Assembly (NCBI RefSeq): GCF_029626105.1 | Contig: NZ_JARUBH010000009.1 | Location: forward strand, 5,146,001 to 5,210,000 | DNA length: 64,000 bases | Reading direction: 5' to 3' | DNA from: Solwaraspora sp. WMMD792 | Lineage (GTDB): Bacteria > Actinomycetota > Actinomycetes > Mycobacteriales > Micromonosporaceae | In this document: positions 1 through 64,000 of the stretch, piece after piece | Layout: each line of letters begins with the position of its first letter | How positions within the stretch are numbered: the first letter of the stretch is position 1 | Made by a program: the position numbers and the translations under genes | Notes under the pieces: generated by a model | What the model was told of the DNA's origin: nothing | The model's input: the letters and a program-made list of their open reading frames with translations, nothing else | Database searches by the model: none

Positions 1-1
1 C

Positions 2-232
2 CCGGGCGAGTTCGCGATCCTGGCCGCCATGGCCGAGCAGCCGGAACGGGCCTTCACCCGGGCCCAGCTGCTGGAGCACACCCGGGGCGTGGACCGGGAC
101 TCGACCGAGCGGGCCATCGACACCCACATGGTCAACCTGCGCCGCAAGATCGAACCGGACGTACGCCGGCCCGCGTACCTGGTGACGGTGTACGGCATCG
201 GCTACAAACTCCGCGACCCGGCCAATGGCTGA
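2..232 (+). CDS. OmpR/PhoB-family response regulator, C-terminal part (5' end outside window)
   Basis: Only the C-terminal DNA-binding half is present; the reading frame is open at the window edge and the receiver domain lies upstream. The visible 76 residues form a winged-helix Trans_reg_C domain: the segment with DRDSTERAIDTHMVNLRRKI is the recognition helix region, and the YLVTVYGIGYKL ending is the usual wing of this family. The stop codon overlaps the start of the downstream kinase gene by 8 bases, so the two form one translationally coupled two-component operon. It would bind DNA when phosphorylated by that kinase. Target genes cannot be told from the sequence. Confidence 0.9.
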   Translation, partial: PGEFAILAAMAEQPERAFTRAQLLEHTRGVDRDSTERAIDTHMVNLRRKIEPDVRRPAYLVTVYGIGYKLRDPANG

Positions 233-2216
233 GCCGACCGGGGCCGGGTCGGCGGCTGGCGCTGAGCCGACGGCCACCGGCGGTGCGTCAGCGACCGGCG
301 GTGCCCGGGTGCCGCTGCGGCACAGCCTGGTGCTGCGGCTGCTCGGCGCGTCGGTGCTGGTGACGGTCTGCGCGGTCGTCGCCACCGCCTGGCTGACCGT
401 GGAGTCGACCACCCGGGCGATCGAACAGGAACAGGGCCGGTCCCTCGCCGACGACGTCAGCATCTACGACACGTTGATCACGTACGCGATCGAGCACCGC
501 GACTGGTCCGGGGTCGCGCCGACCGTCGACGAGTTGGCGGCGCGGACCGGCCGGCGGATCGTGCTGCTCGACCCGGTGACCCGCGCCCCGGTCGCCGAGT
601 CGGCACCCGGCCCGTCGCTGCGCGACGCCCGGCCGTCGGCCACCGTCGACCCGCTCGACCTCGATCCGGCGCTGGCCGGTGCCACCGCGACGGTCACCGG
701 GCCGGAGTCGAGCATCGCCACTGCGGCCACCGGGCAGGCGTCGAGCATTGACGCCCGGGTGGTCGGGCCGTACCGGCTCACCGAGGACGAACAGGCGATG
801 CTGCGCGAGGTCGCCGAGGAGTACCGCGACTGCCTCGACCAGGCCGGCGAGACCGCCGAGATCGTCGAGCTGCCCAGCGGCCGGCCGACCGTCCAGATCG
901 TCTCCCCGGCAAGCGCCGAGTCGCCTGCCGAGGTGTTCGAACCAGTCCCCAGTGACCCGCGAATCTGCGCCAAACCGGAAGTGCTGGATGAGCCGACCCG
1001 CGGCGAGATCGCTCCCCTCGATGAGCTGCTCGACCTGACCAAGAGCTGTCTGGGTCCGGCCGCCGACCAACTCGACCTCACCATCTCGGCGGTACGCTCC
1101 GTCGAGGTGCTCCGCGCCCTGCCCGGCGCGCCGTCCGACGCGGAGGTGCGGACCTGCGTCGAGGAGAGCCGCCGCAGCCAACTGCGGCCGTACGTCGCCC
1201 CGCCGGTCCTGCTGTTCGTCACCGACCCGGCGGCCGCCGGACCGGAGCCGACGACGGTCAACCTGTCCACCGGCAACCTGCTGCGGATCGCCGGCGTCGC
1301 CGGCCTGGTCCTGCTGCTCACCGTCGCGGTGACCGTCGGCGTCGGGATGCGCCTGGTCCGGCCGCTGCGGGCGCTGACCGAGGCGGCCCGCGCGCCGGTC
1401 GACCGGCAGCACCGGGTTCCGGTCACCACCCGCGACGAGATCGGCTACCTCGCCACCGCTCTCAACGACCTGGCGCAGCGGCGCGACCAACTGGAACAGC
1501 AACGCCGGGCGATGGTCAGCGATGTCGCGCACGAGCTGCGCACCCCGTTGACGAACATCCGGGCCTGGTTGGAGGCCGCTCAGGACGGCCTGGCCCCGGT
1601 GGATCCGCGTACCCTCGCGCTGCTGACCGAGGAAGCCACCCTGTTGCAGCACGTCATCGACGACCTGCGGGATCTGGCCGCAGCCGACGCCGGGACCTTC
1701 ACGCTGCACCCGGAGCCGACGTTCGTCGGTGACGTCCTCACCCAGGTCGTCGAGGCCAACCAGGGTGCCGCGACCGCCGCCGGGGTCGCCCTGCGGTTGG
1801 CGGTGCACGGCGATCCGGAGGTCACCGTCGATCCGGTACGGCTGCGTCAGCTCGTCGGCAACCTGGTCGGCAACGCGGTGCGGCACACCCCGGCCGGCGG
1901 GTCGGTCACCGTCGACTGTGCGGTACACGGCGACGGCTGGCTGACCGTCGAGGTGGTCGACACCGGGGTCGGGATCGGCGCCGACGACCTGCCGAAACTG
2001 TTCGACCGGTTCTGGCGGACGGACGCCTCCCGGAGCCGCTCCACCGGCGGCAGCGGGCTGGGCCTGCCGATCGCCCGGCAGCTGGCCCGCGCCCACGGCG
2101 GGGACATCACCGTGGCCAGCGAGCCGGGCCGGGGCACGCACGTCACGGTACGCATCCCAGCCCAGCCAACCAGCACACGCCACACCTCACGGCTGCTCGA
2201 TGCCCGGACACGGTGA
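225..2216 (+). CDS. Two-component sensor histidine kinase with altered C-terminus
   Basis: A 663-residue membrane sensor kinase. Membrane helices at about residues 34-58 and 352-375 enclose a roughly 290-residue extracytoplasmic domain with four or five cysteines. A HAMP linker follows (about 373-428), then HisKA with the H-box DVAHELRTPL (phospho-acceptor His436), then HATPase_c with an N-box (GNLVGNAVRH), a G1 box (DTGVGIG) and a G2 box (GSGLGLPIARQ). It starts inside the response regulator gene. The last 17 or so residues are not native: a second copy of the gene's 3' end lies at 4674-4791, so an insertion replaced the original tail. That tail lies beyond the ATPase domain, so activity is probably kept. 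Signal unknown. Confidence 0.93.
   Translation: MAEPTGAGSAAGAEPTATGGASATGGARVPLRHSLVLRLLGASVLVTVCAVVATAWLTVESTTRAIEQEQGRSLADDVSIYDTLITYAIEHRDWSGVAPTVDELAARTGRRIVLLDPVTRAPVAESAPGPSLRDARPSATVDPLDLDPALAGATATVTGPESSIATAATGQASSIDARVVGPYRLTEDEQAMLREVAEEYRDCLDQAGETAEIVELPSGRPTVQIVSPASAESPAEVFEPVPSDPRICAKPEVLDEPTRGEIAPLDELLDLTKSCLGPAADQLDLTISAVRSVEVLRALPGAPSDAEVRTCVEESRRSQLRPYVAPPVLLFVTDPAAAGPEPTTVNLSTGNLLRIAGVAGLVLLLTVAVTVGVGMRLVRPLRALTEAARAPVDRQHRVPVTTRDEIGYLATALNDLAQRRDQLEQQRRAMVSDVAHELRTPLTNIRAWLEAAQDGLAPVDPRTLALLTEEATLLQHVIDDLRDLAAADAGTFTLHPEPTFVGDVLTQVVEANQGAATAAGVALRLAVHGDPEVTVDPVRLRQLVGNLVGNAVRHTPAGGSVTVDCAVHGDGWLTVEVVDTGVGIGADDLPKLFDRFWRTDASRSRSTGGSGLGLPIARQLARAHGGDITVASEPGRGTHVTVRIPAQPTSTRHTSRLLDARTR
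2111..2178 (+). repeat. 68-bp direct repeat, copy A (inside kinase gene 3' end)
   Basis: This segment matches 4674-4741 at 65 of 68 positions (mismatches at 2117, 2169 and 2172), with a constant offset of 2563 bases. The two copies bracket the toxin-antitoxin pair and the IS605-type element. Copy A lies within the kinase coding frame and copy B continues into what looks like the original end of the gene. Confidence 0.9.
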
Positions 2217-2217
2217 G

Positions 2218-2278
2218 ACCGATATAACACTGCTAGCATATGTTGTGTGCGTTATGTTGGTCTCGAAGGAGCGACTTG
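2218..2278 (+). promoter_or_regulatory. Candidate promoter/operator of the toxin-antitoxin operon
   Basis: This is the short gap between the kinase stop and the toxin start and is clearly more AT-rich than its surroundings. It holds two copies of TATGTTG (2239-2245 and 2253-2259), 14 bases apart on the same face, which could be a -10 element and/or an operator half-site for the antitoxin. A good ribosome binding site, GAAGGAG, lies at 2265-2271. The assignment rests on position and composition only. Confidence 0.4.
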
Positions 2279-2659
2279 ATGACCTGGAAGATCGTGGTCG
2301 TGGAGCCAGCACTGTCATGGCTACACGAGCTACGTCGGACAGATCGGCGTACGTTGATGCAGGTCAGCCAGGCGATCGAAGCGCTCAGCAGGGAAGGGCC
2401 AGCACTTGGCCGACCACTGGTCGACACAGTCAAAGGGTCTGCCCTGCCGAATCTTAAGGAACTTCGGCCGGGCTCGACCGGATCCAGCGAGGTCCGACTA
2501 CTCTTCGTTTTTGACCCACAGCGACAAGCTGTGATCCTCATCGGTGGCGACAAGGCCGGCAACTGGCGCGGGTGGTACCAAACTGCGATCCCCTTCGCTG
2601 AAACGGCATATGCAGACCATTTGAAGCGGATGGCACCGGAAGGAGGAGCCGATGACTGA
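2279..2659 (+). CDS. RelE/HigB-like toxin (phage Gp49-like family)
   Basis: A protein of 126 residues from the ATG at 2279, chosen because GAAGGAG lies 7 bases upstream; an in-frame ATG at 2240 has no such site. The layout fits the HigB/Gp49-like (DUF891) branch of the RelE superfamily: WKIVVVEP start, a helical middle, then LKELRPG, a basic SSEVRLLFVFD strand and a Gly/Lys/Trp-rich GGDKAGNWRGW segment. Family members cleave mRNA on the ribosome. The antitoxin gene overlaps its 3' end by 8 bases, giving the toxin-first order usual for HigBA. Base composition is more AT-rich than the neighbours, and the pair sits in an inserted segment, so recent acquisition is likely. Confidence 0.83.
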   Translation: MTWKIVVVEPALSWLHELRRTDRRTLMQVSQAIEALSREGPALGRPLVDTVKGSALPNLKELRPGSTGSSEVRLLFVFDPQRQAVILIGGDKAGNWRGWYQTAIPFAETAYADHLKRMAPEGGADD

Positions 2660-2990
2660 CCATCTGACTGACCCTGAGGCCCGCTCATGGGATGACCTGA
2701 AGCGCGACCTGGGCTTCTCTACGGCTGAGCACGAGGAGATCGAAGTCGGCGCCGAGCGTCTGATCGCTGAAGCTCGCGCCTTCCGGCTTTCCGAGATCCG
2801 GCGACGTCAGCACACCACGCAGAACGAGGTGGCGAAGGCTATGGGGGTGACTCAGGCCCGCGTCTCTCGCATCGAGAAAGGACAGTTGGAGCGGAGCGAG
2901 GTCGATACCCTTGCAGCATATGTACAGGCTCTCGGTGGCAAGCTAAAAATCGTCGCCGATTTCGGGGATGAAAGCTACGTGCTGGGATAG
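2652..2990 (+). CDS. XRE-family antitoxin (HigA-like)
   Basis: A 112-residue protein with a helix-turn-helix at about residues 50-100 (TQNEVAKAMGVTQARVSRIE), the typical HTH_3 fold of HigA-type antitoxins, preceded by an acidic helical N-terminus. It overlaps the toxin gene by 8 bases and should be made in a fixed ratio with it. By family knowledge it neutralises the toxin and represses the shared promoter. The last codons and the stop coincide with the sequence that would serve as guide for the neighbouring TnpB element, whose right end begins 8 bases after the stop. Confidence 0.85.
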   Translation: MTDHLTDPEARSWDDLKRDLGFSTAEHEEIEVGAERLIAEARAFRLSEIRRRQHTTQNEVAKAMGVTQARVSRIEKGQLERSEVDTLAAYVQALGGKLKIVADFGDESYVLG

Positions 2991-2997
2991 CCCTGTC

Positions 2998-3150
2998 TTG
3001 ACATCCTCGCCGCCCTAAACGGCGGCGATTCCAGCCACGCTGCGCGTGTCACGCGCAGTGTTCTGGTGGGTTACCGTTTCACCGCGCGGTGCCGGGACGG
3101 GTCCCGGTCCTACCCGCGCTCCACGGTCGTTGAAGTCCGCCTGCCCGGCG
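2998..3150 (-). ncRNA. Predicted TnpB guide RNA (omega/reRNA)
   Basis: In IS605-group elements the guide RNA scaffold overlaps the 3' end of tnpB and ends at the right-end boundary, with the flanking DNA serving as guide. Here the minus strand gives the stem TCGCCGCC/GGCGGCGA (3007-3028) with the tnpB stop codon TAG inside its loop, then GGATGTCAA ending at 2998. The next 16 bases (2997 down to 2982) read GACAGGGCTATCCCAG and would be the guide. The 5' boundary is arbitrary and processing is inferred from characterised relatives such as ISDra2. Confidence 0.55.
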
Positions 3151-4253
3151 GCCTTGATGTTGATCGCCGCGTTGACGTCCCGATCGTGGAGACCGCCGCA
3201 CGGACAGACCCACGACCGGACGTTCAACGCCATCCGCTCGTTGATCCGGCCGCAGTCCGAGCACATCCGGGTGGACGGGAGCCACCGGTCCACCCGGGCG
3301 AACGTGCGTCCGTATCTCGCCGCCTTGTACTCCAGCATGGCGACGAACGACGACCATCCGGCGTCGTGGACGGACTTGGCGAGCCTCGTGCGGCCGAGAC
3401 CGACGACACACAGGTCCTCGACGTACACCGCTTGATTCTCGCGGATGATCGTCGTGGACAGCTTGTGCTGCCAGTCCCGCCGGGTGTCGGCCACCCGGGC
3501 GTGTGCCCTGGCGACCTTCACGACGGCCTTCCTACGGCGGTTGCTGCCCCGCTGTTTGCGGGACAGGGCCTGTTGCAGCCGTTTGAGCTTGCGGGCCGCG
3601 CGGCGCAGGAACCTGGGTGCGGCGACCTTCGTGCCGTCCGACATGACCGCGAAATGCGTCAGCCCCAGGTCAATGCCGACCTCCGAGTCCACCTCCGGCA
3701 GCGGCTCGTCCGTGGCCGAGACGACGAACGAGGCGAAGTACCGCCCGGCCGCGTCCCGGATGACCGTCACGGACGACGGGTCCGACGGCAGTATCCGGGA
3801 CCAGCGGACCGTGAGATCGCCGATCCTCGGCAGCCGCAGACGACCGTTGTCCAGGACCGTGAACCGGGAATTACGGGTGAAACGGATGGCCTGCCGGTTG
3901 TCCTTACGGGACCGGAACCTCGGCGGGGCCACCATGCGGCCCTTGCGTCTGCCGGTGATCGAGGCGAAGAAGTTGCGGTAGGCGGTGTTGAGGTCCGCGA
4001 GTGCCTGCTGCAACACCACCGCCGACACCTCGCCGAGCCACGCCCGTTCCGGGGTCGTCTTGGCCCGCGTGATGACCCGCTTCGACAGCTCGGCGTCCGA
4101 GATGTACGGCAGGCCCTGCTCGTGGGCGGTCTGCCGTGCGCGCAGCCCGTCGTTGAACACCACCCGGGCGCATCCGAACGCCCGGGCCAGCGCGATCTGC
4201 TGGCCGGGTGTCGGGTAGACCCGGAACTGGTACCGGAGCTGCACGAACCACAC
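3015..4253 (-). CDS. tnpB: TnpB, RNA-guided RuvC nuclease of IS605 group (OrfB)
   Basis: A protein of 412 residues, full length for the family. N-terminal helix-turn-helix-like YRFxxYPT-type start (QLRYQFRVYPTPGQ), then the split RuvC nuclease: Asp195 in GIDLGLTH, Glu279 in VYVEDL, Asp359 in HDRDVNAAINI. A zinc ribbon (Cys331, Cys334, Cys350, Cys352) lies between the last two. All catalytic and zinc residues are present, so it should be an active guide-dependent endonuclease that cuts the donor-site sequence and favours retention of the element. It starts 16 bases from tnpA on the other strand. Some members act as transposon-free regulators, but the presence of both ends argues for an IS-borne copy. 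Confidence 0.93.
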   Translation of the reverse strand: MWFVQLRYQFRVYPTPGQQIALARAFGCARVVFNDGLRARQTAHEQGLPYISDAELSKRVITRAKTTPERAWLGEVSAVVLQQALADLNTAYRNFFASITGRRKGRMVAPPRFRSRKDNRQAIRFTRNSRFTVLDNGRLRLPRIGDLTVRWSRILPSDPSSVTVIRDAAGRYFASFVVSATDEPLPEVDSEVGIDLGLTHFAVMSDGTKVAAPRFLRRAARKLKRLQQALSRKQRGSNRRRKAVVKVARAHARVADTRRDWQHKLSTTIIRENQAVYVEDLCVVGLGRTRLAKSVHDAGWSSFVAMLEYKAARYGRTFARVDRWLPSTRMCSDCGRINERMALNVRSWVCPCGGLHDRDVNAAINIKAAGQADFNDRGARVGPGPVPAPRGETVTHQNTARDTRSVAGIAAV

Positions 4254-4269
4254 GATATCATGTTGGTCT

Positions 4270-4596
4270 ATGGCAAAATTTGAGGCTATCCGTACCGGCA
4301 GGCACTGCGTCTTCGCGATGCATGTTCATTTCGAGGCCGAACTGGTCGAGTTCAACGGCGGCCACAACCACGTCCACCTGCTGGTCGACCACCCACCCAA
4401 AGTCGCCGTCGCCCGCTTGGTCAACTCACTCAAGGGCGTCTCGTCGCGCCGCCCGCGGCAGGAGTTCCCCAACCTCGCACGCCACTACCACCGGACCAAC
4501 AAGCTCTGGTCGGGCTCGTACTTCGCCGGCTCCGTCGGCGGCGCACCACCAAGCATCGTGCAGCAGTACATCGAGCGGCAGAACCGGCCAGGTTAG
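4270..4596 (+). CDS. tnpA: TnpA, IS200/IS605 Y1 transposase, internally deleted
   Basis: This 108-residue protein keeps both catalytic elements of the family, the HUH motif (His34-Val35-His36 in HNHVHLLV) and the nucleophile Tyr100 in QQYIERQ. However, MHVH (residues 17-20) joins directly to FEAELVEFNG, whereas family members have about 30 more residues there (the strand and helix after the LHVHxVFVTKYR-type start). Usual length is 130-150 residues. The deletion is in frame, so a protein can be made, but loss of a core strand should prevent folding or the domain-swapped dimer. The gene is divergent from tnpB. I judge it a probable non-functional remnant. Confidence 0.8.
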   Translation: MAKFEAIRTGRHCVFAMHVHFEAELVEFNGGHNHVHLLVDHPPKVAVARLVNSLKGVSSRRPRQEFPNLARHYHRTNKLWSGSYFAGSVGGAPPSIVQQYIERQNRPG

Positions 4597-4630
4597 AGCA
4601 CTGCTCGGACCCCAGCGCGGGCCTTCACCC

Positions 4631-4646
4631 CCGGCCTGAAGGCCGG
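4631..4646. repeat. Subterminal hairpin near the left end of the IS605-type element
   Basis: The perfect stem CCGGCC/GGCCGG with loop TGAA lies 35 bases after tnpA. Subterminal imperfect palindromes are what Y1 transposases recognise at both ends. The following GGAGCACTGGCCCGCA resembles left-end sequences of related elements. Confidence 0.6.
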
Positions 4647-4673
4647 AGCACTGGCCCGCATTCCGGTAGCCCG

Positions 4674-4791
4674 CGTGGCAAGCGAGCCGGGCCGGGGCAC
4701 GCACGTCACGGTACGCATCCCAGCCCAGCCACCCGGCACACTCCCACACGCAGCGTCACCTCTCTGGGTAGGGGTACCGGTTCAGTCTTGA
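4674..4791 (+). pseudogene. Displaced original 3' end of the sensor kinase gene (includes repeat copy B)
   Basis: Positions 4674-4741 repeat 2111-2178. In the kinase frame this stretch reads through VASEPGRGTHVTVRIPAQP and continues with a different tail of about 20 residues (PPGTLPHAASPLWVGVPVQS) to a TGA at 4789-4791, which overlaps the first bases of a perfect terminator hairpin. The stop-plus-terminator context suggests that this is the ancestral gene end and that the present kinase tail at 2179-2216 was created by the insertion. It has no start and is not expected to be translated. Confidence 0.7.
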
Positions 4792-4826
4792 TGCCACAGG
4801 TGCATCAAGATGCACCTGTGGCATCA
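4789..4826. terminator. Bidirectional hairpin terminator between kinase 3' end and lipoprotein gene
   Basis: A perfect 18-bp inverted repeat (arms 4789-4806 and 4809-4826, 2-base AA centre) lies between convergent genes. The original kinase stop codon is its first three bases. There is no clear U-tract in the forward direction, which is common in high-GC actinobacteria. Confidence 0.75.
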
Positions 4827-4863
4827 GAGCGTGAGAGGCACCATGGGGTACCCGGGTCACCGG

Positions 4864-5502
4864 TCAGCCCTCGATGAACGCCTCCGCTTCACATTCCTCG
4901 ATCTCGTTACCGGGCGGCAGCCCGTCGTTGAGCATCAGACTGTCACCCTCGGCGTAGGCGTCGACCCCTCGGTCCTGCAGGCACTTCACCCAGACCTGCA
5001 GCTTGTCGCGGTACGTCGGGTCGAGCCGCATGGACCGTTCCCACAGCTCTTCGGGCTCCAGCGAGGCGCACGCCTCGGCGGCCTTGCGCGCCGCGGCCTG
5101 TTCCTCTGCGGACTCGGGACCAGCGGCCGCCATCGGCGAATCGCCACCGCCCTCCGGCACCCTGGCCGGCTTGGGTAGCCCGTTGTCCTCCAGACACCGC
5201 TGGTAGACGTCGTACAGGCGTTGCTCCTCCTCCGGCGACGTGTCGGGGCGGATCAAGGGGCGTTCGGCCGGCGGCGACGGCGACGCGTCCGGTGCGGTGC
5301 TGCCCACGATCGACGCGACGCCACTGTCTCCGGTCGAGCCGGAGGCACCGGTCGCCGTACCGCCGGCGGCAGCCGGGTCCTGGCCGTCGCCGCCGCACGC
5401 GGTCAGCAGCCCGATCACCGTCACGGCCAGCGCGACCGCCAGCGGGGCGGACCGGCGGCCTGATCGGATGCCGGACCGGCGGGGGTGTCGAAATGTCGTC
5501 AT
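4864..5502 (-). CDS. Cys-containing lipoprotein of unknown function
   Basis: A protein of 212 residues from the ATG at 5502; a TTG 21 bases upstream is also possible. It has an Arg-rich n-region, a hydrophobic stretch and the lipobox LLTACGG, so it is exported and lipid-anchored. A low-complexity Gly/Ser/Pro linker leads to a helical domain with repeated Cys-Leu-x-x-x-Gly patterns (RCLEDNGLP, KCLQDRGVD) plus ACASL and EECE, which could form two disulfides. The sensor domain of the nearby kinase carries a similar CLDQAG pattern. The gene converges on the kinase gene, and a role as its accessory or ligand-binding partner is possible but unproven. Confidence 0.75.
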   Translation of the reverse strand: MTTFRHPRRSGIRSGRRSAPLAVALAVTVIGLLTACGGDGQDPAAAGGTATGASGSTGDSGVASIVGSTAPDASPSPPAERPLIRPDTSPEEEQRLYDVYQRCLEDNGLPKPARVPEGGGDSPMAAAGPESAEEQAAARKAAEACASLEPEELWERSMRLDPTYRDKLQVWVKCLQDRGVDAYAEGDSLMLNDGLPPGNEIEECEAEAFIEG

Positions 5503-5557
5503 GCGAGCGAGGTTGCCGAGCAACCGTCAGGATCCTGTCAGCACCGTCTGGGCCACA

Positions 5558-6469
5558 TCAGCGGAGATGCTGCCCACCGCCGGCCGCGCTAGGGGCGAGC
5601 GGGAAGGCCACGCCGGTCAGCTCCTCGGAAGCCGTCCAGAGTCGGCGGGCCAGCGCTTCGTCGCGGGCGGCCGACGATCGGCCGACGAGTTTGGGCGCGC
5701 CACGGATCTCCCCAAGGCCACCCGGTCCGGCGTAGCTGCCGCCGGGGACATCCGCCACCGCCGCGTAGAGCGTGGGCAGCGCGCCGCCGTCGTCGCTCTG
5801 CCCGAGCGCCTTGAAGAACGCCGTACGCAACCGCTGAAGTGGGCGGCGTTGGTGCTCGAGGAGGTTGGTGGTCGCCATGCCAGGGTGCGCGGCGGTGGCC
5901 AGTACCGGCGAGCCCACCTCGGTCAGGCGACGGTGCAGTTCTGCGGTGAACAGCAGGTTCGCCAGCTTCGACTGGGCGTACGCCGGAAAGGCCCGGTAGC
6001 GGCGACGGTGCCAGTTGGGGTCGTCGAAGTCGATCCTGCCCGCGCGGTGGCCGCTCGAGGAGACGGTGACGACCCGTTGGCGGATCCGGGGCAGCAGCAG
6101 GTTGGTGAGCGCGAAGTGTCCCAGATGGTTGATGCCGAACTGCAGCTCGAATCCGTCGGCCGTGCGGCCCAGCGGCGGGATCATCACCCCGGCGTTGTTG
6201 ATCAGCACGTCGACTGGCTCGGTGGACTTCTCGGCGAAGGCGCGGACCGAGGCGAGGTCGGCGAGGTCGAGGCGGCGCACGACCACGTCACCGGTCATCG
6301 TCGCGGCGGCGGCGCGGCCCTTGGCGGGGTCGCGGACGGCGAGCACGACCCGCGCGCCCCGGGCGGCGAGTACGCGGGCGGCGGCGCGACCGATGCCGCT
6401 GTTGCCCCCGGTGACGACGACGGTTCGGCCGGCCTGGTCGGGGATCCCGGCAGCGGTGAATGTTGTCAT
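5558..6469 (-). CDS. Short-chain dehydrogenase/reductase (oxidoreductase)
   Basis: A protein of 303 residues from the ATG at 6469, the start closest to the divergent regulator; an upstream in-frame extension would run through the operator and into the tetR gene. Classical SDR features: TGGNSGIG nucleotide-binding motif near the N-terminus, NNAGVM, the catalytic Ser of the VSSSGHRAG segment, and YAQSKLANL (YxxxK). The long C-terminal part resembles the retinol-dehydrogenase/WW-domain-oxidoreductase-like branch. Substrate unknown. It is divergent from a TetR gene with an intervening repeated operator, so it is likely repressed by that regulator and induced by its ligand. Confidence 0.88.
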
Positions 6470-6474
6470 GGGAA

Positions 6475-6512
6475 ACAATGTAGTCAGCGACAACAATGCT
6501 GTCAACGACAAC
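6475..6512. promoter_or_regulatory. Candidate TetR operator between SDR and tetR genes
   Basis: Two overlapping 20-base direct repeats, ACAATGTAGTCAGCGACAAC (6475-6494) and ACAATGCTGTCAACGACAAC (6493-6512), match at 17 of 20 positions with an 18-base period. A further related GACAACATTG follows. They sit in the 62-bp gap between divergent genes. A TAGGGT -10-like box (6520-6525) just before the GTG at 6532 suggests that tetR is expressed from a nearly leaderless transcript. Confidence 0.6.
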
Positions 6513-6531
6513 ATTGGGTTAGGGTGGGCCT

Positions 6532-7116
6532 GTGCCTGCGTACCACCACGGAAACCTGCGGACGACGCTGCTCGCCGCCGCCGAACGCAGCCTGCGCCAG
6601 CACGGCGCGGGCCAGCTCTCACTGCGCGAGCTGGCCCGCGAGGCCGGCGTCAGCCACGCCGCCCCACGCCGGCACTTCGCTGACCGGCAGGCGCTGCTCG
6701 ACGCGCTGGCCGAGGCCGGATTCGTCCGGCTGGGTGCCGAGCTACGCGCGGCGATCGACGCCGCCGGGGAGCAGTTCAGGCCGCGCCTGCAGGCCATGGC
6801 CGCCGCCCACCTGCGGTTCGCCACCGAGGACGCCGCGCTGCTGGAGCTGATGTTCGCCACCAAGCACCGGCCCGGCGCCGACCTGCCCGGCGAAGTCGCC
6901 GCCGCGCCGATCGAGCTGATGCAGAGCCTCATCGAGGAGGGGCAGGCACAGGGCCACCTGGCGCCGGACGATCCGGAGCGGGTGGGCGTCGTGCTGTTCG
7001 CGACCCTGCAGGGCATCGCCGCCCTGATCAACGGGAACCTGATCCCGGCCGAATCGCTCGACGGGATTCTGGAGACGGCCGTCGACCAGTTCATCCGAGG
7101 AGCACGGCCCAGCTGA
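6532..7116 (+). CDS. TetR/AcrR-family transcriptional regulator
   Basis: A protein of 194 residues with a GTG start. The N-terminal HTH ([21 protein letters not shown], about residues 27-47) is typical of TetR_N, beginning YHHGNLR as in the WHG-domain subgroup (TetR_C_33 type). The C-terminal ligand domain is helical with no recognisable ligand signature. It is divergent from the SDR gene and separated by a repeated operator, so autorepression and repression of the SDR are the likely roles. Confidence 0.9.
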
Positions 7117-7119
7117 CCG

Positions 7120-8082
7120 TCAGTTGGCGACGTTCAACCGGGCGAGGTGCTCGTCGGTGAGGTCGAGCGAGACACCGTCGAGCGCCGACTCCAACTGGTA
7201 CGGCTTGCTGCCGCCGAGGATCGGGCGGATGCCCTGCGCCACCAGCCAGGCCAGCACCACCTGGCCACGGGTCGCGCCGGTGTCCCGGGCGACGTCGTCG
7301 AGTGCCGCGAGCCGCCGCGCGCTGCCCGGATGGTCGTACACCGGCGGGACCGGCTTGGCCGGGTCGTCGTAGGCACCGGACAGCAGCGGCGTGTACGCCC
7401 ACACCTCCATCCGGTACGCCTGCGCGATGTCCCGCTGCTCGTCGCTGAGCAGGCCGAACGGATGGACCACCCCCTCGGGCAGCGTGCCGGGGCGGGCCCG
7501 CAGATAGGTGGCGTTAAGCTGCAGGGCGTCGATCGGCCGGGCACCGGTGGCGGCGGCGTGGGCGCGGGCCCGCTCGATCCGCCAGGCCGGGTGGTTGGAC
7601 GCACCGACCCGGCGTACGGCACCGGACGCGGCCAGCCCGGCGACCGCGTCGACGGTCTCCTCGATCGCGGTGGACCGGTCCTCCTGGTGCAGCCAGAGCA
7701 GGTCGACGGTGTCCACGCCGAGCCGGTCCAGGCTGCCGGCGAAGGCGTCCTCGACGGCGCGGCGGCTCAGCCCGGCCCGCACGCGCGGCCACGACCCGGC
7801 CCACAGCGGCTCGGCACCGACCTTGGTCGCGATGCGCACCCGCTGCCGTACGCCGGGGCGGGCGGCGAGCCACCGCCCGATGACCCGTTCGCTGTCGCCG
7901 CCCCGGCCGTCCTGGCTGGCCCAGAAGGCATAGCAGTCGGCGGTGTCGATCCACTCGCCGCCTCGCTCGACGAAGCGGTCGAGCAGGGCGAACGAGGTTT
8001 CCTCATCGATCCGGGTGCCGAACATCATCGCGCCCAGCACCAGCGGCGAGGCCGGTGCTGGTGTGCTGTTCTCGTACGTCAT
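7120..8082 (-). CDS. Aldo/keto reductase
   Basis: A protein of 320 residues from the ATG at 8082; a GTG at 8091 gives three more residues. It has the AKR TIM-barrel pattern: LVLGAMMFG start, WIDTADCYAFW (catalytic Asp/Tyr), IATKVG (catalytic Lys), LLWLHQED (His), and the C-terminal ILGGSKPYQLESAL nucleotide-binding segment. NADPH-dependent carbonyl reduction is expected; the substrate is unknown. It is divergent from a MerR gene with an operator of MerR type in the gap, suggesting induction by a reactive carbonyl or similar stress. Confidence 0.88.
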   Translation of the reverse strand: MTYENSTPAPASPLVLGAMMFGTRIDEETSFALLDRFVERGGEWIDTADCYAFWASQDGRGGDSERVIGRWLAARPGVRQRVRIATKVGAEPLWAGSWPRVRAGLSRRAVEDAFAGSLDRLGVDTVDLLWLHQEDRSTAIEETVDAVAGLAASGAVRRVGASNHPAWRIERARAHAAATGARPIDALQLNATYLRARPGTLPEGVVHPFGLLSDEQRDIAQAYRMEVWAYTPLLSGAYDDPAKPVPPVYDHPGSARRLAALDDVARDTGATRGQVVLAWLVAQGIRPILGGSKPYQLESALDGVSLDLTDEHLARLNVAN

Positions 8083-8089
8083 GCGTCCC

Positions 8090-8121
8090 ACCCTGCGACT
8101 TGGAGCGCGCTCCAGGTCAAG
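8090..8121 (-). promoter_or_regulatory. MerR-type promoter with 19-bp spacer driving the aldo/keto reductase gene
   Basis: On the minus strand a TTGACC -35 box (8120-8115) and a CAGGGT -10 box (8095-8090) are separated by 19 bases, the overlong spacing that MerR regulators correct by DNA distortion. The spacer contains the perfect palindrome TGGAGCGCGCTCCA (8101-8114). The whole CTTG...CAAG block (8099-8121) resembles operators of MerR regulators that control reductase genes. Confidence 0.65.
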
Positions 8122-8137
8122 CGGTACCGTCGGCGGT

Positions 8138-8518
8138 ATGACGGCCTATTCACCCGCCGAGGCGGCGGCCCGGTCCGGCTTCTCGATCGACACCCTGCGC
8201 TACTACGAACGGGAGGGCATCCTGTCGCCGATCGCCCGCAACGCCAGCGGGCGCCGCGTCTACAGCGACAACGACCTGGGCATGCTCGACTTCCTGCGCT
8301 GCCTGCGGGACACCGGGATGCCGATCGAACGGCTACGCCGCTACGGCGAACTGTGCCGTGACCCGCAAACCATCCCGGAGCGGATCGCGCTGCTGCGCGA
8401 GCACGCGGACGCGGTCGAGCAGCAGATCGAACAGCTGCACCGCTGGCGGGCCCGCCTCGGCGACAAGCTCGCCTGGTACCAGGGCCAGGCGGCGGACACG
8501 ACCGCAGCCGAGGGCTAG
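8138..8518 (+). CDS. MerR-family transcriptional regulator
   Basis: A protein of 126 residues from the ATG at 8138. N-terminal MerR winged helix: YSPAEAAARSGFSIDTLRYY (residues 3-22), then EREGILSPIARNASGRRVYS and a dimerisation helix (ALLREHADAVEQQIEQL). No conserved metal-binding cysteines are seen, so it belongs to the organic-effector or stress group rather than metal sensors. It is divergent from the aldo/keto reductase and most likely activates it from the 19-bp-spacer promoter. Confidence 0.9.
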   Translation: MTAYSPAEAAARSGFSIDTLRYYEREGILSPIARNASGRRVYSDNDLGMLDFLRCLRDTGMPIERLRRYGELCRDPQTIPERIALLREHADAVEQQIEQLHRWRARLGDKLAWYQGQAADTTAAEG

Positions 8519-8588
8519 TCTGCCGGCTTTTCCGCCGACCACCCCGCACCATTGGAACAGCAGGTCAAACGGGGTGAGGAGAGCGATT

Positions 8589-9122
8589 GTGGCAGCACCG
8601 GTGGACAGCGTCGGCAAGGATCTGCAGGCGATGCGGGCGGGCGTCGAACGGGCCCGGACGGCCGCAGCGGCGGCCCAGCACGAGGCCGAGCGGGTCGCCG
8701 GTCAGGCGGCGGCCGGCGGCTTCAGCGGCATCGTGGCCGGCATGATCCAGGTACGCAACACGCTGAAGGAACTGCAGGCCGGGCTGACCGGGGTCACCGG
8801 CAGGCTCGACGAAGCGGCGGCCACGGTGGTGCCGGTGCCGAGGGAGCCGTCACCGGCGGAGGTGCTGGCCACGCTGGGTCGGGCCGGCGACAAGCTGCGC
8901 GCCGTCCAGGACGGGATCGGCGCGGCCACCGCCAAGGCCGACGAGGCGGCGACGCTGGTGGCGCGGGTGCTGGCCGGCGGCGACCCGGCCCAGCTGCTCG
9001 GGGCGCTCGGCACCGTCAAGGAGACCTTGGCGGCGGTACGGCAGCGGGCCGGCACCGTCGACGAGTCGCTGACCGCTGCCGCCGCCACCGCCCGCCGGGT
9101 CGGCGCGAACCCGGGCAGCTGA
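8589..9122 (+). CDS. Ala-rich helical protein of unknown function
   Basis: A protein of 177 residues. The GTG at 8589 is chosen because GGTGAGGAG lies about 8 bases upstream; the frame extends further but overlaps merR. The sequence is nearly all predicted helix (QAMRAGVERARTAAAAAQHE and similar heptad-like stretches), with a central VPVPREPSP break separating two helical halves. No signal peptide, membrane segment or catalytic motif is visible. Similar Ala-rich coiled-coil proteins are common in Micromonosporaceae, but I cannot assign a function. Confidence 0.65.
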   Translation: MAAPVDSVGKDLQAMRAGVERARTAAAAAQHEAERVAGQAAAGGFSGIVAGMIQVRNTLKELQAGLTGVTGRLDEAAATVVPVPREPSPAEVLATLGRAGDKLRAVQDGIGAATAKADEAATLVARVLAGGDPAQLLGALGTVKETLAAVRQRAGTVDESLTAAAATARRVGANPGS

Positions 9123-9297
9123 CGGTCGGCCGCCGTCGATACTCGGCCGCCGTTGACGTTCAGCCGCCGCCATCCGGCCGTTCCGCTGCACACAGCTCGC
9201 GGGAAATGGTGTGATTTGTGCGGGTCGGCAGCCTTCGTTGGTTGCCGGCGCGGCAGGCAGCCGGCGACGTGCCGGACGGCCCCGAGAAGGAGAGGCG

Positions 9298-10518
9298 ATG
9301 CGTTTCAACCCGCTCGAAGAAACCGGCATCCCGCTGGAAAAACAGCTACGGAGCTGGTCCGAACTGAACGTCGAGCCGTACGAACCGCACGGGGTCGATC
9401 CGTACACCCGGTGCCGGGTGATCGTGATGAACGGGATCGAGGTGGAGGCGATCACGTTCAGCCACCAGATGAACCGGCACGTCGACGACATCGAGTTACG
9501 GCAGAAGCTCGCCTACCTGCGCTACATCGAGCAACAGCAGCAGAAGGCCATCAACTGGATGATCCCCGGCCAGGAGTCGGTGCTGGAGGTCGTACTCGGG
9601 TACGAGCAGGTGGCGACCGACATCACCGCCTGGGTCGCCCGTAACGAGCCCGACCCGTACCTGCGGCAGAACTACAAGTTCGGCCTGCTGGAGGACTTCG
9701 ACCACCTCTACCGCTACTCCAACCTGTACGAGCTGACCCAGGGCAAGAAGGCGGAGGCGATCGTCGACTACCTGACCGAGGTCATGCCGGGGCGGCCGAC
9801 GTCGCACCACCACCGCCACCCCGAGGACAACGTCCGCAAGCACTACGACAAGCACACCGTCGATCCGCTGTCGCGGATGCACGCCATCACCATCACGGCC
9901 GCCGAGCAGCAGACGATGAACTACTACATGAACGTGGGTCCGGAGTTCGTCGAGCCGATCGCCCGGGGTCTCTACCTGGAGATCGCGATGGTGGAAGAGG
10001 AACACGTCACGCAGTACGAGTCGATGCTCGACCCGGCGGAGAGCTGGCTGGAGCAGCTCGTCCACCACGAGTACAACGAGTGCTACATGTACTGGTCGTT
10101 CGCCCAGGACGAGGACGACCGCCGGATCAAGCAGGTCTGGGAGCTGAACCTGGCGATGGAGATCGAGCAGCTCAAGGTGGCGGCCGACCTGCTGCGCCGG
10201 TACGACGGCCGAGAGCCGGAGCAGATCCTCCCCGCCGAGATGCCCCAGCCGACGAAGTTCCAGCCGAACAAGGACTTCATCCGCGAGGTGATCGCCGAAC
10301 AGGTGGACATCACCACGTTCGGCACCGGTTTCGTCGCCGAGTGGCCGGAGCGCTACATCAAGCACATGGCGACGGTCAACGCCGGTGGCGCACCCAGTGA
10401 GCAGGTCATCGACGAGAACGCGCAGCGCAACGGCCGCGAGTACCGCAATATCACCGACGGCCCGTACCCGGCCGAGCAGTACGCCCGCGAAAAGGTCCGA
10501 GAGGAGGTCGTGCGATGA
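9298..10518 (+). CDS. Uncharacterised ferritin-like protein
   Basis: A protein of 406 residues starting at the ATG with AAGGAGAGGCG just upstream. The C-terminal half is a four-helix, ferritin-like pattern: TAAEQQTMNYY, EIAMVEEEHVTQYESM (an ExxH metal motif), VHHEYNECYMYWSFA, then ELNLAMEIEQLKVAA (ExxQ where diiron proteins often have ExxH). The N-terminal half contains EQQQQKAINWMIPGQESVLE. This could be a diiron oxidase-like or ferritin-like enzyme with an altered site. It is coupled by a 4-base ATGA overlap to a second helical protein. Function unknown. Confidence 0.7.
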   Translation: MRFNPLEETGIPLEKQLRSWSELNVEPYEPHGVDPYTRCRVIVMNGIEVEAITFSHQMNRHVDDIELRQKLAYLRYIEQQQQKAINWMIPGQESVLEVVLGYEQVATDITAWVARNEPDPYLRQNYKFGLLEDFDHLYRYSNLYELTQGKKAEAIVDYLTEVMPGRPTSHHHRHPEDNVRKHYDKHTVDPLSRMHAITITAAEQQTMNYYMNVGPEFVEPIARGLYLEIAMVEEEHVTQYESMLDPAESWLEQLVHHEYNECYMYWSFAQDEDDRRIKQVWELNLAMEIEQLKVAADLLRRYDGREPEQILPAEMPQPTKFQPNKDFIREVIAEQVDITTFGTGFVAEWPERYIKHMATVNAGGAPSEQVIDENAQRNGREYRNITDGPYPAEQYAREKVREEVVR

Positions 10519-11210
10519 CGCGCAGTGCCGTACGTACCGAGACCGGCGCGATGATCAAACCCGGCCCGATGGTGACGGTCACGCCGGAGCGGGCGGTGGA
10601 CGACGACCGACTCGCCACCTTCGCCACTGGCAGTGGTCTGAACGGCCCGTTCCTGGCCGACCAGCTCTCCGCGTGGACGACCCACGACCTGATGGGGGTC
10701 CACCTGTTCGCCATGCTGACCCGGCGCACCCCCAACCCGATCCTGGCCGGACTGTACGGCCGGCTCAGGACATCGGCCAGCGAGCGGGTGCAGACCTGGG
10801 AGGCGCTGATCGGCGAGCTGGGCGGCATGCCCAAGTACGTCAGTCCGACCGCCCGGATGACCGGCGGCATGGACGAGAAGATCATCTCGTCGTTCCTGCT
10901 GAGCGGCTCCGGTGACGAGCTGACCTTCGAGACGGCCGGGCTCAATGCCGCGTTCGCCGCCCTGTCACTCGGCGTGCTCAACGCGCAGTCGCTGACGAAC
11001 TGCGCGGAGAAGGCCGACGACGGCCAGGCCAAACAGGTGATGCAGGCCGCCGCCACCCGGCTCGACGGGTCGGCGCAGGAGGGCCTGTCCGAGGTCGAGA
11101 AGGCGTTGAGCGCCAGCATGCTCCTACAGCTCAGCAGCGGTACGGCTCAGAAGGTGATGCACGGCGTGGACAAGGCCGCCAGCAAGATCAAGAACGCGCT
11201 GCGCTCGTAG
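10515..11210 (+). CDS. Uncharacterised helical protein coupled to the ferritin-like gene
   Basis: A protein of 231 residues starting in an ATGA overlap with the preceding gene, so the products are probably made together and may interact. It is largely helical. The segment around HDLMGVHLFAMLTRR, a Tyr-containing helix and WEALIGELGGMPKY recalls ferritin-like helices, and the second half (LSLGVLNAQSLTNCAEKA, then a repeat-like Ala-rich pair of helices) matches nothing I can name. No signal peptide or membrane segment is evident. Confidence 0.65.
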   Translation: MTRSAVRTETGAMIKPGPMVTVTPERAVDDDRLATFATGSGLNGPFLADQLSAWTTHDLMGVHLFAMLTRRTPNPILAGLYGRLRTSASERVQTWEALIGELGGMPKYVSPTARMTGGMDEKIISSFLLSGSGDELTFETAGLNAAFAALSLGVLNAQSLTNCAEKADDGQAKQVMQAAATRLDGSAQEGLSEVEKALSASMLLQLSSGTAQKVMHGVDKAASKIKNALRS

Positions 11211-11274
11211 CCCGGACCCGTGGCGGGTTCGTAGCTGATAGTCAAAACTCTCACCGGCCACCAGAAAGGCTGCC

Positions 11275-11550
11275 GTGGAGACCATCTCGATCGCTGAGGC
11301 CAAGGCTCGAATCGCTGAACTCGCCGATCGGGTCTCCCGGCAGCACGACCGCTCCACGATCACCCACAACGGCCACGCGGACGTCATGTTGATCGCGGTA
11401 GCCGAGTACGAGTCGATGCGGGAAACGCTGGACCTGCACTGCGACAACGAAGCCCTCGCGGATCTCTGCCGGTCCAGGCAGGACTTCGCCTCGGGCGACA
11501 CGTTCTCGATGGCCGAGGTCCTCGGCGAACTGGAGCGCCGTAGTTCGTAG
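11275..11550 (+). CDS. Phd/YefM-type antitoxin without an adjacent toxin
   Basis: A protein of 91 residues with a GTG start and CAGAAAGG upstream. The N-terminal half is a Phd/YefM DNA-binding domain: METISIAEAKARIAELADRV, a variable turn, then DVMLIAVAEYESMRETL. The C-terminal half would be the disordered toxin-neutralising tail. Normally a RelE/YoeB or Doc gene follows within a few bases, but the next gene is a DUF805 membrane protein 107 bases away, and no toxin-like frame is present in the gap. It is an orphan antitoxin, perhaps a remnant or acting on a toxin elsewhere. Confidence 0.75.
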   Translation: METISIAEAKARIAELADRVSRQHDRSTITHNGHADVMLIAVAEYESMRETLDLHCDNEALADLCRSRQDFASGDTFSMAEVLGELERRSS

Positions 11551-11657
11551 TAACCCGGATCTCGAGTGCGTCGTGCGCTCAGGCAGGCAAGATCCACTTG
11601 TGACAGCCTCCTACCCTGAGTGTCACGGATCGCTCCGCTTGAGACGCTGGAGGCGTC

Positions 11658-12053
11658 ATGTCGTTTACCGCTGCAGTTCGCTCGGTCCTCACCCAGTACG
11701 TCGGGTTCAGCGGACGTGCCCGCCGCTCCGAGTACTGGTGGTTCGCCCTCTTCTCTCTCCTCGTCAGCATCGTGACCTCGATCCTCGACACCGCGCTGGG
11801 CACCAACTTCGAGGACTCCACCAACGGCGTCATCGGCCTGCTCGTCAGCCTGGCGCTGTTGCTGCCGTCGTTGGCGGTCGCCGTACGCCGGCTGCACGAC
11901 ACCGACCGGTCCGGCTGGTGGATCCTGATCGGGCTGATCCCGATCATCGGCTGGATCGTCCTGCTGGTGTTCTACGTGCAGAACGGCACGGCCGGCTCGA
12001 ACCGTTTCGGCCCCGACCCCAAGGACGTCGCCGGGTTCGGCTCAGCCGTCTGA
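11658..12053 (+). CDS. DUF805 membrane protein
   Basis: A protein of 131 residues with the DUF805 signature: YVGFSGRARRSEYWWF at the N-terminus, three to four membrane helices, the loop VRRLHDTDRSGWW, and the closing GSNRFGPDP motif. It is an integral inner-membrane protein of unknown function, found widely in bacteria. It is followed by the first of two near-identical palindromes, which likely terminates it and the convergent DUF397 gene. Confidence 0.9.
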   Translation: MSFTAAVRSVLTQYVGFSGRARRSEYWWFALFSLLVSIVTSILDTALGTNFEDSTNGVIGLLVSLALLLPSLAVAVRRLHDTDRSGWWILIGLIPIIGWIVLLVFYVQNGTAGSNRFGPDPKDVAGFGSAV

Positions 12054-12071
12054 CGCCTGCGACATCGTCGA

Positions 12072-12128
12072 CGATGTGAGGCTGAGATACCTATCAACGA
12101 GCTGGTTAGGTATCTCAGCCTCACATCG
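12072..12128. repeat. Palindromic repeat, copy 1 (probable bidirectional terminator)
   Basis: A perfect 22-bp inverted repeat (arms 12072-12093 and 12107-12128) with a 13-base loop. Arms and the flanking TGACGTC are repeated at 14561-14624, while the loops differ. It lies between convergent genes, so termination is its likely role, but near-identical arms at two sites indicate a repeated or mobile palindromic element. Confidence 0.8.
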
Positions 12129-12152
12129 TGACGTCAACGCAGTGCCGCACGG

Positions 12153-12413
12153 TCAGACGGTGAGGGTGCCGGTACGGGTGGCGGTGATGAAGGCGGACCA
12201 GCTCGCCGGGGCGATCACCAGCACCGGGCCGGCCGGGTCCTTGGAGTCCCGCACGCCGACCACCCCGCCCAACTCGTCGGCCACCTCGACGCACTGGCCC
12301 TGGTCGTTGGAGCGGCTGCTCTTGCGCCAAGTGGCGTCGGCCACCTCGACGCAGTGGCCCTGGGCATTGGAACGGGTGCTCTTCCGCCAGGTGGCGGTGG
12401 ACAGGTCGATCAT
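12153..12413 (-). CDS. DUF397 protein with duplicated N-terminal motif
   Basis: A protein of 86 residues. DUF397 proteins normally carry one copy of the motif W-R-K-S-(S/T)-x-S-x-x-x-G-x-C-V-E-V-A; here it occurs twice in tandem (ATWRKSTRSNAQGHCVEVAD and ATWRKSSRSNDQGQCVEVAD), then the usual VRDSKDP and WSAFI motifs. The start overlaps the stop of the XRE-DUF5753 gene (ATGA). In Streptomyces such pairs act as regulator and small partner in development (WhiJ/AbaA-type systems). The partner is presumably bound by the upstream regulator. Confidence 0.88.
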   Translation of the reverse strand: MIDLSTATWRKSTRSNAQGHCVEVADATWRKSSRSNDQGQCVEVADELGGVVGVRDSKDPAGPVLVIAPASWSAFITATRTGTLTV

Positions 12414-13282
12414 GACTCGTACTCCTTTGCGGTCCGGGCGAGGAGGTCACGTGTCGCGGCCTGACCGAGCGCGGCGGCCGTCAGGTCACCGAAGGCCATC
12501 GTATAAGAATCGGCTTCATTAGGGCGGTCCAAATAGAGCGCGCCGGTGAGGCCCTCGACGTAGATGGTGGTCGGCTCCAGCTCGGCGGGGAAGTCGAGCA
12601 TCACAAAGCTGCCGGTCAGAGATCCGCTGTGGACACCGGCGCTGAACGGGATCAGTCGGATCGAGACGTTCGGCAGTTCGTCGACCTGGATTAGCCGGCG
12701 CAGCTGGGCGGCCATCACCGCCCCGGAGCCGACCGGGCGACGGATTGCTGCCTCGTCCAGCAGGATGTCGAACCGGGGTAGATGCGGCTCCATCCGGGTG
12801 AGCAGCTTTGCACGCTGCAGCCGTGCCGCCACCCGCTGCTCGATGACCTCGGGCGACAGGCGCAGCGGGTTGCGCGTGAACACCTCGGTCGCGTACTCGC
12901 GGGTCTGCAATGGGCCGGAGATGAGGTCGACGTGGTACTCGCGGAGGTGGGAGGCGGCCTCCTCCAGGCCGATGAACAGCTCGAACCATGACGGGATGCT
13001 GGCGTAGTCGTGCCACCAGCCCTTCTCCTTGGTCTTCGGGGCCAGCGCGGCCAGCGCCTCGATGGTCTGCAGGTCCGCGCCGTACAGCTCGCAGAGCAGC
13101 ACCACATCCTCGGCGCGGATCGGCACCTCGCCCCGCTCCATCCGCAGCAGCTTGGTCGCCGACCAGTCCAGCTCCCGGGCAGCCGTGGTCTGCGGGACCC
13201 GGGCCAGCCGCTCACGCAGCCGACGCAGCTCCCGACCGAGCTGGCGTCGCGGGACCGACGAGTTCAACAGAGCCGAGGACAT
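12410..13282 (-). CDS. XRE-family regulator with DUF5753 domain
   Basis: A protein of 290 residues from the ATG at 13282, which has AGGAGG 7 bases upstream. The N-terminal HTH (LGRELRRLRERLARVPQTTA, then ARELDWSATKLLRMERGE) is followed by the DUF5753 domain, with motifs such as RTREYATEVF and the PFSAGVHSGSLTGSFVMLDF segment typical of WhiJ-like actinobacterial regulators. It overlaps the DUF397 gene by 4 bases. Many such pairs exist per genome and usually act locally; target unknown. Confidence 0.88.
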   Translation of the reverse strand: MSSALLNSSVPRRQLGRELRRLRERLARVPQTTAARELDWSATKLLRMERGEVPIRAEDVVLLCELYGADLQTIEALAALAPKTKEKGWWHDYASIPSWFELFIGLEEAASHLREYHVDLISGPLQTREYATEVFTRNPLRLSPEVIEQRVAARLQRAKLLTRMEPHLPRFDILLDEAAIRRPVGSGAVMAAQLRRLIQVDELPNVSIRLIPFSAGVHSGSLTGSFVMLDFPAELEPTTIYVEGLTGALYLDRPNEADSYTMAFGDLTAAALGQAATRDLLARTAKEYES

Positions 13283-13299
13283 TGGTGCCACCTCCTGGA

Positions 13300-13322
13300 A
13301 TTGATCACCTGCGGATTGATCA
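13300..13322. promoter_or_regulatory. Direct repeat of ATTGATCA upstream of the XRE regulator
   Basis: Two copies of ATTGATCA at 13300-13307 and 13315-13322, 15 bases apart, lie just before the ribosome binding site of the regulator gene and are AT-rich against their surroundings. They could be an operator for autoregulation. The identification is positional only. Confidence 0.35.
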
Positions 13323-13560
13323 TGCACGTCTGGCAGGTCAACTCTCGGTCGACCGAGGTCTATTCGACTGACTGGCCATATCTCTACCACATGGCCCCGA
13401 CACTGTTGCGTTGGCGCAGATTGACCGACAGACTCTTCTTCGTTCGGGAACGGGATCGAAGCGCCGCAAATCGGCGCTGACCTTTCGTCGACGAATACGG
13501 CATGACCGATCGGTGGGCCGGCAAACCATCCGAACGGTCAGCGCCGTTCTCCCCAATCAG

Positions 13561-13605
13561 GCGTGGCGGCCGGCACGGCACCCCCGAGCCGTCCGGCCGC
13601 CACGC
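13561..13605. repeat. Long hairpin in the 370-bp gap upstream of the small membrane protein gene
   Basis: Arms 13561-13579 and 13588-13605 pair almost perfectly (one bulged base) around ACCCCCGA. The rest of the gap 13283-13652 shows no gene. The hairpin lies about 48 bases before the small gene at 13653 and could be a terminator or a leader structure. Confidence 0.5.
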
Positions 13606-13652
13606 CGCCGGAGAAACCCCAGCTCACCACGCTTACGCGAGAGGGTGAAGCG

Positions 13653-13799
13653 ATGTCGTCGATCGGCTTCGGGATCGCCATGACGAGCTCCGCCATGATC
13701 GGATTTCTCGCCGGTCTGCTGAGCTTCAAGGTGAAGAGTCGCTGGTGTCCGGACTGCGGAGCGATGACCTACCCGCAGCCGCCACCCCCGCCGACGTAG
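13653..13799 (+). CDS. Small single-pass membrane protein with CxxC
   Basis: A protein of 48 residues from the ATG at 13653, preceded by GAGGGTGAAG. A hydrophobic helix (about residues 3-25, GFGIAMTSSAMIGFLAGLL) is followed by the basic SFKVKSRW, a CPDCG zinc-binding-like pair and a Pro-rich end. An in-frame upstream ATG (13563) would start within the hairpin and is less likely. Small proteins of this shape are conserved in related actinobacteria; function unknown. Confidence 0.6.
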   Translation: MSSIGFGIAMTSSAMIGFLAGLLSFKVKSRWCPDCGAMTYPQPPPPPT

Positions 13800-13914
13800 A
13801 CCCCAACGCCGCAGCACCGCCGACCTGCGTGCAATTTCCACGGCGGCCGGTGAAACAACAGACCAGCAATCTCGGACGACTATCTCGGACGGCAATACTG
13901 ACGCGAGGAGAATC

Positions 13915-14385
13915 ATGGCGTACCGAAATGACAAGCCCGACCGGTTCACCCGCCGGCCGCAGCCGTCGGAACAGATCAATCGACGGCCCACAGCGGGCCG
14001 CCCGCCGCTGCCGAGCCGGGTGCCCGGCGAGACCGACATCGACGCCGACCCGCGCTTCAACCTGGTCGGGGCGCGCGGTGTCGCCCCGGCACCCCGCGAC
14101 GGCGGGCACGACCGGATCGACAGCGAGCCCGACCGGGCCGACGACGGGCCCGGTCACGCCGCTGACGACGGGCCGCCGCCGGACGGCGACCTGGCGCTGG
14201 TCGCCAAGATCGCCAAGCGGATGGCCGAGCGGCACATGCCGGACCGGACCGGCGGCTGCCGGCACTGCGGAGGCACGTACTGCGAACTGTTCCTGGAGGC
14301 GCTCGCGGTGCTGGACCGACGCGACCCGGCCGCCGCCCGACGGATCCGGGCCGTCCTGCAGTACGCCGGCCTCACCCCACCCTGA
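13915..14385 (+). CDS. Hypothetical protein with disordered N-terminus and Cys-rich C-terminal helix
   Basis: A protein of 156 residues with GAGGAGAATC just before the ATG. The first 90 residues are charged, Pro/Asp/Arg-rich and probably disordered. The C-terminal part has RMAERHMPDRTGGCRHCGGTYC, a Cys-x2-Cys-x4-Cys arrangement with a nearby His that could bind zinc, then a helix of leucines and alanines. It follows the small membrane protein gene in the same direction. No family recognised. Confidence 0.6.
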   Translation: MAYRNDKPDRFTRRPQPSEQINRRPTAGRPPLPSRVPGETDIDADPRFNLVGARGVAPAPRDGGHDRIDSEPDRADDGPGHAADDGPPPDGDLALVAKIAKRMAERHMPDRTGGCRHCGGTYCELFLEALAVLDRRDPAAARRIRAVLQYAGLTPP

Positions 14386-14476
14386 CCGGCACCGCCCTGA
14401 CCCGCACCGCCCTGACCCGCACCATCCTGGCCGAGCACCGCCCTGGCCACGCCCGGCGAACACCGCCGGCGCTGGC

Positions 14477-14560
14477 TCACGCCTCGGTGTCCTCCGTGAT
14501 CCGCCCGTCGCGGACCTGGACGACGCGGCCACAGCGAGCGGCCAGCCTGGATCGTGGGTC
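14477..14560 (-). pseudogene. Remnant: C-terminal end of an ABC transporter ATPase
   Basis: On the minus strand, ending in TGA at 14479-14477, this reads LAARCGRVVQVRDGRITEDTEA, the normal C-terminal end of LolD/MacB-type ATPases. Just upstream, in a neighbouring frame, is ACCCACGATCCA (Thr-His-Asp-Pro, the H-loop), so one base has been lost between the two parts. Upstream coding is replaced at 14561 by the second palindromic repeat. Only about 28 codons survive. Recombination at the palindrome probably removed the rest. Confidence 0.6.
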
Positions 14561-14617
14561 GCGATGTGAGGCTGAGATACCTATCGGCGAGTGGGATAGG
14601 TATCTCAGCCTCACATC
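14561..14617. repeat. Palindromic repeat, copy 2
   Basis: A perfect 24-bp inverted repeat (arms 14561-14584 and 14594-14617) with a 9-base loop. Its outer 22 arm bases are the same as in the copy at 12072-12128, and both are followed by TGACGTC. It lies between convergent genes 48 bases past the fumarylacetoacetase stop and directly abuts an ABC-ATPase remnant. Confidence 0.8.
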
Positions 14618-14664
14618 GTGACGTCTGCCGGGATGGTGACAGAGGCGGCGGTGGCTCGACCGGA

Positions 14665-15936
14665 TCAGGCGGCGGGCGCGACGGTGCCGGTGACCTCGCC
14701 GAAGCCGATCGTCGTGCCGGCCGGGCCGGGGGCGGTGGCGGTGATGACGACGGTGTCGCCGTCTTCGAGGAAGGTCCGCTCGGACCCGTCGTCCAGTTTG
14801 ATCGGCTCGGTGCCACCCCAGGTCAACTCCAGGAACGAGCCGACCTGGTCACGCCGGGCCCCGGAGACGGTGCCGGAGGCGTAGAGGTCGCCGGTGCGCA
14901 GCGACGCGCCGTTGACGGTCAGGTGCGCCAACTGCTGCGCCGGGGTCCAGTACATGCCGGCGAACGGCGGCTCGCTGACCCGGGTGCCGTTCCACTCGAC
15001 GACGATCGACAGGTCCAGGCCGCGCCGTGACGACTCAGCGAGGTACGGCAACACCGGCGGGTCCTGCGCCGGGGCCGGCACCCAGGCGTGGTCGAGGGCT
15101 TCCAGCGGCACCACCCACGGGCCGACCGAGGTGGCGAACGACTTACCCAGGAACGGGCCGAGCGGCTGGTACTCCCAGGCCTGGATGTCGCGGGCCGACC
15201 AGTCGTTGACCAGGGTCACCCCGAACACGTGGTCGGCGAACCGGTCGGTCGGCACCGGGTCGCCGAGCGCGGTCGGCACCCCGACGACGAAGCCGACCTC
15301 GGCTTCGATGTCGAGCCGGCGGGACGGGCCGAAGACCGGGCCGTCGGAGCTGCGCCGCTGCCCGCTGGGGCGCACGATCGGCGTACCGGAGACGACGACG
15401 GTGCCGGCCCGGCCGTGGTAGCCGATCGGCAGGTGCCGCCAGTTGGGGGTGAGCAGCGGCTGGCCTGGGCGGAAGATCTGTCCGACGTTGCTGGCGTGCT
15501 GCTCGGACGAGTAGAAGTCGACGTAGTCGCCGACCGCGAACGGCAGCACCAGGTCCACCTCGGACAGCGGGATCAGCAGCGGCTCGACGGCGGCCCGGTG
15601 CTCGGTCTCGGTGAGCAGCTCGACGATCCGCCGCCGCACCGTCGTCCACTGTGCCCGACCAAGGGCCAGGAAGGCGTTGAGGTTCGGCTCGCACAGGGCG
15701 CCGCCGGCGAGGATCAGGTCGGCATCCTCCGCGCCGCGCAGGTCGAGCACGAAATCGGCGATCCGTACGCCGAGCCGCCGCTCACCGCCGCCGGACGCGC
15801 CGCTGCCGGACGCGCCGCTGCCGGACGCGCCGCCGTCGGGCGAGCCGGCCGCACCCCGGCGGCGGAAGGCACCGTACGGCAGGGTCTGCACCCCGTACGG
15901 TGAGCCGTCGGCACCAGGCACCCAGCAGGTCGTCAC
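14665..15936 (-). CDS. fahA: Fumarylacetoacetase
   Basis: A protein of 423 residues with a GTG start overlapping the upstream stop (GTGA). It cleaves fumarylacetoacetate to fumarate and acetoacetate, the last step of tyrosine/homogentisate breakdown. Family features: YGVQTLPYGAF near the N-terminus, VGDYVDFYSS (metal/substrate loop), the PIGYHGRAGTVVVSG segment, LDIEAEVGFVVG, NDWSARDIQAWEYQPLGPF and GTVSG. A Gly/Ser/Ala linker (about residues 35-50) is coded by a 15-base tandem repeat and varies from other members. It lies in an operon with the gene upstream and is divergent from homogentisate dioxygenase. Confidence 0.92.
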   Translation of the reverse strand: MTTCWVPGADGSPYGVQTLPYGAFRRRGAAGSPDGGASGSGASGSGASGGGERRLGVRIADFVLDLRGAEDADLILAGGALCEPNLNAFLALGRAQWTTVRRRIVELLTETEHRAAVEPLLIPLSEVDLVLPFAVGDYVDFYSSEQHASNVGQIFRPGQPLLTPNWRHLPIGYHGRAGTVVVSGTPIVRPSGQRRSSDGPVFGPSRRLDIEAEVGFVVGVPTALGDPVPTDRFADHVFGVTLVNDWSARDIQAWEYQPLGPFLGKSFATSVGPWVVPLEALDHAWVPAPAQDPPVLPYLAESSRRGLDLSIVVEWNGTRVSEPPFAGMYWTPAQQLAHLTVNGASLRTGDLYASGTVSGARRDQVGSFLELTWGGTEPIKLDDGSERTFLEDGDTVVITATAPGPAGTTIGFGEVTGTVAPAA

Positions 15937-16784
15937 GCGAATCCTCCGTTGATCAGCCCCAGCCGGACCAGGTCGGTCAGCGGGTCGGTGATGCTGCACG
16001 ACCCGAAACCTACCCAGAGCGGCCGGTCGGCACCGCCGCGCGTGCGGGCCGGCTCGATCAGCCGGGCGGCGTCGGTGGTGGCGAGCAGTTCGGCGACCTC
16101 GGCGACCTCCGCGCCCTCGGCGGCGATGATCGTGGCGGCGAGCACGTTGAGGAAGCCGTGGTGGGTGAAGCCGGTCTCCGGGTCGGTGTCGCGGATGGCG
16201 TGGTGCAGGCCGGCGGTCAGTTTGAACGGCAGCGCCCGGTCCCGGCAGGCGCAGATGACGGCGGCCAGCTCGACCGGGGTAGGGAACAGTTCGGCGGCCA
16301 GCCCGCCGGTGCGGAACTTGGCGGCGACGTCGACGCCGCCGGCCCGCGCCTCGGCGAGGCTGTCCAGGGCGGCGAGCAGCCCCCAGGTGAGCGGCACCTC
16401 CGCGTACCCGCTGATCTTGGGCCAGCCGGCCAGGGCGGTGAGCAGCGCGCGCAGGCCGGGCTGCGGGTCCTCGCCGCGCTTGGCGACGGCGACCTCGACC
16501 TGCCGGGGCCGGATCCGGTCGGTCGGCAGCGCTTCGACGGCGGCCGGCAGCGCGGCCACGCCGGTGTCGCCGATCAGGCCGATCTCCAGCTCGTCGCCGG
16601 GCCCGACCAGTCGCCGCGCCGCGCCGATCTCGGACGCGGGCAGCAGGAACGGGCCGACCAGGTCGGTGTACCAGGCGGTGCGGTGGCCGCGGTGCGCGGT
16701 GATCGCGTCGGGCAGGTCGGCGTTGCCCGGCGGGAAGACCGCGGCGTCGTCGACAAGGCCGGTGAAGATCCTGGGTACCTGCAT
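15933..16784 (-). CDS. Conserved protein of the homogentisate operon, function unassigned
   Basis: A protein of 283 residues from the ATG at 16784, translationally coupled to fumarylacetoacetase. It is soluble, with alternating strands and helices like a TIM barrel: FTGLVDDAAVFPPGNADL, GPFLLPASE, KISGYAEVPLTWG, AAKFRTGGLAAELFPTP, FKLTAGLHHAIR, WVGFGSCSI. Conserved-looking Lys, Arg and His residues cluster at strand ends. The operon also encodes steps 1 and 3 of homogentisate breakdown but no recognisable maleylacetoacetate isomerase, so it may supply or aid that step. That is inference from context; I recognise no named family. Confidence 0.75.
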   Translation of the reverse strand: MQVPRIFTGLVDDAAVFPPGNADLPDAITAHRGHRTAWYTDLVGPFLLPASEIGAARRLVGPGDELEIGLIGDTGVAALPAAVEALPTDRIRPRQVEVAVAKRGEDPQPGLRALLTALAGWPKISGYAEVPLTWGLLAALDSLAEARAGGVDVAAKFRTGGLAAELFPTPVELAAVICACRDRALPFKLTAGLHHAIRDTDPETGFTHHGFLNVLAATIIAAEGAEVAEVAELLATTDAARLIEPARTRGGADRPLWVGFGSCSITDPLTDLVRLGLINGGFA

Positions 16785-16829
16785 TGACACGCCTTCGAAC
16801 CTAGTGGATTCTACGATTAACGGACAACA

Positions 16830-16848
16830 GCGTCCGATTATCGGACGC
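16830..16848. promoter_or_regulatory. Palindromic operator between the divergent homogentisate genes
   Basis: The perfect palindrome GCGTCCGAT-T-ATCGGACGC lies in the 100-bp gap between the two operons, with an extra half-site TTAACGGAC at 16818-16825. Its position suggests a shared operator for a pathway regulator (IclR- or MarR-type in other bacteria). No regulator gene is in the window. Confidence 0.6.
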
Positions 16849-16884
16849 TTTCGCCCGGTCAACGGGGAGATACGGAGGGTAATG

Positions 16885-18054
16885 ATGCCCTACTACCGCA
16901 GCGTTGGCGAGATCCCCCGCAAGCGCCACACCCAGTTCCGCCAGCCCGACGGCACCCTGTACGCCGAGGAGCTGATGGGCCAGGAGGGCTTCTCCGCCGA
17001 CTCGTCCCTGCTCTACCACCGGCACCTGCCGACCGCCATCGTCGCCGCCGAGTCGTACGACCCGCCGCCGACGCGCCGGCTGCCGAACCGCCCGCTCACC
17101 CCACGGCACCTGCGCACCCACAAGCTGGACACCGGCCACACCGACGCCGTCCTCGGCCGGCAACCGCTGCTCGCCAACGACGACGTGCGCATCTCGTACG
17201 TCGTCGCCGACCGGCCGTCCCCGCTGTACCGCAACGCCACCGGCGACGAGTGCCTGTACGTCGAGTCCGGTGCCGCCCGCGTCGAGTCCAGCTTCGGGGT
17301 GCTCGGCGTCACCTCCGGCGACTACGTGATCATCCCGACGTCGGTGGTGCACCGGATCGTGCCCGTCGACGACGTGCCGCTGCGGCTGCTCACCGTCGAA
17401 GCCACCGGCCACATCGGACCACCCAAGCGCTACCTGTCGGTGCGCGGCCAGTTCCTGGAACACGCGCCGTACTGCGAGCGGGACATCCGTGGGCCGGGCA
17501 AACCGCTGCTGGTCGACGGCACCGACGTCGAGGTCTACGTGCGGCACCGGCAGGGCTGGACCCGGCACGTGTACGCCCACCACCCGTTCGACGTGGTCGG
17601 CTGGGACGGGCACCTCTACCCGTGGGCGTTCAGCATCTACGACTTCGAGCCGATCACCGGCCGGCTGCACCAGCCGCCGCCGGTGCACCAGACGTTCGCC
17701 GGCCCCAACTTCGTGATCTGCTCGTTCGTGCCGCGCAAGGTCGACTACCACCCGCAGGCGGTCCCGGTGCCGTACAACCACCACAACGTCGACTCCGACG
17801 AAATGCTGTTCTACACCGGCGGCAACTACGAGGCGCGGCGCGGCTCGGGCATCGAACAGGGCTCGATCTCGCTGCACCCGGCCGGGTTCACCCACGGCCC
17901 GCAGCCCGGCGCGGTCGAACGGGCGCTCGGCGCCGAGCACTTCGACGAGCTCGCCGTCATGGTCGACACCTTCCGACCGCTGGACCTCTGCGACCCGGCA
18001 CTGTCCGTCGAGGACACCGGGTACGCGTGGACCTGGGCCGGAAACGCCCGCTGA
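16885..18054 (+). CDS. hmgA: Homogentisate 1,2-dioxygenase
   Basis: A protein of 389 residues; the ATG at 16882 is one codon earlier, and both follow GGAGGG. It opens the homogentisate ring to maleylacetoacetate using non-haem Fe(II). Family motifs: YYRSVGEIPRKRHTQFR start, GDYVIIPTSVVHRI, FVPRKVDYHPQAVPVPYNHH, then the iron site (NVDSDEMLFYTGG with Glu, and ISLHPAGFTHGPQPG with His). It is somewhat shorter than the eukaryotic enzyme but typical of the actinobacterial form. It is divergent from the fahA operon and shares a palindromic operator with it. Confidence 0.92.
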   Translation: MPYYRSVGEIPRKRHTQFRQPDGTLYAEELMGQEGFSADSSLLYHRHLPTAIVAAESYDPPPTRRLPNRPLTPRHLRTHKLDTGHTDAVLGRQPLLANDDVRISYVVADRPSPLYRNATGDECLYVESGAARVESSFGVLGVTSGDYVIIPTSVVHRIVPVDDVPLRLLTVEATGHIGPPKRYLSVRGQFLEHAPYCERDIRGPGKPLLVDGTDVEVYVRHRQGWTRHVYAHHPFDVVGWDGHLYPWAFSIYDFEPITGRLHQPPPVHQTFAGPNFVICSFVPRKVDYHPQAVPVPYNHHNVDSDEMLFYTGGNYEARRGSGIEQGSISLHPAGFTHGPQPGAVERALGAEHFDELAVMVDTFRPLDLCDPALSVEDTGYAWTWAGNAR

Positions 18055-18096
18055 CCGCTGACCGGGCACGGCCTGCCCGGCTGCTGATCCGGCGCG

Positions 18097-19317
18097 CTAC
18101 CGCTGGTCCGGTGGTCGGGCGGTGGCCTGGCGCAGCACCATGAACTGGGCGACGGCGGCCGCGACGATCGCCGACACCAGCAGCCACGGGGTGGCGATCG
18201 CCGCGTAGCAGAAGATCAGCACCGGGGCGGCGGCGGCCGCGTACACCGCCGTCGCCAGCCGGCGGTCCACCAACTGCGACACCACCTCGAGGATCCGGCC
18301 ACCCGGCACCCGCCGGGCCAGCACCCAGATCAGCACGAACCCGCCGAGCGCGGCGACCACAGCCCAGCCGCGCGACGCCGCGCTGCCGGCCAGGCAGGCC
18401 ACCGTCACCGCCGCGATCATGCTGTAGCCGGCCCCGATCAGCACCAGCCGGCGCAGCTCCTCCTCGGGCGTCGGCGGCCGCTCCAGCCGGGGGTCCATCG
18501 GCACCGACCCGGGCGGTGCCGGTGCCCACCGGGATGACCGGGCCGGTGCGGGCGGTGGGGGCGGTGCCATCGCGGTGGCCCGCTCGGCGAGCACCGCCAG
18601 CTCGGCGGCGTACCGCCGCTGTTCCAGGTGGATCACCCCGACGTCGTGCTGCGCCTCACCGATCAACGGGTCCAGCCGCAGCGCCTCCCCGTAGGCCCGG
18701 TGCGCCAGGTCGAACAGCTCCAGCCGGGCCCCGACCAGCCCCAGCACCAGATGTGCCTGGGCGTCCTGCGGGGCCAGCTCCACCCCGCGCCAGGCGGCGT
18801 TGAGCGCCGGCTGGCCGTTGCGCGAGCCGGCCAGGATCGCCGCCCCGCTGCGCTGGGCGTACGCGTCGTCCGGGTACGTCGCCAGCAGGTCGGTGGCGAG
18901 CCGGGCGGCGTCGGCGTACCGCCGCAGGTCGACCAGCGCCAGCCCGCGTACCACCAGCAGGGCGACCCGGTCAGGTGGGCCGGGTCGGGCAGCGGTGCCG
19001 GCACCGGCGGCCCCGTCGGCTGGTGCGGTCGGTGCTGCCTCTGCCGGTGTGGCCGTCGCTGCGGCCTCGGCCGACCACGGGTTCGGCGGCTCGTCCGCCC
19101 AGGCGTCGATCGCGGCGAGGGCCTGCTCCGGGCGGTCGGCGGCGAGATGCACCCGGGCCAGCATGATCCGGGCGGCGACGCTGTCCGGGTCGAGGGACAC
19201 CGCGAAGCCGATCTCACCGGCGGCCTCGTCGTAGCGGCCCAGGTCGGCCAGCAGCCCGGCGCGCTGCAGGTAGCCGTCAACGTCGGTGGGCGGCTCGGGG
19301 GAAGACTCGCTCGACAC
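18097..19317 (-). CDS. TPR-repeat membrane protein
   Basis: A protein of 406 residues. The N-terminal two thirds contain tetratricopeptide repeats (GLLADLGRYDEAAGEIGFAV, ALVDLRRYADAARLATDLL, YGEALRLDPLIGEAQHDVGV) broken by an Ala/Pro-rich linker. A Pro-rich hinge (about residues 245-280) leads to four hydrophobic helices at the C-terminus (for example YSMIAAVTVACLAGS and AAPVLIFCYAAIA). The TPR part is presumably cytoplasmic and scaffolds an unknown complex. It lies just downstream of ispF and is probably cotranscribed with it. Confidence 0.8.
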   Translation of the reverse strand: MSSESSPEPPTDVDGYLQRAGLLADLGRYDEAAGEIGFAVSLDPDSVAARIMLARVHLAADRPEQALAAIDAWADEPPNPWSAEAAATATPAEAAPTAPADGAAGAGTAARPGPPDRVALLVVRGLALVDLRRYADAARLATDLLATYPDDAYAQRSGAAILAGSRNGQPALNAAWRGVELAPQDAQAHLVLGLVGARLELFDLAHRAYGEALRLDPLIGEAQHDVGVIHLEQRRYAAELAVLAERATAMAPPPPPAPARSSRWAPAPPGSVPMDPRLERPPTPEEELRRLVLIGAGYSMIAAVTVACLAGSAASRGWAVVAALGGFVLIWVLARRVPGGRILEVVSQLVDRRLATAVYAAAAAPVLIFCYAAIATPWLLVSAIVAAAVAQFMVLRQATARPPDQR

Positions 19318-19326
19318 CTGTCGAGC

Positions 19327-19812
19327 CTATCCGGGCGGCCCGGACGGATAGACGAGCGCGACCGCCAGGCCGGCGAGGCCTTCGCCCCGGCCGGTCAGCC
19401 CGAGCCCGTCGGTGGTGGTGCCGGAAACGGTCACCGGCGCACCGGCGGCGGCGCTGAGCAGTTGCTGTGCTTCGGCGCGCCGGGGACCGATCTTCGGCCG
19501 TACGCCGATCACCTGGATCGAGACGTTGCCGATCACGAAGCCGGCGGCGACCACCCGGCGGGCCGCCTCGGCCAGCAGGTCGACCCCGGCGGCCCCGGCC
19601 CAGCGAGGTTCGGCGACACCGAAGTTGGCGCCGAGATCACCGAGGCCGGCGGCGGAGAACAGCGCGTCGCAGGCGGCGTGCGCGGCGACGTCGCCGTCGG
19701 AGTGCCCGGCCAGCCCGGTCTCGCCCGGCCAGTGCAGGCCGGCGACCCAGCAGGCCCGGTCGGCGGCGAAGGCGTGCACGTCGGTGCCGACACCCACCCG
19801 GGGAACGATCAT
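19327..19812 (-). CDS. ispF: 2-C-methyl-D-erythritol 2,4-cyclodiphosphate synthase
   Basis: A protein of 161 residues, normal length. It catalyses the CMP-releasing cyclisation in the MEP isoprenoid pathway. Metal ligands are visible: Asp and His in VGTDVHAF and His in [22 protein letters not shown] and [16 protein letters not shown] near the C-terminus match the family active site. It is 25 bases downstream of ispD in the usual actinobacterial ispD-ispF pair, next to carD. Confidence 0.95.
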
Positions 19813-19837
19813 CGCGCTGGCTCGGTCTGCAGGACGA

Positions 19838-20563
19838 TCATGAAGGCAGGGTACGGGTCGCCGGCTCGGTGGCGAGCAGGTGCTCGGCGATCACCAGATC
19901 GAACGGTCGGGTGATCTTCAGCGCCCGTTCCGAGCCGGGCACGCAGAGCACCGGTACGCCGAGCTTCTCCACCAGACCGGCGTCGTCGGTGTGCGGATCG
20001 ACGGCGTCGGCATGCGCGGCGGCCAGCACGTCGCGCCGGAACCCCTGCGGGGTCTGCACGGCCCGCAGCGTCGACCGGTCGACGGTGGCCAGGACGGTCT
20101 CGTCGGCGTCCACCGACTTGATGGTGTCGACGACCGGGAGCACCGGGATGACGGCGTCAGCGCCGGCCCGGACCGCGGCGGCGACCGAGTCGACCAGGTC
20201 GGGTGGAGTGAGGGCGCGGGCCGCGTCGTGCACCAGGACGATCTGCGGGCCGGCGGGGACGGCGGCGAGCGCGGCGGCCACCGAGGCCTGTCGGTGTGCG
20301 CCGCCCGGCACCACGATCAGCGGCAGCCCGGCCGTGGCGGGGGCGAGCAGGTCGCGGACGGCGGCGACGTCGGCGGGTGGGGCGGCGACCACGATCACCG
20401 CGACCGAGGAGGCGGCGGCCAGTCGACGCACCGCGTGCACCAGCAGCGGTACGCCGCCGAGTGGCCGGAGTGCTTTGGGGGCGCCGGGTCCGAGCCGTAC
20501 CCCGGAACCCGCCGCAGGAACGAGGACCGCGACGTCACCGCGTTGCTGGAAGTGCGCGGTCAC
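19838..20563 (-). CDS. ispD: 2-C-methyl-D-erythritol 4-phosphate cytidylyltransferase
   Basis: A protein of 241 residues. The N-terminal CTP-binding signature [20 protein letters not shown], the [13 protein letters not shown] motif and [16 protein letters not shown] are all typical. It activates MEP with CTP, step 3 of the non-mevalonate pathway. It is followed by ispF and preceded by carD, 52 bases away, in the same order as Rv3583c-Rv3581c of M. tuberculosis. The pathway feeds isoprenoids, including any prenyl donor for the UbiA enzyme encoded nearby. Confidence 0.95.
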
Positions 20564-20615
20564 GTCGCGGTCCTCGGTGCAGGTGGCAACAGACTATCTA
20601 TGGGTGGAGAGTTGC

Positions 20616-21101
20616 CTACGCGTCGGTGAGCACCTTGTCGAGCAAGGTCTCTGCCTCGTCCTTGGTGCTCTTCTCCGCAAGCGCGACCTCACCGACCAGG
20701 ATGTCCCTGGCCTTGGCGAGCATGCGCTTCTCGCCTGCGGACAGCCCCCGCTCCCGCTCCCGACGCCACAGGTCACGAACGACCTCGGCGACCTTGAGCG
20801 GGTTTCCGGATGCCAACTTCTCGAGGTTGGCCTTGTATCGCCGCGACCAGTTGGTCGGCTCCTCGGTGTGCGGGGCGCGGAGGACATCGAAGACCTTGCC
20901 GAGGCCTTCTTCGCCAACCACTTCGCGCACGCCGACGATCTCGGCGTTCTCGGCGGGAACTCGCACCGTCAGGTCACCCTGCGCAACCCTGAGGACGAGG
21001 TACTGCTTCTCCTCGCCCTTGATGACACGAGTCTCGATTGCCTCGATGAGTGCGGCCCCGTGGTGGGGGTAAACAACGGTCTCGCCGACACTGAAAACCA
21101 T
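20616..21101 (-). CDS. carD: CarD/CdnL-family RNA polymerase-binding transcription factor
   Basis: A protein of 161 residues. N-terminal RNA-polymerase-interaction domain ([36 protein letters not shown]) and a helical C-terminal DNA-binding domain with the conserved [13 protein letters not shown] (Trp that wedges into the promoter bubble) and [13 protein letters not shown]. It stabilises open complexes, especially at rRNA promoters, and is essential in mycobacteria. A TACCCT -10-like box lies about 30 bases upstream of the start on the minus strand. Confidence 0.95.
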
Positions 21102-21429
21102 AGGTTCGAAGCCCCTTTCGCTGTGTCTAGGGTAACACGCTCAGGCACCGATGTCCCGTCACAGTCTGAGCCGTAAGCGCAGGTCAGAGGGGCTGTGAGA
21201 GGTCTTTCTCGAGCTTGACACGCAACCGCCAGTAGGTTTTGAACACGCTAAGTAACAACCAGATCAGCAGTCAGCTAACTGGTCGGACGTGCCAGATGGG
21301 ACGCGTTTCGGCACTTCCAGCATATCGTCCGGCCGCTTCCCGCGCCCCGGCACTGGCGGAACCAGGTTCGTTGCGAGACCCTGATACCTAGACCCCGATC
21401 GACCCGGTGGGCGAGCGGCTGGGGGTGCT
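21102..21429. other. 328-bp intergenic region upstream of carD
   Basis: This is the gap between the divergent carD gene and the membrane protein gene at 21430, less GC-rich than the neighbours. It holds the presumed carD promoter (TACCCT near 21131-21136 on the minus strand) and a TTGACA hexamer at 21217-21222 on the plus strand without a convincing -10 partner. No RNA gene or ORF with a plausible start was seen. Confidence 0.5.
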
Positions 21430-22215
21430 GTGGGCAGGACAGGCAACAACGGTGATGGGTGGTCGGACGGCGCCGGGGCGCCCGACGACCTGCCCGAGAT
21501 CCCGCCCGAGTGGGGCCCGATCGTCATCCCGGACGATCCCGGGGCACTCGCCGAAGAAGCGGCGCAGGTCCGCCGGGAGCTGCACCGCACCCGCCGGCGG
21601 GACCACTGGCACCGGCGGTTCGGCATCCACCCCGGCGACACCGGCCGGGCCGGCGGCAGCGGGCACCGGCCACACGAGATCGCCGCCCTCCGACTGCCGT
21701 TGATCATCATGCTGGTGGCCGTCCTCGCCGCGATGATCAGCATGTTCACCGTCGCCTGGTCCGACCGGCCCCAGCCCACCGCCAGCCCGACACCGTCGAC
21801 CCCCGCTCCCCTGCCCGACCGCCCGCTGCCCGCACTCGACCTGATCGACGACTCCGGCGCCTCGGTCCCGGTCCGGTCGTTGCTGCCGGCGGCGATCCTG
21901 CTCGTCGAGGGCTGTGAGTGCGCCGACCAGATCACCGCGGCGGCCGCCGCCGCCCCGGCCGGGGTCTCGGTCGTCGCGGTCACCAGCGGCGCCACCTCCC
22001 CCGGCACCCTGCCGCCGGTGCTCGCCGACAGCCTCGGCACCCACCTGCTGGCCGACCCGGCCGCCGGGATCCGCAACTTCGTCGACGTCCCGGCAACCGC
22101 CGGCACCGCCACCGCGCTGCTGGTCACCGAGACCGGCGAGGTCATCCGGCTGGTGCCGCAGGCCGACTCGGTCGAGACGTACCGCGCCGACTTAGCCCTG
22201 CTGGTCGGCCCCTGA
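21430..22215 (+). CDS. Single-pass membrane protein of unknown function
   Basis: A protein of 261 residues with a GTG start. A charged cytoplasmic N-terminus (about 95 residues, with RRELHRTRRRDHWHRRFGIH) precedes one hydrophobic helix (about residues 98-115, LPLIIMLVAVLAAMISMF), then a Pro/Thr linker and an extracytoplasmic domain. That domain has a LLVEGCECADQI segment and alternating strands and helices reminiscent of a thioredoxin fold, but its Cys-x-Cys pair is not a CxxC. It is next to carD across a shared promoter region. Function unknown. Confidence 0.7.
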   Translation: MGRTGNNGDGWSDGAGAPDDLPEIPPEWGPIVIPDDPGALAEEAAQVRRELHRTRRRDHWHRRFGIHPGDTGRAGGSGHRPHEIAALRLPLIIMLVAVLAAMISMFTVAWSDRPQPTASPTPSTPAPLPDRPLPALDLIDDSGASVPVRSLLPAAILLVEGCECADQITAAAAAAPAGVSVVAVTSGATSPGTLPPVLADSLGTHLLADPAAGIRNFVDVPATAGTATALLVTETGEVIRLVPQADSVETYRADLALLVGP

Positions 22216-22301
22216 ACCCGCCCGCCGCAGCCGCTGCCCCGTCGGGGAGCGGGACCACCGCCGGGAGCGGGACCACCGCCGGATCGGGCGCGCGCGGCAG
22301 G

Positions 22302-23420
22302 TCAGCGGCCGAGCAGCGCGGCGTAGAGCGTCAGGCCCGGACCGAACGCCAGCATCACCACCTGACGCGGCGGCGGCCCCGCCCGCCGCAACCGGTCCAG
22401 GATCAGCAGTACGGTCGGCGACGAGCAGTTGCCGTACGCCGCCAACGTCTCCCGGGACGCCGACATCGCCGCGTCGGACAACCCCAGCTCCCGCTGCACC
22501 ACGTTGAGGATCCGCGGCCCACCCGGGTGCACCGCCCAACCGTCCACCTGCGACACGGTCAGCCCGTGCCGGGCCAGCAGATCGCCGACCAGCGCCCGTA
22601 CGTGCACCGACAACACCTGCGGCACCCGGGGCGACAGACCCATCCGGAAACCGAGGTCGGTCACCTCCCAGGTCATGTGGTCGGCGGTGGAGGCGTCGGT
22701 GGCCGACACGACCTCCCGTACGGCGTAGCCGCCGGGCGGCGGCGGGCCGCCGGCCCCGTCGGTCGGCGTCAGCACCACCGCCGCCGCCGCGTCGGAGAAC
22801 AACGCGTGCGCCACGATCTGCTGAGTGTCCACCCGACGGGCCGGCGGCTGGATGTGCAGGCTGGTCAGCTCGGCGCAGAGCAGCAGCGCCGGCCGGCCCC
22901 GGGCGGTGACGAAATCGGCCGCCGCGCCCAACCCGGGCAGCGCCGCGTAGCAGCCCATGTGCCCGACGAACAACCGCTGGGTGTCGGCGGCCATGCCGAC
23001 GTCCCGGGCCAGGATGATGTCCAGGCCGGGCGTGGCGTACCCGGTGCACGAGCAGACCACGAACAGACCGATCTCCCCGGCGGTCAGGCCGGCCTGGGTC
23101 AGCGCCCGGTCCACCGCCTCCTTACCCAGCGGCAACGCCTCGACCTGGTAGCGGCGCATCCGCCGCTCGGTCGGCCAGTCCGCGACGTCCTCCAGCAACG
23201 GGCTCACCGCCGCCTGCCGGGTGCGTACCCCGGAATTGGCGAAGATCCGCTCCGCGAGCGCCCGGGTGCCGCCGTCGTACCGCGCCGCGAAGAAGTCCCG
23301 CCACAGCTCGTCCTGGCTGGCCGACGGCGGCAACGCCACCCCGAGCCCGACCACGGCGGCCGACGACCGGCCCGCCACCGGCTCAGACCGGCCCGCCACC
23401 GGCTCCGGCGACCGGCTCAC
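22302..23420 (-). CDS. Type III polyketide synthase
   Basis: A protein of 372 residues from the GTG at 23420, which overlaps the stop of the upstream gene (GTGA). The catalytic triad of the chalcone-synthase fold is complete: Cys157 in VGHMGCYAAL, His298 in WAVHPGGPRIL, Asn331 in YGNCSSPT. It condenses malonyl units on an acyl starter, probably a fatty acyl-CoA, to give alkyl-resorcinol or hydroquinone precursors. An 18-base tandem duplication at the 5' end encodes EPVAGRS twice. The operon with a flavoprotein, a methyltransferase and a UbiA enzyme suggests a prenylated, methoxylated quinol product. Confidence 0.92.
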   Translation of the reverse strand: MSRSPEPVAGRSEPVAGRSSAAVVGLGVALPPSASQDELWRDFFAARYDGGTRALAERIFANSGVRTRQAAVSPLLEDVADWPTERRMRRYQVEALPLGKEAVDRALTQAGLTAGEIGLFVVCSCTGYATPGLDIILARDVGMAADTQRLFVGHMGCYAALPGLGAAADFVTARGRPALLLCAELTSLHIQPPARRVDTQQIVAHALFSDAAAAVVLTPTDGAGGPPPPGGYAVREVVSATDASTADHMTWEVTDLGFRMGLSPRVPQVLSVHVRALVGDLLARHGLTVSQVDGWAVHPGGPRILNVVQRELGLSDAAMSASRETLAAYGNCSSPTVLLILDRLRRAGPPPRQVVMLAFGPGLTLYAALLGR

Positions 23421-24586
23421 CACCGGGGTGCCGATCCGTCGCGGTCCGGGTCCCCGCCGATCGTCGCCACGCCCAGCCAGTCGGCGCAGACGTCCGACGT
23501 CGGCGGGTGCAGCGCACCGCAGCGGGCGTCCCGGTAGAGCCGTTCCAGCGGATGCCCCCGGCGGGTCGCCGAGGTCCCGGCCGCCTCCAGCATCGACGAC
23601 GCCACCTCGGCCGCCGTGCCGCCGGCGACCAGTTTGGCCCGCCACACCCACTGGTTGGTCGCCGGGTCGCCCGGTTCGGCGTCCACTCGACGGGCCGCCT
23701 CCCGTACCGTCAGCAGGGCCGCGGCGGCGGCCGCGTCCGCCCGGCCGATCCGGGCCCGGACCGCCGGCAGGTGGGTCAACCCCCGCTCGGTGAGATGCTG
23801 CACCGCCGCGTCCACCGCCGCCCGGGCCACCCCGGCGTAGACCGCCGCGTAGCTGGCCACCATCCAGTGCGGCATCAGCTGGGCCACCACCAGGGCCAGC
23901 CCTTCCACCCCGCCGAGCAGGGTCCGCTGGCCGACGGTCACGTCCAGATGCAGGTCGTGCGAGCAGGTGGCCCGCATCCCGAGCGAATCCCAGCTCTGCT
24001 CCACCCGCAGGCCGGGCGTGTCCGCCGGGACCAGGAACTGCGACACCACCGACTGGTCGTCGGCGTGCCGGGCGGCGACCAGGTACCCGGAGGCATGGCC
24101 GGCCCCGGAACAGAACGCCTTGGCACCCTTGATCTGGTATCCGCCGTCCACCCGGTGGTAGACGGTGGACAGCTGGGAGAGCCGGGAGCCGGCACCCCGC
24201 TCGCTCATCGCCACCGCGTACCAGGATCCGGCTGCCGCGTCGGCGAGCAACTGGTCCCGGGCCGCCAACGCCTCGTCCGGCAGCCCCATCGCCTCGGCGA
24301 GGTTGTCGTCGACCGCGCCCAGCGCGCCGGTCACCGAGGCATGCATGTTGAACACCAGCGCGGTGGCGCCGTTGCCCCGGGACAGCTCGTACGCCACCTC
24401 GGCATAGTCGGCGAAGCCGGCACCCCGCCCGCCCAGCCGCTGCGGGACCATCAACCCGAACAGCTGCTCCTGCCGCAGGTCGGCGAAGTCCGCCACCGGG
24501 AAGGTGCCGGCCCGGTCGTGTTCACCCGCCCGCGCCGCCAACCGTGGCACCACCCGCCGCGCCGCCGCCAGTGCATCCGCAACCAT
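23417..24586 (-). CDS. Acyl-CoA dehydrogenase-like flavoprotein
   Basis: A protein of 389 residues; the ATG at 24586 has AAGGGG nearby, and a GTG at 24616 is also possible. It has the three-domain ACAD fold: an N-terminal helical domain (VPQRLGGRGAGFADYAEV), a middle strand domain (AMSERGAGSRLSQL, KGAKAFCSGAGHASG) and a C-terminal helical domain with a LMPHWMVASYAAVYAG helix. The usual catalytic Glu of acyl-CoA dehydrogenases is not obvious, so it may instead be a flavin monooxygenase of the HpaC-partner/DszC-like ACAD subgroup, hydroxylating the aromatic PKS product. Coupled to the PKS gene. Confidence 0.8.
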   Translation of the reverse strand: MVADALAAARRVVPRLAARAGEHDRAGTFPVADFADLRQEQLFGLMVPQRLGGRGAGFADYAEVAYELSRGNGATALVFNMHASVTGALGAVDDNLAEAMGLPDEALAARDQLLADAAAGSWYAVAMSERGAGSRLSQLSTVYHRVDGGYQIKGAKAFCSGAGHASGYLVAARHADDQSVVSQFLVPADTPGLRVEQSWDSLGMRATCSHDLHLDVTVGQRTLLGGVEGLALVVAQLMPHWMVASYAAVYAGVARAAVDAAVQHLTERGLTHLPAVRARIGRADAAAAAALLTVREAARRVDAEPGDPATNQWVWRAKLVAGGTAAEVASSMLEAAGTSATRRGHPLERLYRDARCGALHPPTSDVCADWLGVATIGGDPDRDGSAPRW

Positions 24587-24628
24587 TGCCGCCCCTTCCG
24601 CCGTCGACCTGCCCACCTGCTCGTCCGC

Positions 24629-25366
24629 TCAGCCCGCCTTGACCCCCCTGCCTTGGTAGAGCACCGAGGTGGACCAGGTCGGCACCATCCGCCGCCGGGG
24701 TTTCCAGAGTGCCCGGTCCGGAGCCGATCGGCGCAACGGCGCGCGCACCAGCCAATCGATCAGGCTGAAAACGCTCGGCCGGAGGCCGCGCACCGCCAGC
24801 CGTACGCCGTGCCGGGCGCACTCGGCGACCAGCCGCTGCGGACGGACGAACAGCGCGGGGTCGTGAATGCCGCGCGGCGCGACCGGCAGGCGTTCGCCCA
24901 ACTCGACCGCGATCAGCCGGCTGGCCAATGTGGCGTTCAGGGTGTCCAGCACCAGCAGCCCGCCGGGCCGCAGCACCCGGCACGCCTCGGCGACCGCCGC
25001 CGACAGATCCGGTACGTGCTCCAGCAGCTCCCCGGCGGAGACCACGTCGGCCACCCGGTCGGCCAGCGGCAGCCGGGTCGCGTCACCGCGTACCGGCTCG
25101 ACACCGTGCCGGGCCGCCTGCCGCAGCGCCGACCCGACCAGGTCGACCCCGACATGCCGGTAGCCCTTGCCGCGCAGATGAGGGGCGAGCAGACCGGCCC
25201 CGCAGCCGATGTCGACCAGCACCGCCCCGGGCCGGGCCGCAGGTGGAATCAGCCGGGCCCGCGCCTCGGCGATCCAGTGCAACATCTCGAACGCGCCGGC
25301 CGGCCGCCACCACTCGTCGGCCAGCACGTCGTACTGGCGGGGATCGTTCGGCGGCAGATCCGGCAT
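24629..25366 (-). CDS. SAM-dependent methyltransferase (UbiG-like)
   Basis: A protein of 245 residues from the ATG at 25366. Class I methyltransferase motifs: VLVDIGCGAGLLAPHL (motif I), GVDLVGSALRQA, DATRLPLADRVADVV, and LRPGGLLVLDTLN. The start (NDPRQYDVLADEWW) and the RGIHDP segment resemble UbiG 3-O-methyltransferases, which methylate a phenolic hydroxyl in ubiquinone synthesis. Here an O-methylation of the alkyl-hydroquinone made by the type III PKS is likely. First gene of the three-gene operon and divergent from the UbiA gene. Confidence 0.88.
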   Translation of the reverse strand: MPDLPPNDPRQYDVLADEWWRPAGAFEMLHWIAEARARLIPPAARPGAVLVDIGCGAGLLAPHLRGKGYRHVGVDLVGSALRQAARHGVEPVRGDATRLPLADRVADVVSAGELLEHVPDLSAAVAEACRVLRPGGLLVLDTLNATLASRLIAVELGERLPVAPRGIHDPALFVRPQRLVAECARHGVRLAVRGLRPSVFSLIDWLVRAPLRRSAPDRALWKPRRRMVPTWSTSVLYQGRGVKAG

Positions 25367-25413
25367 TGACTGAGCGTGGCATGACCAGCCGGTAACGGCC
25401 ACACTTGGCGGAT

Positions 25414-26253
25414 ATGTCGCGCCGCGTGTCCGCATTGATCAAGGCCAGCCACCCCGAACCGGCGGTCGCGGTCACCACCGTGACCGCCCTGCTGGCCTGG
25501 GGCGTCGGTCACCGTCCGGGCGGGATCGTGCTGGTCGCCGCCACCGTCGCGGCCACCCAGCTCGCCGTCGGCTGGACCAACGACTGGCTGGACGCCGGTC
25601 GCGACCGGCAGACCGGACGGGCCGACAAGCCGGTCGCGACCGGCGTGGTCAGTCGGCGCACGGTGGGCGTCGCCGGTCTGGCCGCCGCGCTGGCCACCCC
25701 GTTGCTGGCCGCGCCGACCGGGCTGGCGGCAACGTTGTGCATCACCGCCGCGCTGCTCAGCGCGCTGGCCTACAACTGGCCGTTGAAGTCCACCGCCGTG
25801 TCGGTGCTGCCGTACGCGTTCTCCTTCGGAGCGCTGCCAGCCTTCATCGTGCTTGCCCTGCCGGGCGCGCCCGCGCCACCGGCCTGGCTGGTCACCGCCG
25901 CCGGGCTGCTCGGCGCCGGCGCGCACTTCGCCAACGTACTGCCGGATCTGGCCGACGACGCCCGCACCGGCGTGCGGGGTCTGCCGCACCGGCTCGGGGC
26001 CACCGGTTCGGGGGTCGCGGCGGCCGGGCTGCTCTTCGCCGCCACCGTGACGCTGGTCGTCGGCCCGCCCGGGCCGCCGTCGTGGGCCGGGCTCGCCGCG
26101 GTCGCCGGCACCGCGGTCATTCTGCCGACCGGCTGGTACGCGGCCCGGCGAACCGCCCGGCGGGCCGGCCGGTCGGACGGCGTCTTCCGGGCGGTGCTGG
26201 TGGTCGCCGTGATCGACGTGGTGCTGCTGGTGGCCAGCGGCCCCGTCGGGTGA
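25414..26253 (+). CDS. UbiA-family prenyltransferase
   Basis: A protein of 279 residues, integral membrane, with eight or nine hydrophobic helices. Both Asp-rich motifs of the family are present: NDWLDAGRDRQTGRADKP (NDxxDxxxD) and LPDLADDARTGVRGLPHRLG. It would transfer an isoprenyl group from a diphosphate donor to an aromatic acceptor in the membrane. It is divergent from the methyltransferase across only 47 bases, so the two transcription units probably share regulation. It is the fourth member of the apparent quinol biosynthesis cluster. Confidence 0.9.
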   Translation: MSRRVSALIKASHPEPAVAVTTVTALLAWGVGHRPGGIVLVAATVAATQLAVGWTNDWLDAGRDRQTGRADKPVATGVVSRRTVGVAGLAAALATPLLAAPTGLAATLCITAALLSALAYNWPLKSTAVSVLPYAFSFGALPAFIVLALPGAPAPPAWLVTAAGLLGAGAHFANVLPDLADDARTGVRGLPHRLGATGSGVAAAGLLFAATVTLVVGPPGPPSWAGLAAVAGTAVILPTGWYAARRTARRAGRSDGVFRAVLVVAVIDVVLLVASGPVG

Positions 26254-26364
26254 GCGCCGCCGGTCACGGATTATCGGGTCCGTGGCGGGGCGCGGATCAC
26301 CGCCAACTACCCTGGAGCCGGCCTGCGCGGGGCTCGTCGCCGCGCCGTGACAAGGAGGACCGAC

Positions 26365-27018
26365 GTGACGCCCTCGACCAGGGGACACCGCCGAGTCGCG
26401 GTGCTGTTCGCCGGCGCTGCCGTGGCCAGCGGTCTGCTGCTCAGCGGCTGCGGCACCGGCCAGATCGCGGAGACCGCGACCAAGGCGACGGCGATCAACG
26501 GAGTCAACCTCGAGTCGCCGGACGGCGCGGTGTCGGTGCGCGACCTCTCGGTGCCCTACCCCGGGGTGGAGGGCTATCCGGCCGGCGGTAGCGCGCCGGT
26601 CGAGGTCGGGCTGTTCAACAACACCAACGATCCGGTCACCGTACGGGTCAGCGCCGCCCCGGTCACCGACGAGGACTGGGCGACGGTGGTCGGGGCCGAG
26701 ACGGTGGTGATCGGTGGCTCCGAGCAGACCGGGCCGACCCCGTCGCCGGAGCCGGGCACCGTCGAGGTGCCGCAGCCGGACCCGGGCCGGGACGCGATCG
26801 TGCAGCTGCCGGCCAACGGGTGGGCGCTGTTCAGCACCGACGACACCGAACCGCTGCGGGTGACCGGGCTGGCCGACCCGCTCGCCGCCGGATACTCGGT
26901 GAACCTGGCCTTCGAGTTCAGCACCGGCGGCGCGCCGCTGGTGGTCGCCGCGCCGGTGGACATGCCGCTCACCCCGGCCCCCCGGGCGCCCGCCGAGCAC
27001 GACGAGGAAGAGCACTGA
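26365..27018 (+). CDS. lpqE: LpqE-like lipoprotein
   Basis: A protein of 217 residues from the GTG at 26365, which has AAGGAGG 7 bases upstream. Signal peptide with lipobox LLLSGC, then an extracytoplasmic beta-rich domain (VSVRDLSVPYP, VEVGLFNNTNDPVTVRVS). The shape resembles small copper-chaperone-like beta domains, but no Met/His copper motif is visible. Placement before radA and disA and after carD-ispD-ispF equals that of LpqE (Rv3584) in M. tuberculosis. An acidic HDEEEH tail ends the protein. Confidence 0.8.
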   Translation: MTPSTRGHRRVAVLFAGAAVASGLLLSGCGTGQIAETATKATAINGVNLESPDGAVSVRDLSVPYPGVEGYPAGGSAPVEVGLFNNTNDPVTVRVSAAPVTDEDWATVVGAETVVIGGSEQTGPTPSPEPGTVEVPQPDPGRDAIVQLPANGWALFSTDDTEPLRVTGLADPLAAGYSVNLAFEFSTGGAPLVVAAPVDMPLTPAPRAPAEHDEEEH

Positions 27019-28487
27019 GCTCGCGGTCGATCCCCCGGGGCGCCGGCGGCACCGGCACGGGACGCGGTGGCACCGCGCCGCGCAGCCGGGCCGCGTCGCG
27101 TGAGCCCCGGCCCGCGTACGAATGCGACGCGTGCGGGCACCAGCCGCCCAAATGGGTGGGCCGGTGCCCGGAATGCGGCGAATGGGGATCGGTGATCGAA
27201 TCGGTGGTCAGCGGCCCGGTGGTCTCCGGCCGGGTGGTCAGCACCCGGATGCCGACCGAACCGGCCCGGCCGATCGCCACCATCAGCGCCGCACCCGCCA
27301 AGGCCCGGCCGACCGGCGTCGGCGAACTCGACCGGGTGCTCGGCGGCGGCCTGGTGCCCGGCGCGGTGGTGCTGCTGGCCGGTGAGCCCGGGGTCGGCAA
27401 GTCGACCCTGCTGCTCGACGTCGCCCAGCAGTGGGCGGCCACCGCCGGCAGTCCGTCGCTGGTGGTCAGCGGCGAAGAGTCGACCAGCCAGGTACGGCTA
27501 CGCGCCGAGCGGATCGGCGCACTGCACGAACGGCTCTACCTGGCGGCGGAGAGCGACCTCGGGGTGGTCCTCGGCCACCTCGACGCGGTCCGGCCGGGTC
27601 TGCTGGTGCTCGACTCGGTGCAGACCATCTCGATGCCCGGCTCGGACGGTATCCCCGGCGGCGTCACCCAGGTCCGGGCGGTCACCGCCGCGCTGGTCGC
27701 GGCGGCCAAGGAACGCAACATCGCCACCGTGCTGGTCGGCCACGTCACCAAGGACGGCCAGGTCGCCGGCCCTCGGGTGCTGGAGCACCTGGTCGACGTG
27801 GTGCTGCACTTCGAAGGCGACAAGCACTCGTCGCTGCGGATGGTACGCGGCATGAAGAACCGGTTCGGCGCGGCCGACGAGGTCGGCTGCTTCGAGATGC
27901 ACGAAGGCGGCATCAGCAGTCTGCCCGACCCGTCCGGGCTGTTCCTCACCCGCTACACCGAGCCGGTCCCCGGCACCTGCGCCACGGTGGCGATGGAGGG
28001 CCGGCGGGCCCTGGTCACCGAGGTCCAGGCGCTGATCGGGGCGACCGTCGCCGGCTCGCCCCGGCGTACCGTGTCCGGGCTCGACGGTGCCCGACTGGCG
28101 ATGGTGCTGGCGGTGCTGCAACGGCGTACCGAACGGCTCACCCTGCACGACCGGGAGGTGTTCGCGGCGACGGTCGGCGGCATCCGGGTGGTGGAGCCGG
28201 CCGCCGACCTCGCGGTGGCGCTGGCGGTCGCCTCCGGCGGGCTCAACCTGGCCGTCTCCCCGCAGCTGGTGGCGATCGGCGAGGTCGGGCTCACCGGTGA
28301 GGTGCGCCGGGTCGGTGCGGTCGCCCGGCGGCTGGCCGAAGCCGCCCGGCTCGGCTTCCGGTACGCACTGGTACCCCCTGGTACGGCCGGTTCCGGCAGC
28401 GACCCGATGCCGCCGAACATGCAGGTCACCGAGGTCAACGACGTACGGGCCGCGTTGCAGGCCGCAGCGCGCGCCTCAGCCGGCTGA
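27015..28487 (+). CDS. radA: DNA repair protein RadA (Sms)
   Basis: About 490 residues. An N-terminal zinc finger (YECDACG and [10 protein letters not shown]), a RecA-like ATPase (Walker [10 protein letters not shown], the RadA-specific KNRFG loop), and a Lon-protease-like C-terminal domain ([20 protein letters not shown]). It is a hexameric helicase that promotes branch migration in recombination. No ATG, GTG or TTG exists in frame between the end of lpqE and the zinc finger. The best start is CTG at 27015, overlapping the lpqE stop (CTGA) with GAGGAAG just upstream, so translational coupling is likely. Confidence 0.92.
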
Positions 28488-28546
28488 TCTGGCGCGGCAG
28501 TAACCGCGGGAGCACCCACCGCACGGCGGTCCGTAGACTGTTGCCC

Positions 28547-29773
28547 GTGGCGATCGACCGCGATGCGAACAAGACTGCCAGCGCCGGCACCGGTGCCGGC
28601 GCGGCCGGCCGGGTCGGTGCCGTCGGTACGCCGGCGCGCACCGGTGCCGTCGGCACCCCGGCACGCACCATCAGCGCCGGCACCTCGGCGCTGACCAGCC
28701 CGGCGGCCACCGGAGATCCGCTGCGGGCCAACCTGGCGCTGATGGCGCCCGGCACCGCGCTGCGCGACGGGCTGGAACGGATCCTGCGCGGCCGGACCGG
28801 CGCGCTGATCGTGCTCGGCTACGACAAGCAGGTCGATTCGCTGTGCACCGGGGGCTTCCCGCTCGACGTCGAGTTCTCCTCCACCCGCGTCCGCGAGCTG
28901 TGCAAGATGGACGGCGCGGTGGTGCTGTCCAGCGACGGCACCCGGATCGTCCGGGCCGCCGTGCATCTGATGCCGGACCCGTCCATTCCGACCGATGAGT
29001 CGGGCACCCGGCACCGCACCGCGGAACGGGTCGCCCGACAGACCGGCTACCCGGTGATCTCGGTCAGCCAGTCGATGCGGATCATCAGCCTCTACGTCAA
29101 CGGTCAGCGGCACGTGCTGGACGACTCGGCCGCCATCCTGTCCCGGGCCAACCAGGCGTTGGCCACCCTGGAGCGGTACAAGCTGCGGCTGGACGAGGTG
29201 TCCGGCACGCTCTCCGCCCTGGAGATCGAGGACCTGGTCACCGTCCGCGACGCGGTCGCGGTGGTGCAGCGGCTGGAGATGGTCCGACGGATCGCCGACG
29301 AGATCGCCGGGTACGTGGTCGAGCTGGGCACCGACGGCCGGCTGCTGGCGCTGCAGCTCGACGAGCTGATGGCCGGCGTGGACGCCGACCGGACCCTGGT
29401 GATCCGCGACTACCTGCCCACCGTACGCAAGGCGCGAACCCTCGACGAGGCCCTGGTCGAGTTGGACCTGCTGACCGCCACCGAGCTGATCGACCTGGTC
29501 GCGGTGGCCAAGGCGATCGGGTACGCCGCCTCCACCGAGGCGCTCGACGCGGCGGTGAGCCCGCGCGGTTTCCGGCTGCTGGCAAAGGTGCCCCGGCTGC
29601 CGGTGTCGGTGGTGGACCGGCTGGTCAACCACTTCGGCAGTCTGCAACGGCTGCTCGGGGCGACGGTGGAGGACCTGCAGGCCGTCGACGGCGTCGGCGA
29701 TGCTCGGGCGCGCAGCGTACGGGAAGGTCTGTCCCGGCTGGCCGAAGCGTCGATTCTGGAGCGCTACGTCTGA
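28547..29773 (+). CDS. disA: Diadenylate cyclase DisA, DNA integrity scanning protein
   Basis: A protein of 408 residues from the GTG at 28547; a TTG at 28541 is possible. It makes c-di-AMP from two ATP and scans DNA for recombination intermediates. DAC domain motifs are intact: Asp122-Gly-Ala (MDGAVVL) and Arg155-His-Arg ([10 protein letters not shown]). A helical linker and a C-terminal helix-hairpin-helix region ([31 protein letters not shown]) follow. The first 45 residues are a low-complexity Gly/Ala/Thr extension coded by a direct repeat. Adjacent to radA, whose product regulates DisA in other bacteria. Confidence 0.94.
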
Positions 29774-29847
29774 AGCGCCACGTCTGAAGCGCTACGTCCA
29801 CGTCGTGCCGGAATCGGGGTAACTGCGCGAGGGACGTACCCCGGACG

Positions 29848-30618
29848 TCAGCCGGTGATGGTGATCACAAACGGCTCGCTGACCTTCGAGCCGAGTCGGG
29901 CGAAGAGCTGGTACTCGCCGGCAGCCGGATGGTCACCGGCCGCGACGTTGTTGGCGCACTCGCTCGCCGCCCTACCGTTCCAGGCCACCTGGTAGTCGCG
30001 GGCGGTGCCGGGCCCGAAGGTGCGCACGTCGGTGCCCCGGGCGGCTCCGCAGGTATCCGACGACCAGATCAGCTCCGCGCCCCGCTTGAGGTACAGCTCC
30101 TGCGGGTCGGCGCCCACATCCCGGTCGCAGGTACGGCTGGACACGTTCTGCACCCGCAACTGCAAGGCCAGGGTGACGCCCTTCTGGGCAGTGGCCTGCG
30201 AGGCTGCCGCAGTCAGCAGGATCTCGTCGTCGGTGCAGGTGCCGGCGGCCGGACCGGCCGGGCCGCCAGGGAGGTTCTGGTCGCCGGCGCCGGGCTGCCC
30301 GCCGCCGGTCGTGCCGTCGTCGCCCGTACCGCCGCCGGTGCTGCCACCACCTGCGTCGCCAGCGTCGCCGTTGCCGAGGGTGTCGGGGTCGTCGCCGTCG
30401 TTGGTGCCGACACCGTCCTCCGGCTCCGGGGACGAGGTGGTCGGGGTGAGCAGCTCACCGGACGGGGTCGGGGTGGGATCGGCCTGCGACCGGCCAGTCT
30501 GGTCGGAGCCGATGCACGAGTAGGCCACGATGAACAGCAGGAGCAGCAGCGCCCCGAGCACGACGGCACGCCGCCGCCAGTAGATGGCGGGTGGCAGCGG
30601 GCCAACCGTCAGTCGCAT
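29848..30618 (-). CDS. Membrane-anchored secreted protein, Rv3587c-like
   Basis: A protein of 256 residues from the ATG at 30618. A short basic N-terminus and one membrane helix (VVLGALLLLLFIVAYSC) anchor it, a roughly 90-residue Gly/Asp/Thr-rich disordered linker follows, and a C-terminal beta-sandwich-like domain carries four cysteines (TCTDDEILL, RTCDRDV, DTCGAARG, SECANNV), probably two disulfides. Position next to disA and convergent with it matches Rv3587c of M. tuberculosis. Function unknown. Confidence 0.75.
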   Translation of the reverse strand: MRLTVGPLPPAIYWRRRAVVLGALLLLLFIVAYSCIGSDQTGRSQADPTPTPSGELLTPTTSSPEPEDGVGTNDGDDPDTLGNGDAGDAGGGSTGGGTGDDGTTGGGQPGAGDQNLPGGPAGPAAGTCTDDEILLTAAASQATAQKGVTLALQLRVQNVSSRTCDRDVGADPQELYLKRGAELIWSSDTCGAARGTDVRTFGPGTARDYQVAWNGRAASECANNVAAGDHPAAGEYQLFARLGSKVSEPFVITITG

Positions 30619-30684
30619 GATGGCACACCGTATCGGCAAGACCGGACCGATCGGCCGCGACGCGCCGAGGCCCGGGGCACCCGG

Positions 30685-31245
30685 TCAGAGATATGTCTTA
30701 CGCGGGAAGACGGCGTGCGCCCCAGCCACCCGGTCCAAGAACAGCAGACCGGCACAGTGGTCGATCTCGTGCTGGGCGGCCCGCGCCTCGAACCCGTCGG
30801 TGACCAGGCGTACCAGCTCGCCGGTGCCGGGCAGTTGCGCCTCCACCACGACCCGGGTGGCCCGTTTGACGTCACCGGTGAGGTCCGGCACCGACATGCA
30901 GCCCTCCCGGCCCGGCCGCCACCGGGTGGCCTCGAGCAGCCGGGCATTGCACAGGACGAACGTGCCGTGCCCGGTGACCGTCTTCGGGTGCCCGGTCACG
31001 TCGACGGCGAAAACCTGCGCGCTGATCCCGATCTGCGGTGCGGCCAGGCCGACACAGCCGGGCGAGACCCGCATCGTGGCGACCAGGTCGGCGGCGACCT
31101 GGACCGTCCCGGCAGCGCACGGGTCCACCGGCTCACCGGCCCGGCTGAGCACCTGGTCGGGCGCGGCGACCACCGGAACCACCCGCCCCGGTACGCCGAG
31201 CACCGTCTCGGTCCAGTCGGCCAGGGTACGGCTGACCGTGCTCAC
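30685..31245 (-). CDS. def: Peptide deformylase
   Basis: A protein of 186 residues from the GTG at 31245, coupled to the upstream ACT-domain gene by a GTGA overlap. A much longer open frame continues upstream but only by chance in high-GC DNA. The three PDF motifs are present: GLAAPQ (residues 66-71), EGCMS (114-118, metal ligand Cys116) and QHEIDH (158-163, two His ligands and catalytic Glu). It removes the N-formyl group from nascent proteins. EGCMS instead of EGCLS is a minor variant seen in active enzymes. Confidence 0.93.
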   Translation of the reverse strand: MSTVSRTLADWTETVLGVPGRVVPVVAAPDQVLSRAGEPVDPCAAGTVQVAADLVATMRVSPGCVGLAAPQIGISAQVFAVDVTGHPKTVTGHGTFVLCNARLLEATRWRPGREGCMSVPDLTGDVKRATRVVVEAQLPGTGELVRLVTDGFEARAAQHEIDHCAGLLFLDRVAGAHAVFPRKTYL

Positions 31246-31754
31246 AGCACGTCCGAATCGACCGGCCGGAGGGTCACCTCGACGTCGAGCGCCCGAGCCG
31301 TCTCGGACAGCCGCCGGCCGACCTCGGCCGCCGTACCTGTGGGCAGCTCGACCTCGGCGACCAGCACGTAGAGCGGGCCGGTCAGCCGGGTGGTCAGGTC
31401 GGTGACGTTGCCGCCCGCCTCGGCGACCACCCGGGTCACCGCCGCGACGATGCCCAGCCGGTCGGCGCCGTGCACGCTGAGCAGGTGCGGTTCGCCGCCC
31501 GCCGGCTGCTGACCGTCCGCCGGAACCGGCCGTACGGTGGCCAGCAGTTGGCCGTCGGCGGTGAGCGGCCGCAGTGCCTGTTGCACCGCGGCCTCGGCCG
31601 GACCGGCGCAGACCAGGGTCATCGCGAAGTGGCCGCGCAGCCGGGTCATCGTCGAGTCGGTCAGGTTGGCACCGAGACCGGCCAGCACCTCCGCGACGTC
31701 CGCGACGATGCCGGGCCGGTCGCGCCCGATCACGGTGATCGCGAGTTCGTTCAT
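31242..31754 (-). CDS. Tandem ACT-domain protein (GcvR-like)
   Basis: A protein of 170 residues with two ACT domains: residues 2-75 (LAITVIGRDRPGIVADVAEV, LRGHFAMTLV) and about 90-165 (HLLSVHGADRLGIVAAVTRV, LTGPLYVLVAEVELP). The GxDRPGIV loop is the usual amino-acid-binding site. Proteins of this shape resemble the glycine-cleavage regulator GcvR, which acts by protein-protein contact. In actinobacteria it lies beside def; ligand and partner are unknown. Confidence 0.82.
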   Translation of the reverse strand: MNELAITVIGRDRPGIVADVAEVLAGLGANLTDSTMTRLRGHFAMTLVCAGPAEAAVQQALRPLTADGQLLATVRPVPADGQQPAGGEPHLLSVHGADRLGIVAAVTRVVAEAGGNVTDLTTRLTGPLYVLVAEVELPTGTAAEVGRRLSETARALDVEVTLRPVDSDVL

Positions 31755-31869
31755 GCCAGCAGTCTGCCCGACCGGGTGCCGGCCCGACCGGGCGGCCCGG
31801 TACCCGGGTCCCGTCCGGGGACGGCCTGGGGCGGGGCCGGCAACGTGGCATGGCAGGATCGGCGGCGCC

Positions 31870-32766
31870 ATGCGTGACATGAGTTTCGCCGACACGGCGA
31901 TCGAGTGGTTCGACGACAACGCCCGTGACCTGCCCTGGCGGGAGCCGGGGGTCGGTGCCTGGGCGATCCTGGTAAGCGAGGTGATGCTGCAGCAGACTCC
32001 GGTGGTCCGGGTGCTGCCGGCGTGGCGCGCCTGGCTGGACCGGTGGCCGGACCCGCCAGCGCTGGCCGCTGACTCGCCGGCCGAGGCGATCCGGATGTGG
32101 AACCGGCTCGGCTACCCGCGTCGCGCGCTGCGGCTGCACGAGTGCGCCACGGTGCTGACCGAGCGGTACGACGGCAAGGTGCCGACCGGTCTGGACGAGT
32201 TGCTGGCCCTGCCGGGAGTCGGCAGCTACACCGCTCGGGCGGTCGCCGCGTTCGCCTACGGGCAGCGGCATCCGGTGGTGGACACCAACGTCCGGCGGTT
32301 CGTGGCACGGGCGGTCGACGGGGCGGCTGACGCCGGGCCGGCGACCCGCCCGGCCGATCTCGTTGCCACCGCCGCGTTGCTGCCGGCCGAGCCGGCTCGG
32401 GCGGCCCGGGCCAGCGCCGCGTTCATGGAGCTGGGTGCGGTGGTCTGCGTGGCTCGGACACCGCGTTGCGGGGTGTGCCCGATGGCCGGCCGCTGCGCGT
32501 GGCGGGCGGGCGGCCGGCCGGCACCGAGCGGGCCGAGCCGCCGACCGCAGCGGTACGCCGGCACCGATCGGCAGGTCCGTGGCCTGCTGCTGGCGGTGCT
32601 GCGAGAGGCGACCGGGCCGGTGCCGCAGCAGCGGCTGGACGTGGTGTGGGGCGACGATCTGCAGCGCCGTCGGGCCCTGGCCAGCCTGATCGAGGACGGT
32701 CTGGTGGAGCCGGTGGCCCGCGACGGCGCGCCGCCGACCGGGTACACGCTGGCCGGTCAGGGCTGA
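31870..32766 (+). CDS. mutY: A/G-specific adenine DNA glycosylase MutY
   Basis: A protein of 298 residues from the ATG at 31870. It removes adenine mispaired with 8-oxoguanine. The helix-hairpin-helix/GPD motif LPGVGSYTARAVAAFAYG, catalytic Asp138 in VVDTNVRR and Glu37 in SEVMLQQT are present, as is the 4Fe-4S loop C193-x6-C200-x2-C203-x5-C209. The C-terminal NUDIX-like 8-oxoG-recognition domain of E. coli MutY is absent; a short winged-helix-like tail replaces it, as in other actinobacterial forms. Same position as Rv3589. Confidence 0.93.
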   Translation: MRDMSFADTAIEWFDDNARDLPWREPGVGAWAILVSEVMLQQTPVVRVLPAWRAWLDRWPDPPALAADSPAEAIRMWNRLGYPRRALRLHECATVLTERYDGKVPTGLDELLALPGVGSYTARAVAAFAYGQRHPVVDTNVRRFVARAVDGAADAGPATRPADLVATAALLPAEPARAARASAAFMELGAVVCVARTPRCGVCPMAGRCAWRAGGRPAPSGPSRRPQRYAGTDRQVRGLLLAVLREATGPVPQQRLDVVWGDDLQRRRALASLIEDGLVEPVARDGAPPTGYTLAGQG

Positions 32767-32835
32767 CGGCCTCCGGGCTGACGGCGGCCCGGCCGGGGTG
32801 ACGGCTTTCCGGGGCTGACGACTGACCAGCAAACG

Positions 32836-32875
32836 CAGTGCGGCACCGGCGGCTCGCGCCGCCGGTGCCGCACTG
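32836..32875. terminator. Perfect hairpin terminator between mutY and clpC
   Basis: Arms 32836-32853 and 32858-32875 form an 18-bp perfect stem with loop TCGC between the convergent ends of mutY and clpC. GC-rich stems without a U-tract are common terminators in this group. Confidence 0.8.
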
Positions 32876-32894
32876 TTCAGTCGACTGCCGGTCT

Positions 32895-35426
32895 TTACTC
32901 GTCCGCGCCGGCCGCCGTGGCACCGCCGAGGTCGGCGGGAACCGCGTCCGGTACGGCGACCGGCCGGTCGGCGCCCTGGAAGACGAGCTTGGACTTGTCG
33001 ATGTCGTCCGGGTCACCCTCGCAGTCGATGACCACGATCTGACCCGGCTTGAGCTCGTTGAACAGGATCCGCTCCGACAGGTTGTCCTCGATGTCGCGCT
33101 GGATGGTCCGGCGCAGCGGCCGGGCCCCCAGCACCGGGTCGAAGCCCTTGTTCGCCAGGTACTTCTTGGCGTTGTCGGTGAGCTCCATGCTCATGTCCTT
33201 GTTCCGCAGCTGGGTCTCGATCCGGGAGATCATGATGTCCACGATCGACAGGATCTCGGTCGGGTTCAGCTGGTGGAACACGATGGTGTCGTCGATCCGG
33301 TTGAGGAACTCCGGCCGGAAGTGCTGCTTCAGCTCGTCGTTGACCTTCTGCTTCATCCGGTCGTAGTTGGAGTCGTTGTCCTCCGACGCCTGGAAGCCCA
33401 GCGACACCGCCTTGGCCACGTCCCGGGTGCCCAGGTTCGTGGTCAGGATGATCACGGTGTTCTTGAAGTCGACGATCCGACCCTGACCGTCGGTGAGCCG
33501 CCCGTCCTCCAGGATCTGCAGCAACGTGTTGAACACGTCCGGGTGGGCCTTCTCGATCTCGTCGAACAGCACCACCGAGAACGGCCGACGCCGGACCTTC
33601 TCGGTCAGCTGGCCGCCCTCGTCGTAGCCGACGTACCCGGGCGGGGCACCGACCAGGCGGGACACCGTGTACCGGTCGTGGAACTCGGACATGTCCAGCT
33701 GGATCAGCGCGTCCTCGCTGCCGAACAGGAACTCGGCGAGCGCCTTGGACAGCTCGGTCTTACCGACACCCGACGGACCGGCGAAGATGAACGAGCCGGA
33801 TGGCCGCTTCGGGTCCTTCAGACCGGCCCGGGTCCGCCGGATCGCCTTCGACACCGCCCGGACCGCGTCCTCCTGGCCGACGACCCGCTTGTGCAGCTCG
33901 TCCTCCATGCGCAGCAGCCGGGAGGTCTCCTCCTCGGTCAACTTGTAGACCGGGATACCGGTCCAGTTGCCGAGCACCTCGGCGATCTGCTCGTCGTCGA
34001 CCTCGCTGACCACGTCGAGGTCGCCCGCCTTCCACTCCTTCTCCCGCTGCGCCTTCTGACCGAGCAGCTGCTTCTCCTTGTCCCGCAGCTGCGCGGCCCG
34101 CTCGAAGTCCTGCGCGTCGATCGCGGACTCCTTGTCGCGGCGCACCTGGGCGATCCGCTCGTCGAAGTCACGCAGGTCCGGCGGCGCGGTCATCCGGCGG
34201 ATCCGCATCCGGGCACCGGCCTCGTCGATCAGGTCGATCGCCTTGTCCGGCAGGAACCGGTCGGAGATGTACCGGTCGGCCAGCGTCGCGGCGGCGACCA
34301 GGGCGGCGTCGGTGATGCTCACCCGGTGGTGCGCCTCGTAGCGGTCCCGCAGGCCCTTGAGGATCTCGATGGTGTGGGCCAGCGACGGCTCACCCACCTG
34401 GATCGGCTGGAACCGGCGCTCCAGCGCGGCGTCCTTCTCCAGGTGCTTGCGGTACTCGTCGAGGGTGGTCGCCCCGATGGTCTGCAGCTCACCGCGGGCC
34501 AGCATCGGCTTGAGGATGCTCGCCGCGTCGATCGCGCCCTCGGCCGCGCCAGCGCCGACCAGGGTGTGAATCTCGTCGATGAACAGGATGATGTCGCCCC
34601 GGGTGCGGATCTCCTTGAGCACCTTCTTCAGGCGCTCCTCGAAGTCACCGCGGTAGCGGGAGCCAGCGACCAGCGCACCGAGGTCGAGGGTGTAGAGCTG
34701 CTTGTCCTTCAGCGTCTCGGGCACCTCGCCCTTGATGATCTTCTGGGACAGGCCCTCCACCACGGCCGTCTTGCCGACACCGGGCTCACCGATCAGCACC
34801 GGGTTGTTCTTGGTGCGGCGGGAGAGCACCTGCATCACCCGCTCGATCTCCTTCTCCCGGCCGATCACCGGGTCGAGCTTGCCCTCCCGGGCCGCCTGGG
34901 TCAGGTTACGACCGAACTGGTCCAGCACCAGGCTGGTCGACGGGGCGGCCTCGCCCGCCGCCGCGCCCGCCGCCGCCGGCTCCTTGCCCTGGTAGCCCGA
35001 CAGCAGCTGGATCACCTGCTGGCGGACCCGGTTGAGGTCGGCGCCGAGCTTGACCAGCACCTGGGCCGCGACGCCCTCGCCCTCACGGATCAGCCCGAGC
35101 AGGATGTGCTCCGTGCCGATGTAGTTGTGGCCGAGCTGCAGCGCCTCCCGCAGCGACAGCTCCAACACCTTCTTGGCCCGCGGCGTGAACGGGATGTGCC
35201 CGCTCGGCGCCTGCTGGCCCTGGCCGATGATCTCCTCGACCTGTTGACGCACACCTTCCAGCGAGATGCCCAGGCTCTCCAGGGCCTTCGCCGCCACGCC
35301 CTCACCCTCGTGGATGAGGCCGAGCAGGATGTGCTCCGTGCCGATGTAGTTGTGGTTGAGCATCCGGGCTTCTTCCTGAGCCAGGACGACAACCCGTCGC
35401 GCTCGGTCGGTGAACCGCTCGAACAT
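32895..35426 (-). CDS. clpC: ATP-dependent Clp protease ATPase subunit ClpC
   Basis: A protein of 843 residues, normal length. Two N-terminal Clp repeats (residues 1-145), AAA+ domain 1 with Walker A GEPGVGKT (213-220), a UVR/middle coiled-coil domain ([19 protein letters not shown]) and AAA+ domain 2 with Walker [10 protein letters not shown] (about 550). The [15 protein letters not shown] segment is typical of ClpC. It unfolds substrates for ClpP1P2 and is essential in mycobacteria (ClpC1, Rv3596c). It is monocistronic, with a long upstream region holding possible ClgR and DnaA sites. Confidence 0.97.
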
Positions 35427-35620
35427 GCCCTCGTGCTCCTCACGTGCCGTGCGCCAGTGGTCTTGGCGGGCCAGCGCACGAGCCTCCAGGCGGAAGCTCG
35501 TGCCATCACTCTATCGCCGTGGGCCGACTCCGCTCCTGCCGTGTCGGGCCGGAGCAGGGGCGATCCGCAACGTTTACCCCAACTGTGCCGGGTCGCTGGC
35601 TGTTCCCCGAGGCTTCGGCG

Positions 35621-35637
35621 CTACGCGGTGAGCGAAA
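35621..35637 (-). promoter_or_regulatory. Possible ClgR operator upstream of clpC
   Basis: On the minus strand the bases read TTTCGCTCACCGCGTAG, agreeing with the published corynebacterial ClgR consensus (CGC-Y-NANR-GCG with AT-rich flanks) except for one core position. ClgR activates clp genes in actinobacteria. The site is about 200 bases from the clpC start, somewhat far, so this is tentative. Confidence 0.3.
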
Positions 35638-35706
35638 TCCGCTCGGTCCGGTGACCGGGCGCGGCGTCGGCTCACCGGGTCGCGCCGTCCGTACCGCCAC
35701 CGCCCG

Positions 35707-35755
35707 ACCGGTTGTCCACAGGCCTGTGGACAACCGGTGCACAGGCTGTGGACAA
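35707..35755. promoter_or_regulatory. DnaA-box cluster with 32-bp perfect palindrome
   Basis: Three exact matches to the actinobacterial DnaA box TTGTCCACA occur in 44 bases: 35712-35720 forward, 35725-35733 and 35747-35755 reverse. The first two form a perfect palindrome with 16-base arms, ACCGGTTGTCCACAGG at 35707-35722 and its complement at 35723-35738. This density is not expected by chance. It could titrate or reload DnaA, or place clpC or lsr2 under DnaA control. Confidence 0.7.
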
Positions 35756-35855
35756 CCTGCCACGCTCTGGCCAGAGCAGTAGAGCCGGCCCGGCACCGCG
35801 CAGCCCAGCCGATCCCCGCAGGATCATGCCGCAACCGCCAAACCCCCAAAAAGGG

Positions 35856-35892
35856 ACACGAGGTACGGATGAGACATCCGTACCTCGTGTCA
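35856..35892 (-). terminator. Intrinsic terminator of lsr2
   Basis: Arms 35856-35872 and 35876-35892 form a 17-bp perfect stem with a 3-base loop, about 50 bases past the lsr2 stop. On the minus strand it is followed by CCCTTTTTGGGGG, giving a short U-tract, so it fits a classical intrinsic terminator in the lsr2 direction. Confidence 0.85.
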
Positions 35893-35944
35893 CTGGCTCC
35901 GACCGGCCGACGAGGGCTGGTCGGTAGCGGTACACCTGGGACGA

Positions 35945-36295
35945 TCAGCGACCGGCTTTGGCGTGGTACTCGTCCACGATCTCCTGCGGGATGCGCCCGC
36001 GGTCGGAGATCTCCTTGCCTTCCTTCTTCGCCCAGGCCCGGATCGCCCGGTTCTGCTCACGGTCGGCGGCGGCACCGCCCCGACCCCGCGCGGCCCGACC
36101 ACCTACGACCACGCCACCGCGGCCGATCTTGGTACCAGCAGCCACGTACGGAGCGAAAACCTGCCGCAATTTGTCCGCGTTCTTCTCCGAGAGGTCGATC
36201 TCGTACTGGACGCCGTCGAGGGCGAACTTGACGGTCTCGTCGGCGTCGCCGCCGTCCAGATCGTCGACCAGCTTGTGAATGATCTGCTTGGCCAC
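35945..36295 (-). CDS. lsr2: Lsr2 nucleoid-associated protein
   Basis: A protein of 116 residues with a GTG start and GGAAGGA upstream. N-terminal dimerisation domain (QIIHKLVDDLDGGDADETVK, FALDGVQYEIDLSEKNADKL), a Gly/Arg-rich linker and a C-terminal DNA-binding domain with the AT-hook-like RGR motif (SDRGRIPQEIV). It is the actinobacterial H-NS analogue: it silences AT-rich foreign DNA and bridges the nucleoid. It is transcribed alone toward a strong terminator, between lysS and clpC as in M. tuberculosis. Confidence 0.95.
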   Translation of the reverse strand: MAKQIIHKLVDDLDGGDADETVKFALDGVQYEIDLSEKNADKLRQVFAPYVAAGTKIGRGGVVVGGRAARGRGGAAADREQNRAIRAWAKKEGKEISDRGRIPQEIVDEYHAKAGR

Positions 36296-36403
36296 AGGCC
36301 GTTGTCCTTCCGAGCACGTTCTCCCGCAATCAAGAGCACAATAGCCCGAAAGATGCGCCAGCCGTCAATAGGACGCGCAAACTCCCCGAAAAAATTTGGC
36401 CGA

Positions 36404-37921
36404 CTACTCCGGACGGACCAGAGGGAAGAGGATGGTTTCGCGAATACCCAGGCCGGTCAGGGCCATGAGCAACCGGTCGATTCCCATTCCCATGCCCCCG
36501 GCCGGCGGCATTCCGTACTCCATGGCCCGGAGGAAGTCCTCGTCGAGGCGCATCGCCTCCGGGTCACCGCCGGCGGCCAGCCGCGCCTGAGCCACCAGCC
36601 GCTCCCGCTGCACCACCGGGTCGACCAGCTCGCTGTACGCGGTCGCCAGCTCGACCCCGCGCACGTAGAGGTCCCACTTCTCGGCCAGCCCCGGCTCGGC
36701 GCGGTGCGCCCGGGTCAGCGGGCTGGTCTCCACCGGGTAGTCCCGCACGAAGGTCGGCTGGAGCAGAGTCGGCACGACCAATTCCTCGAAGAGTTCCTCC
36801 GCCAGCTTGCCCGGACCCCACTTCGGGTCCACAGCGACATCGAACTTCTCGGCGTAACGCAGCAACTGCGCTCGGTCGGTCCGTACAGTGACTTCCTCAC
36901 CGAGAGCTTCTGACAACACTCCGTACAGAGTCACCGTACGCCACTGGCCGCCAAGGTCGAACTCCGACCCGTCGGCGTGGGTCACCACATGTGACCCACT
37001 GATCGCGCTAGCGCACTCCTGTACCAGATCCTGGGTCAGCCGCGCCATGGTGTCGTAGTCCCCGTACGCCTCGTAGGTCTCCAACATGGCGAACTCGGGC
37101 GAGTGCGAGGAGTCAACCCCCTCATTGCGGAAGTTCCGGTTGATTTCGAACACCCGGTCGATGCCGCCGACCACACAGCGCTTGAGGAATAGCTCGGGAG
37201 CGATTCGCAGATACAGATCAACATCAAGAGCGTTGCTGTGCGTGACGAACGGCCGGGCCGCCGCGCCGCCGTGGAGCACCTGCAGCATCGGCGTCTCCAC
37301 CTCGGTGAAGCCCCGCTGGTGGAACGAGTCGCGCAGGGTACGCAGCACAGTCGCCCGGGTCCGCACGGTCCGGCGCGCCTCCGGGCGGACGATCAGGTCG
37401 ACGTACCGCTGCCGGACCCGGGCCTCCTCGCTCAACGGCTTGTGCGCCACCGGCAGCGGACGCAGCGCCTTGGCGGTGATCTGCCACGAATCGGCGAGCA
37501 CCGAGAGCTCACCCCGGCGGCTGGTGATCACCTCGCCGGCCACCCCCACGTGATCGCCGATGTCGACCAGCCGCTTCCAGTCCTCCAGCCGCTCGGCACC
37601 GACCCGGTCCCGGGACAGCATCACCTGCAACTCGGTCCCGTCACCCTCACGCAGAGTGGCGAAACAGAGCTTGCCGGTGTTCCGGACGAAGATCACCCGG
37701 CCGGTGACCGCCGCCTGCTCGCCGGTGGCGGTGTCGGTCGGCAGGTCGCCGAAGCGCTCCCGCAACTGCGCCAGCGAGGTGGTCCGGGGGAACCCGACCG
37801 GATAGGGCTCCGCGCCCTGGGCCAGCAGCCGGTCCCGCTTCTCCCGGCGCACCCGCATCTGCTCGGGCAGATCCGCTGCGGAATCGTCGGGTACGGTCAC
37901 GTGCTCGGTCACGGTGGGCAT
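36404..37921 (-). CDS. lysS: Lysyl-tRNA synthetase, class II
   Basis: A protein of 505 residues from the ATG at 37921; an in-frame ATG 24 bases upstream is also possible. N-terminal OB-fold anticodon-binding domain ([20 protein letters not shown]) and class II catalytic core: motif 1 near [17 protein letters not shown], motif 2 [20 protein letters not shown], motif 3 [15 protein letters not shown]. It charges tRNA-Lys. It lies downstream of coaX with 107 bases between. Confidence 0.96.
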
Positions 37922-38028
37922 CCTCAACACAGGGGGTACGGACAACGGTGCGACCTCGTGGTCACGGTCCGGCCACGAGCGTACTCAACCAGGCTTCTGT
38001 GACGCAGCTGACAAGGCCGCGGCGGGGA

Positions 38029-38787
38029 TCAGGTGTTCCGCTCGTACACCATCCGCAGGCCGATAAGGGTGATCATCGGTTCGTGGTGGGTGATGGTGCG
38101 ACACTCACCGATCACCACCGGGGCCAGTCCGCCCGTCGCGATAACCGCGCTGAGCTGCCCCAACTCCGCCGCCATCCGCTCCACGATGCGGTCCACCTGG
38201 CCGGCGAAACCGAAGTACATGCCGGACTGCAGGCACTCGACGGTGTTCTTACCAATCACCGACCGGGGCCGGGTCGGCTCGACCTTACGCAGCTGGGCGG
38301 CGCGGGCCGACAACGCGTCGAAGGATATCTCGATGCCAGGAGCGAACGCCCCGCCGAGGAACTCACCCCGGGCGCTGATCACGTCGAAGTTGGTGGTGGT
38401 GCCGAAGTCGACGACGATCGACGGGCCACCATACAAGGTGTGCGCGGCGAGCGTGTTGACCACCCGGTCAGAGCCGACCTCCTTGGGGTTGTCGATCGCC
38501 AACTGCACCCCGGTCCGCACCCCCGGCTCCACGATCACGCTGGGAATGTCGCCGTAGTAACGGCCGAGCATCGTCCGCAACGAACGCAACGCCGCCGGTA
38601 CGGTCGAGCAGGCGGCCACCCCGGTGAGCTCCACCGAGTCCCCGGCGAGCAGCCCGCGGAACATCAGGCCGAGCTCGTCTGCGGTCGACCGGGCGTCGGT
38701 CTTGATTCGCCACGAGTGCACCAGCTTGTCCCCGTTGAACGTGGCCAGCACCGTGTTGGTGTTACCGATGTCGATGCACAGCAGCAT
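38029..38787 (-). CDS. coaX: Type III pantothenate kinase
   Basis: A protein of 252 residues from the ATG at 38787 (GAGGGGAC upstream). ASKHA-fold motifs: N-terminal phosphate loop LLCIDIGNTNTVLATF, the substrate segment GSDRVVNTLAAHTLYG, DFGTTTNFDVIS, and GGAFAPGIEISFDAL. It carries out the first committed step of coenzyme A synthesis and needs a monovalent cation. It sits 16 bases downstream of nadC, so it is part of the nadB-nadC-coaX operon. With panC and panD nearby, pantothenate synthesis and use are clustered. Confidence 0.95.
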   Translation of the reverse strand: MLLCIDIGNTNTVLATFNGDKLVHSWRIKTDARSTADELGLMFRGLLAGDSVELTGVAACSTVPAALRSLRTMLGRYYGDIPSVIVEPGVRTGVQLAIDNPKEVGSDRVVNTLAAHTLYGGPSIVVDFGTTTNFDVISARGEFLGGAFAPGIEISFDALSARAAQLRKVEPTRPRSVIGKNTVECLQSGMYFGFAGQVDRIVERMAAELGQLSAVIATGGLAPVVIGECRTITHHEPMITLIGLRMVYERNT

Positions 38788-38803
38788 GTCGTCCCCTCGA
38801 CGG

Positions 38804-39751
38804 TCAACCGGCAGTCCGGCCGGCATCGGCCGACACGCCCGTACCGGCCGACGCGCCAGCACCGGCCGGTCGCAGATCCAACGCGATGTCCATGATCGGC
38901 GAGGAGTGGGTCAACGCCCCGACCGACAGGTAGTCCACCCCGGTTCGCGCGTACCGGACCGCGTTGGCCAGGGTCAACCCGCCGGTGGCCTCCACCTCGA
39001 CCCGGTCACCCACCTCGGCGACGACCGCGCTCAGCAGCTCCGGCGGCATGTTGTCGCAGAGCAGGAACGACGCCCCGGCCTCGACCGCCTCGACCGCCTC
39101 GGCCAATGTGGTCACCTCGACCTCCACCGGTACGCCGGGAAAGGCCTCGCGCACCCGGCGGTACGCGGCGCCCACCCCGCCAGCGGCCAGCTTGTGGTTG
39201 TCCTTGACCATCGCCACGTCGTACAGACCCATCCGCTTGTTGCCGCCGCCGCCGACCCGGACCGCGTACTTCTCCAGCAGCCGCAGCCCGGGGGTGGTCT
39301 TGCGGGTGTCCAGCACGGTCGCCTTCGATCCGGCGAGGGCGTCCGCCCAGGCCCGGGTGTGGGTGGCCACCCCGGAGAGCCGGCTGATCAGGTTGAGCGC
39401 GGTCCGCTCGCCGGTGAGCAGGGTGCGGACCGGGCCGGTCAGCGTGGCCAGCACCGTACCGGCCGGTACCCGGTCACCGTCGCAGCGGTGCAGCCGCACC
39501 TCGACCGGCGTACCTGCCGACGGCACCGCGTCGAACACGGCGGCGACCAGCGGCAGGCCGGCCACCACCCCGGCGGAGCGGGCCACCAGTTCGGCCGTGC
39601 CGAACTGCCCCGCGTCGATGGTGGCCGCCGACGTCACGTCCAGCCGGTCCGGGCCGAGATCCTCGGCCAACGCGGTGGCCACCACCCGGTGGACCACGTC
39701 CGGGTCCAGACCGCAGGCCCGCGACGCGGCGACGGTCACCTCGCTACGCAT
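38804..39751 (-). CDS. nadC: Nicotinate-nucleotide pyrophosphorylase (quinolinate phosphoribosyltransferase)
   Basis: A protein of 315 residues. It converts quinolinate and PRPP to nicotinate mononucleotide. Family motifs: EDLGPDRLDVTS, GERTALNLISRLSGVAT, VLDTRKTTPGLRLLEKYAVRVGG in two parts, KDNHK, and VEVEVTTLAEAVEA with the barrel lysines and arginines. A short Ala/Gly/Thr tail (last 20 residues) is a lineage extension. The start overlaps the 3' end of nadB by 16 bases. Confidence 0.95.
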   Translation of the reverse strand: MRSEVTVAASRACGLDPDVVHRVVATALAEDLGPDRLDVTSAATIDAGQFGTAELVARSAGVVAGLPLVAAVFDAVPSAGTPVEVRLHRCDGDRVPAGTVLATLTGPVRTLLTGERTALNLISRLSGVATHTRAWADALAGSKATVLDTRKTTPGLRLLEKYAVRVGGGGNKRMGLYDVAMVKDNHKLAAGGVGAAYRRVREAFPGVPVEVEVTTLAEAVEAVEAGASFLLCDNMPPELLSAVVAEVGDRVEVEATGGLTLANAVRYARTGVDYLSVGALTHSSPIMDIALDLRPAGAGASAGTGVSADAGRTAG

Positions 39752-41430
39752 GACGGCTCCCAGGTGAGAGTGGGCTGCCCGACCGGGCCGAGCGCGCTGA
39801 CCAGATGCCCCAGCCAGCTCTCGGCCGCCGACGGGAAATCGTCACGCCAGTGACAACCCCGGGTCTCCTGCCGGGCGTACGCCGCCGCCACCAACGCGGT
39901 GGCGACGGTGACCAGGTTAGTCGCCTCCCATCCGGCAGTGCCCGGCGTGCCCCGGCCACCGGCGAGCCGGCGCAGCTCGGCGGCGGTGCCGTCGAGCGTC
40001 GCGGCGGAACGCAGCACTCCGGCGCCCCGGCTCATCGCCCGCTGCAGCGGCTGCTGGGCCTGCGCCGGCAGCAACCAGCCGTCGGCCCGGTCAGCCGCCC
40101 GGCCGGTGCCGGCCGGCTCCAGCTGCGGCGGCAGGTCGCGGGTGATCTCCCGGGCGATCCGCCGGGCGAATACCAGTCCCTCCAGCAGCGAATTGCTGGC
40201 CAGCCGGTTGGCGCCGTGCACCCCGGTGCAGGCCACCTCGCCGCAGGCGTACAGGCCGGGGATGGTGGTGCGGCCGTGCAGATCGGTGCGGACGCCGCCG
40301 GACGCGTAGTGGGCGGCCGGTGCCACCGGGATCAGCTCCTCGGCGGGGTCGATCCCGATGGCCCGGCAGGACGCCACGATCGTCGGGAAGCGCCGGGCCA
40401 GGAACTCGCCGCCCAGATGCCGGGCGTCGAGCTGCACATGGTCGACGTCGACCGCCGACATCACCCGGTGGATGCCCTTGGCGACCACGTCGCGTGGTGC
40501 CAGCTCGGCGAGCTCGTGCTGGCCGAGCATGAACCGCTTGCCGTCGGGGTCGAGCAGCAGCGCGCCCTCGCCACGCAGCGCCTCGGACACCAGCGGCTGC
40601 TGGCCGCTGCCGCCGACGGCACCCGGCACCACCAGGGCCGTCGGATGGAACTGGACGAACTCCAGGTCGGCCACTGCCGCGCCGGCCCGCAGCGCCAGCG
40701 CCACCCCGTCGCCGGTGGAGACCGCCGGATTGGTGGTGGTGGCGAAGATCTGCCCCATCCCGCCGGTGGCCAGCACCACGGCGCGGGCCAGGATCGCGCC
40801 CACCCCGTCCGGGGAGCCCTCGCCGAGCACGTGCAAAGTGACCCCGCAGGCCCGGGCCGGCTCCCCGTCGGCGGCCGGCGCGGCGCGCAGCAGGTCGACC
40901 ACCAGGGCGTGCTCGACCAGCCGGATCCACGGGTCCCGACGGACCGCGGCGTGCAATGCCCGCTGCACCTCGGCGCCGGTGGCGTCGCCGCCGGCATGCA
41001 CGATCCGGTTGGCCCGGTGACCGCCCTCCCGGGTGAGCAGCAGCACACCGTCGGCGTCCCGGTCGAACTCGGCGCCGACCCGGATCAGCTCCCGGATCCT
41101 GGCCGGTCCCTCCTCGACCAGCACCCGGACCGCGTCCGGGTCGCAGAGCCCCACCCCGGCCGTCTCGGTGTCCTGCGCGTGCGCGGCCGGGGTGTCCAGC
41201 GGGTCCAGCACAGCGGCGATCCCGCCCTGCGCCCACCGGGTCGACCCGTCGTCGATGTTGACCTTCGTCACGACGGTGACGTGCAGCCCGGCTTCCCGCA
41301 GATAGAGCGCGGCGGTCAGACCGGCGATACCGGAGCCGACGACCACCACGTCGGTGGTCTCCGCCCAGCCGGGGTCCGGCGCGGCGAGCCGGCCGGGCAG
41401 CTCGGGCAGGTCCGGGATACGCAGTCGCAT
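39736..41430 (-). CDS. nadB: L-aspartate oxidase
   Basis: A protein of 564 residues from the ATG at 41430; the open frame upstream is non-coding. FAD-binding motif VVVVGSGIAGLTAALYLREAG, the substrate region DDGSTRWAQGGIAAV, HPTALVVPGA, and the SGGVRTDLHGRTTIPGLYACGEV plus HGANRLASNSLLEGLVFARR segments identify the succinate dehydrogenase/NadB flavoprotein family. It oxidises aspartate to iminoaspartate, the first step of de novo NAD synthesis. No quinolinate synthase (nadA) gene is in the window; it must lie elsewhere. Confidence 0.95.
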   Translation of the reverse strand: MRLRIPDLPELPGRLAAPDPGWAETTDVVVVGSGIAGLTAALYLREAGLHVTVVTKVNIDDGSTRWAQGGIAAVLDPLDTPAAHAQDTETAGVGLCDPDAVRVLVEEGPARIRELIRVGAEFDRDADGVLLLTREGGHRANRIVHAGGDATGAEVQRALHAAVRRDPWIRLVEHALVVDLLRAAPAADGEPARACGVTLHVLGEGSPDGVGAILARAVVLATGGMGQIFATTTNPAVSTGDGVALALRAGAAVADLEFVQFHPTALVVPGAVGGSGQQPLVSEALRGEGALLLDPDGKRFMLGQHELAELAPRDVVAKGIHRVMSAVDVDHVQLDARHLGGEFLARRFPTIVASCRAIGIDPAEELIPVAPAAHYASGGVRTDLHGRTTIPGLYACGEVACTGVHGANRLASNSLLEGLVFARRIAREITRDLPPQLEPAGTGRAADRADGWLLPAQAQQPLQRAMSRGAGVLRSAATLDGTAAELRRLAGGRGTPGTAGWEATNLVTVATALVAAAYARQETRGCHWRDDFPSAAESWLGHLVSALGPVGQPTLTWEPSCVAR

Positions 41431-41536
41431 GGGCAGAGTCAACCGCGTCTGCCCCGGTGCCGGGCCGCCGGGGCGGACGGATGTGTGCCGGTGCACCCGG
41501 CCGGGCGCCCGGCGGCGGCCGTCACGAGGCCGGCCA

Positions 41537-42442
41537 CTACTCGTACTGGATGGGCAGGCCCTCGGTGCCGGCGTCCTTGAGTGACCGCTCGACGTTGCGT
41601 TCGTCGAGCCACAGGTAGCAGCGGACGCCCCGGTTGCCGGCCGCCCACTCGGCGGCACCGCCCGGCAGCGAGATCACCCCGGTACGGAACTGCAGGTTGC
41701 CGTCGAGCGGTACGTCCGCGTACCGGCCGATCACCTTGCGGCACTCGGTGTGGAACTGGGCCCAGTCCCGGTCCCGGGTCGGATACTCGATGTCCGGTGC
41801 CTGCCAGACCCCGGCGAACTCCGCGTTGTGCGGTTCGTCGCACTCCGCAGCCGGCATGGTGTCGATCGCGCCGTTGTCGTCGTTGCGGACCGCGTAGCAG
41901 GTCAGATGCAGCGGCGACGGCTCGGCCAGCGCGTCCCGCAGGCTCGCGGTGCGCGACGCCGTACCGCCGTTGTCCTCGACGTTGGTCACCTCGGTGACGT
42001 CGCAGCGGAACCAGCGGGCGCCGCCTTCCCAGGCTGCCGGGGACGGCACCGCCACCCCCACCCAGAGCCGGCCGAGCCGCCAGTCGGCACCGACGTACTC
42101 GCTGGTCGCGGAGTCGCACTCGGCGTACGCGACGCGGATTTCGGGCGAACCCTGCGCCGGCGGTGCGGTCGCCTCCGCCGCCTCGGCGCCGAACGTGCCG
42201 ACGTGGACCGTCTCCACCCGGTGCGGGGCCGCGCAGTCGACCGGGCTGTACGACGACAGGTAGGCGGTCTCGGCGAAGTCCCCCGCGTGGCAGACCTCGG
42301 CCGGCGGCACGAACGGGCTCGGCTCGGGGATCGGCTGCCAGCTGTTGGTCAGCTCACCGTCCACCCCGGCGGGCAGGCCACACCCGGTCAGGCCGAGCGC
42401 AAGCGCTCCACCGACCGCGACAGCGGCGGTCCATCGGCGCAT
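41537..42442 (-). CDS. Lipoprotein of the septum-formation (Septum_form) family
   Basis: A protein of 301 residues from the ATG at 42442. Signal peptide with lipobox LGLTGCG, then two similar domains with the HxxE-type motif: CAAPHRVETVHVGTF (about residue 75) and CDEPHNAEFAGVW (about residue 205). Repeated cysteines should pair. This pattern is that of the Septum_form (PF13845) domain found in actinobacterial membrane proteins. The role in division is inferred from family naming only. It lies between the nad and pan operons, in the same direction. Confidence 0.8.
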   Translation of the reverse strand: MRRWTAAVAVGGALALGLTGCGLPAGVDGELTNSWQPIPEPSPFVPPAEVCHAGDFAETAYLSSYSPVDCAAPHRVETVHVGTFGAEAAEATAPPAQGSPEIRVAYAECDSATSEYVGADWRLGRLWVGVAVPSPAAWEGGARWFRCDVTEVTNVEDNGGTASRTASLRDALAEPSPLHLTCYAVRNDDNGAIDTMPAAECDEPHNAEFAGVWQAPDIEYPTRDRDWAQFHTECRKVIGRYADVPLDGNLQFRTGVISLPGGAAEWAAGNRGVRCYLWLDERNVERSLKDAGTEGLPIQYE

Positions 42443-42621
42443 CGAGTCCCTCCCACGGGCTGGCTGGCAGGCGGTCCGGACCGCCGAGCATACGACACCT
42501 TCGGGTGACCGTACGGTCACCGCCCGGCTTCCGGTCGACGGCTGCCCACCCGGCCGGGGCGTCGGTCCGCCCCGCCGTGGCGGCAGTACCACGCTAAGGC
42601 CTACCGGCAACCATCACCACG

Positions 42622-43068
42622 CTAAGGCCTGCCGGCGACCACCGGCCAGCCGACGGCGGTGTCGCCGCGGACCGGGTCGCCGACCACCCCGGCGGGTGCC
42701 CCGGCGGGGTCGGCGTCGAGCTGGATCACCCGGTTGGCGGCGTCGACGTGCACCACCCGGGGCTGGTATGCGCGGGCCTCGGCGTCGGTGAACTGCCCGT
42801 ACGCGATCAGGATCACCAGATCGCCGGGGTGCACCAGGTGGGCTGCGGCCCCGTTGATGCCGATCACCCCGCTGCCCCGGGCCCCCTCGATGACGTACGT
42901 CTCCAGCCGGGCACCGTTTGTCACGTCGACGATCGCCACCTGCTCGCCGGGCAACAGGTCGGCGGCGTCCAGCAGGTCGGCGTCGACGGTGACCGAACCG
43001 ACGTAGTGCAGATCGGCCTGGGTCACCGTGGCCCGGTGGATCTTGGACTTGAGCATGGTGCGCAGCAT
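42622..43068 (-). CDS. panD: Aspartate 1-decarboxylase (pro-enzyme)
   Basis: A protein of 148 residues. [19 protein letters not shown] is the family start and YVGSVT holds the Gly24-Ser25 self-cleavage site that yields the pyruvoyl cofactor; [21 protein letters not shown] and GINGAAAHL follow. It makes beta-alanine for pantothenate. The C-terminal tail is Ala/Gly/Pro-rich and longer than in E. coli, as in other actinobacteria. It starts one base into the panC stop codon (TGATG). Confidence 0.95.
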
Positions 43069-44000
43069 CAGGATCCTTCCGATCGGGAGCCGGTCAGCTC
43101 CACCGGGGCGTTGTCGATCAACCGGGTGTCACCGACCCGGGCGGCGATCAGCAGCCGGGCCGGGCCGGGCACCGCCGGCCCCAACTCGGGGTCGGTCAGC
43201 GCCAGGTAGTCGAGCTCGGCGGCACCGCCGGTGTGCCGGTCGAAGACGGCCCGGCCGGCGGCCAGCACCTCGTCGGAGGAGCCGCCCGCCGCGGCCGCTG
43301 CCGCGCCGGCCCGTAGCGCGCCGGCCAGCCCCAGCGCCACCTGCCGCTGCCGGGGCGACAGGTAACGGTTGCGGCTGGACCTGGCCAGCCCGTCCGGCTC
43401 ACGGACGGTCGGCACGCCGACGATGGTCACCGGCAGATCGAGGTCGCGCACCATCCGCCGGACCAGGGTCAGCTGCTGGTAGTCCTTCTCCCCGAAGAAG
43501 GCCAGGTCGGGTCGGGTGATCTGGAGCAGCTTCAGCACCACGGTGAGCACCCCGTGGAAGAAGCCCGGGCGGCTCGCCCCCTCCAGGATCTCCCCCACCG
43601 GCCCGGGGTTGACCCGAACCTGCGGCGCACCGTCCGGGTAGACCTCGGCCCGGCCCGGCGCGAAGACCGCCCGGACCCCGGCCCGCCGGCACACCTCCAG
43701 GTCGTCGTCGATGGTGCGCGGGTACCGGTCGAAGTCCTCGGTCGGCCCGAACTGCAGCGGGTTGACGAAGATCGTGGCGATCACGTGGTCGGCGCGGGCG
43801 GCCGCCGCACGCAGCAGGGCGGCGTGCCCGTCGTGCAGGGCGCCCATCGTCATCACCACCGCCACCGAGCCGGACCAGCCGGCGCGCAGCGCGGCGAGTT
43901 CGGCGCGGGTCCAGACGACCTGCAGCCCGGCCGGCGCGGTCGGAGTGGTCGGCGCGGTCGAGGCCTGGCTCATCGCACTCATCGGACCCGCCGCACTCAT
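43068..44000 (-). CDS. panC: Pantothenate synthetase (pantoate-beta-alanine ligase)
   Basis: A protein of 310 residues from the ATG at 44000, coupled to the upstream gene (ATGA). An ATP-binding [17 protein letters not shown] motif, [55 protein letters not shown] and the KMSKS-like SSRNRYLSP identify PanC. It joins pantoate and beta-alanine, the latter from PanD encoded immediately downstream. The first 25 residues are Ser/Ala/Thr-rich and may be dispensable. Confidence 0.95.
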
Positions 44001-44953
44001 CGGACCCACACCCGACGTCGGCCCGACGTGGCGGCCGGCTCCCGGCCGGCCAGCACGTCGAGCAGCGGCACCGCGGCGGCGGCCGGCAGCCGGCCGGCGG
44101 CGATCGCCCGGTCCGCGGTACGCCGGGCCAACGCCAGATAGCTGGGCAGGCTCTCTGCGGCGGTGTCGGCCAGCCGGTCCAGGTGCCGGGCCACGGTGCC
44201 GGCGTCGCCGCGCGACACCGGCCCGGTCAGCGCGGCGTCGCCGTGCGCCAGGGCGTTGTCCAGGGCGGCGCGCAGCAGCGGCGCGAGCACCCGGGCAGGG
44301 TCGGTGACCCCAGCGTCGCGCAGCCGGTCGCTGGCCTCGTTGACCAGGGTGACCAGATGGTTCGCGCCGTGTGCCAGGGCGGCGTGGTAGAGCGCCCGGT
44401 CCGTCTCGGCGACCCACTCGACGGTGCCGCCCAGCGCCGCCACCAGGCGGGTGGCCAACGGCCGCAGCGGCCGGTCGGCGGTCACCCCGTAGCTGATCCC
44501 GGGCAGCCGGTCCAGGTCACCGCGCTCGCCGGTGAAGGTCATCGCCGGGTGCAGCGCCAGCGGGGCGGCGCCGACCGCCGCGGCCGGGGCCAGCACGGCG
44601 AGACCGTGCGACCCCGAGGTGTGTGCCACGACCTGGCCGGGCCGCAGCGCGCCGGCCGTCACCAGGTCGGTCACCACGGTCGGCAGCACGTCGTCGGGCA
44701 CCGCGAGGATCAGCAGCTCGGCGGCGTCGGCGACGTCGGCCACCGGCCAAGGCTCGACGCCGGGCAGCAGCCGACGGATCCGGTCCCGGCTGGCCGGGCT
44801 GGCGCCGGAGACCGCGGTGATTCGATGGCCGGCGGCGGTCAGGGCGGCGGCGAGCACCGCGCCTACCCGGCCGGCGCCCACGACCCCGACAGCGGGGTCG
44901 GTAACCCGGGCGGCGGGAACGTCCGCCGCCGTCGGGCGCGCCGATGCGCTCAT
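43997..44953 (-). CDS. DUF2520 / Rossmann-fold oxidoreductase-like protein
   Basis: A protein of 318 residues from the ATG at 44953. N-terminal Rossmann fold [20 protein letters not shown], then [15 protein letters not shown], and a C-terminal helical DUF2520 domain with [23 protein letters not shown] and [13 protein letters not shown]-like ([15 protein letters not shown]) motifs. It resembles pyrroline-5-carboxylate reductase/ketopantoate reductase-like folds. Coupling to panC suggests a role in pantothenate synthesis, perhaps NADPH-dependent ketopantoate reduction, but that is not established. Matches Rv3603c by position. Confidence 0.88.
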
Positions 44954-45066
44954 GATGTGATCCAGTCCTCGAAACGGGGGTACCGGTCGATGCCAGTATG
45001 CGCCGGGGCAACGGGCCGGAAACAACGTTGTGTGAAAACCTTCACCCGCTGATCTAGGGTGGCCCG

Positions 45067-46101
45067 GTGCTGACCTGGCGGGACGCCATCTCCACCGCGC
45101 TGTACGGGCCGGAGGGCTTCTATGTGACCGGCGGCACCCCGGTGCCCGCCGCGCACTTTTCGACCAGCGCGCAGACCGGTACGCCGTTCGCCCGGGCGGT
45201 GCTGCGGCTGCTGGGCCAGGTCGACCGTCTGCTCGGCCACCCGGACCCGGTCGACCTGGTCGACGTCGGAGCCGGCGGCGGTGAGCTGCTCGGCGCCGTA
45301 CACCGGCTGCTCACCGACCCGCCGGGCGCCTTCGCCGACCCGCCCGGAACGCTCGCCGACCGGATCCGGTTGACCGGCGTCGACCCGGCACCCCGGCCGG
45401 CCGGCCTGCCCGAACCGGTCCAATGGCGGGCCGCACCGCCGACGCGAACCACCGGGCTGCTCGTCGCCACCGAGTGGCTGGACAACGTACCGCTCGATCT
45501 GGCCGTCCGCGACGGTGACCGGCTCCGCTGTCTGCTGGTCGACCCGGCAACCGGCCGGCAGCATCCCGGCGGGGAACTCAGCGCCGCCGACTCCGCCTGG
45601 CTGGACCGCTGGTGGCCGCCGCTGCCGGACGGGGCGCAGGCCGAGATCGGTCGCCCCCGCGACGAGGCCTGGGCCGCGGCGGTACGGACCCTGCACCGGG
45701 GCGTCGCCGTGGCGGTCGACTACGGCCACCGGTACGCCGACCGCCCGGTCGCCGGCACCCTGACCGGTTTCCGGGCCGGCCGTACGGTGGCCCCGGTCCC
45801 CGACGGCTCCTGCGACCTCACCGCCCACGTGGCGATCGACGCGGTCGCCGCCGCCGGATCGGCCGCCGCTGGCGGGGCCGGCCACCTGCTGTGCCGGCAA
45901 CGGGACGCGCTGCACCGACTCGGGGTGCACGGCCGCCGACCGCCACTGGCCCTGGCCGGCACCGACCCGCGTGGCTATTTGGCCGCGCTGGCTGCCGCCG
46001 GCACCGCCGCCGAACTCACCGACCCGGACGGGCTGGGCGGGCACTGGTGGCTGGTCCAACCGGTCGGGCTGGCCGTCGATGTCGAATCCCTGCTGGTGTG
46101 A
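45067..46101 (+). CDS. SAM-dependent methyltransferase, NDUFAF7/MidA (DUF185) family
   Basis: A protein of 344 residues with a GTG start. [20 protein letters not shown] and the [20 protein letters not shown] segment match the family start (xLYDPExGYY...FTTAPE-type), followed by SAM motif [15 protein letters not shown], then [14 protein letters not shown] and [10 protein letters not shown]. Mitochondrial NDUFAF7 dimethylates an arginine of NDUFS2, the NuoD homologue of complex I. Here the next gene, 71 bases downstream in the same direction, encodes a NuoD homologue with that arginine. Substrate assignment is inference. Confidence 0.85.
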
Positions 46102-46172
46102 AACCCGAATCCCCTGCTGGGTCTGAAACCCGGATCCCCGCCGACCATCTGGCGGGGAGTCGGCGTGCGACG

Positions 46173-47363
46173 ATGGCCGGCATGGACACCGACACCGGTT
46201 CGCCGCCCCCGGCCGGGTCGGCCGACGGACTCCGCCAGCTGACCGTCGGCACCGGCGCCGGGCTGGACACCGCCGACATGGTGCTCAACATCGGCCCGCA
46301 GCACCCGTCCACGCACGGCGTACTCCGGCTCAAGCTGGTCCTCGACGGCGAGCGGGTGGTCTCCTGCGAGCCGGTGATCGGCTACATGCACCGTGGCGCC
46401 GAGAAACTGTTCGAGGTCCGCGACTACCGGCAGATCATCATGCTGGCCAACCGGCACGACTGGCTGTCCGCGTTCGCCAACGAACTGGGTGTGGCGCTCG
46501 CCGTCGAACGGATGATGGGCATCGAGGTGCCGGAGCGGGCCACCTGGCTGCGGACCGCGCTGGCCGAACTGAACCGGGTGCTCAACCACCTGATGTTCCT
46601 CGGCTCGTATCCACTGGAGATCGGCGCGCTCACCCCGGTGTTCTACTCGTTCCGGGAGCGGGAGACGCTGCAGGCCGTGCTGGAGGAGGTCTCCGGCGGC
46701 CGGATGCACTACATGTTCAACCGGGTGGGCGGTCTCAAGGAGGAGGTGCCGGCCGGCTGGACCCGCCGGGCCCGGGAGGCGATCGGCCAGGTCGAGGCCC
46801 GGATGCCCGACCTGGACCGGCTGATCCGGCGCAATGAGATCTTCCTCGCCCGTACGGTCGGGGTCGGGGTGCTCGACGCGGCGACGGCCGCGGCGTTCGG
46901 CGCCTCCGGACCGGTCGCCCGGGCCAGTGGGCTGGACCTGGACCTGCGTCGCGACGAGCCGTACCTCGCCTACGGCGAGCTGGACGTGCCGGTGGTCACC
47001 CGCCGTGCCGGCGACTGCCACGCCCGGTTCGAGGTGCTGCTCGACCAGGTGTACGCCTCACTCGACCTGGCCCGCCGCTGTCTGGACCGGGTCGACCAGC
47101 TGACCGGGCCGGTCAACGTACGGCTGCCGAAGGTGGTCAAGGCACCCGAGGGCCACACCTACGCGTGGACCGAGAACCCGCTCGGGGTCAACGGCTACTA
47201 CCTCGTCTCCCGGGGGGAAAAGACCCCGTGGCGGCTCAAGCTGCGGACTGCCTCCTACGCCAACGTGCAGGCGTTGGCGACGCTGATCCCCGGCAGCCTG
47301 GTGCCGGATCTGGTGGCGATCCTCGGTTCGATGTTCTTCGTGGTCGGCGACATCGACAAGTGA
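46173..47363 (+). CDS. nuoD: Solitary NuoD-like NADH-quinone oxidoreductase 49-kDa subunit homologue
   Basis: A protein of 396 residues from the ATG at 46173. It aligns through its length with NuoD/NDUFS2: [78 protein letters not shown] and the VGDIDK C-terminus. The quinone-site His (His48) is kept, but the quinone-site Tyr (bovine Tyr108) is Trp97 (HDWLSAF). No other nuo genes are nearby, so this is a paralogue (nuoD2-type) rather than part of the main complex I operon. It is likely a target of the methyltransferase upstream. Confidence 0.9.
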
Positions 47364-47370
47364 CGCTGGC

Positions 47371-49074
47371 CTACCGCCAGCGGCGGTCGTCGGGGAAGTC
47401 GACGTCGTCACGGTAGCGGCCGCGGCCGTCGTCGTCACGGTACCGCCGCCCACCGTCGTCCGGATCCCGGTAGCGCCGGCCCGGGGCACCGTCGTCGTAG
47501 TCGCGGTACCGGCGGCCCGGCTCGTCGTCGTAGTCGCGGTACCGGCGCCCGGCGGTGCCCTCCTCCGCGTACCGGCGGGGCGGTTCGTCGTCGCGGTAGC
47601 GCCGGCCGGACGCGTCGTCGCGGTAGCGCCGGCCCGGGTCCGCCGGTTCCTCGTCCCGGTACCGGCGGGGCGGGTCGTCGTCCCGGTACCGGCGGGGCGG
47701 GTCGTCGTCGCGGAACCGCCGACCGACGTCGTCCTCCTCGTCCCGGTACCGGCGACTGCGCCGGACCGGCTCGTCGTCGAGTGGATCGCGGGCCGGCGAC
47801 GACCAGGCCGGGGGCGACTCGGCGCCGCTGCCGGCCGGCAACGCCGGCAGCGCCGCACGCCGGCCGGTCCCGCTGATCCCCGGGCCGTCCGGCGGCGGGT
47901 CGGCCATCCGCTGGTCCCACCGGGCGTCCCGCCACGGCGGCTCGTCCGCGACCCGGTCACCGCCCGGCCCCGGCAGGTCGCCCCGGTCCTGCGGGTACCG
48001 GCCGTTACGGGCACCGGCTCCGGACCGGGCCGGCGGGTAGTCGTCGCGGGCCGGCGGGTAGTCGTCGTCACGGGCCGGCGGCCACCGCTCGGCCGGCGAC
48101 CCGGTGCTGAAGCCGTCGGCCCGCCCGACGTCCCACCGGTCGACGGGTCGGTCGCCGTACCGTTGCTCGGCGCTGTCGTCCCGGTCGCCGCTCCACGACC
48201 AGCGCTCCTCCGGCTGGTCGCGCAGCCGACGTTCGGTCCACGACTCCTCGTCCGGCTCGGCGGAACGCCGCCCACGGGCCGCCGGTGCGGACCACTCACC
48301 GTCGATGGACTCGCCGCCCCGGCCGCCGTACCGGGTCCCGCCGTACACCGTGCCGGCGGGTTCGTCGTCGGCCCGTGGGTCGACAACCTGCCGGGTGCTC
48401 ACCTGGACGGTCTCCGGCTGCCGAACGACGCCGTTCGGCCCCTGCTGGCGGGGCAGTACGGTGCCGCTGACCGCCGGGACCGAGGCCCGACCGGCCTGGC
48501 CGCCGGAGCCGTACTGGCCGCTGGAGCCGTACTGGCCGCCGTTGTACTGGCCGCCGTAGCCGGCAGCCCCGGTCGGGCCGGAGGCCGGCACCGCCGCCGG
48601 TACGGCGGACGCCGGAGCAGCCTGATCGAACCGGTCGTAGCCGGCGCGGTCACCGCCCAGCTGTTCCCGGGCCGGTTCACTGCGGGCGATCTCGGCACGG
48701 ACCACGTCCAGTTGGCCGCGAAGAGCCTCGACGTCGTCCTGAACCACCTGCATTTTCTCGCCGAAGGCGCGGTGCGTCGCCCGGACGGCGGTGGAAATGT
48801 CGTTGCGCACGTCCTCGCGGAGCACGTCCATTTCCTCGACGAGCGCATCCTCCATGTCGGCGCGCATAGTTTCGACGCCGCCACGCAATGTGATTGACAA
48901 TCCGATCAACACCACGGACGCGATAGCGATCACCATCGCCAGTCGCAACGAGCCGTCGCCGTCGCCGAGCAGCAGCAAAAGCGCAGCCAGCGGCGCCAGG
49001 CCCAGGCCACCCCAGGTAAGCCACTTGAGCGGAACCGTGCGGCGCGGCTCCTCTTCGGCCTCGGGAGCGGACAT
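47371..49074 (-). CDS. Membrane protein with long Arg-Tyr-Arg-Asp repeat tail
   Basis: A protein of 567 residues from the ATG at 49074. Two hydrophobic helices near the N-terminus (about residues 16-35 and 43-60, LGLAPLAALLLLLG and MVIAIASVVLIGLSITL) precede a coiled-coil stretch (about 65-130, MRADMEDALVEEMDVLREDV and onwards). The rest is disordered: a Gln/Gly/Tyr/Ser linker, then charged sequence ending in about 12 RRYRD-type repeats over the last 130 residues. The repeats are encoded by degenerate direct repeats. It converges on nuoD with 7 bases between. Function unknown. Confidence 0.75.
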   Translation of the reverse strand: MSAPEAEEEPRRTVPLKWLTWGGLGLAPLAALLLLLGDGDGSLRLAMVIAIASVVLIGLSITLRGGVETMRADMEDALVEEMDVLREDVRNDISTAVRATHRAFGEKMQVVQDDVEALRGQLDVVRAEIARSEPAREQLGGDRAGYDRFDQAAPASAVPAAVPASGPTGAAGYGGQYNGGQYGSSGQYGSGGQAGRASVPAVSGTVLPRQQGPNGVVRQPETVQVSTRQVVDPRADDEPAGTVYGGTRYGGRGGESIDGEWSAPAARGRRSAEPDEESWTERRLRDQPEERWSWSGDRDDSAEQRYGDRPVDRWDVGRADGFSTGSPAERWPPARDDDYPPARDDYPPARSGAGARNGRYPQDRGDLPGPGGDRVADEPPWRDARWDQRMADPPPDGPGISGTGRRAALPALPAGSGAESPPAWSSPARDPLDDEPVRRSRRYRDEEDDVGRRFRDDDPPRRYRDDDPPRRYRDEEPADPGRRYRDDASGRRYRDDEPPRRYAEEGTAGRRYRDYDDEPGRRYRDYDDGAPGRRYRDPDDGGRRYRDDDGRGRYRDDVDFPDDRRWR

Positions 49075-49187
49075 GGCTGTGGAGCCTACCGACATCTACA
49101 GATCAACGGAACGGGTACCGCCTGCTGTCCGAGAAGGTAGGCTCCACAGCCCGGGTGGCCGGCGACAGTCCGCGCCAGCCACGGAAA

Positions 49188-50192
49188 TCAGCCGGTCGCC
49201 AACGCTCCGTCCGACGAGAACACCAAGCCGACACTGATCTCGCCGGTGGTCAACGCGGTCTTGGTCTGCGGCCCACCGGCGTCGAGGGAGCTGAACTCCC
49301 CGGCCCGGAAGTCGTACACCTCGACCAGCCCTTCCTGGCACTTGGGACGCTGCGGGCACTCCGGCGGACCGCCCAGGACGGTCGCCGTACCGGAGCATTT
49401 CTCCGCCAGGTCGGAAAGCGTACGAACGCCGTACTCGTCGGCGAAGGCACTGGTCACCGCGAACGCGTTCTGGTCCTGCGCCGCGGACGGTTCGCCGAAG
49501 ACGATGCCGACCTGCTCGCCGACCTCGCGGAGCCCGGTCATCGTCTCGTCCAGGTCCGGCGACGAGATCGCCGGCGCGTTCTCCCCCGCGACCTTGTTGT
49601 TGATGAAGTCCGCCATGGTTGCCGCGTACTCCGGCACCACCTGGATCTCCCCGGTCTCCAGCGCCGGCTCGTACAGCTCACGGTTGCCGATCTGCTGCAC
49701 GGTGACGTCGTAGCCCGCCGCCGTCAGCACGATCCGGTACAACTCGCCCAGGGTCTCGCTCTCACTGAAGTTGGCCGCGCCGACGATCAGCTCACCGCCC
49801 GGCCCGGTCTCGATACCGTCGGTCAGGCCCTCGGCGGCGGCGAACTCCTCGGCCGCGGCCTGCGGCGTCTGCCGGTCGACGTCGACCGCCCGGTTGAGCC
49901 CGATCAGCTTCTCGGTGTCCAACGCGGCCGACACCCTGTTCAGGGCGGCGATGACCTGCGGCGATGCCGCGTCGGCGTTGACCGCCGGCACGATGTTGTC
50001 GGTGTTCTGCAGGTTCTTGTCGTCGGTCAGCACCACCAGCTGGTCTCCGGCTACCGGTGCGCAGCCGGCACCGGACGCGCCGGCATCCGGCGCCTCGGTG
50101 CCGGATGACCCCGCCTCGCCACATGCGGCGAGGAAACCCGCCGCGGTGAGCGCGCCGACCGCGCTCAGGGCGATACGTGTCCGTGCATGCAT
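49188..50192 (-). CDS. ABC transporter substrate-binding lipoprotein (glycine betaine/osmoprotectant type)
   Basis: A protein of 334 residues from the ATG at 50192, with AGGAGG 9 bases upstream. Signal peptide and lipobox FLAACGE; then an OpuAC-type binding fold: QLVVLTDDKNLQNTDNIVPA, GELIVGAANFSESETLGELY, YDVTVQQIGNRELYEPAL, QVVPEYAATMADFIN. Two lobes with swapped halves are expected of this cluster F protein. It delivers a quaternary ammonium compound to the permeases encoded upstream in the same direction, although 238 bases separate them and it may have its own promoter. Confidence 0.9.
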   Translation of the reverse strand: MHARTRIALSAVGALTAAGFLAACGEAGSSGTEAPDAGASGAGCAPVAGDQLVVLTDDKNLQNTDNIVPAVNADAASPQVIAALNRVSAALDTEKLIGLNRAVDVDRQTPQAAAEEFAAAEGLTDGIETGPGGELIVGAANFSESETLGELYRIVLTAAGYDVTVQQIGNRELYEPALETGEIQVVPEYAATMADFINNKVAGENAPAISSPDLDETMTGLREVGEQVGIVFGEPSAAQDQNAFAVTSAFADEYGVRTLSDLAEKCSGTATVLGGPPECPQRPKCQEGLVEVYDFRAGEFSSLDAGGPQTKTALTTGEISVGLVFSSDGALATG

Positions 50193-50430
50193 GTTTGCCC
50201 GCCTCCTGTGTCCCGGCGCGACCCCATCGGGCCGGCCGCGTGTCCGACGGGCGCGGCACATGCCCGCGCGAGCGTGCTGCGGGCAGCACGGCAGCCGCGA
50301 CGGGGCCCCGGCCCGTGCCGGCATGCCGTCACCCGTTCCCTCTACCGAACATCCTCACCGTAGGGTCCGACAACAGATGAAGATCGGTTGTCACCGGATC
50401 GTCATCCGGCCCAAACGGAAAGCGACGCGC

Positions 50431-51171
50431 TCAACCCGAGCCGACCGCGCTGGCCTGCTCGTTCGCCCGCCGGCCGGTCCGGCGCAGCGGACGCGGAGTG
50501 AACGCCCGTTCGAGCACCGCCAGCAGCCCTTCGGTGATCAGCGCCAGGGTCGCCACCAACAGACCGCCAGCGAGGATCTGGCCACCGCCGATCGAGATGC
50601 CCAACCCGAAGCCCGCGCTGATGATCTGCCCGAGACCTCCGCCGTTGACGAACGCCGCCAACGCCGCCGTCGCCACCACCTGCACCGCCGCGGTCCGGAA
50701 CCCGGCCGCCAGGTACGGCACCGCGAGCGGCAACTCGACCCGGCGCAGCACCTGCCAGCCGGACAGCCCCATCCCCCGAGCCGCCTCCCGCACCTGCGGA
50801 TCGACCTGCCGGATCCCGGTGAACGCGTTGGCCAGCAGCGGCGGTACGGCGAACACCGCCAACGCCAGGATCACCGGCGGCTTGCCGAAGCCCAGGAAGG
50901 TCAACGGCAGAATGGACAGCAGGGCGATGGTCGGCACCGCCAGGGTCAGGTTCGACACCAGCACCACCAGGCCGCCGCCCCGGCCGGTGTGCCCGAGCCA
51001 CAGTCCGACCGGCCAGGCCACCAGGCAGCCGACCGCGACCGCGGCGGCCGAGATGGTCAGGTGCTCACCGAGGCGGTCCAGCACCCCACCCGGGTTGGTC
51101 CAGTTGAGCGGGTCGTTGAGCCAGGTCACCGCCTGCTCGACCGGGTTCGCCGCCACCGTCCGCCGGCTCAC
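50431..51171 (-). CDS. ABC transporter permease (osmoprotectant, OpuB/ProW type)
   Basis: A protein of 246 residues. Binding-protein-dependent transport fold with five or six helices; the EAA loop is EAARGMGLSGWQVLRRVELP. LGEHLTISAAAVAVGCLVAW starts the membrane domain and GGGLGQIISAGFGLG is typical of OpuCB/OpuBD permeases. It overlaps the first permease gene by 4 bases (ATGA), so the pair forms the heterodimeric channel. Confidence 0.9.
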   Translation of the reverse strand: MSRRTVAANPVEQAVTWLNDPLNWTNPGGVLDRLGEHLTISAAAVAVGCLVAWPVGLWLGHTGRGGGLVVLVSNLTLAVPTIALLSILPLTFLGFGKPPVILALAVFAVPPLLANAFTGIRQVDPQVREAARGMGLSGWQVLRRVELPLAVPYLAAGFRTAAVQVVATAALAAFVNGGGLGQIISAGFGLGISIGGGQILAGGLLVATLALITEGLLAVLERAFTPRPLRRTGRRANEQASAVGSG

Positions 51172-51860
51172 GGTGCGACCCGCCGGGCCCAGGGCGTCAG
51201 CAGCCGACCGGCACCCGCCAGGAGCAGGTCGAGCAGCAGGGCCAGCGCCACGCTCAGCAGCGTACCGGTGAGGATCTGGGCCTTGTAGAAGTTGTTCCGG
51301 AAGCCGCTGAAGATCAGGTCACCGAGGCCGCCGTAGCCGATCAGCGAGCCGATGGTGACCAGCGCGACCGTGGAGACCGTGGCCAGCCGCAAGCCGGTCA
51401 TGATGCCGGGCAGTGCCAACGGCAGTTCGATGCGCAGCAGCCGACCGAACCGGCCGTACCCCATCCCGTCGGCCGCCTCGATGGTCGCCGCCGGCACCTG
51501 ACTCAGCCCGGCCAGCGAGTTGCGCACGACCAGCAGCAACGCGTACAGCACCAGGGCGATCAGCACCGACGCGGGATTTGTCGCGCCCACGTAGGGTGCG
51601 ACGAAGGCGAGCAACGCCAGCGACGGGATGGTGTAGAGCACACCGGTGAGGGCGAGGATCGGACCGGTCAGCGACCGGAACCAGTACGCGACCACCGCCA
51701 GCGGCACCGCCAGCAGCGCGGCGATCAGCACCGCCTGTACCGTCAGGGTGACGTGTTCGGTCAACGCGGCGACGATCGTCGACCAGTTGTCCCGGACGTA
51801 CTGACCGGAGAACCACGGGTTACCCGGGTCAGCCCGGTCGGCGAGCAGGTGGAAGGACAC
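51168..51860 (-). CDS. ABC transporter permease (osmoprotectant, OpuB/ProW type)
   Basis: A protein of 230 residues with a GTG start. Five or six membrane helices, with the EAA loop EAADGMGYGRFGRLLRIELP and TIGSLIGYGGLGDLIFSGF. Pairs with the following permease. Its start lies only 2 bases from the start of the divergent ATPase gene, so its mRNA is probably leaderless or one of the two starts is misplaced. No ribosome binding site precedes it. Confidence 0.88.
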   Translation of the reverse strand: MSFHLLADRADPGNPWFSGQYVRDNWSTIVAALTEHVTLTVQAVLIAALLAVPLAVVAYWFRSLTGPILALTGVLYTIPSLALLAFVAPYVGATNPASVLIALVLYALLLVVRNSLAGLSQVPAATIEAADGMGYGRFGRLLRIELPLALPGIMTGLRLATVSTVALVTIGSLIGYGGLGDLIFSGFRNNFYKAQILTGTLLSVALALLLDLLLAGAGRLLTPWARRVAP

Positions 51861-51862
51861 AG

Positions 51863-52852
51863 GTGGACGGTACCGTGCGGGACACCGACGCCGACGGCGC
51901 GGCAGCGATCACCCTGACCGGCATCGGCAAGCAGTTCCCGGACGGGACGCGCGCCGTACAGAGCCTCTCCCTGGAGATCCCCGCCGGCCAGTTGGTGGTG
52001 CTGATCGGCCCGTCCGGCTGCGGCAAGTCCACCGTGCTCCGGATGATCAACAGGCTGATCGAGCCGACCACCGGGCGGATCATGCTCGGCGACGAGGACG
52101 TCACCCAGGTCGACCCGGTACTGCTGCGCCGCCGGATCGGGTACGTGATCCAACACGTGGGGCTCTTCCCGCACCAGACGATCCGGGCCAACGTCGGCAC
52201 GGTCCCCCGGCTGCTCGGCTGGCAGCGGGACCGGATCCGGCGCCGCGCCGACGAACTGCTCGACCTGGTCGGGCTGGAACCGGGCCGGTACGGCAAGCGC
52301 TACCCGCACGAGCTGTCCGGCGGGCAACGCCAGCGGGTCGGCGTCGCCCGGGCGTTGGCCGCCGACCCGGTCGTCCTGCTGATGGACGAGCCGTTCTCCG
52401 CGGTCGACCCGATCGCCCGCGGCCGGCTGCAGGAAGAGTTCCTCCGGCTGCAGGCCGAGGTACGCAAGACGATCGTGCTGGTCACCCACGACCTGGACGA
52501 GGCGGTACGGCTGGGCGACCGGATCGCCGTACTGTCCGAAGGCGGCCGGCTGGAGCAGTACGCCGCACCGGCCGAACTGCTCGGCGGGCCGGCGACCCCG
52601 TTCGTGACCGAGTTCGTCGGCGCCGACCGGGCGATCCGCCGGCTCGCGGTCACCCCGGTGAGCCGCGAACTGCTCGACGACGACCCGGCGGCCCCGGACC
52701 CGGCCGGGCTGCCCACCCTCACTTTGGGTACCTCGCTCTACGACGCGCTGGCCCGGTTGCTGGTCACCGGCGCGGAGCACGCCCGGGTGGTCGACGACGC
52801 CGACCACCCGGTCGGCGTGGTGAGCCGACGCCGGATCCTCGACGCCAGCTGA
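51863..52852 (+). CDS. ABC transporter ATP-binding protein (glycine betaine/OpuBA type)
   Basis: A protein of 329 residues; the GTG start has GGAAGGA upstream. Walker A GPSGCGKST, Q-loop, signature LSGGQRQRVGVARAL, Walker B VVLLMDEPFSAVDP and the H-loop THD are intact. A C-terminal extension with a single CBS-like half (LPTLTLGTSLYDALARLLVT, VGVVSRRRIL) is typical of OpuCA/ProV proteins that sense ionic strength. It energises the permeases encoded on the other strand; this split arrangement is unusual. Confidence 0.92.
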   Translation: MDGTVRDTDADGAAAITLTGIGKQFPDGTRAVQSLSLEIPAGQLVVLIGPSGCGKSTVLRMINRLIEPTTGRIMLGDEDVTQVDPVLLRRRIGYVIQHVGLFPHQTIRANVGTVPRLLGWQRDRIRRRADELLDLVGLEPGRYGKRYPHELSGGQRQRVGVARALAADPVVLLMDEPFSAVDPIARGRLQEEFLRLQAEVRKTIVLVTHDLDEAVRLGDRIAVLSEGGRLEQYAAPAELLGGPATPFVTEFVGADRAIRRLAVTPVSRELLDDDPAAPDPAGLPTLTLGTSLYDALARLLVTGAEHARVVDDADHPVGVVSRRRILDAS

Positions 52853-52858
52853 CCTGCG

Positions 52859-53179
52859 TCAGCGCCGCTGCCCCGGCCGCAGCAGGTAGTCGATGAACGC
52901 CGCCCGTAGCAACGGCTCCGACTCGCCGTACTCGTGGCCGGTGAACTCCCGCCACAGCGCCACCGCGTCCTCGACGGTCGGGCCGATCGAGTTCGGCGCG
53001 CCGTCCAGCTCACTGGCGTCGTCGGCCCGGGACAGCCGCTGGGTTATCGACCAGAAGAAGCCCAGGTCCTTACGCTGCCGGGCCAGCTCGAACGCCTGCT
53101 CCCGCAACTGCTCGGTGGAGAGCCGATCGAGCTCCTCGAAGGTCGGCGTGGCGCGGTTCGCGGCCGGCGATTCGGTCAT
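52859..53179 (-). CDS. Small conserved hypothetical protein
   Basis: A protein of 106 residues with no signal or membrane segment. Charged helical sequence: FEELDRLSTEQLREQAFELA, RQRKDLGFFWSITQRL, and a C-terminal VALWREFTGHEYGESEPLLR. Small proteins of this type are seen in many actinobacteria near this locus, but I know no function. It converges on the ATPase gene with 6 bases between. Confidence 0.65.
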   Translation of the reverse strand: MTESPAANRATPTFEELDRLSTEQLREQAFELARQRKDLGFFWSITQRLSRADDASELDGAPNSIGPTVEDAVALWREFTGHEYGESEPLLRAAFIDYLLRPGQRR

Positions 53180-53251
53180 GTCCGCGAGCCTAACCCGCCG
53201 GCCCGTCGCTGGCTCGGCAGCTAGCCTGCTCGGCGGCTAGCTGCCGGCGGG

Positions 53252-54799
53252 TCAGCGACTGTCGGTGCCCCAATGGTCGTCGGCGCCCCAGCTGTCGCTG
53301 GTGTCCCAGCGGTCCCGGGCCGGCGCCGGCTGGGCGGGCAAGGAGGCAGACCAGGACTGCTGGCCGCCGGTGGGCGGGTCGGACGGCCAGCCGGAGCCGG
53401 CCCGGGCCGGCTCCGACCAGTCCGCCGGCTGACCGTCGTAGTAGACCGGCTCGGGTTCACCAGTCGACTCGCCCGCGGTCTGCTCGGCTTCGTCGGCGTC
53501 GTCGACCGACGTCGACCGTGGCCGACCGAACGTCTCCACCAGACGGGTCACCGCCAGCCCGACCACCACCGCGACGGCACCGGTGGCGTACAGCGCGATG
53601 TCGAGGTCGCGCAGCTCGGCGTACCTGATGAAGAGGGTCAGGCCGATCACCGCCAACACGGACCCGAAGACACCGCCCCGGCGGCCGAAGACGCTGGTCC
53701 CGCCGAGCAGCGCCGCGCCGATCGCCACCGCCGTCCACTCCAGCCCCACCGACGGGCTGACCGGGCCGTTGCCGACGGCGGCCAGCAGCACCCCGCCGAC
53801 CACCGCGAAGACCATCGACAGGATCAGCGCACCGCTGGTGACCAGTGCGGCGACGCCGCCCCGCCGATCAGCCGGATCGGCGACCGGGCGGAACCGCCCG
53901 ACCCCCCGCCGAATCGACTTGATCGTGCCGAGGGATCCACCGAGCAACGCCAGCACGACGAAGCCGCCGAAGAGCATGAACGCCTGGCCGGTCGGGTCGA
54001 AGGCACCCTGCAGGTCGACCGGGCCGGACCGCTGCTGGATGAAGACGACCGCCACGCAGGCGGCGACCAGACTGCCCGCCCAGCCGGGCACCTGCAGGCC
54101 GGTGACCAGCAGCGCCGTCCCCGCGCCGAGCACCACCGCCCAGATGATGCCGGTGACCAGCACCGGCACCACGCCGTTGTCGCCGTTCTCGGCGAAGTGC
54201 AGCGCGGCGGCCACCGCCACCGGTCCGATGGCCAGGTTCGGCGCCCCGGCGCGCAGCGTGATCCCGGCGGCGAGCGCGAACAGGCCGAGCCCGGTCGCGT
54301 AGACCAGCAGCGGATCGCGGGTGCCGGCGCTGGTGAGGCCCGGGTCGACCTGGTAGAGGAGATAGCCGATCCCACCGACCGCCAGCAGCAGGATCAGTTC
54401 CCAGACGAGGTGCACGCCGAGTCGGTCCCGGCCGCGTTCGCCGTGGTAGGGGTCGTCGAAGACGTCGTCGAGCGCGGTGGACGTCCGGCGACGGCGGCTG
54501 TGCCGGGTAGCCGCCCGGGTGGTAGAGGAGCCACGGGTGGGCCGGTCCGCGGCAGCGGGCGAGTTCCCGGTCGCGGCGGAGTCCGCGGTGGTGGAGCCTC
54601 CGGTGATGGAGAAGTCCGCAACGGTGGAGAAGGAGCTCGTCGAGTAGCTGGCCGGGCCGCGACGACCGGGCTCGGCCGCCGGATACCGCGCGTCGCCGTA
54701 GCGGGTGTCGCCGTGGCGGGTGTCGCCGGGCTGACGGTGGCCGGTCGGATCCGAGGTGCTCGCGTTCCGCCGGCGATAAGGCGAATCGTCGTACGCCAT
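53252..54799 (-). CDS. ABC-type permease-like membrane protein (BPD_transp_2 type) with disordered ends
   Basis: A protein of 515 residues from the ATG at 54799 (GAGGAG upstream). About 125 disordered residues rich in Ser/Thr/Arg, then eight or more membrane helices. TLRAGAPNLAIGPVAVAAAL and GGTSVFGRRGGVFGSVLAVIGL resemble the ribose/branched-chain permease family. The C-terminal 90 residues are again disordered, acidic and Trp/Ser/Asp-rich. No ATPase or binding protein of that class is adjacent. It holds the position of the large membrane protein Rv3604c in the fol-pan gene order. Confidence 0.75.
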   Translation of the reverse strand: MAYDDSPYRRRNASTSDPTGHRQPGDTRHGDTRYGDARYPAAEPGRRGPASYSTSSFSTVADFSITGGSTTADSAATGNSPAAADRPTRGSSTTRAATRHSRRRRTSTALDDVFDDPYHGERGRDRLGVHLVWELILLLAVGGIGYLLYQVDPGLTSAGTRDPLLVYATGLGLFALAAGITLRAGAPNLAIGPVAVAAALHFAENGDNGVVPVLVTGIIWAVVLGAGTALLVTGLQVPGWAGSLVAACVAVVFIQQRSGPVDLQGAFDPTGQAFMLFGGFVVLALLGGSLGTIKSIRRGVGRFRPVADPADRRGGVAALVTSGALILSMVFAVVGGVLLAAVGNGPVSPSVGLEWTAVAIGAALLGGTSVFGRRGGVFGSVLAVIGLTLFIRYAELRDLDIALYATGAVAVVVGLAVTRLVETFGRPRSTSVDDADEAEQTAGESTGEPEPVYYDGQPADWSEPARAGSGWPSDPPTGGQQSWSASLPAQPAPARDRWDTSDSWGADDHWGTDSR

Positions 54800-55008
54800 A
54801 CCGCGTCTCCTCTGGTCGCTCAGTCGACCAGCGTGTGGCGTCCGCGCGGTGGCCCGGGCAGCCGTACCGGTCGCAGGCACCGTACCCGCGACCGGGTCCG
54901 GCCGTCACCCCCCGTATCCGGCCGAGCTGCCCGGAACCGGGTCGATGCCGGGTCGGCACCGGCCCGGCGGACCGGCCTGACAGACCGGTCAGTCAGGCGG
55001 CGGAAGGG

Positions 55009-55527
55009 TCAGTCGGCCGGCTGGTCCGGGATGTCGGAGTCCTCCGGGCGGTCCGGGACCCGGCAGGCCCGCTCCAACCAGAGCGCCGCCGCCACCAGCG
55101 CGACCGCGGCGACCAAACCGCTGCCGGCGGCCGGCAGGTCGTTGCTCGCCGCCCGGGTCGGCTGAATGAACAGCCACAGCACCAGACCGGCGTAAAAGCC
55201 GGCGAAGATCGCCCCGGCGAGGGACGACGCCTTGGCCAGCACCACGAAGCGGGCGGCGAGCAGCGGGTTGACCGGATCGTGCCCGGGCTGGCGGTCGACC
55301 CGGGCCCGGGTGTTCAGCGCCGCGTACCCTTCGAACACGGCCAATGCCGCCAGCGTCACGGAGGGTAGCCAGGGTAGGACCGGCATCCGTACGTACCAGC
55401 TGCTGATCACCAGCCAGCCGACCGCCGCGGCGGCCAGCGCCGCCACCACCAGGGTGGACAGCCTGGTAGGCCCCATCCGCGGCTCGTCAGGCTCCCGTCC
55501 ACGCGGGCTGACTCCCGGTCCGGTCAC
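55009..55527 (-). CDS. DUF3180 membrane protein
   Basis: A protein of 172 residues; an alternative ATG 51 bases downstream (55476) removes a charged leader and may be the real start. Four hydrophobic helices (for example LSTLVVAALAAAAVGWLVIS and LAGAIFAGFYAGLVLWLFIQ) with a polar loop containing RARVDRQPGHDPVNPLLAARF are typical of DUF3180. Same order as Rv3605c next to folK. Function unknown. Confidence 0.85.
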   Translation of the reverse strand: MTGPGVSPRGREPDEPRMGPTRLSTLVVAALAAAAVGWLVISSWYVRMPVLPWLPSVTLAALAVFEGYAALNTRARVDRQPGHDPVNPLLAARFVVLAKASSLAGAIFAGFYAGLVLWLFIQPTRAASNDLPAAGSGLVAAVALVAAALWLERACRVPDRPEDSDIPDQPAD

Positions 55528-55567
55528 GGCAGCATCAGCCCCGGCAAGGTGATCGACAGACGCACGT

Positions 55568-56095
55568 TCACTGGGTCGACTCTAGCGGCAGATCCGGTCG
55601 CGGGCGCAGTTCGAGCAGGTCCCCGGCGACCGGATCGTGGTTGAGCAGGTCGGTCAGCCAGCCGTGGCCGGGCAGTTGGCCGTACGGCTGGATGTCGATC
55701 CACGGTCGCAGCACGAACGCCCGCAGCCGCGCCCGGGGGTGGGGCAGCACCAGCTCAGGGTCGTCGCTGAACACCGGGGTGTCGTCGTCGGTCCACACGG
55801 CGACGACGTCCACGTCCAGGCTGCGGGGCCCGTACGGCCGGTCCGGGTCACGCACCCGCCCGGCGGCCCGTTCGAGGCTGCGGCACCGGTCGAGCCAATC
55901 GGCCGGCGCGGCACCCGGGTCGGCCACCAGCGCGACCGCGTTGAGGTAGTCGGGCTGCGCCGGGTCGCCCCACGGCGGGGTCTCGTAGACCCCGGAGACG
56001 ACCAGCAGTACGTCGTCCAGCGACCGTACCGCCGCGCGCAACCGCCCGTACCGGTCACCGAGATTGCTGCCCAGCGCCAGCACCGCCCGGGTCAC
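55568..56095 (-). CDS. folK: 2-amino-4-hydroxy-6-hydroxymethyldihydropteridine pyrophosphokinase
   Basis: A protein of 175 residues with a GTG start inside one unit of a 17-bp tandem repeat. Motifs: LALGSNLGDRYGRLRAAV, SGVYETPPWGDPAQPDYLNAVA, RDPDRPYGPRSLDVDVV (HPPK signature) and LPHPRARLRAFVLRPW. It activates the pterin with ATP before condensation by FolP. The three fol genes are in pathway-compatible order folP-folB-folK on the minus strand. Confidence 0.95.
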   Translation of the reverse strand: MTRAVLALGSNLGDRYGRLRAAVRSLDDVLLVVSGVYETPPWGDPAQPDYLNAVALVADPGAAPADWLDRCRSLERAAGRVRDPDRPYGPRSLDVDVVAVWTDDDTPVFSDDPELVLPHPRARLRAFVLRPWIDIQPYGQLPGHGWLTDLLNHDPVAGDLLELRPRPDLPLESTQ

Positions 56096-56124
56096 GGTCG
56101 GCCCCGGGTCACGGTCGGCCCCGG
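56091..56124. repeat. 17-bp tandem duplication at the folB/folK junction
   Basis: The unit GTCACGGTCGGCCCCGG occurs twice (56091-56107 and 56108-56124). Read on the minus strand each copy ends in GTGA; one supplies the folB stop codon and the other the folK start codon. Confidence 0.9.
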
Positions 56125-56531
56125 GTCAGCACGACCGCGACGTCGGTGAACTGGTGCGGAATCGGCGCCTGCGGCTTGTGCACGGTCACCGTGACCGAGC
56201 GGACCCGGTGGTCCGCCAGGCACTGGGCGGCCAGCCGGTCGGCCAGCGTCTCGATCAGGTTCACCGGCTCGCCGCCGACGATCGCGACCAGCCGGTCGGC
56301 CAGCTCGCCGTAGTGCACAGTGTCGGTGACGTCGTCCGAGGCGGCCGCCGGCGCGAGGTCGACGGTGAGCTCGACGTCGACGACGAAGTCCTGCCCGGCG
56401 GCCCGTTCCTGCGGGTAGACGCCGTGCCGACCGTGGGCACGCAGCCCGGTCAGCACGATCCGGTCGGTCGTCGACGGCCGCGCGTCACCCGGGTCGGGCG
56501 ACGGCCCTGCGGCGGGCTGATGGTCGGTCAT
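56109..56531 (-). CDS. folB: Dihydroneopterin aldolase
   Basis: A protein of 140 residues from the ATG at 56531, coupled to folP by an ATGA overlap. After a 20-residue hydrophilic leader the fold starts at DRIVLTGLRAHGRHGVYPQE (Glu of the active site) and includes the VDLAPAAASDDVTDTVHYGEL and LIETLADRLAAQCL segments and the catalytic Lys in VTVHKPQAP. It cleaves dihydroneopterin to the hydroxymethyl-pterin used by FolK. Confidence 0.94.
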   Translation of the reverse strand: MTDHQPAAGPSPDPGDARPSTTDRIVLTGLRAHGRHGVYPQERAAGQDFVVDVELTVDLAPAAASDDVTDTVHYGELADRLVAIVGGEPVNLIETLADRLAAQCLADHRVRSVTVTVHKPQAPIPHQFTDVAVVLTRGRP

Positions 56532-57400
56532 CGACGGCTCCCCGGCGGCTCGGCGGCGTCCGGGACGATCCGGGGGCGTCCGCTGGCCTGCCACACCGCC
56601 AGCGCGTCGACGGTGTCCCGGACGTCGTGTACCCGGACTCCCCAGGCGCCGGCGGCGACCGCCAGCAGACTGGTGGCGGTGGTCGCCGCGGCCCGTTGGT
56701 CGACCGGCCGTGGCTGGCCTGCCGGGTCGGCGAGCAGTTGGCCCAGGTAGGACTTGCGGCTGGCCGCGAAGAGCAACGGGCAACCGAGGTCGAGCAGTTC
56801 GGGCAGACGGACGGTGAGCTGCCAGTTGTGCTCCGCCCGCTTGGCGAAGCCGAGACCGGGGTCGACGACGAGCCGGTCGGCGGCCACCCCGGCGGTCAGC
56901 GCGGCGTCGATCCGGGCGGCGAGCTCGGCGCGGACCTCGCCGACCACGTCGCGGTAGTGCGCCAGGTCCTGCATCCGGTCGGAGTGCCCGCGCCAGTGCA
57001 TCAGAATCCACGGGCAGCCGGCCTCGGCGACCACCTCGGCCATCCGTGGATCCGCCAGACCGCCGGAGACGTCGTTCACCACCGCCGCCCCGGCGGCCAG
57101 CGCGGCGGCGGCGACCGTCGCCCGGGTGGTGTCGATGCTCATCGGTACGCCGGCGGCGGCGAGCGCCCGGACGACCGGAAGCACCCGGGCCGCCTCGGTC
57201 TCGGCGTCGATCCGCACCGCGCCCGGCCGGGTCGACTCACCGCCGACGTCGATCAAGTCGGCGCCGTCGCGGTGCAGCCGGACGCCATGGGCGACGGCGG
57301 CGTCGAGGTCGGCGTACCGCCCGCCGTCGGAAAAGGAGTCAGGCGTGACGTTGAGAACGCCCATCACGACCGGCCGGGCCGGCCGCAGCAGATCGGTCAC
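56528..57400 (-). CDS. folP: Dihydropteroate synthase
   Basis: A protein of 290 residues from the GTG at 57400. Signature 1 VMGVLNVTPDSFSDGGRY and signature 2 LIDVGGESTRPGA are present, as are NDVSGGLADPRMAEV, DPGLGFAKRAEHN and ASRKSYLG. It joins the activated pterin to p-aminobenzoate and is the sulfonamide target. As the first gene of the fol operon, it starts opposite a 331-bp gap and the type IV-like cluster on the other strand; folE, hpt and ftsH, which follow in many actinobacteria, are not seen. Confidence 0.95.
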   Translation of the reverse strand: MTDLLRPARPVVMGVLNVTPDSFSDGGRYADLDAAVAHGVRLHRDGADLIDVGGESTRPGAVRIDAETEAARVLPVVRALAAAGVPMSIDTTRATVAAAALAAGAAVVNDVSGGLADPRMAEVVAEAGCPWILMHWRGHSDRMQDLAHYRDVVGEVRAELAARIDAALTAGVAADRLVVDPGLGFAKRAEHNWQLTVRLPELLDLGCPLLFAASRKSYLGQLLADPAGQPRPVDQRAAATTATSLLAVAAGAWGVRVHDVRDTVDALAVWQASGRPRIVPDAAEPPGSRR

Positions 57401-57731
57401 GGATAGGACGGTACCGGCGCGGCTCGGTGTCGGCCGGCAGAGGGCATGCTGGGTACTCTCGAACCAGACAACGGCGGCACGGCGGCGCTGTCGGTCGAGT
57501 TGCACGCAGCTTGTACCAGACAGGGGTGGCCCGTACGCTTTGCAGTTGCTGGTGGTCAGCGAGGGCAACGCCGAGGAGAAGGGCTGAAGTTGGACAAAAA
57601 GCCCACAAATCTTCACCGTACGCGGTGATCGCCGGACGCAGGGTCGAAACTCGCGGCACGACCCGACACGTCCGTGAGGCTGGACAACTGCAGTGCCCCG
57701 GCTTCGCCGGCCGCACACCGGGGAGGTTCCC
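57401..57731. other. 331-bp region between folP and the type IV-like cluster
   Basis: This is a divergent promoter region. It is less GC-rich than coding DNA and contains a 60-codon frame (57446-57628) described separately, a GTACC-rich stretch near the folP start, and a hairpin-prone segment near 57695-57725 just before the first gene of the cluster. No tRNA or recognised riboswitch fold was found by eye. Confidence 0.5.
57446..57628 (+). CDS. Possible small protein of 60 residues
   Basis: An ATG frame in the folP upstream gap: MLGTLEPDNGGTAALSVELH at the start, a central Arg/Gly-rich stretch, and a basic Lys/Arg-rich end. The start has only a weak ribosome binding site (GGCAGAGGGC, 8 bases upstream). 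Composition is like protein (Leu, Glu, Val) in the first half. It could be a real small gene or a chance frame; no family recognised. Confidence 0.3.
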   Translation: MLGTLEPDNGGTAALSVELHAACTRQGWPVRFAVAGGQRGQRRGEGLKLDKKPTNLHRTR

Positions 57732-58058
57732 ATGATCGAAACAACGCTCGTCGACACGGTCAACGCCGCCATGGCCTCCGTTGTCGACACGCTGCCGCTA
57801 CTGGCCGCGCCGGCCGGTGAGCCGGACCCGGCACCGACCGGCTTCAACACCGAGGGCGTTGTCTCCTTCCTCGCCAGCAAGGTCGCGCCGATCCTGCTGG
57901 CGGTGCTGGGCGTGATCTTCATCGGCCGGGCCAGCAAAGGTGAGATCTCCAAGGTCCTGACCAGCTCCGCGATCGCGATCGTGGGTCTGGCGTTCATCGC
58001 CGGAGCGGCGACGCTCTTCTTCGTCGGCGACTACCTCATCAACCTGATGTTCGAATAG
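57732..58058 (+). CDS. Small membrane protein, first gene of type IV-like module (VirB2/TrbC-like)
   Basis: A protein of 108 residues from the ATG at 57732 with GGGAGG upstream. An N-terminal amphipathic segment ends in LLAAPAGEPDPAP, followed by two hydrophobic helices (SKVAPILLAVLGVIFIG and SAIAIVGLAFIAGAATLFFVG) joined by a short basic loop (RASKGEISK). Two-helix proteins at this place precede PrgI in Gram-positive conjugation clusters and may act like the pilin-like VirB2/TrbC. The assignment rests on topology and neighbours. Confidence 0.65.
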   Translation: MIETTLVDTVNAAMASVVDTLPLLAAPAGEPDPAPTGFNTEGVVSFLASKVAPILLAVLGVIFIGRASKGEISKVLTSSAIAIVGLAFIAGAATLFFVGDYLINLMFE

Positions 58059-58073
58059 AGCGCGGGGCACAGG

Positions 58074-58436
58074 ATGCGGCTGCGTACCGACGACGACATC
58101 TACCGCGCCCGGCTGGTCTACCTCGGCCCGCCCGGCTACACGTTGCCGATCCACCTGCCATATGCCCAGTACGGGGTCTTCATCCTGCTCGTACCGCTCT
58201 ACATGTTCATCCACTGGGCGTTCACCTTCACCGTGGAGCTCTTCCCCGCCTGGGAGATCGCACTGGCGATCGTCACCACCTCCTTCATCTTCCGGTACGT
58301 CGACCCGGATCGGCCCGCCCGGATGGTGGTCCGGACCGCCCTCACCGACTGGCGCCGCACCAGGGAACCCGCCACCGAACAGCGAGACCCGCGGCTGGTC
58401 GCCAGTCACATCCGGATTCGGGAGGAGTTGGCATGA
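58074..58436 (+). CDS. PrgI-like membrane protein of type IV-like module
   Basis: A protein of 120 residues, 15 bases after the previous gene. RLVYLGPPGYTLPIHLPYAQ leads into two close membrane helices (YGVFILLVPLYMFIHWAF, and IALAIVTTSFIFRYVDPD), then RPARMVVRTALTDWRR and a charged tail. This is the shape of PrgI/VirB3-like proteins that pair with VirB4 ATPases in Gram-positive type IV secretion. Its stop overlaps the start of a 23-codon frame (ATGA). Confidence 0.72.
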   Translation: MRLRTDDDIYRARLVYLGPPGYTLPIHLPYAQYGVFILLVPLYMFIHWAFTFTVELFPAWEIALAIVTTSFIFRYVDPDRPARMVVRTALTDWRRTREPATEQRDPRLVASHIRIREELA

Positions 58437-58504
58437 CCCGCACCGACCACCGAACCGCAGCCGCCGCCCACCCGGCTGGCGGGCGGCGTGAGGCGATGGC
58501 ATGA
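58433..58504 (+). CDS. Very short coupled ORF (23 residues) between PrgI-like and VirB4-like genes
   Basis: The ATG at 58433 overlaps the upstream stop (ATGA) and has a strong GGAGGAG site 6 bases away. It encodes MTRTDHRTAAAAHPAGGRRE plus AMA and stops within the ATGA that starts the ATPase gene. It is too small for a fold. The likely role is to carry ribosomes across the gap so that the ATPase is translated in step with the membrane proteins. Confidence 0.45.
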   Translation: MTRTDHRTAAAAHPAGGRREAMA

Positions 58505-61500
58505 GCCGATCAACCCCGCCGGGCTCCTCCCACCCGGCCGGCCAGCCGGCCGGCACCAGCGGTAACGGTAAGCGATCGACCGACTACGACGCCGCGCTGG
58601 ACGAGTCGACCGACACCGAACTGGTCACCAGCCCCAGCCACGGCGCGGTCGCCTACTTCCAGGCACCCGCGGCGTCCCGCAGCAGCCGGCCGACGCGGAC
58701 CCCGCCGCCGGCACCACCAGTGCCCACCCCCAGAGCCGGTATGAGCGACAACACCGACATCGACTCACCCTTCCTGGACCTTTTCCCAGGTGCCGGTCCG
58801 GCCGGTGGCCACCAGCCGGGCCGCACGCCACGGACGGCGATCCGGCGCTCCGCCCAACACGACGCGATCGCACCACCAACGCGGCACGACGCCATCGAAC
58901 CGCCCGTCCGACACGACGCGATCGCACCGCCGGCCCAGCAGGCCGCCATCGGACCGCCCACCCGCCACGATCCGCAAGAGACTCCCGGCGACGCGTCAGC
59001 CGGGAACACCCCATCCGCCGGTCCGATCGGCTCGGCGCTGTCCGGTCCCCCCGACCCGCCGGTTCAGCGCCGGACTGCCACACCCACCCCGCGTACCGCC
59101 GGCGAACCGGCCCCGGCAGCCGAACCGGCCGCACCGCGCGACGGCCAGCCGGTCACGTCGGCGTCCACAGTGCCGCCGTCACCACCGCCGGCACCGGTCC
59201 TGCCGCCTCCGCCCGCCGCCACCCACCGGCCCGGTCCGACCACGCAACACGTTCGGAACCGGCCCGACTCGGCACACCCGGCCGAGGCAGCGCAGCGAGA
59301 TGGCGCACCAGCGCAACGCCGGCCACCGGCGATGCCGCACCACACCGCACCCGCACCCCAGCAGCACGCCGCACCCGCACCTCAGCAGCACGCCGCACCC
59401 GCACCTCACCAGCGCGCCGCACCCGCACCGGTGCACCAGCCGCCGCCGGCCAATGCACCGGTAAGCGGCAAGGGCAAGGGCAAGCGGGCCCGCCGGCGAG
59501 CTGCCGAGGCCGACCGGCCGGACAAGCTGATCAAGCCGGTGCCGATCCGCCCCCCGAAGGTCAAGTTCACCGACCGGGACCCGGCCGCCGAACTTGCCAT
59601 CACCGAGATCGCCGGCCATCTCACCTTCACCCCGAACACCGTCACCGCCTGGTACTGGCTGCCCGAGGTCCGCTGGGCGTTCCGGCCCGACGCCGAGCGG
59701 GAGGTGCTGCTGTCAGCCATCTCCGAGCAGTACGCCGGCCTGGCCGGATTCCGGCTGCACCTGCGCCGCACGACGCGGCCGTTCCCGGCCGACGAGTGGG
59801 CCCGCACCATCGACTCGCTGACCAGCAACCCCCTGCCCAACGTCTCCGACGCGGTCTCCTGGTCGGACCACCTGGTCGCCGCCCAACGGCACCTGATGGC
59901 GGTCAACCACGCCGAAGGGCAGACCTATCTGGGCATCACCTTCGCCCGCCGGTCCCTCGGCGACTCACTGTCCGAACGGGTGCTGCGGCTGTTCGGCCGC
60001 GGCGTCGCCGAGAGCGAACGCCGCCGGCTCGGCCGGATGGTCGAGCAGTTCGACGAGGTGCTGGGTGCCTTCGGCATGCGGGGTCGACGGGTCACCGCCG
60101 GCGAACTCGAATGGCTGCTCTACCGGTCGGTCGCGCTCTGCATGAACCCGCCAACCATGCTCTCGCCGGTCCGGGACGGCAACTGGGACCGCGGTGACCT
60201 GCTCGCCCTCACCGAGCAGGTCGAGCGCTACCGCACCCCCTACGGCTCGACACTCAAGCTGGTCAACCGGATGACCGGCGAGGAGCGACACGTCGCGGTG
60301 CTGGCGGTCGGCCGGATGGAGCCGCTGGAGATCCCGGAGCGGCACGAGCCGTGGATGCACTTCCACGAACGGCTGCCGTGGCCGATGGAGATCTCCTCCC
60401 GGATCGACCTGCTCGGGCCAGCCGACTCGTTCCGCAACCTGGAGCACCGGCTCCGGATGATCCGTTCCCAGCAACTGGACTACGCCGAGCACGGCATCGA
60501 CGCGCCGCCGGAGCTGGAACGGCTCGCCAAGCGGGCCCTGCACATCGGTGACGAGATGACCACCGGCCTGCCGGTCGAGTCCGCCCGGGCGCACGGCTGG
60601 CACCGGATCGCCGTCGGTGGCCGGACCCGCGAAGAGTGTCTGGAACGGGCCCGCCGGCTGATCCAGCTGTACTCCCGGGAAATGCGCATCTCGCTGCAGC
60701 ATCCGAAGAACCAGGACTGGCTGGCCCGGGAGTTCATCCCTGGGGAGCCGGTGGCGAACACCGGATACATCCGGCGGATGCCGGTCAACCTGCTGGCCGC
60801 CGCGCTGCCGCAGGCCGCGTCGACGGTCGGCGACCGGCGCGGCGACCTGATCGGGCGTACCGCCGGCACCTGCCGCCGGCCGGTCTTCCTCGACCTGCAC
60901 TTCCCGATGGAGGTCCGGGAACGTTCCGGGCTCGCCGTCTTCGTCGCCGAGCCGGGCGGCGGCAAGTCGACCCTGCTCGGCGCCCTCGGCTACCTGGCCG
61001 CCCGGCGCGGCGTGCAGGTCACCCTGCTCGACCCGTCCGGGCCGCTGGCCCGGCTCTGCGCCATGCCGGAGCTACGGCCGTACTCGCGGGTGCTCAACCT
61101 GACCGGTTCCGAACAGGGCACCCTGGCACCGTACTCGCTCATCCCGACACCGGTGCGCGGCGAGTTCGCCGCCGGAGCCGCCGGCGACCGCGAGTACGAG
61201 ATCTCCGTGTCGAACGCCCGGGCCGAACGCCGGATGCTGGTCCAGGACATCTGCATGATGCTGGTGCCGCCGCAGGTGGCCCGGGAGTCGTCGACGGCCA
61301 CCCTGCTGCGGCACGCGGTCCGCCAGGTGCCCGCCGAGGAGACCTCCACGCTGGACGACGTGGTCGCCTGCCTCAGCGGGCTCGACGACGACGGCCGCGA
61401 GCTGGCCAACCTGCTGTTGGACACCGCCGAGATGCCGCTGGCCCTGCTGTTCTTCGGCTCACCGGAGCCGGGCCTGCTCGGTGCCGACGCCGCGCTGACC

Positions 61501-62118
61501 GTGATCACCATGGCCGGGCTGCGGCTGCCCGATCTGAAGATCGAACGCGAGTACTGGTCGGCCGAGGAGGCGTTGGCGCTGCCGATGCTGCACACCGCCC
61601 ACCGGCTGGCGGTGCGGCGCTGCTACGGCGGCTCGATGGGGTCGCGCAAACTGGTCGGCCTGGACGAGGCGCACTTCATGGAGGGCTGGCGGTCCGGCCG
61701 GTCCTTCCTGGTCCGGCTGGCCCGTGACTCCCGCAAGTGGAACCTTGCCGCACTGGTCTCGTCGCAGAATCCACGGGACATCCTCGGGCTGGACGTGCAG
61801 AACCTGGTCTCCACCGTCTTCGTCGGCCGGATCGCCGAGGACGAGGAGATCGCCGCCGAGGCGCTGCGCCTGCTGCGCGTCCCGGTCGACGACGGTTACG
61901 AGGCGACGCTCGCCTCGTTGTCTAGCGTAGACAGTTCTTCCGCGAGCCGGCTGGGCTTCCGGGAGTTCATCATGCGCGACGTGGACGGTCGGGTGCAGAA
62001 GGTCCGGGTGGACGTCTCGTACGTGGACGGACTGCTCGACCATCTGGACACCACACCCGGTACGCCGCAGGCGGCACCCGCCGGTCTGCCGACCGCGCTC
62101 AGTGACCTGGAGGTATGA
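58501..62118 (+). CDS. VirB4/TraC-like conjugation-type ATPase
   Basis: A protein of 1205 residues. The first 330 or so are disordered and Pro/Ala/His-rich, with internal repeats (RHDAIAPP-type, then QQHAAPAP-type). The rest is the VirB4 layout: an N-terminal domain with PKVKFTDRDPAAELAITEI and a membrane-associated region, then the C-terminal motor with Walker A EPGGGKST (residues 817-824), LLDPSG, and Walker B LVGLDEAHF (Asp1055-Glu1056), followed by ALVSSQNPRDI. It would power assembly or substrate transfer of a type IV secretion machine at the inner membrane. Confidence 0.85.
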   Translation: MSRSTPPGSSHPAGQPAGTSGNGKRSTDYDAALDESTDTELVTSPSHGAVAYFQAPAASRSSRPTRTPPPAPPVPTPRAGMSDNTDIDSPFLDLFPGAGPAGGHQPGRTPRTAIRRSAQHDAIAPPTRHDAIEPPVRHDAIAPPAQQAAIGPPTRHDPQETPGDASAGNTPSAGPIGSALSGPPDPPVQRRTATPTPRTAGEPAPAAEPAAPRDGQPVTSASTVPPSPPPAPVLPPPPAATHRPGPTTQHVRNRPDSAHPAEAAQRDGAPAQRRPPAMPHHTAPAPQQHAAPAPQQHAAPAPHQRAAPAPVHQPPPANAPVSGKGKGKRARRRAAEADRPDKLIKPVPIRPPKVKFTDRDPAAELAITEIAGHLTFTPNTVTAWYWLPEVRWAFRPDAEREVLLSAISEQYAGLAGFRLHLRRTTRPFPADEWARTIDSLTSNPLPNVSDAVSWSDHLVAAQRHLMAVNHAEGQTYLGITFARRSLGDSLSERVLRLFGRGVAESERRRLGRMVEQFDEVLGAFGMRGRRVTAGELEWLLYRSVALCMNPPTMLSPVRDGNWDRGDLLALTEQVERYRTPYGSTLKLVNRMTGEERHVAVLAVGRMEPLEIPERHEPWMHFHERLPWPMEISSRIDLLGPADSFRNLEHRLRMIRSQQLDYAEHGIDAPPELERLAKRALHIGDEMTTGLPVESARAHGWHRIAVGGRTREECLERARRLIQLYSREMRISLQHPKNQDWLAREFIPGEPVANTGYIRRMPVNLLAAALPQAASTVGDRRGDLIGRTAGTCRRPVFLDLHFPMEVRERSGLAVFVAEPGGGKSTLLGALGYLAARRGVQVTLLDPSGPLARLCAMPELRPYSRVLNLTGSEQGTLAPYSLIPTPVRGEFAAGAAGDREYEISVSNARAERRMLVQDICMMLVPPQVARESSTATLLRHAVRQVPAEETSTLDDVVACLSGLDDDGRELANLLLDTAEMPLALLFFGSPEPGLLGADAALTVITMAGLRLPDLKIEREYWSAEEALALPMLHTAHRLAVRRCYGGSMGSRKLVGLDEAHFMEGWRSGRSFLVRLARDSRKWNLAALVSSQNPRDILGLDVQNLVSTVFVGRIAEDEEIAAEALRLLRVPVDDGYEATLASLSSVDSSSASRLGFREFIMRDVDGRVQKVRVDVSYVDGLLDHLDTTPGTPQAAPAGLPTALSDLEV

Positions 62119-62119
62119 C

Positions 62120-64000
62120 GTGGCGAGGACCGCGACCCGGTGCACCGCGCTCCTGCTCGCCGTCCTGACAGCCGCCGTGGCGAGCATCTCCTGGCCGGTA
62201 CTCGGCGCGGCCACGCCGGCCCAGGCCGCCCCGGTCGCGCCGGTCGCCCAGCTGCCCGCCCAGGCACCGGTCGACCTGTGTCCGGTCGAGGCCTGGCAGG
62301 CCGACTTCCGGGCCTGTCTGGACCGGCTGCAGGACGTCAGCTCGGCTCGTGCGCAGTGCCTCGACCCACCGGCACCGAGCGCCCCCGACTCCGGCTTCGG
62401 CGGTTGGTTCGCCACCCAGCCGGAGACCTCCGAGGGTGCCATCGGCCACTACACCAACTACGGGTACGCCGGCTACCGGTTCCCGACGTACGACCTCAAC
62501 GGCGGGTGCGCCTCCTCGGTGGTGAACGCCGACGTCGGCGTGTTCAACGGGGTCGCCAACCTGGAGATGATGGTCGCCACCGCGATCGTCGGCGCGTCCA
62601 ACGCGATCCGGGAACGGGCCTGGGACCCGGGGACCATGTACGCCTGGGCCGACCCGCTGGTGGCGCAGGCGACCACCGCGATCTACGACGAGGTCTTCAC
62701 CGTCTTCGGGCTGATCACCCTCTGCGTGGTCGGCCTCTACCTGATCTGGCGGTCACGTCAGTCGGACATGAGCAACATGATCACGACGGCCGGCTGGGCA
62801 GTCCTGATCATGGTGGTGGTCACCGCGATCGCCGCTTGGCCGGTCCGCTCGGCGAACCTGGCGGACGAGGCGCTGACCAGCACGTTGGGCGTGGTCCACG
62901 AGGCCGTCGGCCCGCGTGCCGTCGAGGTGACACCGGAGGAGTGCCCGTACCCCGACCCGCAACAGTGTGAGGATCTGCGTCCACCAGCCGTCCGGGCCAG
63001 CGACACGACCACGTCGTCGATGCTCTACCGGAACTGGCTGCGCGGCGTGCTCGGCTCGGCGGACAGCGACACCGCCAAGAAGTACGGCCCGGTGCTCTAC
63101 GACGCCCAGGCGTTCACCTGGTCGGAGATCGAGGAGATCCGGGCCGATCCGGCGCTGCGGGAACCGATCATCGAGGCCAAGAACCAGCAGTGGATGAAGG
63201 TCGCCGAGCAGATCCGCACCGAGGATCCGGAGGCGTACGAGCATCTGCAGGGCATCCGGGAGATGGACCGGGTCGGCACCGGACTGATCGCGATCTTCGC
63301 GGCGGCCATGTTCGCCATGTTCGATCTCGCCGCGTCGCTGCTCGTCCTGCTCGGATTCCTGCTGTTCCGCTGGGCGGTCGTCGCCGCGCCGATCCTCGGG
63401 ACCATCGGTTTGCTCCGGCCGGCCGGCGCGGGGATGCGTCGACTCGGCAACGCGGTCGTCGCCGCCGTCTTCAACATCGCGATCTTCGGCACCGGGGCGG
63501 CCGTCTACCTGTTCGCCGTCGACCTGATCATGAGCACGCCCACCCTGCCGGGATGGCTGCAGGTGGTACTGATCTGGCTCTGCGGCATGGTCGGCTGGCT
63601 GCTGCTGCGTCCGTACCGACGGATCACCGACCTGGGCGGCCGGGACGGCGGCGGCAGTTCGTGGCACCTGCGGTACTTCCGGGAGACCCGGGAGACCCGC
63701 GAGCCCGAGCAGGTCGTGGTCAAGTCCAAGGACGGACGGGACCAGACCGTCGTCAAGCAGACCGTGGTGCGGCCGGAGGCCCGGTTGGAGGACCCGAGCA
63801 GCGACAAATCCGCCGGTGGTGCCGGCGGCACCGGACCGGCCAGGGAGCGGCCGGACGGCCGGGAGGACAGCTCCGAACCCACCACCCAGCCCGGGTCGAC
63901 CCGACCATCGAGTCGCCCCCGTCGCGCGTCGACGTGGACCGCGCCCGACGTCCCGGCCGAAGAGCACCAGTACGCCGTCTACCGGCCCGACAGCACCCGC
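62120..64000 (+). CDS. VirB6/TrbL-like polytopic membrane protein (3' end outside window)
   Basis: The frame begins with GTG at 62120, one base after the ATPase stop, and stays open for 627 codons to the window end. Signal-like N-terminus (ALLLAVLTAAVASI, cleavage near TPAQA-AP), an extracytoplasmic part with paired cysteines, then about five or six helices (TVFGLITLCVVGLYLIW, MVVVTAIAAWPV, a long hydrophobic pair near residues 390-430, FNIAIFGTGAAVYLF, LIWLCGMVGWLLL) and a hydrophilic C-terminal tail. Topology and place after VirB4 fit the VirB6/TrbL channel subunit. Confidence 0.75.
   Translation, partial: MARTATRCTALLLAVLTAAVASISWPVLGAATPAQAAPVAPVAQLPAQAPVDLCPVEAWQADFRACLDRLQDVSSARAQCLDPPAPSAPDSGFGGWFATQPETSEGAIGHYTNYGYAGYRFPTYDLNGGCASSVVNADVGVFNGVANLEMMVATAIVGASNAIRERAWDPGTMYAWADPLVAQATTAIYDEVFTVFGLITLCVVGLYLIWRSRQSDMSNMITTAGWAVLIMVVVTAIAAWPVRSANLADEALTSTLGVVHEAVGPRAVEVTPEECPYPDPQQCEDLRPPAVRASDTTTSSMLYRNWLRGVLGSADSDTAKKYGPVLYDAQAFTWSEIEEIRADPALREPIIEAKNQQWMKVAEQIRTEDPEAYEHLQGIREMDRVGTGLIAIFAAAMFAMFDLAASLLVLLGFLLFRWAVVAAPILGTIGLLRPAGAGMRRLGNAVVAAVFNIAIFGTGAAVYLFAVDLIMSTPTLPGWLQVVLIWLCGMVGWLLLRPYRRITDLGGRDGGGSSWHLRYFRETRETREPEQVVVKSKDGRDQTVVKQTVVRPEARLEDPSSDKSAGGAGGTGPARERPDGREDSSEPTTQPGSTRPSSRPRRASTWTAPDVPAEEHQYAVYRPDSTR

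Follow-up and report, generated by a model that had tools for sequence, protein, structure and literature searches.

Six adjacent genes beside folP, designated A to F (Table 1), constitute, with high confidence, a resident module of the type IV secretion (T4SS) type. The set begins in the window, by which we mean the whole 64,000-nucleotide stretch of DNA analysed, and runs past its end; the genome to which the window belongs comprises 7.4 Mb in 10 contigs. Sequence comparisons indicate that A to F are family-wide in the Micromonosporaceae and inherited vertically. Taken as a whole, we lean slightly toward the reading that they encode a resident, vertically inherited channel of the Tcp kind that has been domesticated and serves hyphal differentiation or sporulation. 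The developmental role itself, proposed by analogy, stands just short of an even chance, and any one substrate for the channel is less probable than that.

Table 1. Features of the A to F locus and its neighbours (numbering is continued past position 64000 for features beyond the window).
Feature	Coordinates	Strand	Description
Upstream region of A to F	57332-57731	+	between folP (-) and A; conserved short blocks
Gene A	57732-58058	+	108 aa; two hydrophobic helices, short polar loop; open frame
Gene B	58074-58436	+	120 aa; short membrane protein at VirB3/TcpE/PrgI position; open frame
Gene C	58501-62118	+	1205 aa; VirB4-type ATPase; open frame
Gene D	62102-64048	+	648 aa; VirB6/TrbL-like membrane protein; frame cut by window end at 64000
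Gene E	64055-64603 (L009:8055-8603)	+	VirB8-like by predicted structure
Gene F	64567-65727 (L009:8567-9727)	+	M23 peptidoglycan hydrolase
Gene G	65746-66348	+	accessory gene
Gene x208	66389-67015	-	only minus-strand gene within A to I
Gene H	67143-69959	+	FtsK/EccC type
Gene I	69956-70648	+	accessory gene

The set is flanked by folP (minus strand) on one side and by accessory genes followed by folE and ftsH (minus strand) on the other. Neighbouring genes within it overlap or lie at most 64 bases apart, and GC content is even across the cluster, at 0.68-0.75. A GC3-based gene caller picks B, C and D and misses A, which overlaps a longer minus-strand frame running on from folP; we accept A as a gene because its protein is conserved in 64 of the 65 full-length named loci. 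The preliminary description, made from the window, had noted a two-helix protein, a VirB4-like ATPase with intact Walker motifs and close spacing of the genes, and all of these were borne out. In the sequence that follows the window, E and the M23 hydrolase F come next. Since VirB6-, VirB8- and VirB1-like partners directly follow C, the case of an isolated ATPase can be dismissed.

Gene C, the one AAA_10 gene in the genome, matches Pfam AAA_10 at 4.6e-21, and the residues of its Walker A (G469, G471, K472) and Walker B (D705, E706) motifs do not vary among 16 aligned relatives. By these features it supplies the VirB4 ATPase of a Gram-positive (Tcp-type) T4SS channel; it also matches NCBIfam TcpF at 7e-18, far below that model's cut-off. 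An N-terminal extension of about 350 residues (58501-59550) is rich in proline and alanine and carries short repeats. When taken from the first start, VirB4 frames span 1047-1438 aa in the primary family loci and 825-848 aa in family f17. A tRNA-Ser call inside the C frame was considered as a possible att site and discarded as false, being absent in the seven relatives scanned, which include one (L071) with a VirB4 core that is 100% identical.

Two further components of a Tcp-type channel are encoded by E and F. The M. lupini counterpart of E was modelled with a mean pLDDT of 76.4, and the domain of this model aligns best with VirB8-family proteins; a Foldseek search with it gave no match at E ≤ 0.001. 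E would thus be the VirB8-like protein of the channel, by the predicted fold of its counterpart. F, which matches Peptidase_M23 at 7.7e-25, provides the peptidoglycan hydrolase; its match to the lysozyme-like SLT_3 (0.012) is below the cut-off. D may be VirB6-like, as judged through its relatives: TrbL/VirB6 is matched by 2 of 16 aligned D-type proteins (best 2e-7), the window's own D not among them. D itself has no credible Pfam match. The predicted structure of D had a mean pLDDT of 44.6, which is too low, and was not used. A and B are assigned tentatively, on the basis of location, topology and weak evidence from profiles. The helices of A are near-invariant in 29 sequences, and A has no match in Pfam or NCBIfam at E ≤ 1; its topology is one that we take to be VirB2-like. 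B had been described as PrgI-like. It is indeed a short membrane protein at that position, but none of 22 aligned B-type proteins matches Pfam PrgI at E ≤ 1, and the match of B-type proteins to a TcpE-type profile is weak (hhalign probability 34, E 4e-4). B is thus a possible VirB3/TcpE-position protein.

Relaxase, integrase and VirD4 families have no match among the ten proteins encoded between A and I inclusive, and the TrwC relaxase family is absent from the genome in a genome-wide search. The genome-wide search for coupling proteins covered TraG-D_C, and its sole match is an FtsK/EccC-like paralogue of H. This unlinked paralogue (L167:8791-11421, minus strand; G000:C9 near 3335786) encodes 876 aa with an intact Walker A and adjoins genes that are presumably gltB/gltD-like. 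H itself was considered as a coupling motor and rejected: its Walker A is broken in the window and in 56 of 66 named loci (intact in 10), and H is not beside A to F in the four loci where these lie away from folP. The lack of a linked relaxase, integrase or VirD4 makes it probable that A to F were domesticated from a conjugation channel.

VirB4 was found in 145 of 150 sampled Micromonosporaceae genomes at E ≤ 0.001. The five misses are all three sampled members of genus g23 and two further genomes, G036 and G081; in G036, B is still present next to folP, at the edge of a contig. Within g23, the single-contig genome G022 has folP without A to F, and in G070 folP adjoins an H-like gene with A to F missing, which suggests a deletion. 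All of A to F were found in each of the 22 primary loci compared, with folP in 18 and folE in 15 of the same stretches, some of which end early. Likewise, among 65 named loci that span 20 kb or more, A and B are present in 64 each and C, D, E and F in all 65, alongside folP in 64, H in 63, and folE and ftsH in 55 each. In the loci of genera g5, g11, g13 and g14, A to F stand apart from folP and the stretch lacks G, H and I; even there the six genes are kept together. The best 80 of 483 named VirB4 relatives are all Micromonosporaceae records (Micromonospora, Salinispora, Asanoa, Phytohabitans, Plantactinospora, Actinoplanes and related genera). Trees of FolP and VirB4 from 15 genomes both group g5/g11/g13/g14, g9 with g16, and g12 with g38, with support of 83-100 for these groupings in the FolP tree. 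This agreement, which holds even where the genes are unlinked, shows vertical inheritance. The preliminary description had envisaged, as one option, a machine for secretion or DNA transfer that is resident in the family; its residence and channel-type gene content are supported.

Purifying selection on C and B is stronger than on folP. The median dN/dS, calculated from best BLAST segments rather than whole genes for 13 sequences (10 for folE), is 0.10 for both C and B, 0.17 for A and 0.19 for D, as compared with 0.26 for folP and 0.20 for folE. E (0.51), F (0.41) and H (0.45) evolve faster than folP. The median identity of C, over best BLAST segments of 13 sequences, is 0.90.

Upstream of A, a 9-base element, ACNC(A/T)GNGT, is found at 57636 in the window and in 50 of 66 such regions, often at -93 to -103, against a background of 0.024 per 430 bases. 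This 9-base core resembles the middle of the BldD box, TNAC(N)5GTNA, as published in the accessible part of PMC4151990. The full box fits just 4 of the 66 regions, three of them from Actinoplanes-type loci (L241, L243, L246), and BldD control is not claimed. The WhiA-like motif GACAC is not enriched in these regions (23 of 66; 0.59 in shuffles).

VirB4 matches were found in 275 plasmid records. Among the 40 matches listed, VirB4 is 34-37% identical in Streptomyces, Nonomuraea and Pseudonocardia plasmid records, 31-33% in Rhodococcus and Prescottella plasmid records, and 29% in a single chromosome-sized Nonomuraea record. We examined five plasmid stretches (NZ_CP050694.1, NZ_CP029341.1, NZ_CP107854.1, NZ_CP080522.1 and NC_023144.1). 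As with A to F, VirB4 is immediately preceded by small genes in all five and has D-, E- and hydrolase-type genes downstream. Unlike A to F, these modules are plasmid-borne, an FtsK-domain or coupling-type gene is present in four of the five, and the hydrolase is of the C40/NlpC type in four of the five, whereas F is M23. MOB-suite classed all five plasmids as non-mobilizable, and no relaxase is annotated in the five stretches, in a gene table that is incomplete. In the VirB4 tree, to which long-branch warnings apply, the Micromonosporaceae come together in a single clade (14 rows, 100/100), which joins a clade of plasmids with chromosomal genes of family f3 in a larger group (24 rows, 99/98); f17 and cmd fall outside this group. 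By sequence, then, A to F evidently share ancestry with the transfer modules of actinobacterial plasmids.

Chromosomal VirB4 is present in 80 of 80 genomes of f17 (62 genera) and 80 of 80 of f3 (44 genera), and a CmdB-type match in 26 of 26 genomes of genus g66; whole modules were seen in the loci read (L091, L092, L095-L099, L101, L153, L154). A named record inside its VirB4-tree clade identifies f17 as apparently the family of Nonomuraea, and a cmd-like operon with K90 identifies g66 as apparently Streptomyces; our guesses for f3 and f2 are Pseudonocardiaceae and Mycobacteriaceae. One f17 locus has a TcpC domain in its first gene and a TcpE domain in B, and in another f17 locus, L101, one neighbouring gene encodes YchF. 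In a class-wide sample, VirB4 was found in 65 of 394 genomes; 20 unmatched genomes are listed, all of f2, and the other 309 lie outside that list. Several variants were also encountered. Two genomes of genus g42 carry a second A to F set elsewhere (L089 in G100, L106 in G089), with VirB4 64-65% identical and, in L106, an FtsK-domain gene with FtsK_alpha after it; this set looks like a mobile or plasmid-derived cousin. Distant VirB4-type clusters with small two-helix genes and M23 hydrolases occur in single family genomes and in g66 (L107 in G023; L103 and L105 in g66). In 3 of 80 f3 genomes (G682, G685, G654), the VirB4 match breaks in two at the P-loop, with no stop codons. The insert in G682 (L254:456-4745) keeps the reading frame, separates the lysine of the Walker motif from the serine and has a LAGLIDADG-like domain (2.1e-7); by its sequence it is evidently an intein in the P-loop of a resident VirB4.

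In the mechanism that we propose, A would be a channel or pilin-like subunit, and the VirB4 ATPase (C) would, by homology, sit on a VirB6/VirB8 platform (D/E) and power or assemble an envelope channel, for which F, through its M23 domain, would open the peptidoglycan. The machine would carry a protein, or conceivably DNA, through the envelope or septum during differentiation or sporulation; protein is favoured as the substrate because no intact DNA motor is linked. The developmental role follows what other authors have proposed for the Cmd proteins of Streptomyces, which are distant relatives, and its extension to the Micromonosporaceae is cautious because the VirB4 lineages are distant.

An edge of an integrative conjugative element, as the preliminary description had offered, or a remnant of one, would account for the VirB4 relatives on plasmids, and just the start of the set was in view when that idea was put forward. 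However, the cluster ends at folE/ftsH in a fixed context, with even GC, family-wide vertical inheritance and no relaxase, integrase or VirD4 match in its ten proteins or TrwC in the genome, and we give this explanation almost no weight. Still less credible is a decaying relic without function. The loss of A to F in g23 and the degenerate neighbour H would suit it, but C has intact motifs, low dN/dS and high identity, A to D are under selection, and the set is kept together where it is located elsewhere.

A resident DNA machine that passes chromosomal DNA between cells or takes it up, driven by a motor encoded elsewhere, for example of the FtsK type, is unlikely. The FtsK-domain or coupling-type proteins of four plasmid stretches and the FtsK/EccC-like character of H and its paralogue speak for it, as does the requirement of plasmid transfer for six SLP2 genes, three of which resemble cmd genes (PMC2782261, as consulted in part); in the same source, however, transfer of an SLP2-derived plasmid is unchanged by cmd deletion, and the broken Walker A of H and its separation from A to F in four genera weigh on the same side. 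We consider somewhat unlikely a protein secretion system that is not tied to development and is directed, for example, towards competitors or hosts. Such a system would agree with a channel and hydrolase kept in the absence of a linked active DNA motor, and the M. lupini virB4 is discussed under secretion systems in the consulted part of PMC4182475; near-universal, single-copy conservation nevertheless fits a core function more readily than it fits a variable weapon.

A to F thus represent a secretion-type machine that is under strong selection and almost universal in a family noted for its antibiotic producers. The set links the conjugation modules of plasmids with the Cmd proteins of Streptomyces, which are poorly understood, and opens to direct test whether conjugation channels are reused for development in actinobacteria. 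A broader and doubtful possibility is that chromosomes of mycelial actinobacteria repeatedly took in channels of the conjugation type (in Micromonosporaceae, Streptomyces, f3 and the family of Nonomuraea), and that these channels shed the relaxase and became core machines of hyphal differentiation. If so, the module between folP and folE would be the form found in Micromonosporaceae, retained with no working DNA motor linked to it.

Among known systems, A to F resemble the conjugation systems of Firmicutes that we take to be of the Tcp/ICEBs1 type in the TcpF match of C, the predicted VirB8 fold of E and the TcpC and TcpE domains of f17 relatives, and differ from them in having no linked relaxase or coupling protein. 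In the M. lupini genome, which holds the family locus (L214), the accessible part of PMC4182475 describes MiLup08_42651 as a single virB4 among unknown genes, not as a six-gene module; it is probably gene C of that locus. The literature searched, mostly open-access, yielded no further description of the module or its function in Micromonosporaceae. Integrative conjugative elements of actinobacteria are surveyed in PMC3218068, and a defective one lies near mid-chromosome in all Streptomyces strains of PMC9513070, both sources being available in part; our guess is that the latter element is cmd.

Experiments on relatives were found, in the literature searched, for Streptomyces cmdABCDEF (PMC2782261) and none beyond it. 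According to the consulted part of that paper, cmdABCDEF deletions delay aerial growth and sporulation and disturb septation and chromosome segregation, whereas a strain lacking just cmdA does not show these defects. CmdB resides in the membrane, and complementation fails when residue 90 or 404 is changed, with instability as the authors' caveat; a type IV-like channel was already suggested there. The g66 loci were identified as cmd from the order of their genes and from residue 90, which is the Walker lysine; residue 404 is a lysine in the paper and D in both g66 loci read. The operon was read in L153, and its presence across g66 is taken from the CmdB-type match. We rejected A to F as a cmd orthologue: the gene order differs, VirB4 is split over two genes in cmd, and the two VirB4 lineages are not sisters but distant in the tree, long-branch warnings applying. 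The cmd set (SCO4126-4131) further has no hydrolase among its six genes and includes a TraG-like CmdA (TraG-D_C 6.6e-4, below the cut-off). Like A to F, it is a resident six-gene set with a VirB4-type ATPase and VirB6-like, single-helix and two-helix proteins.
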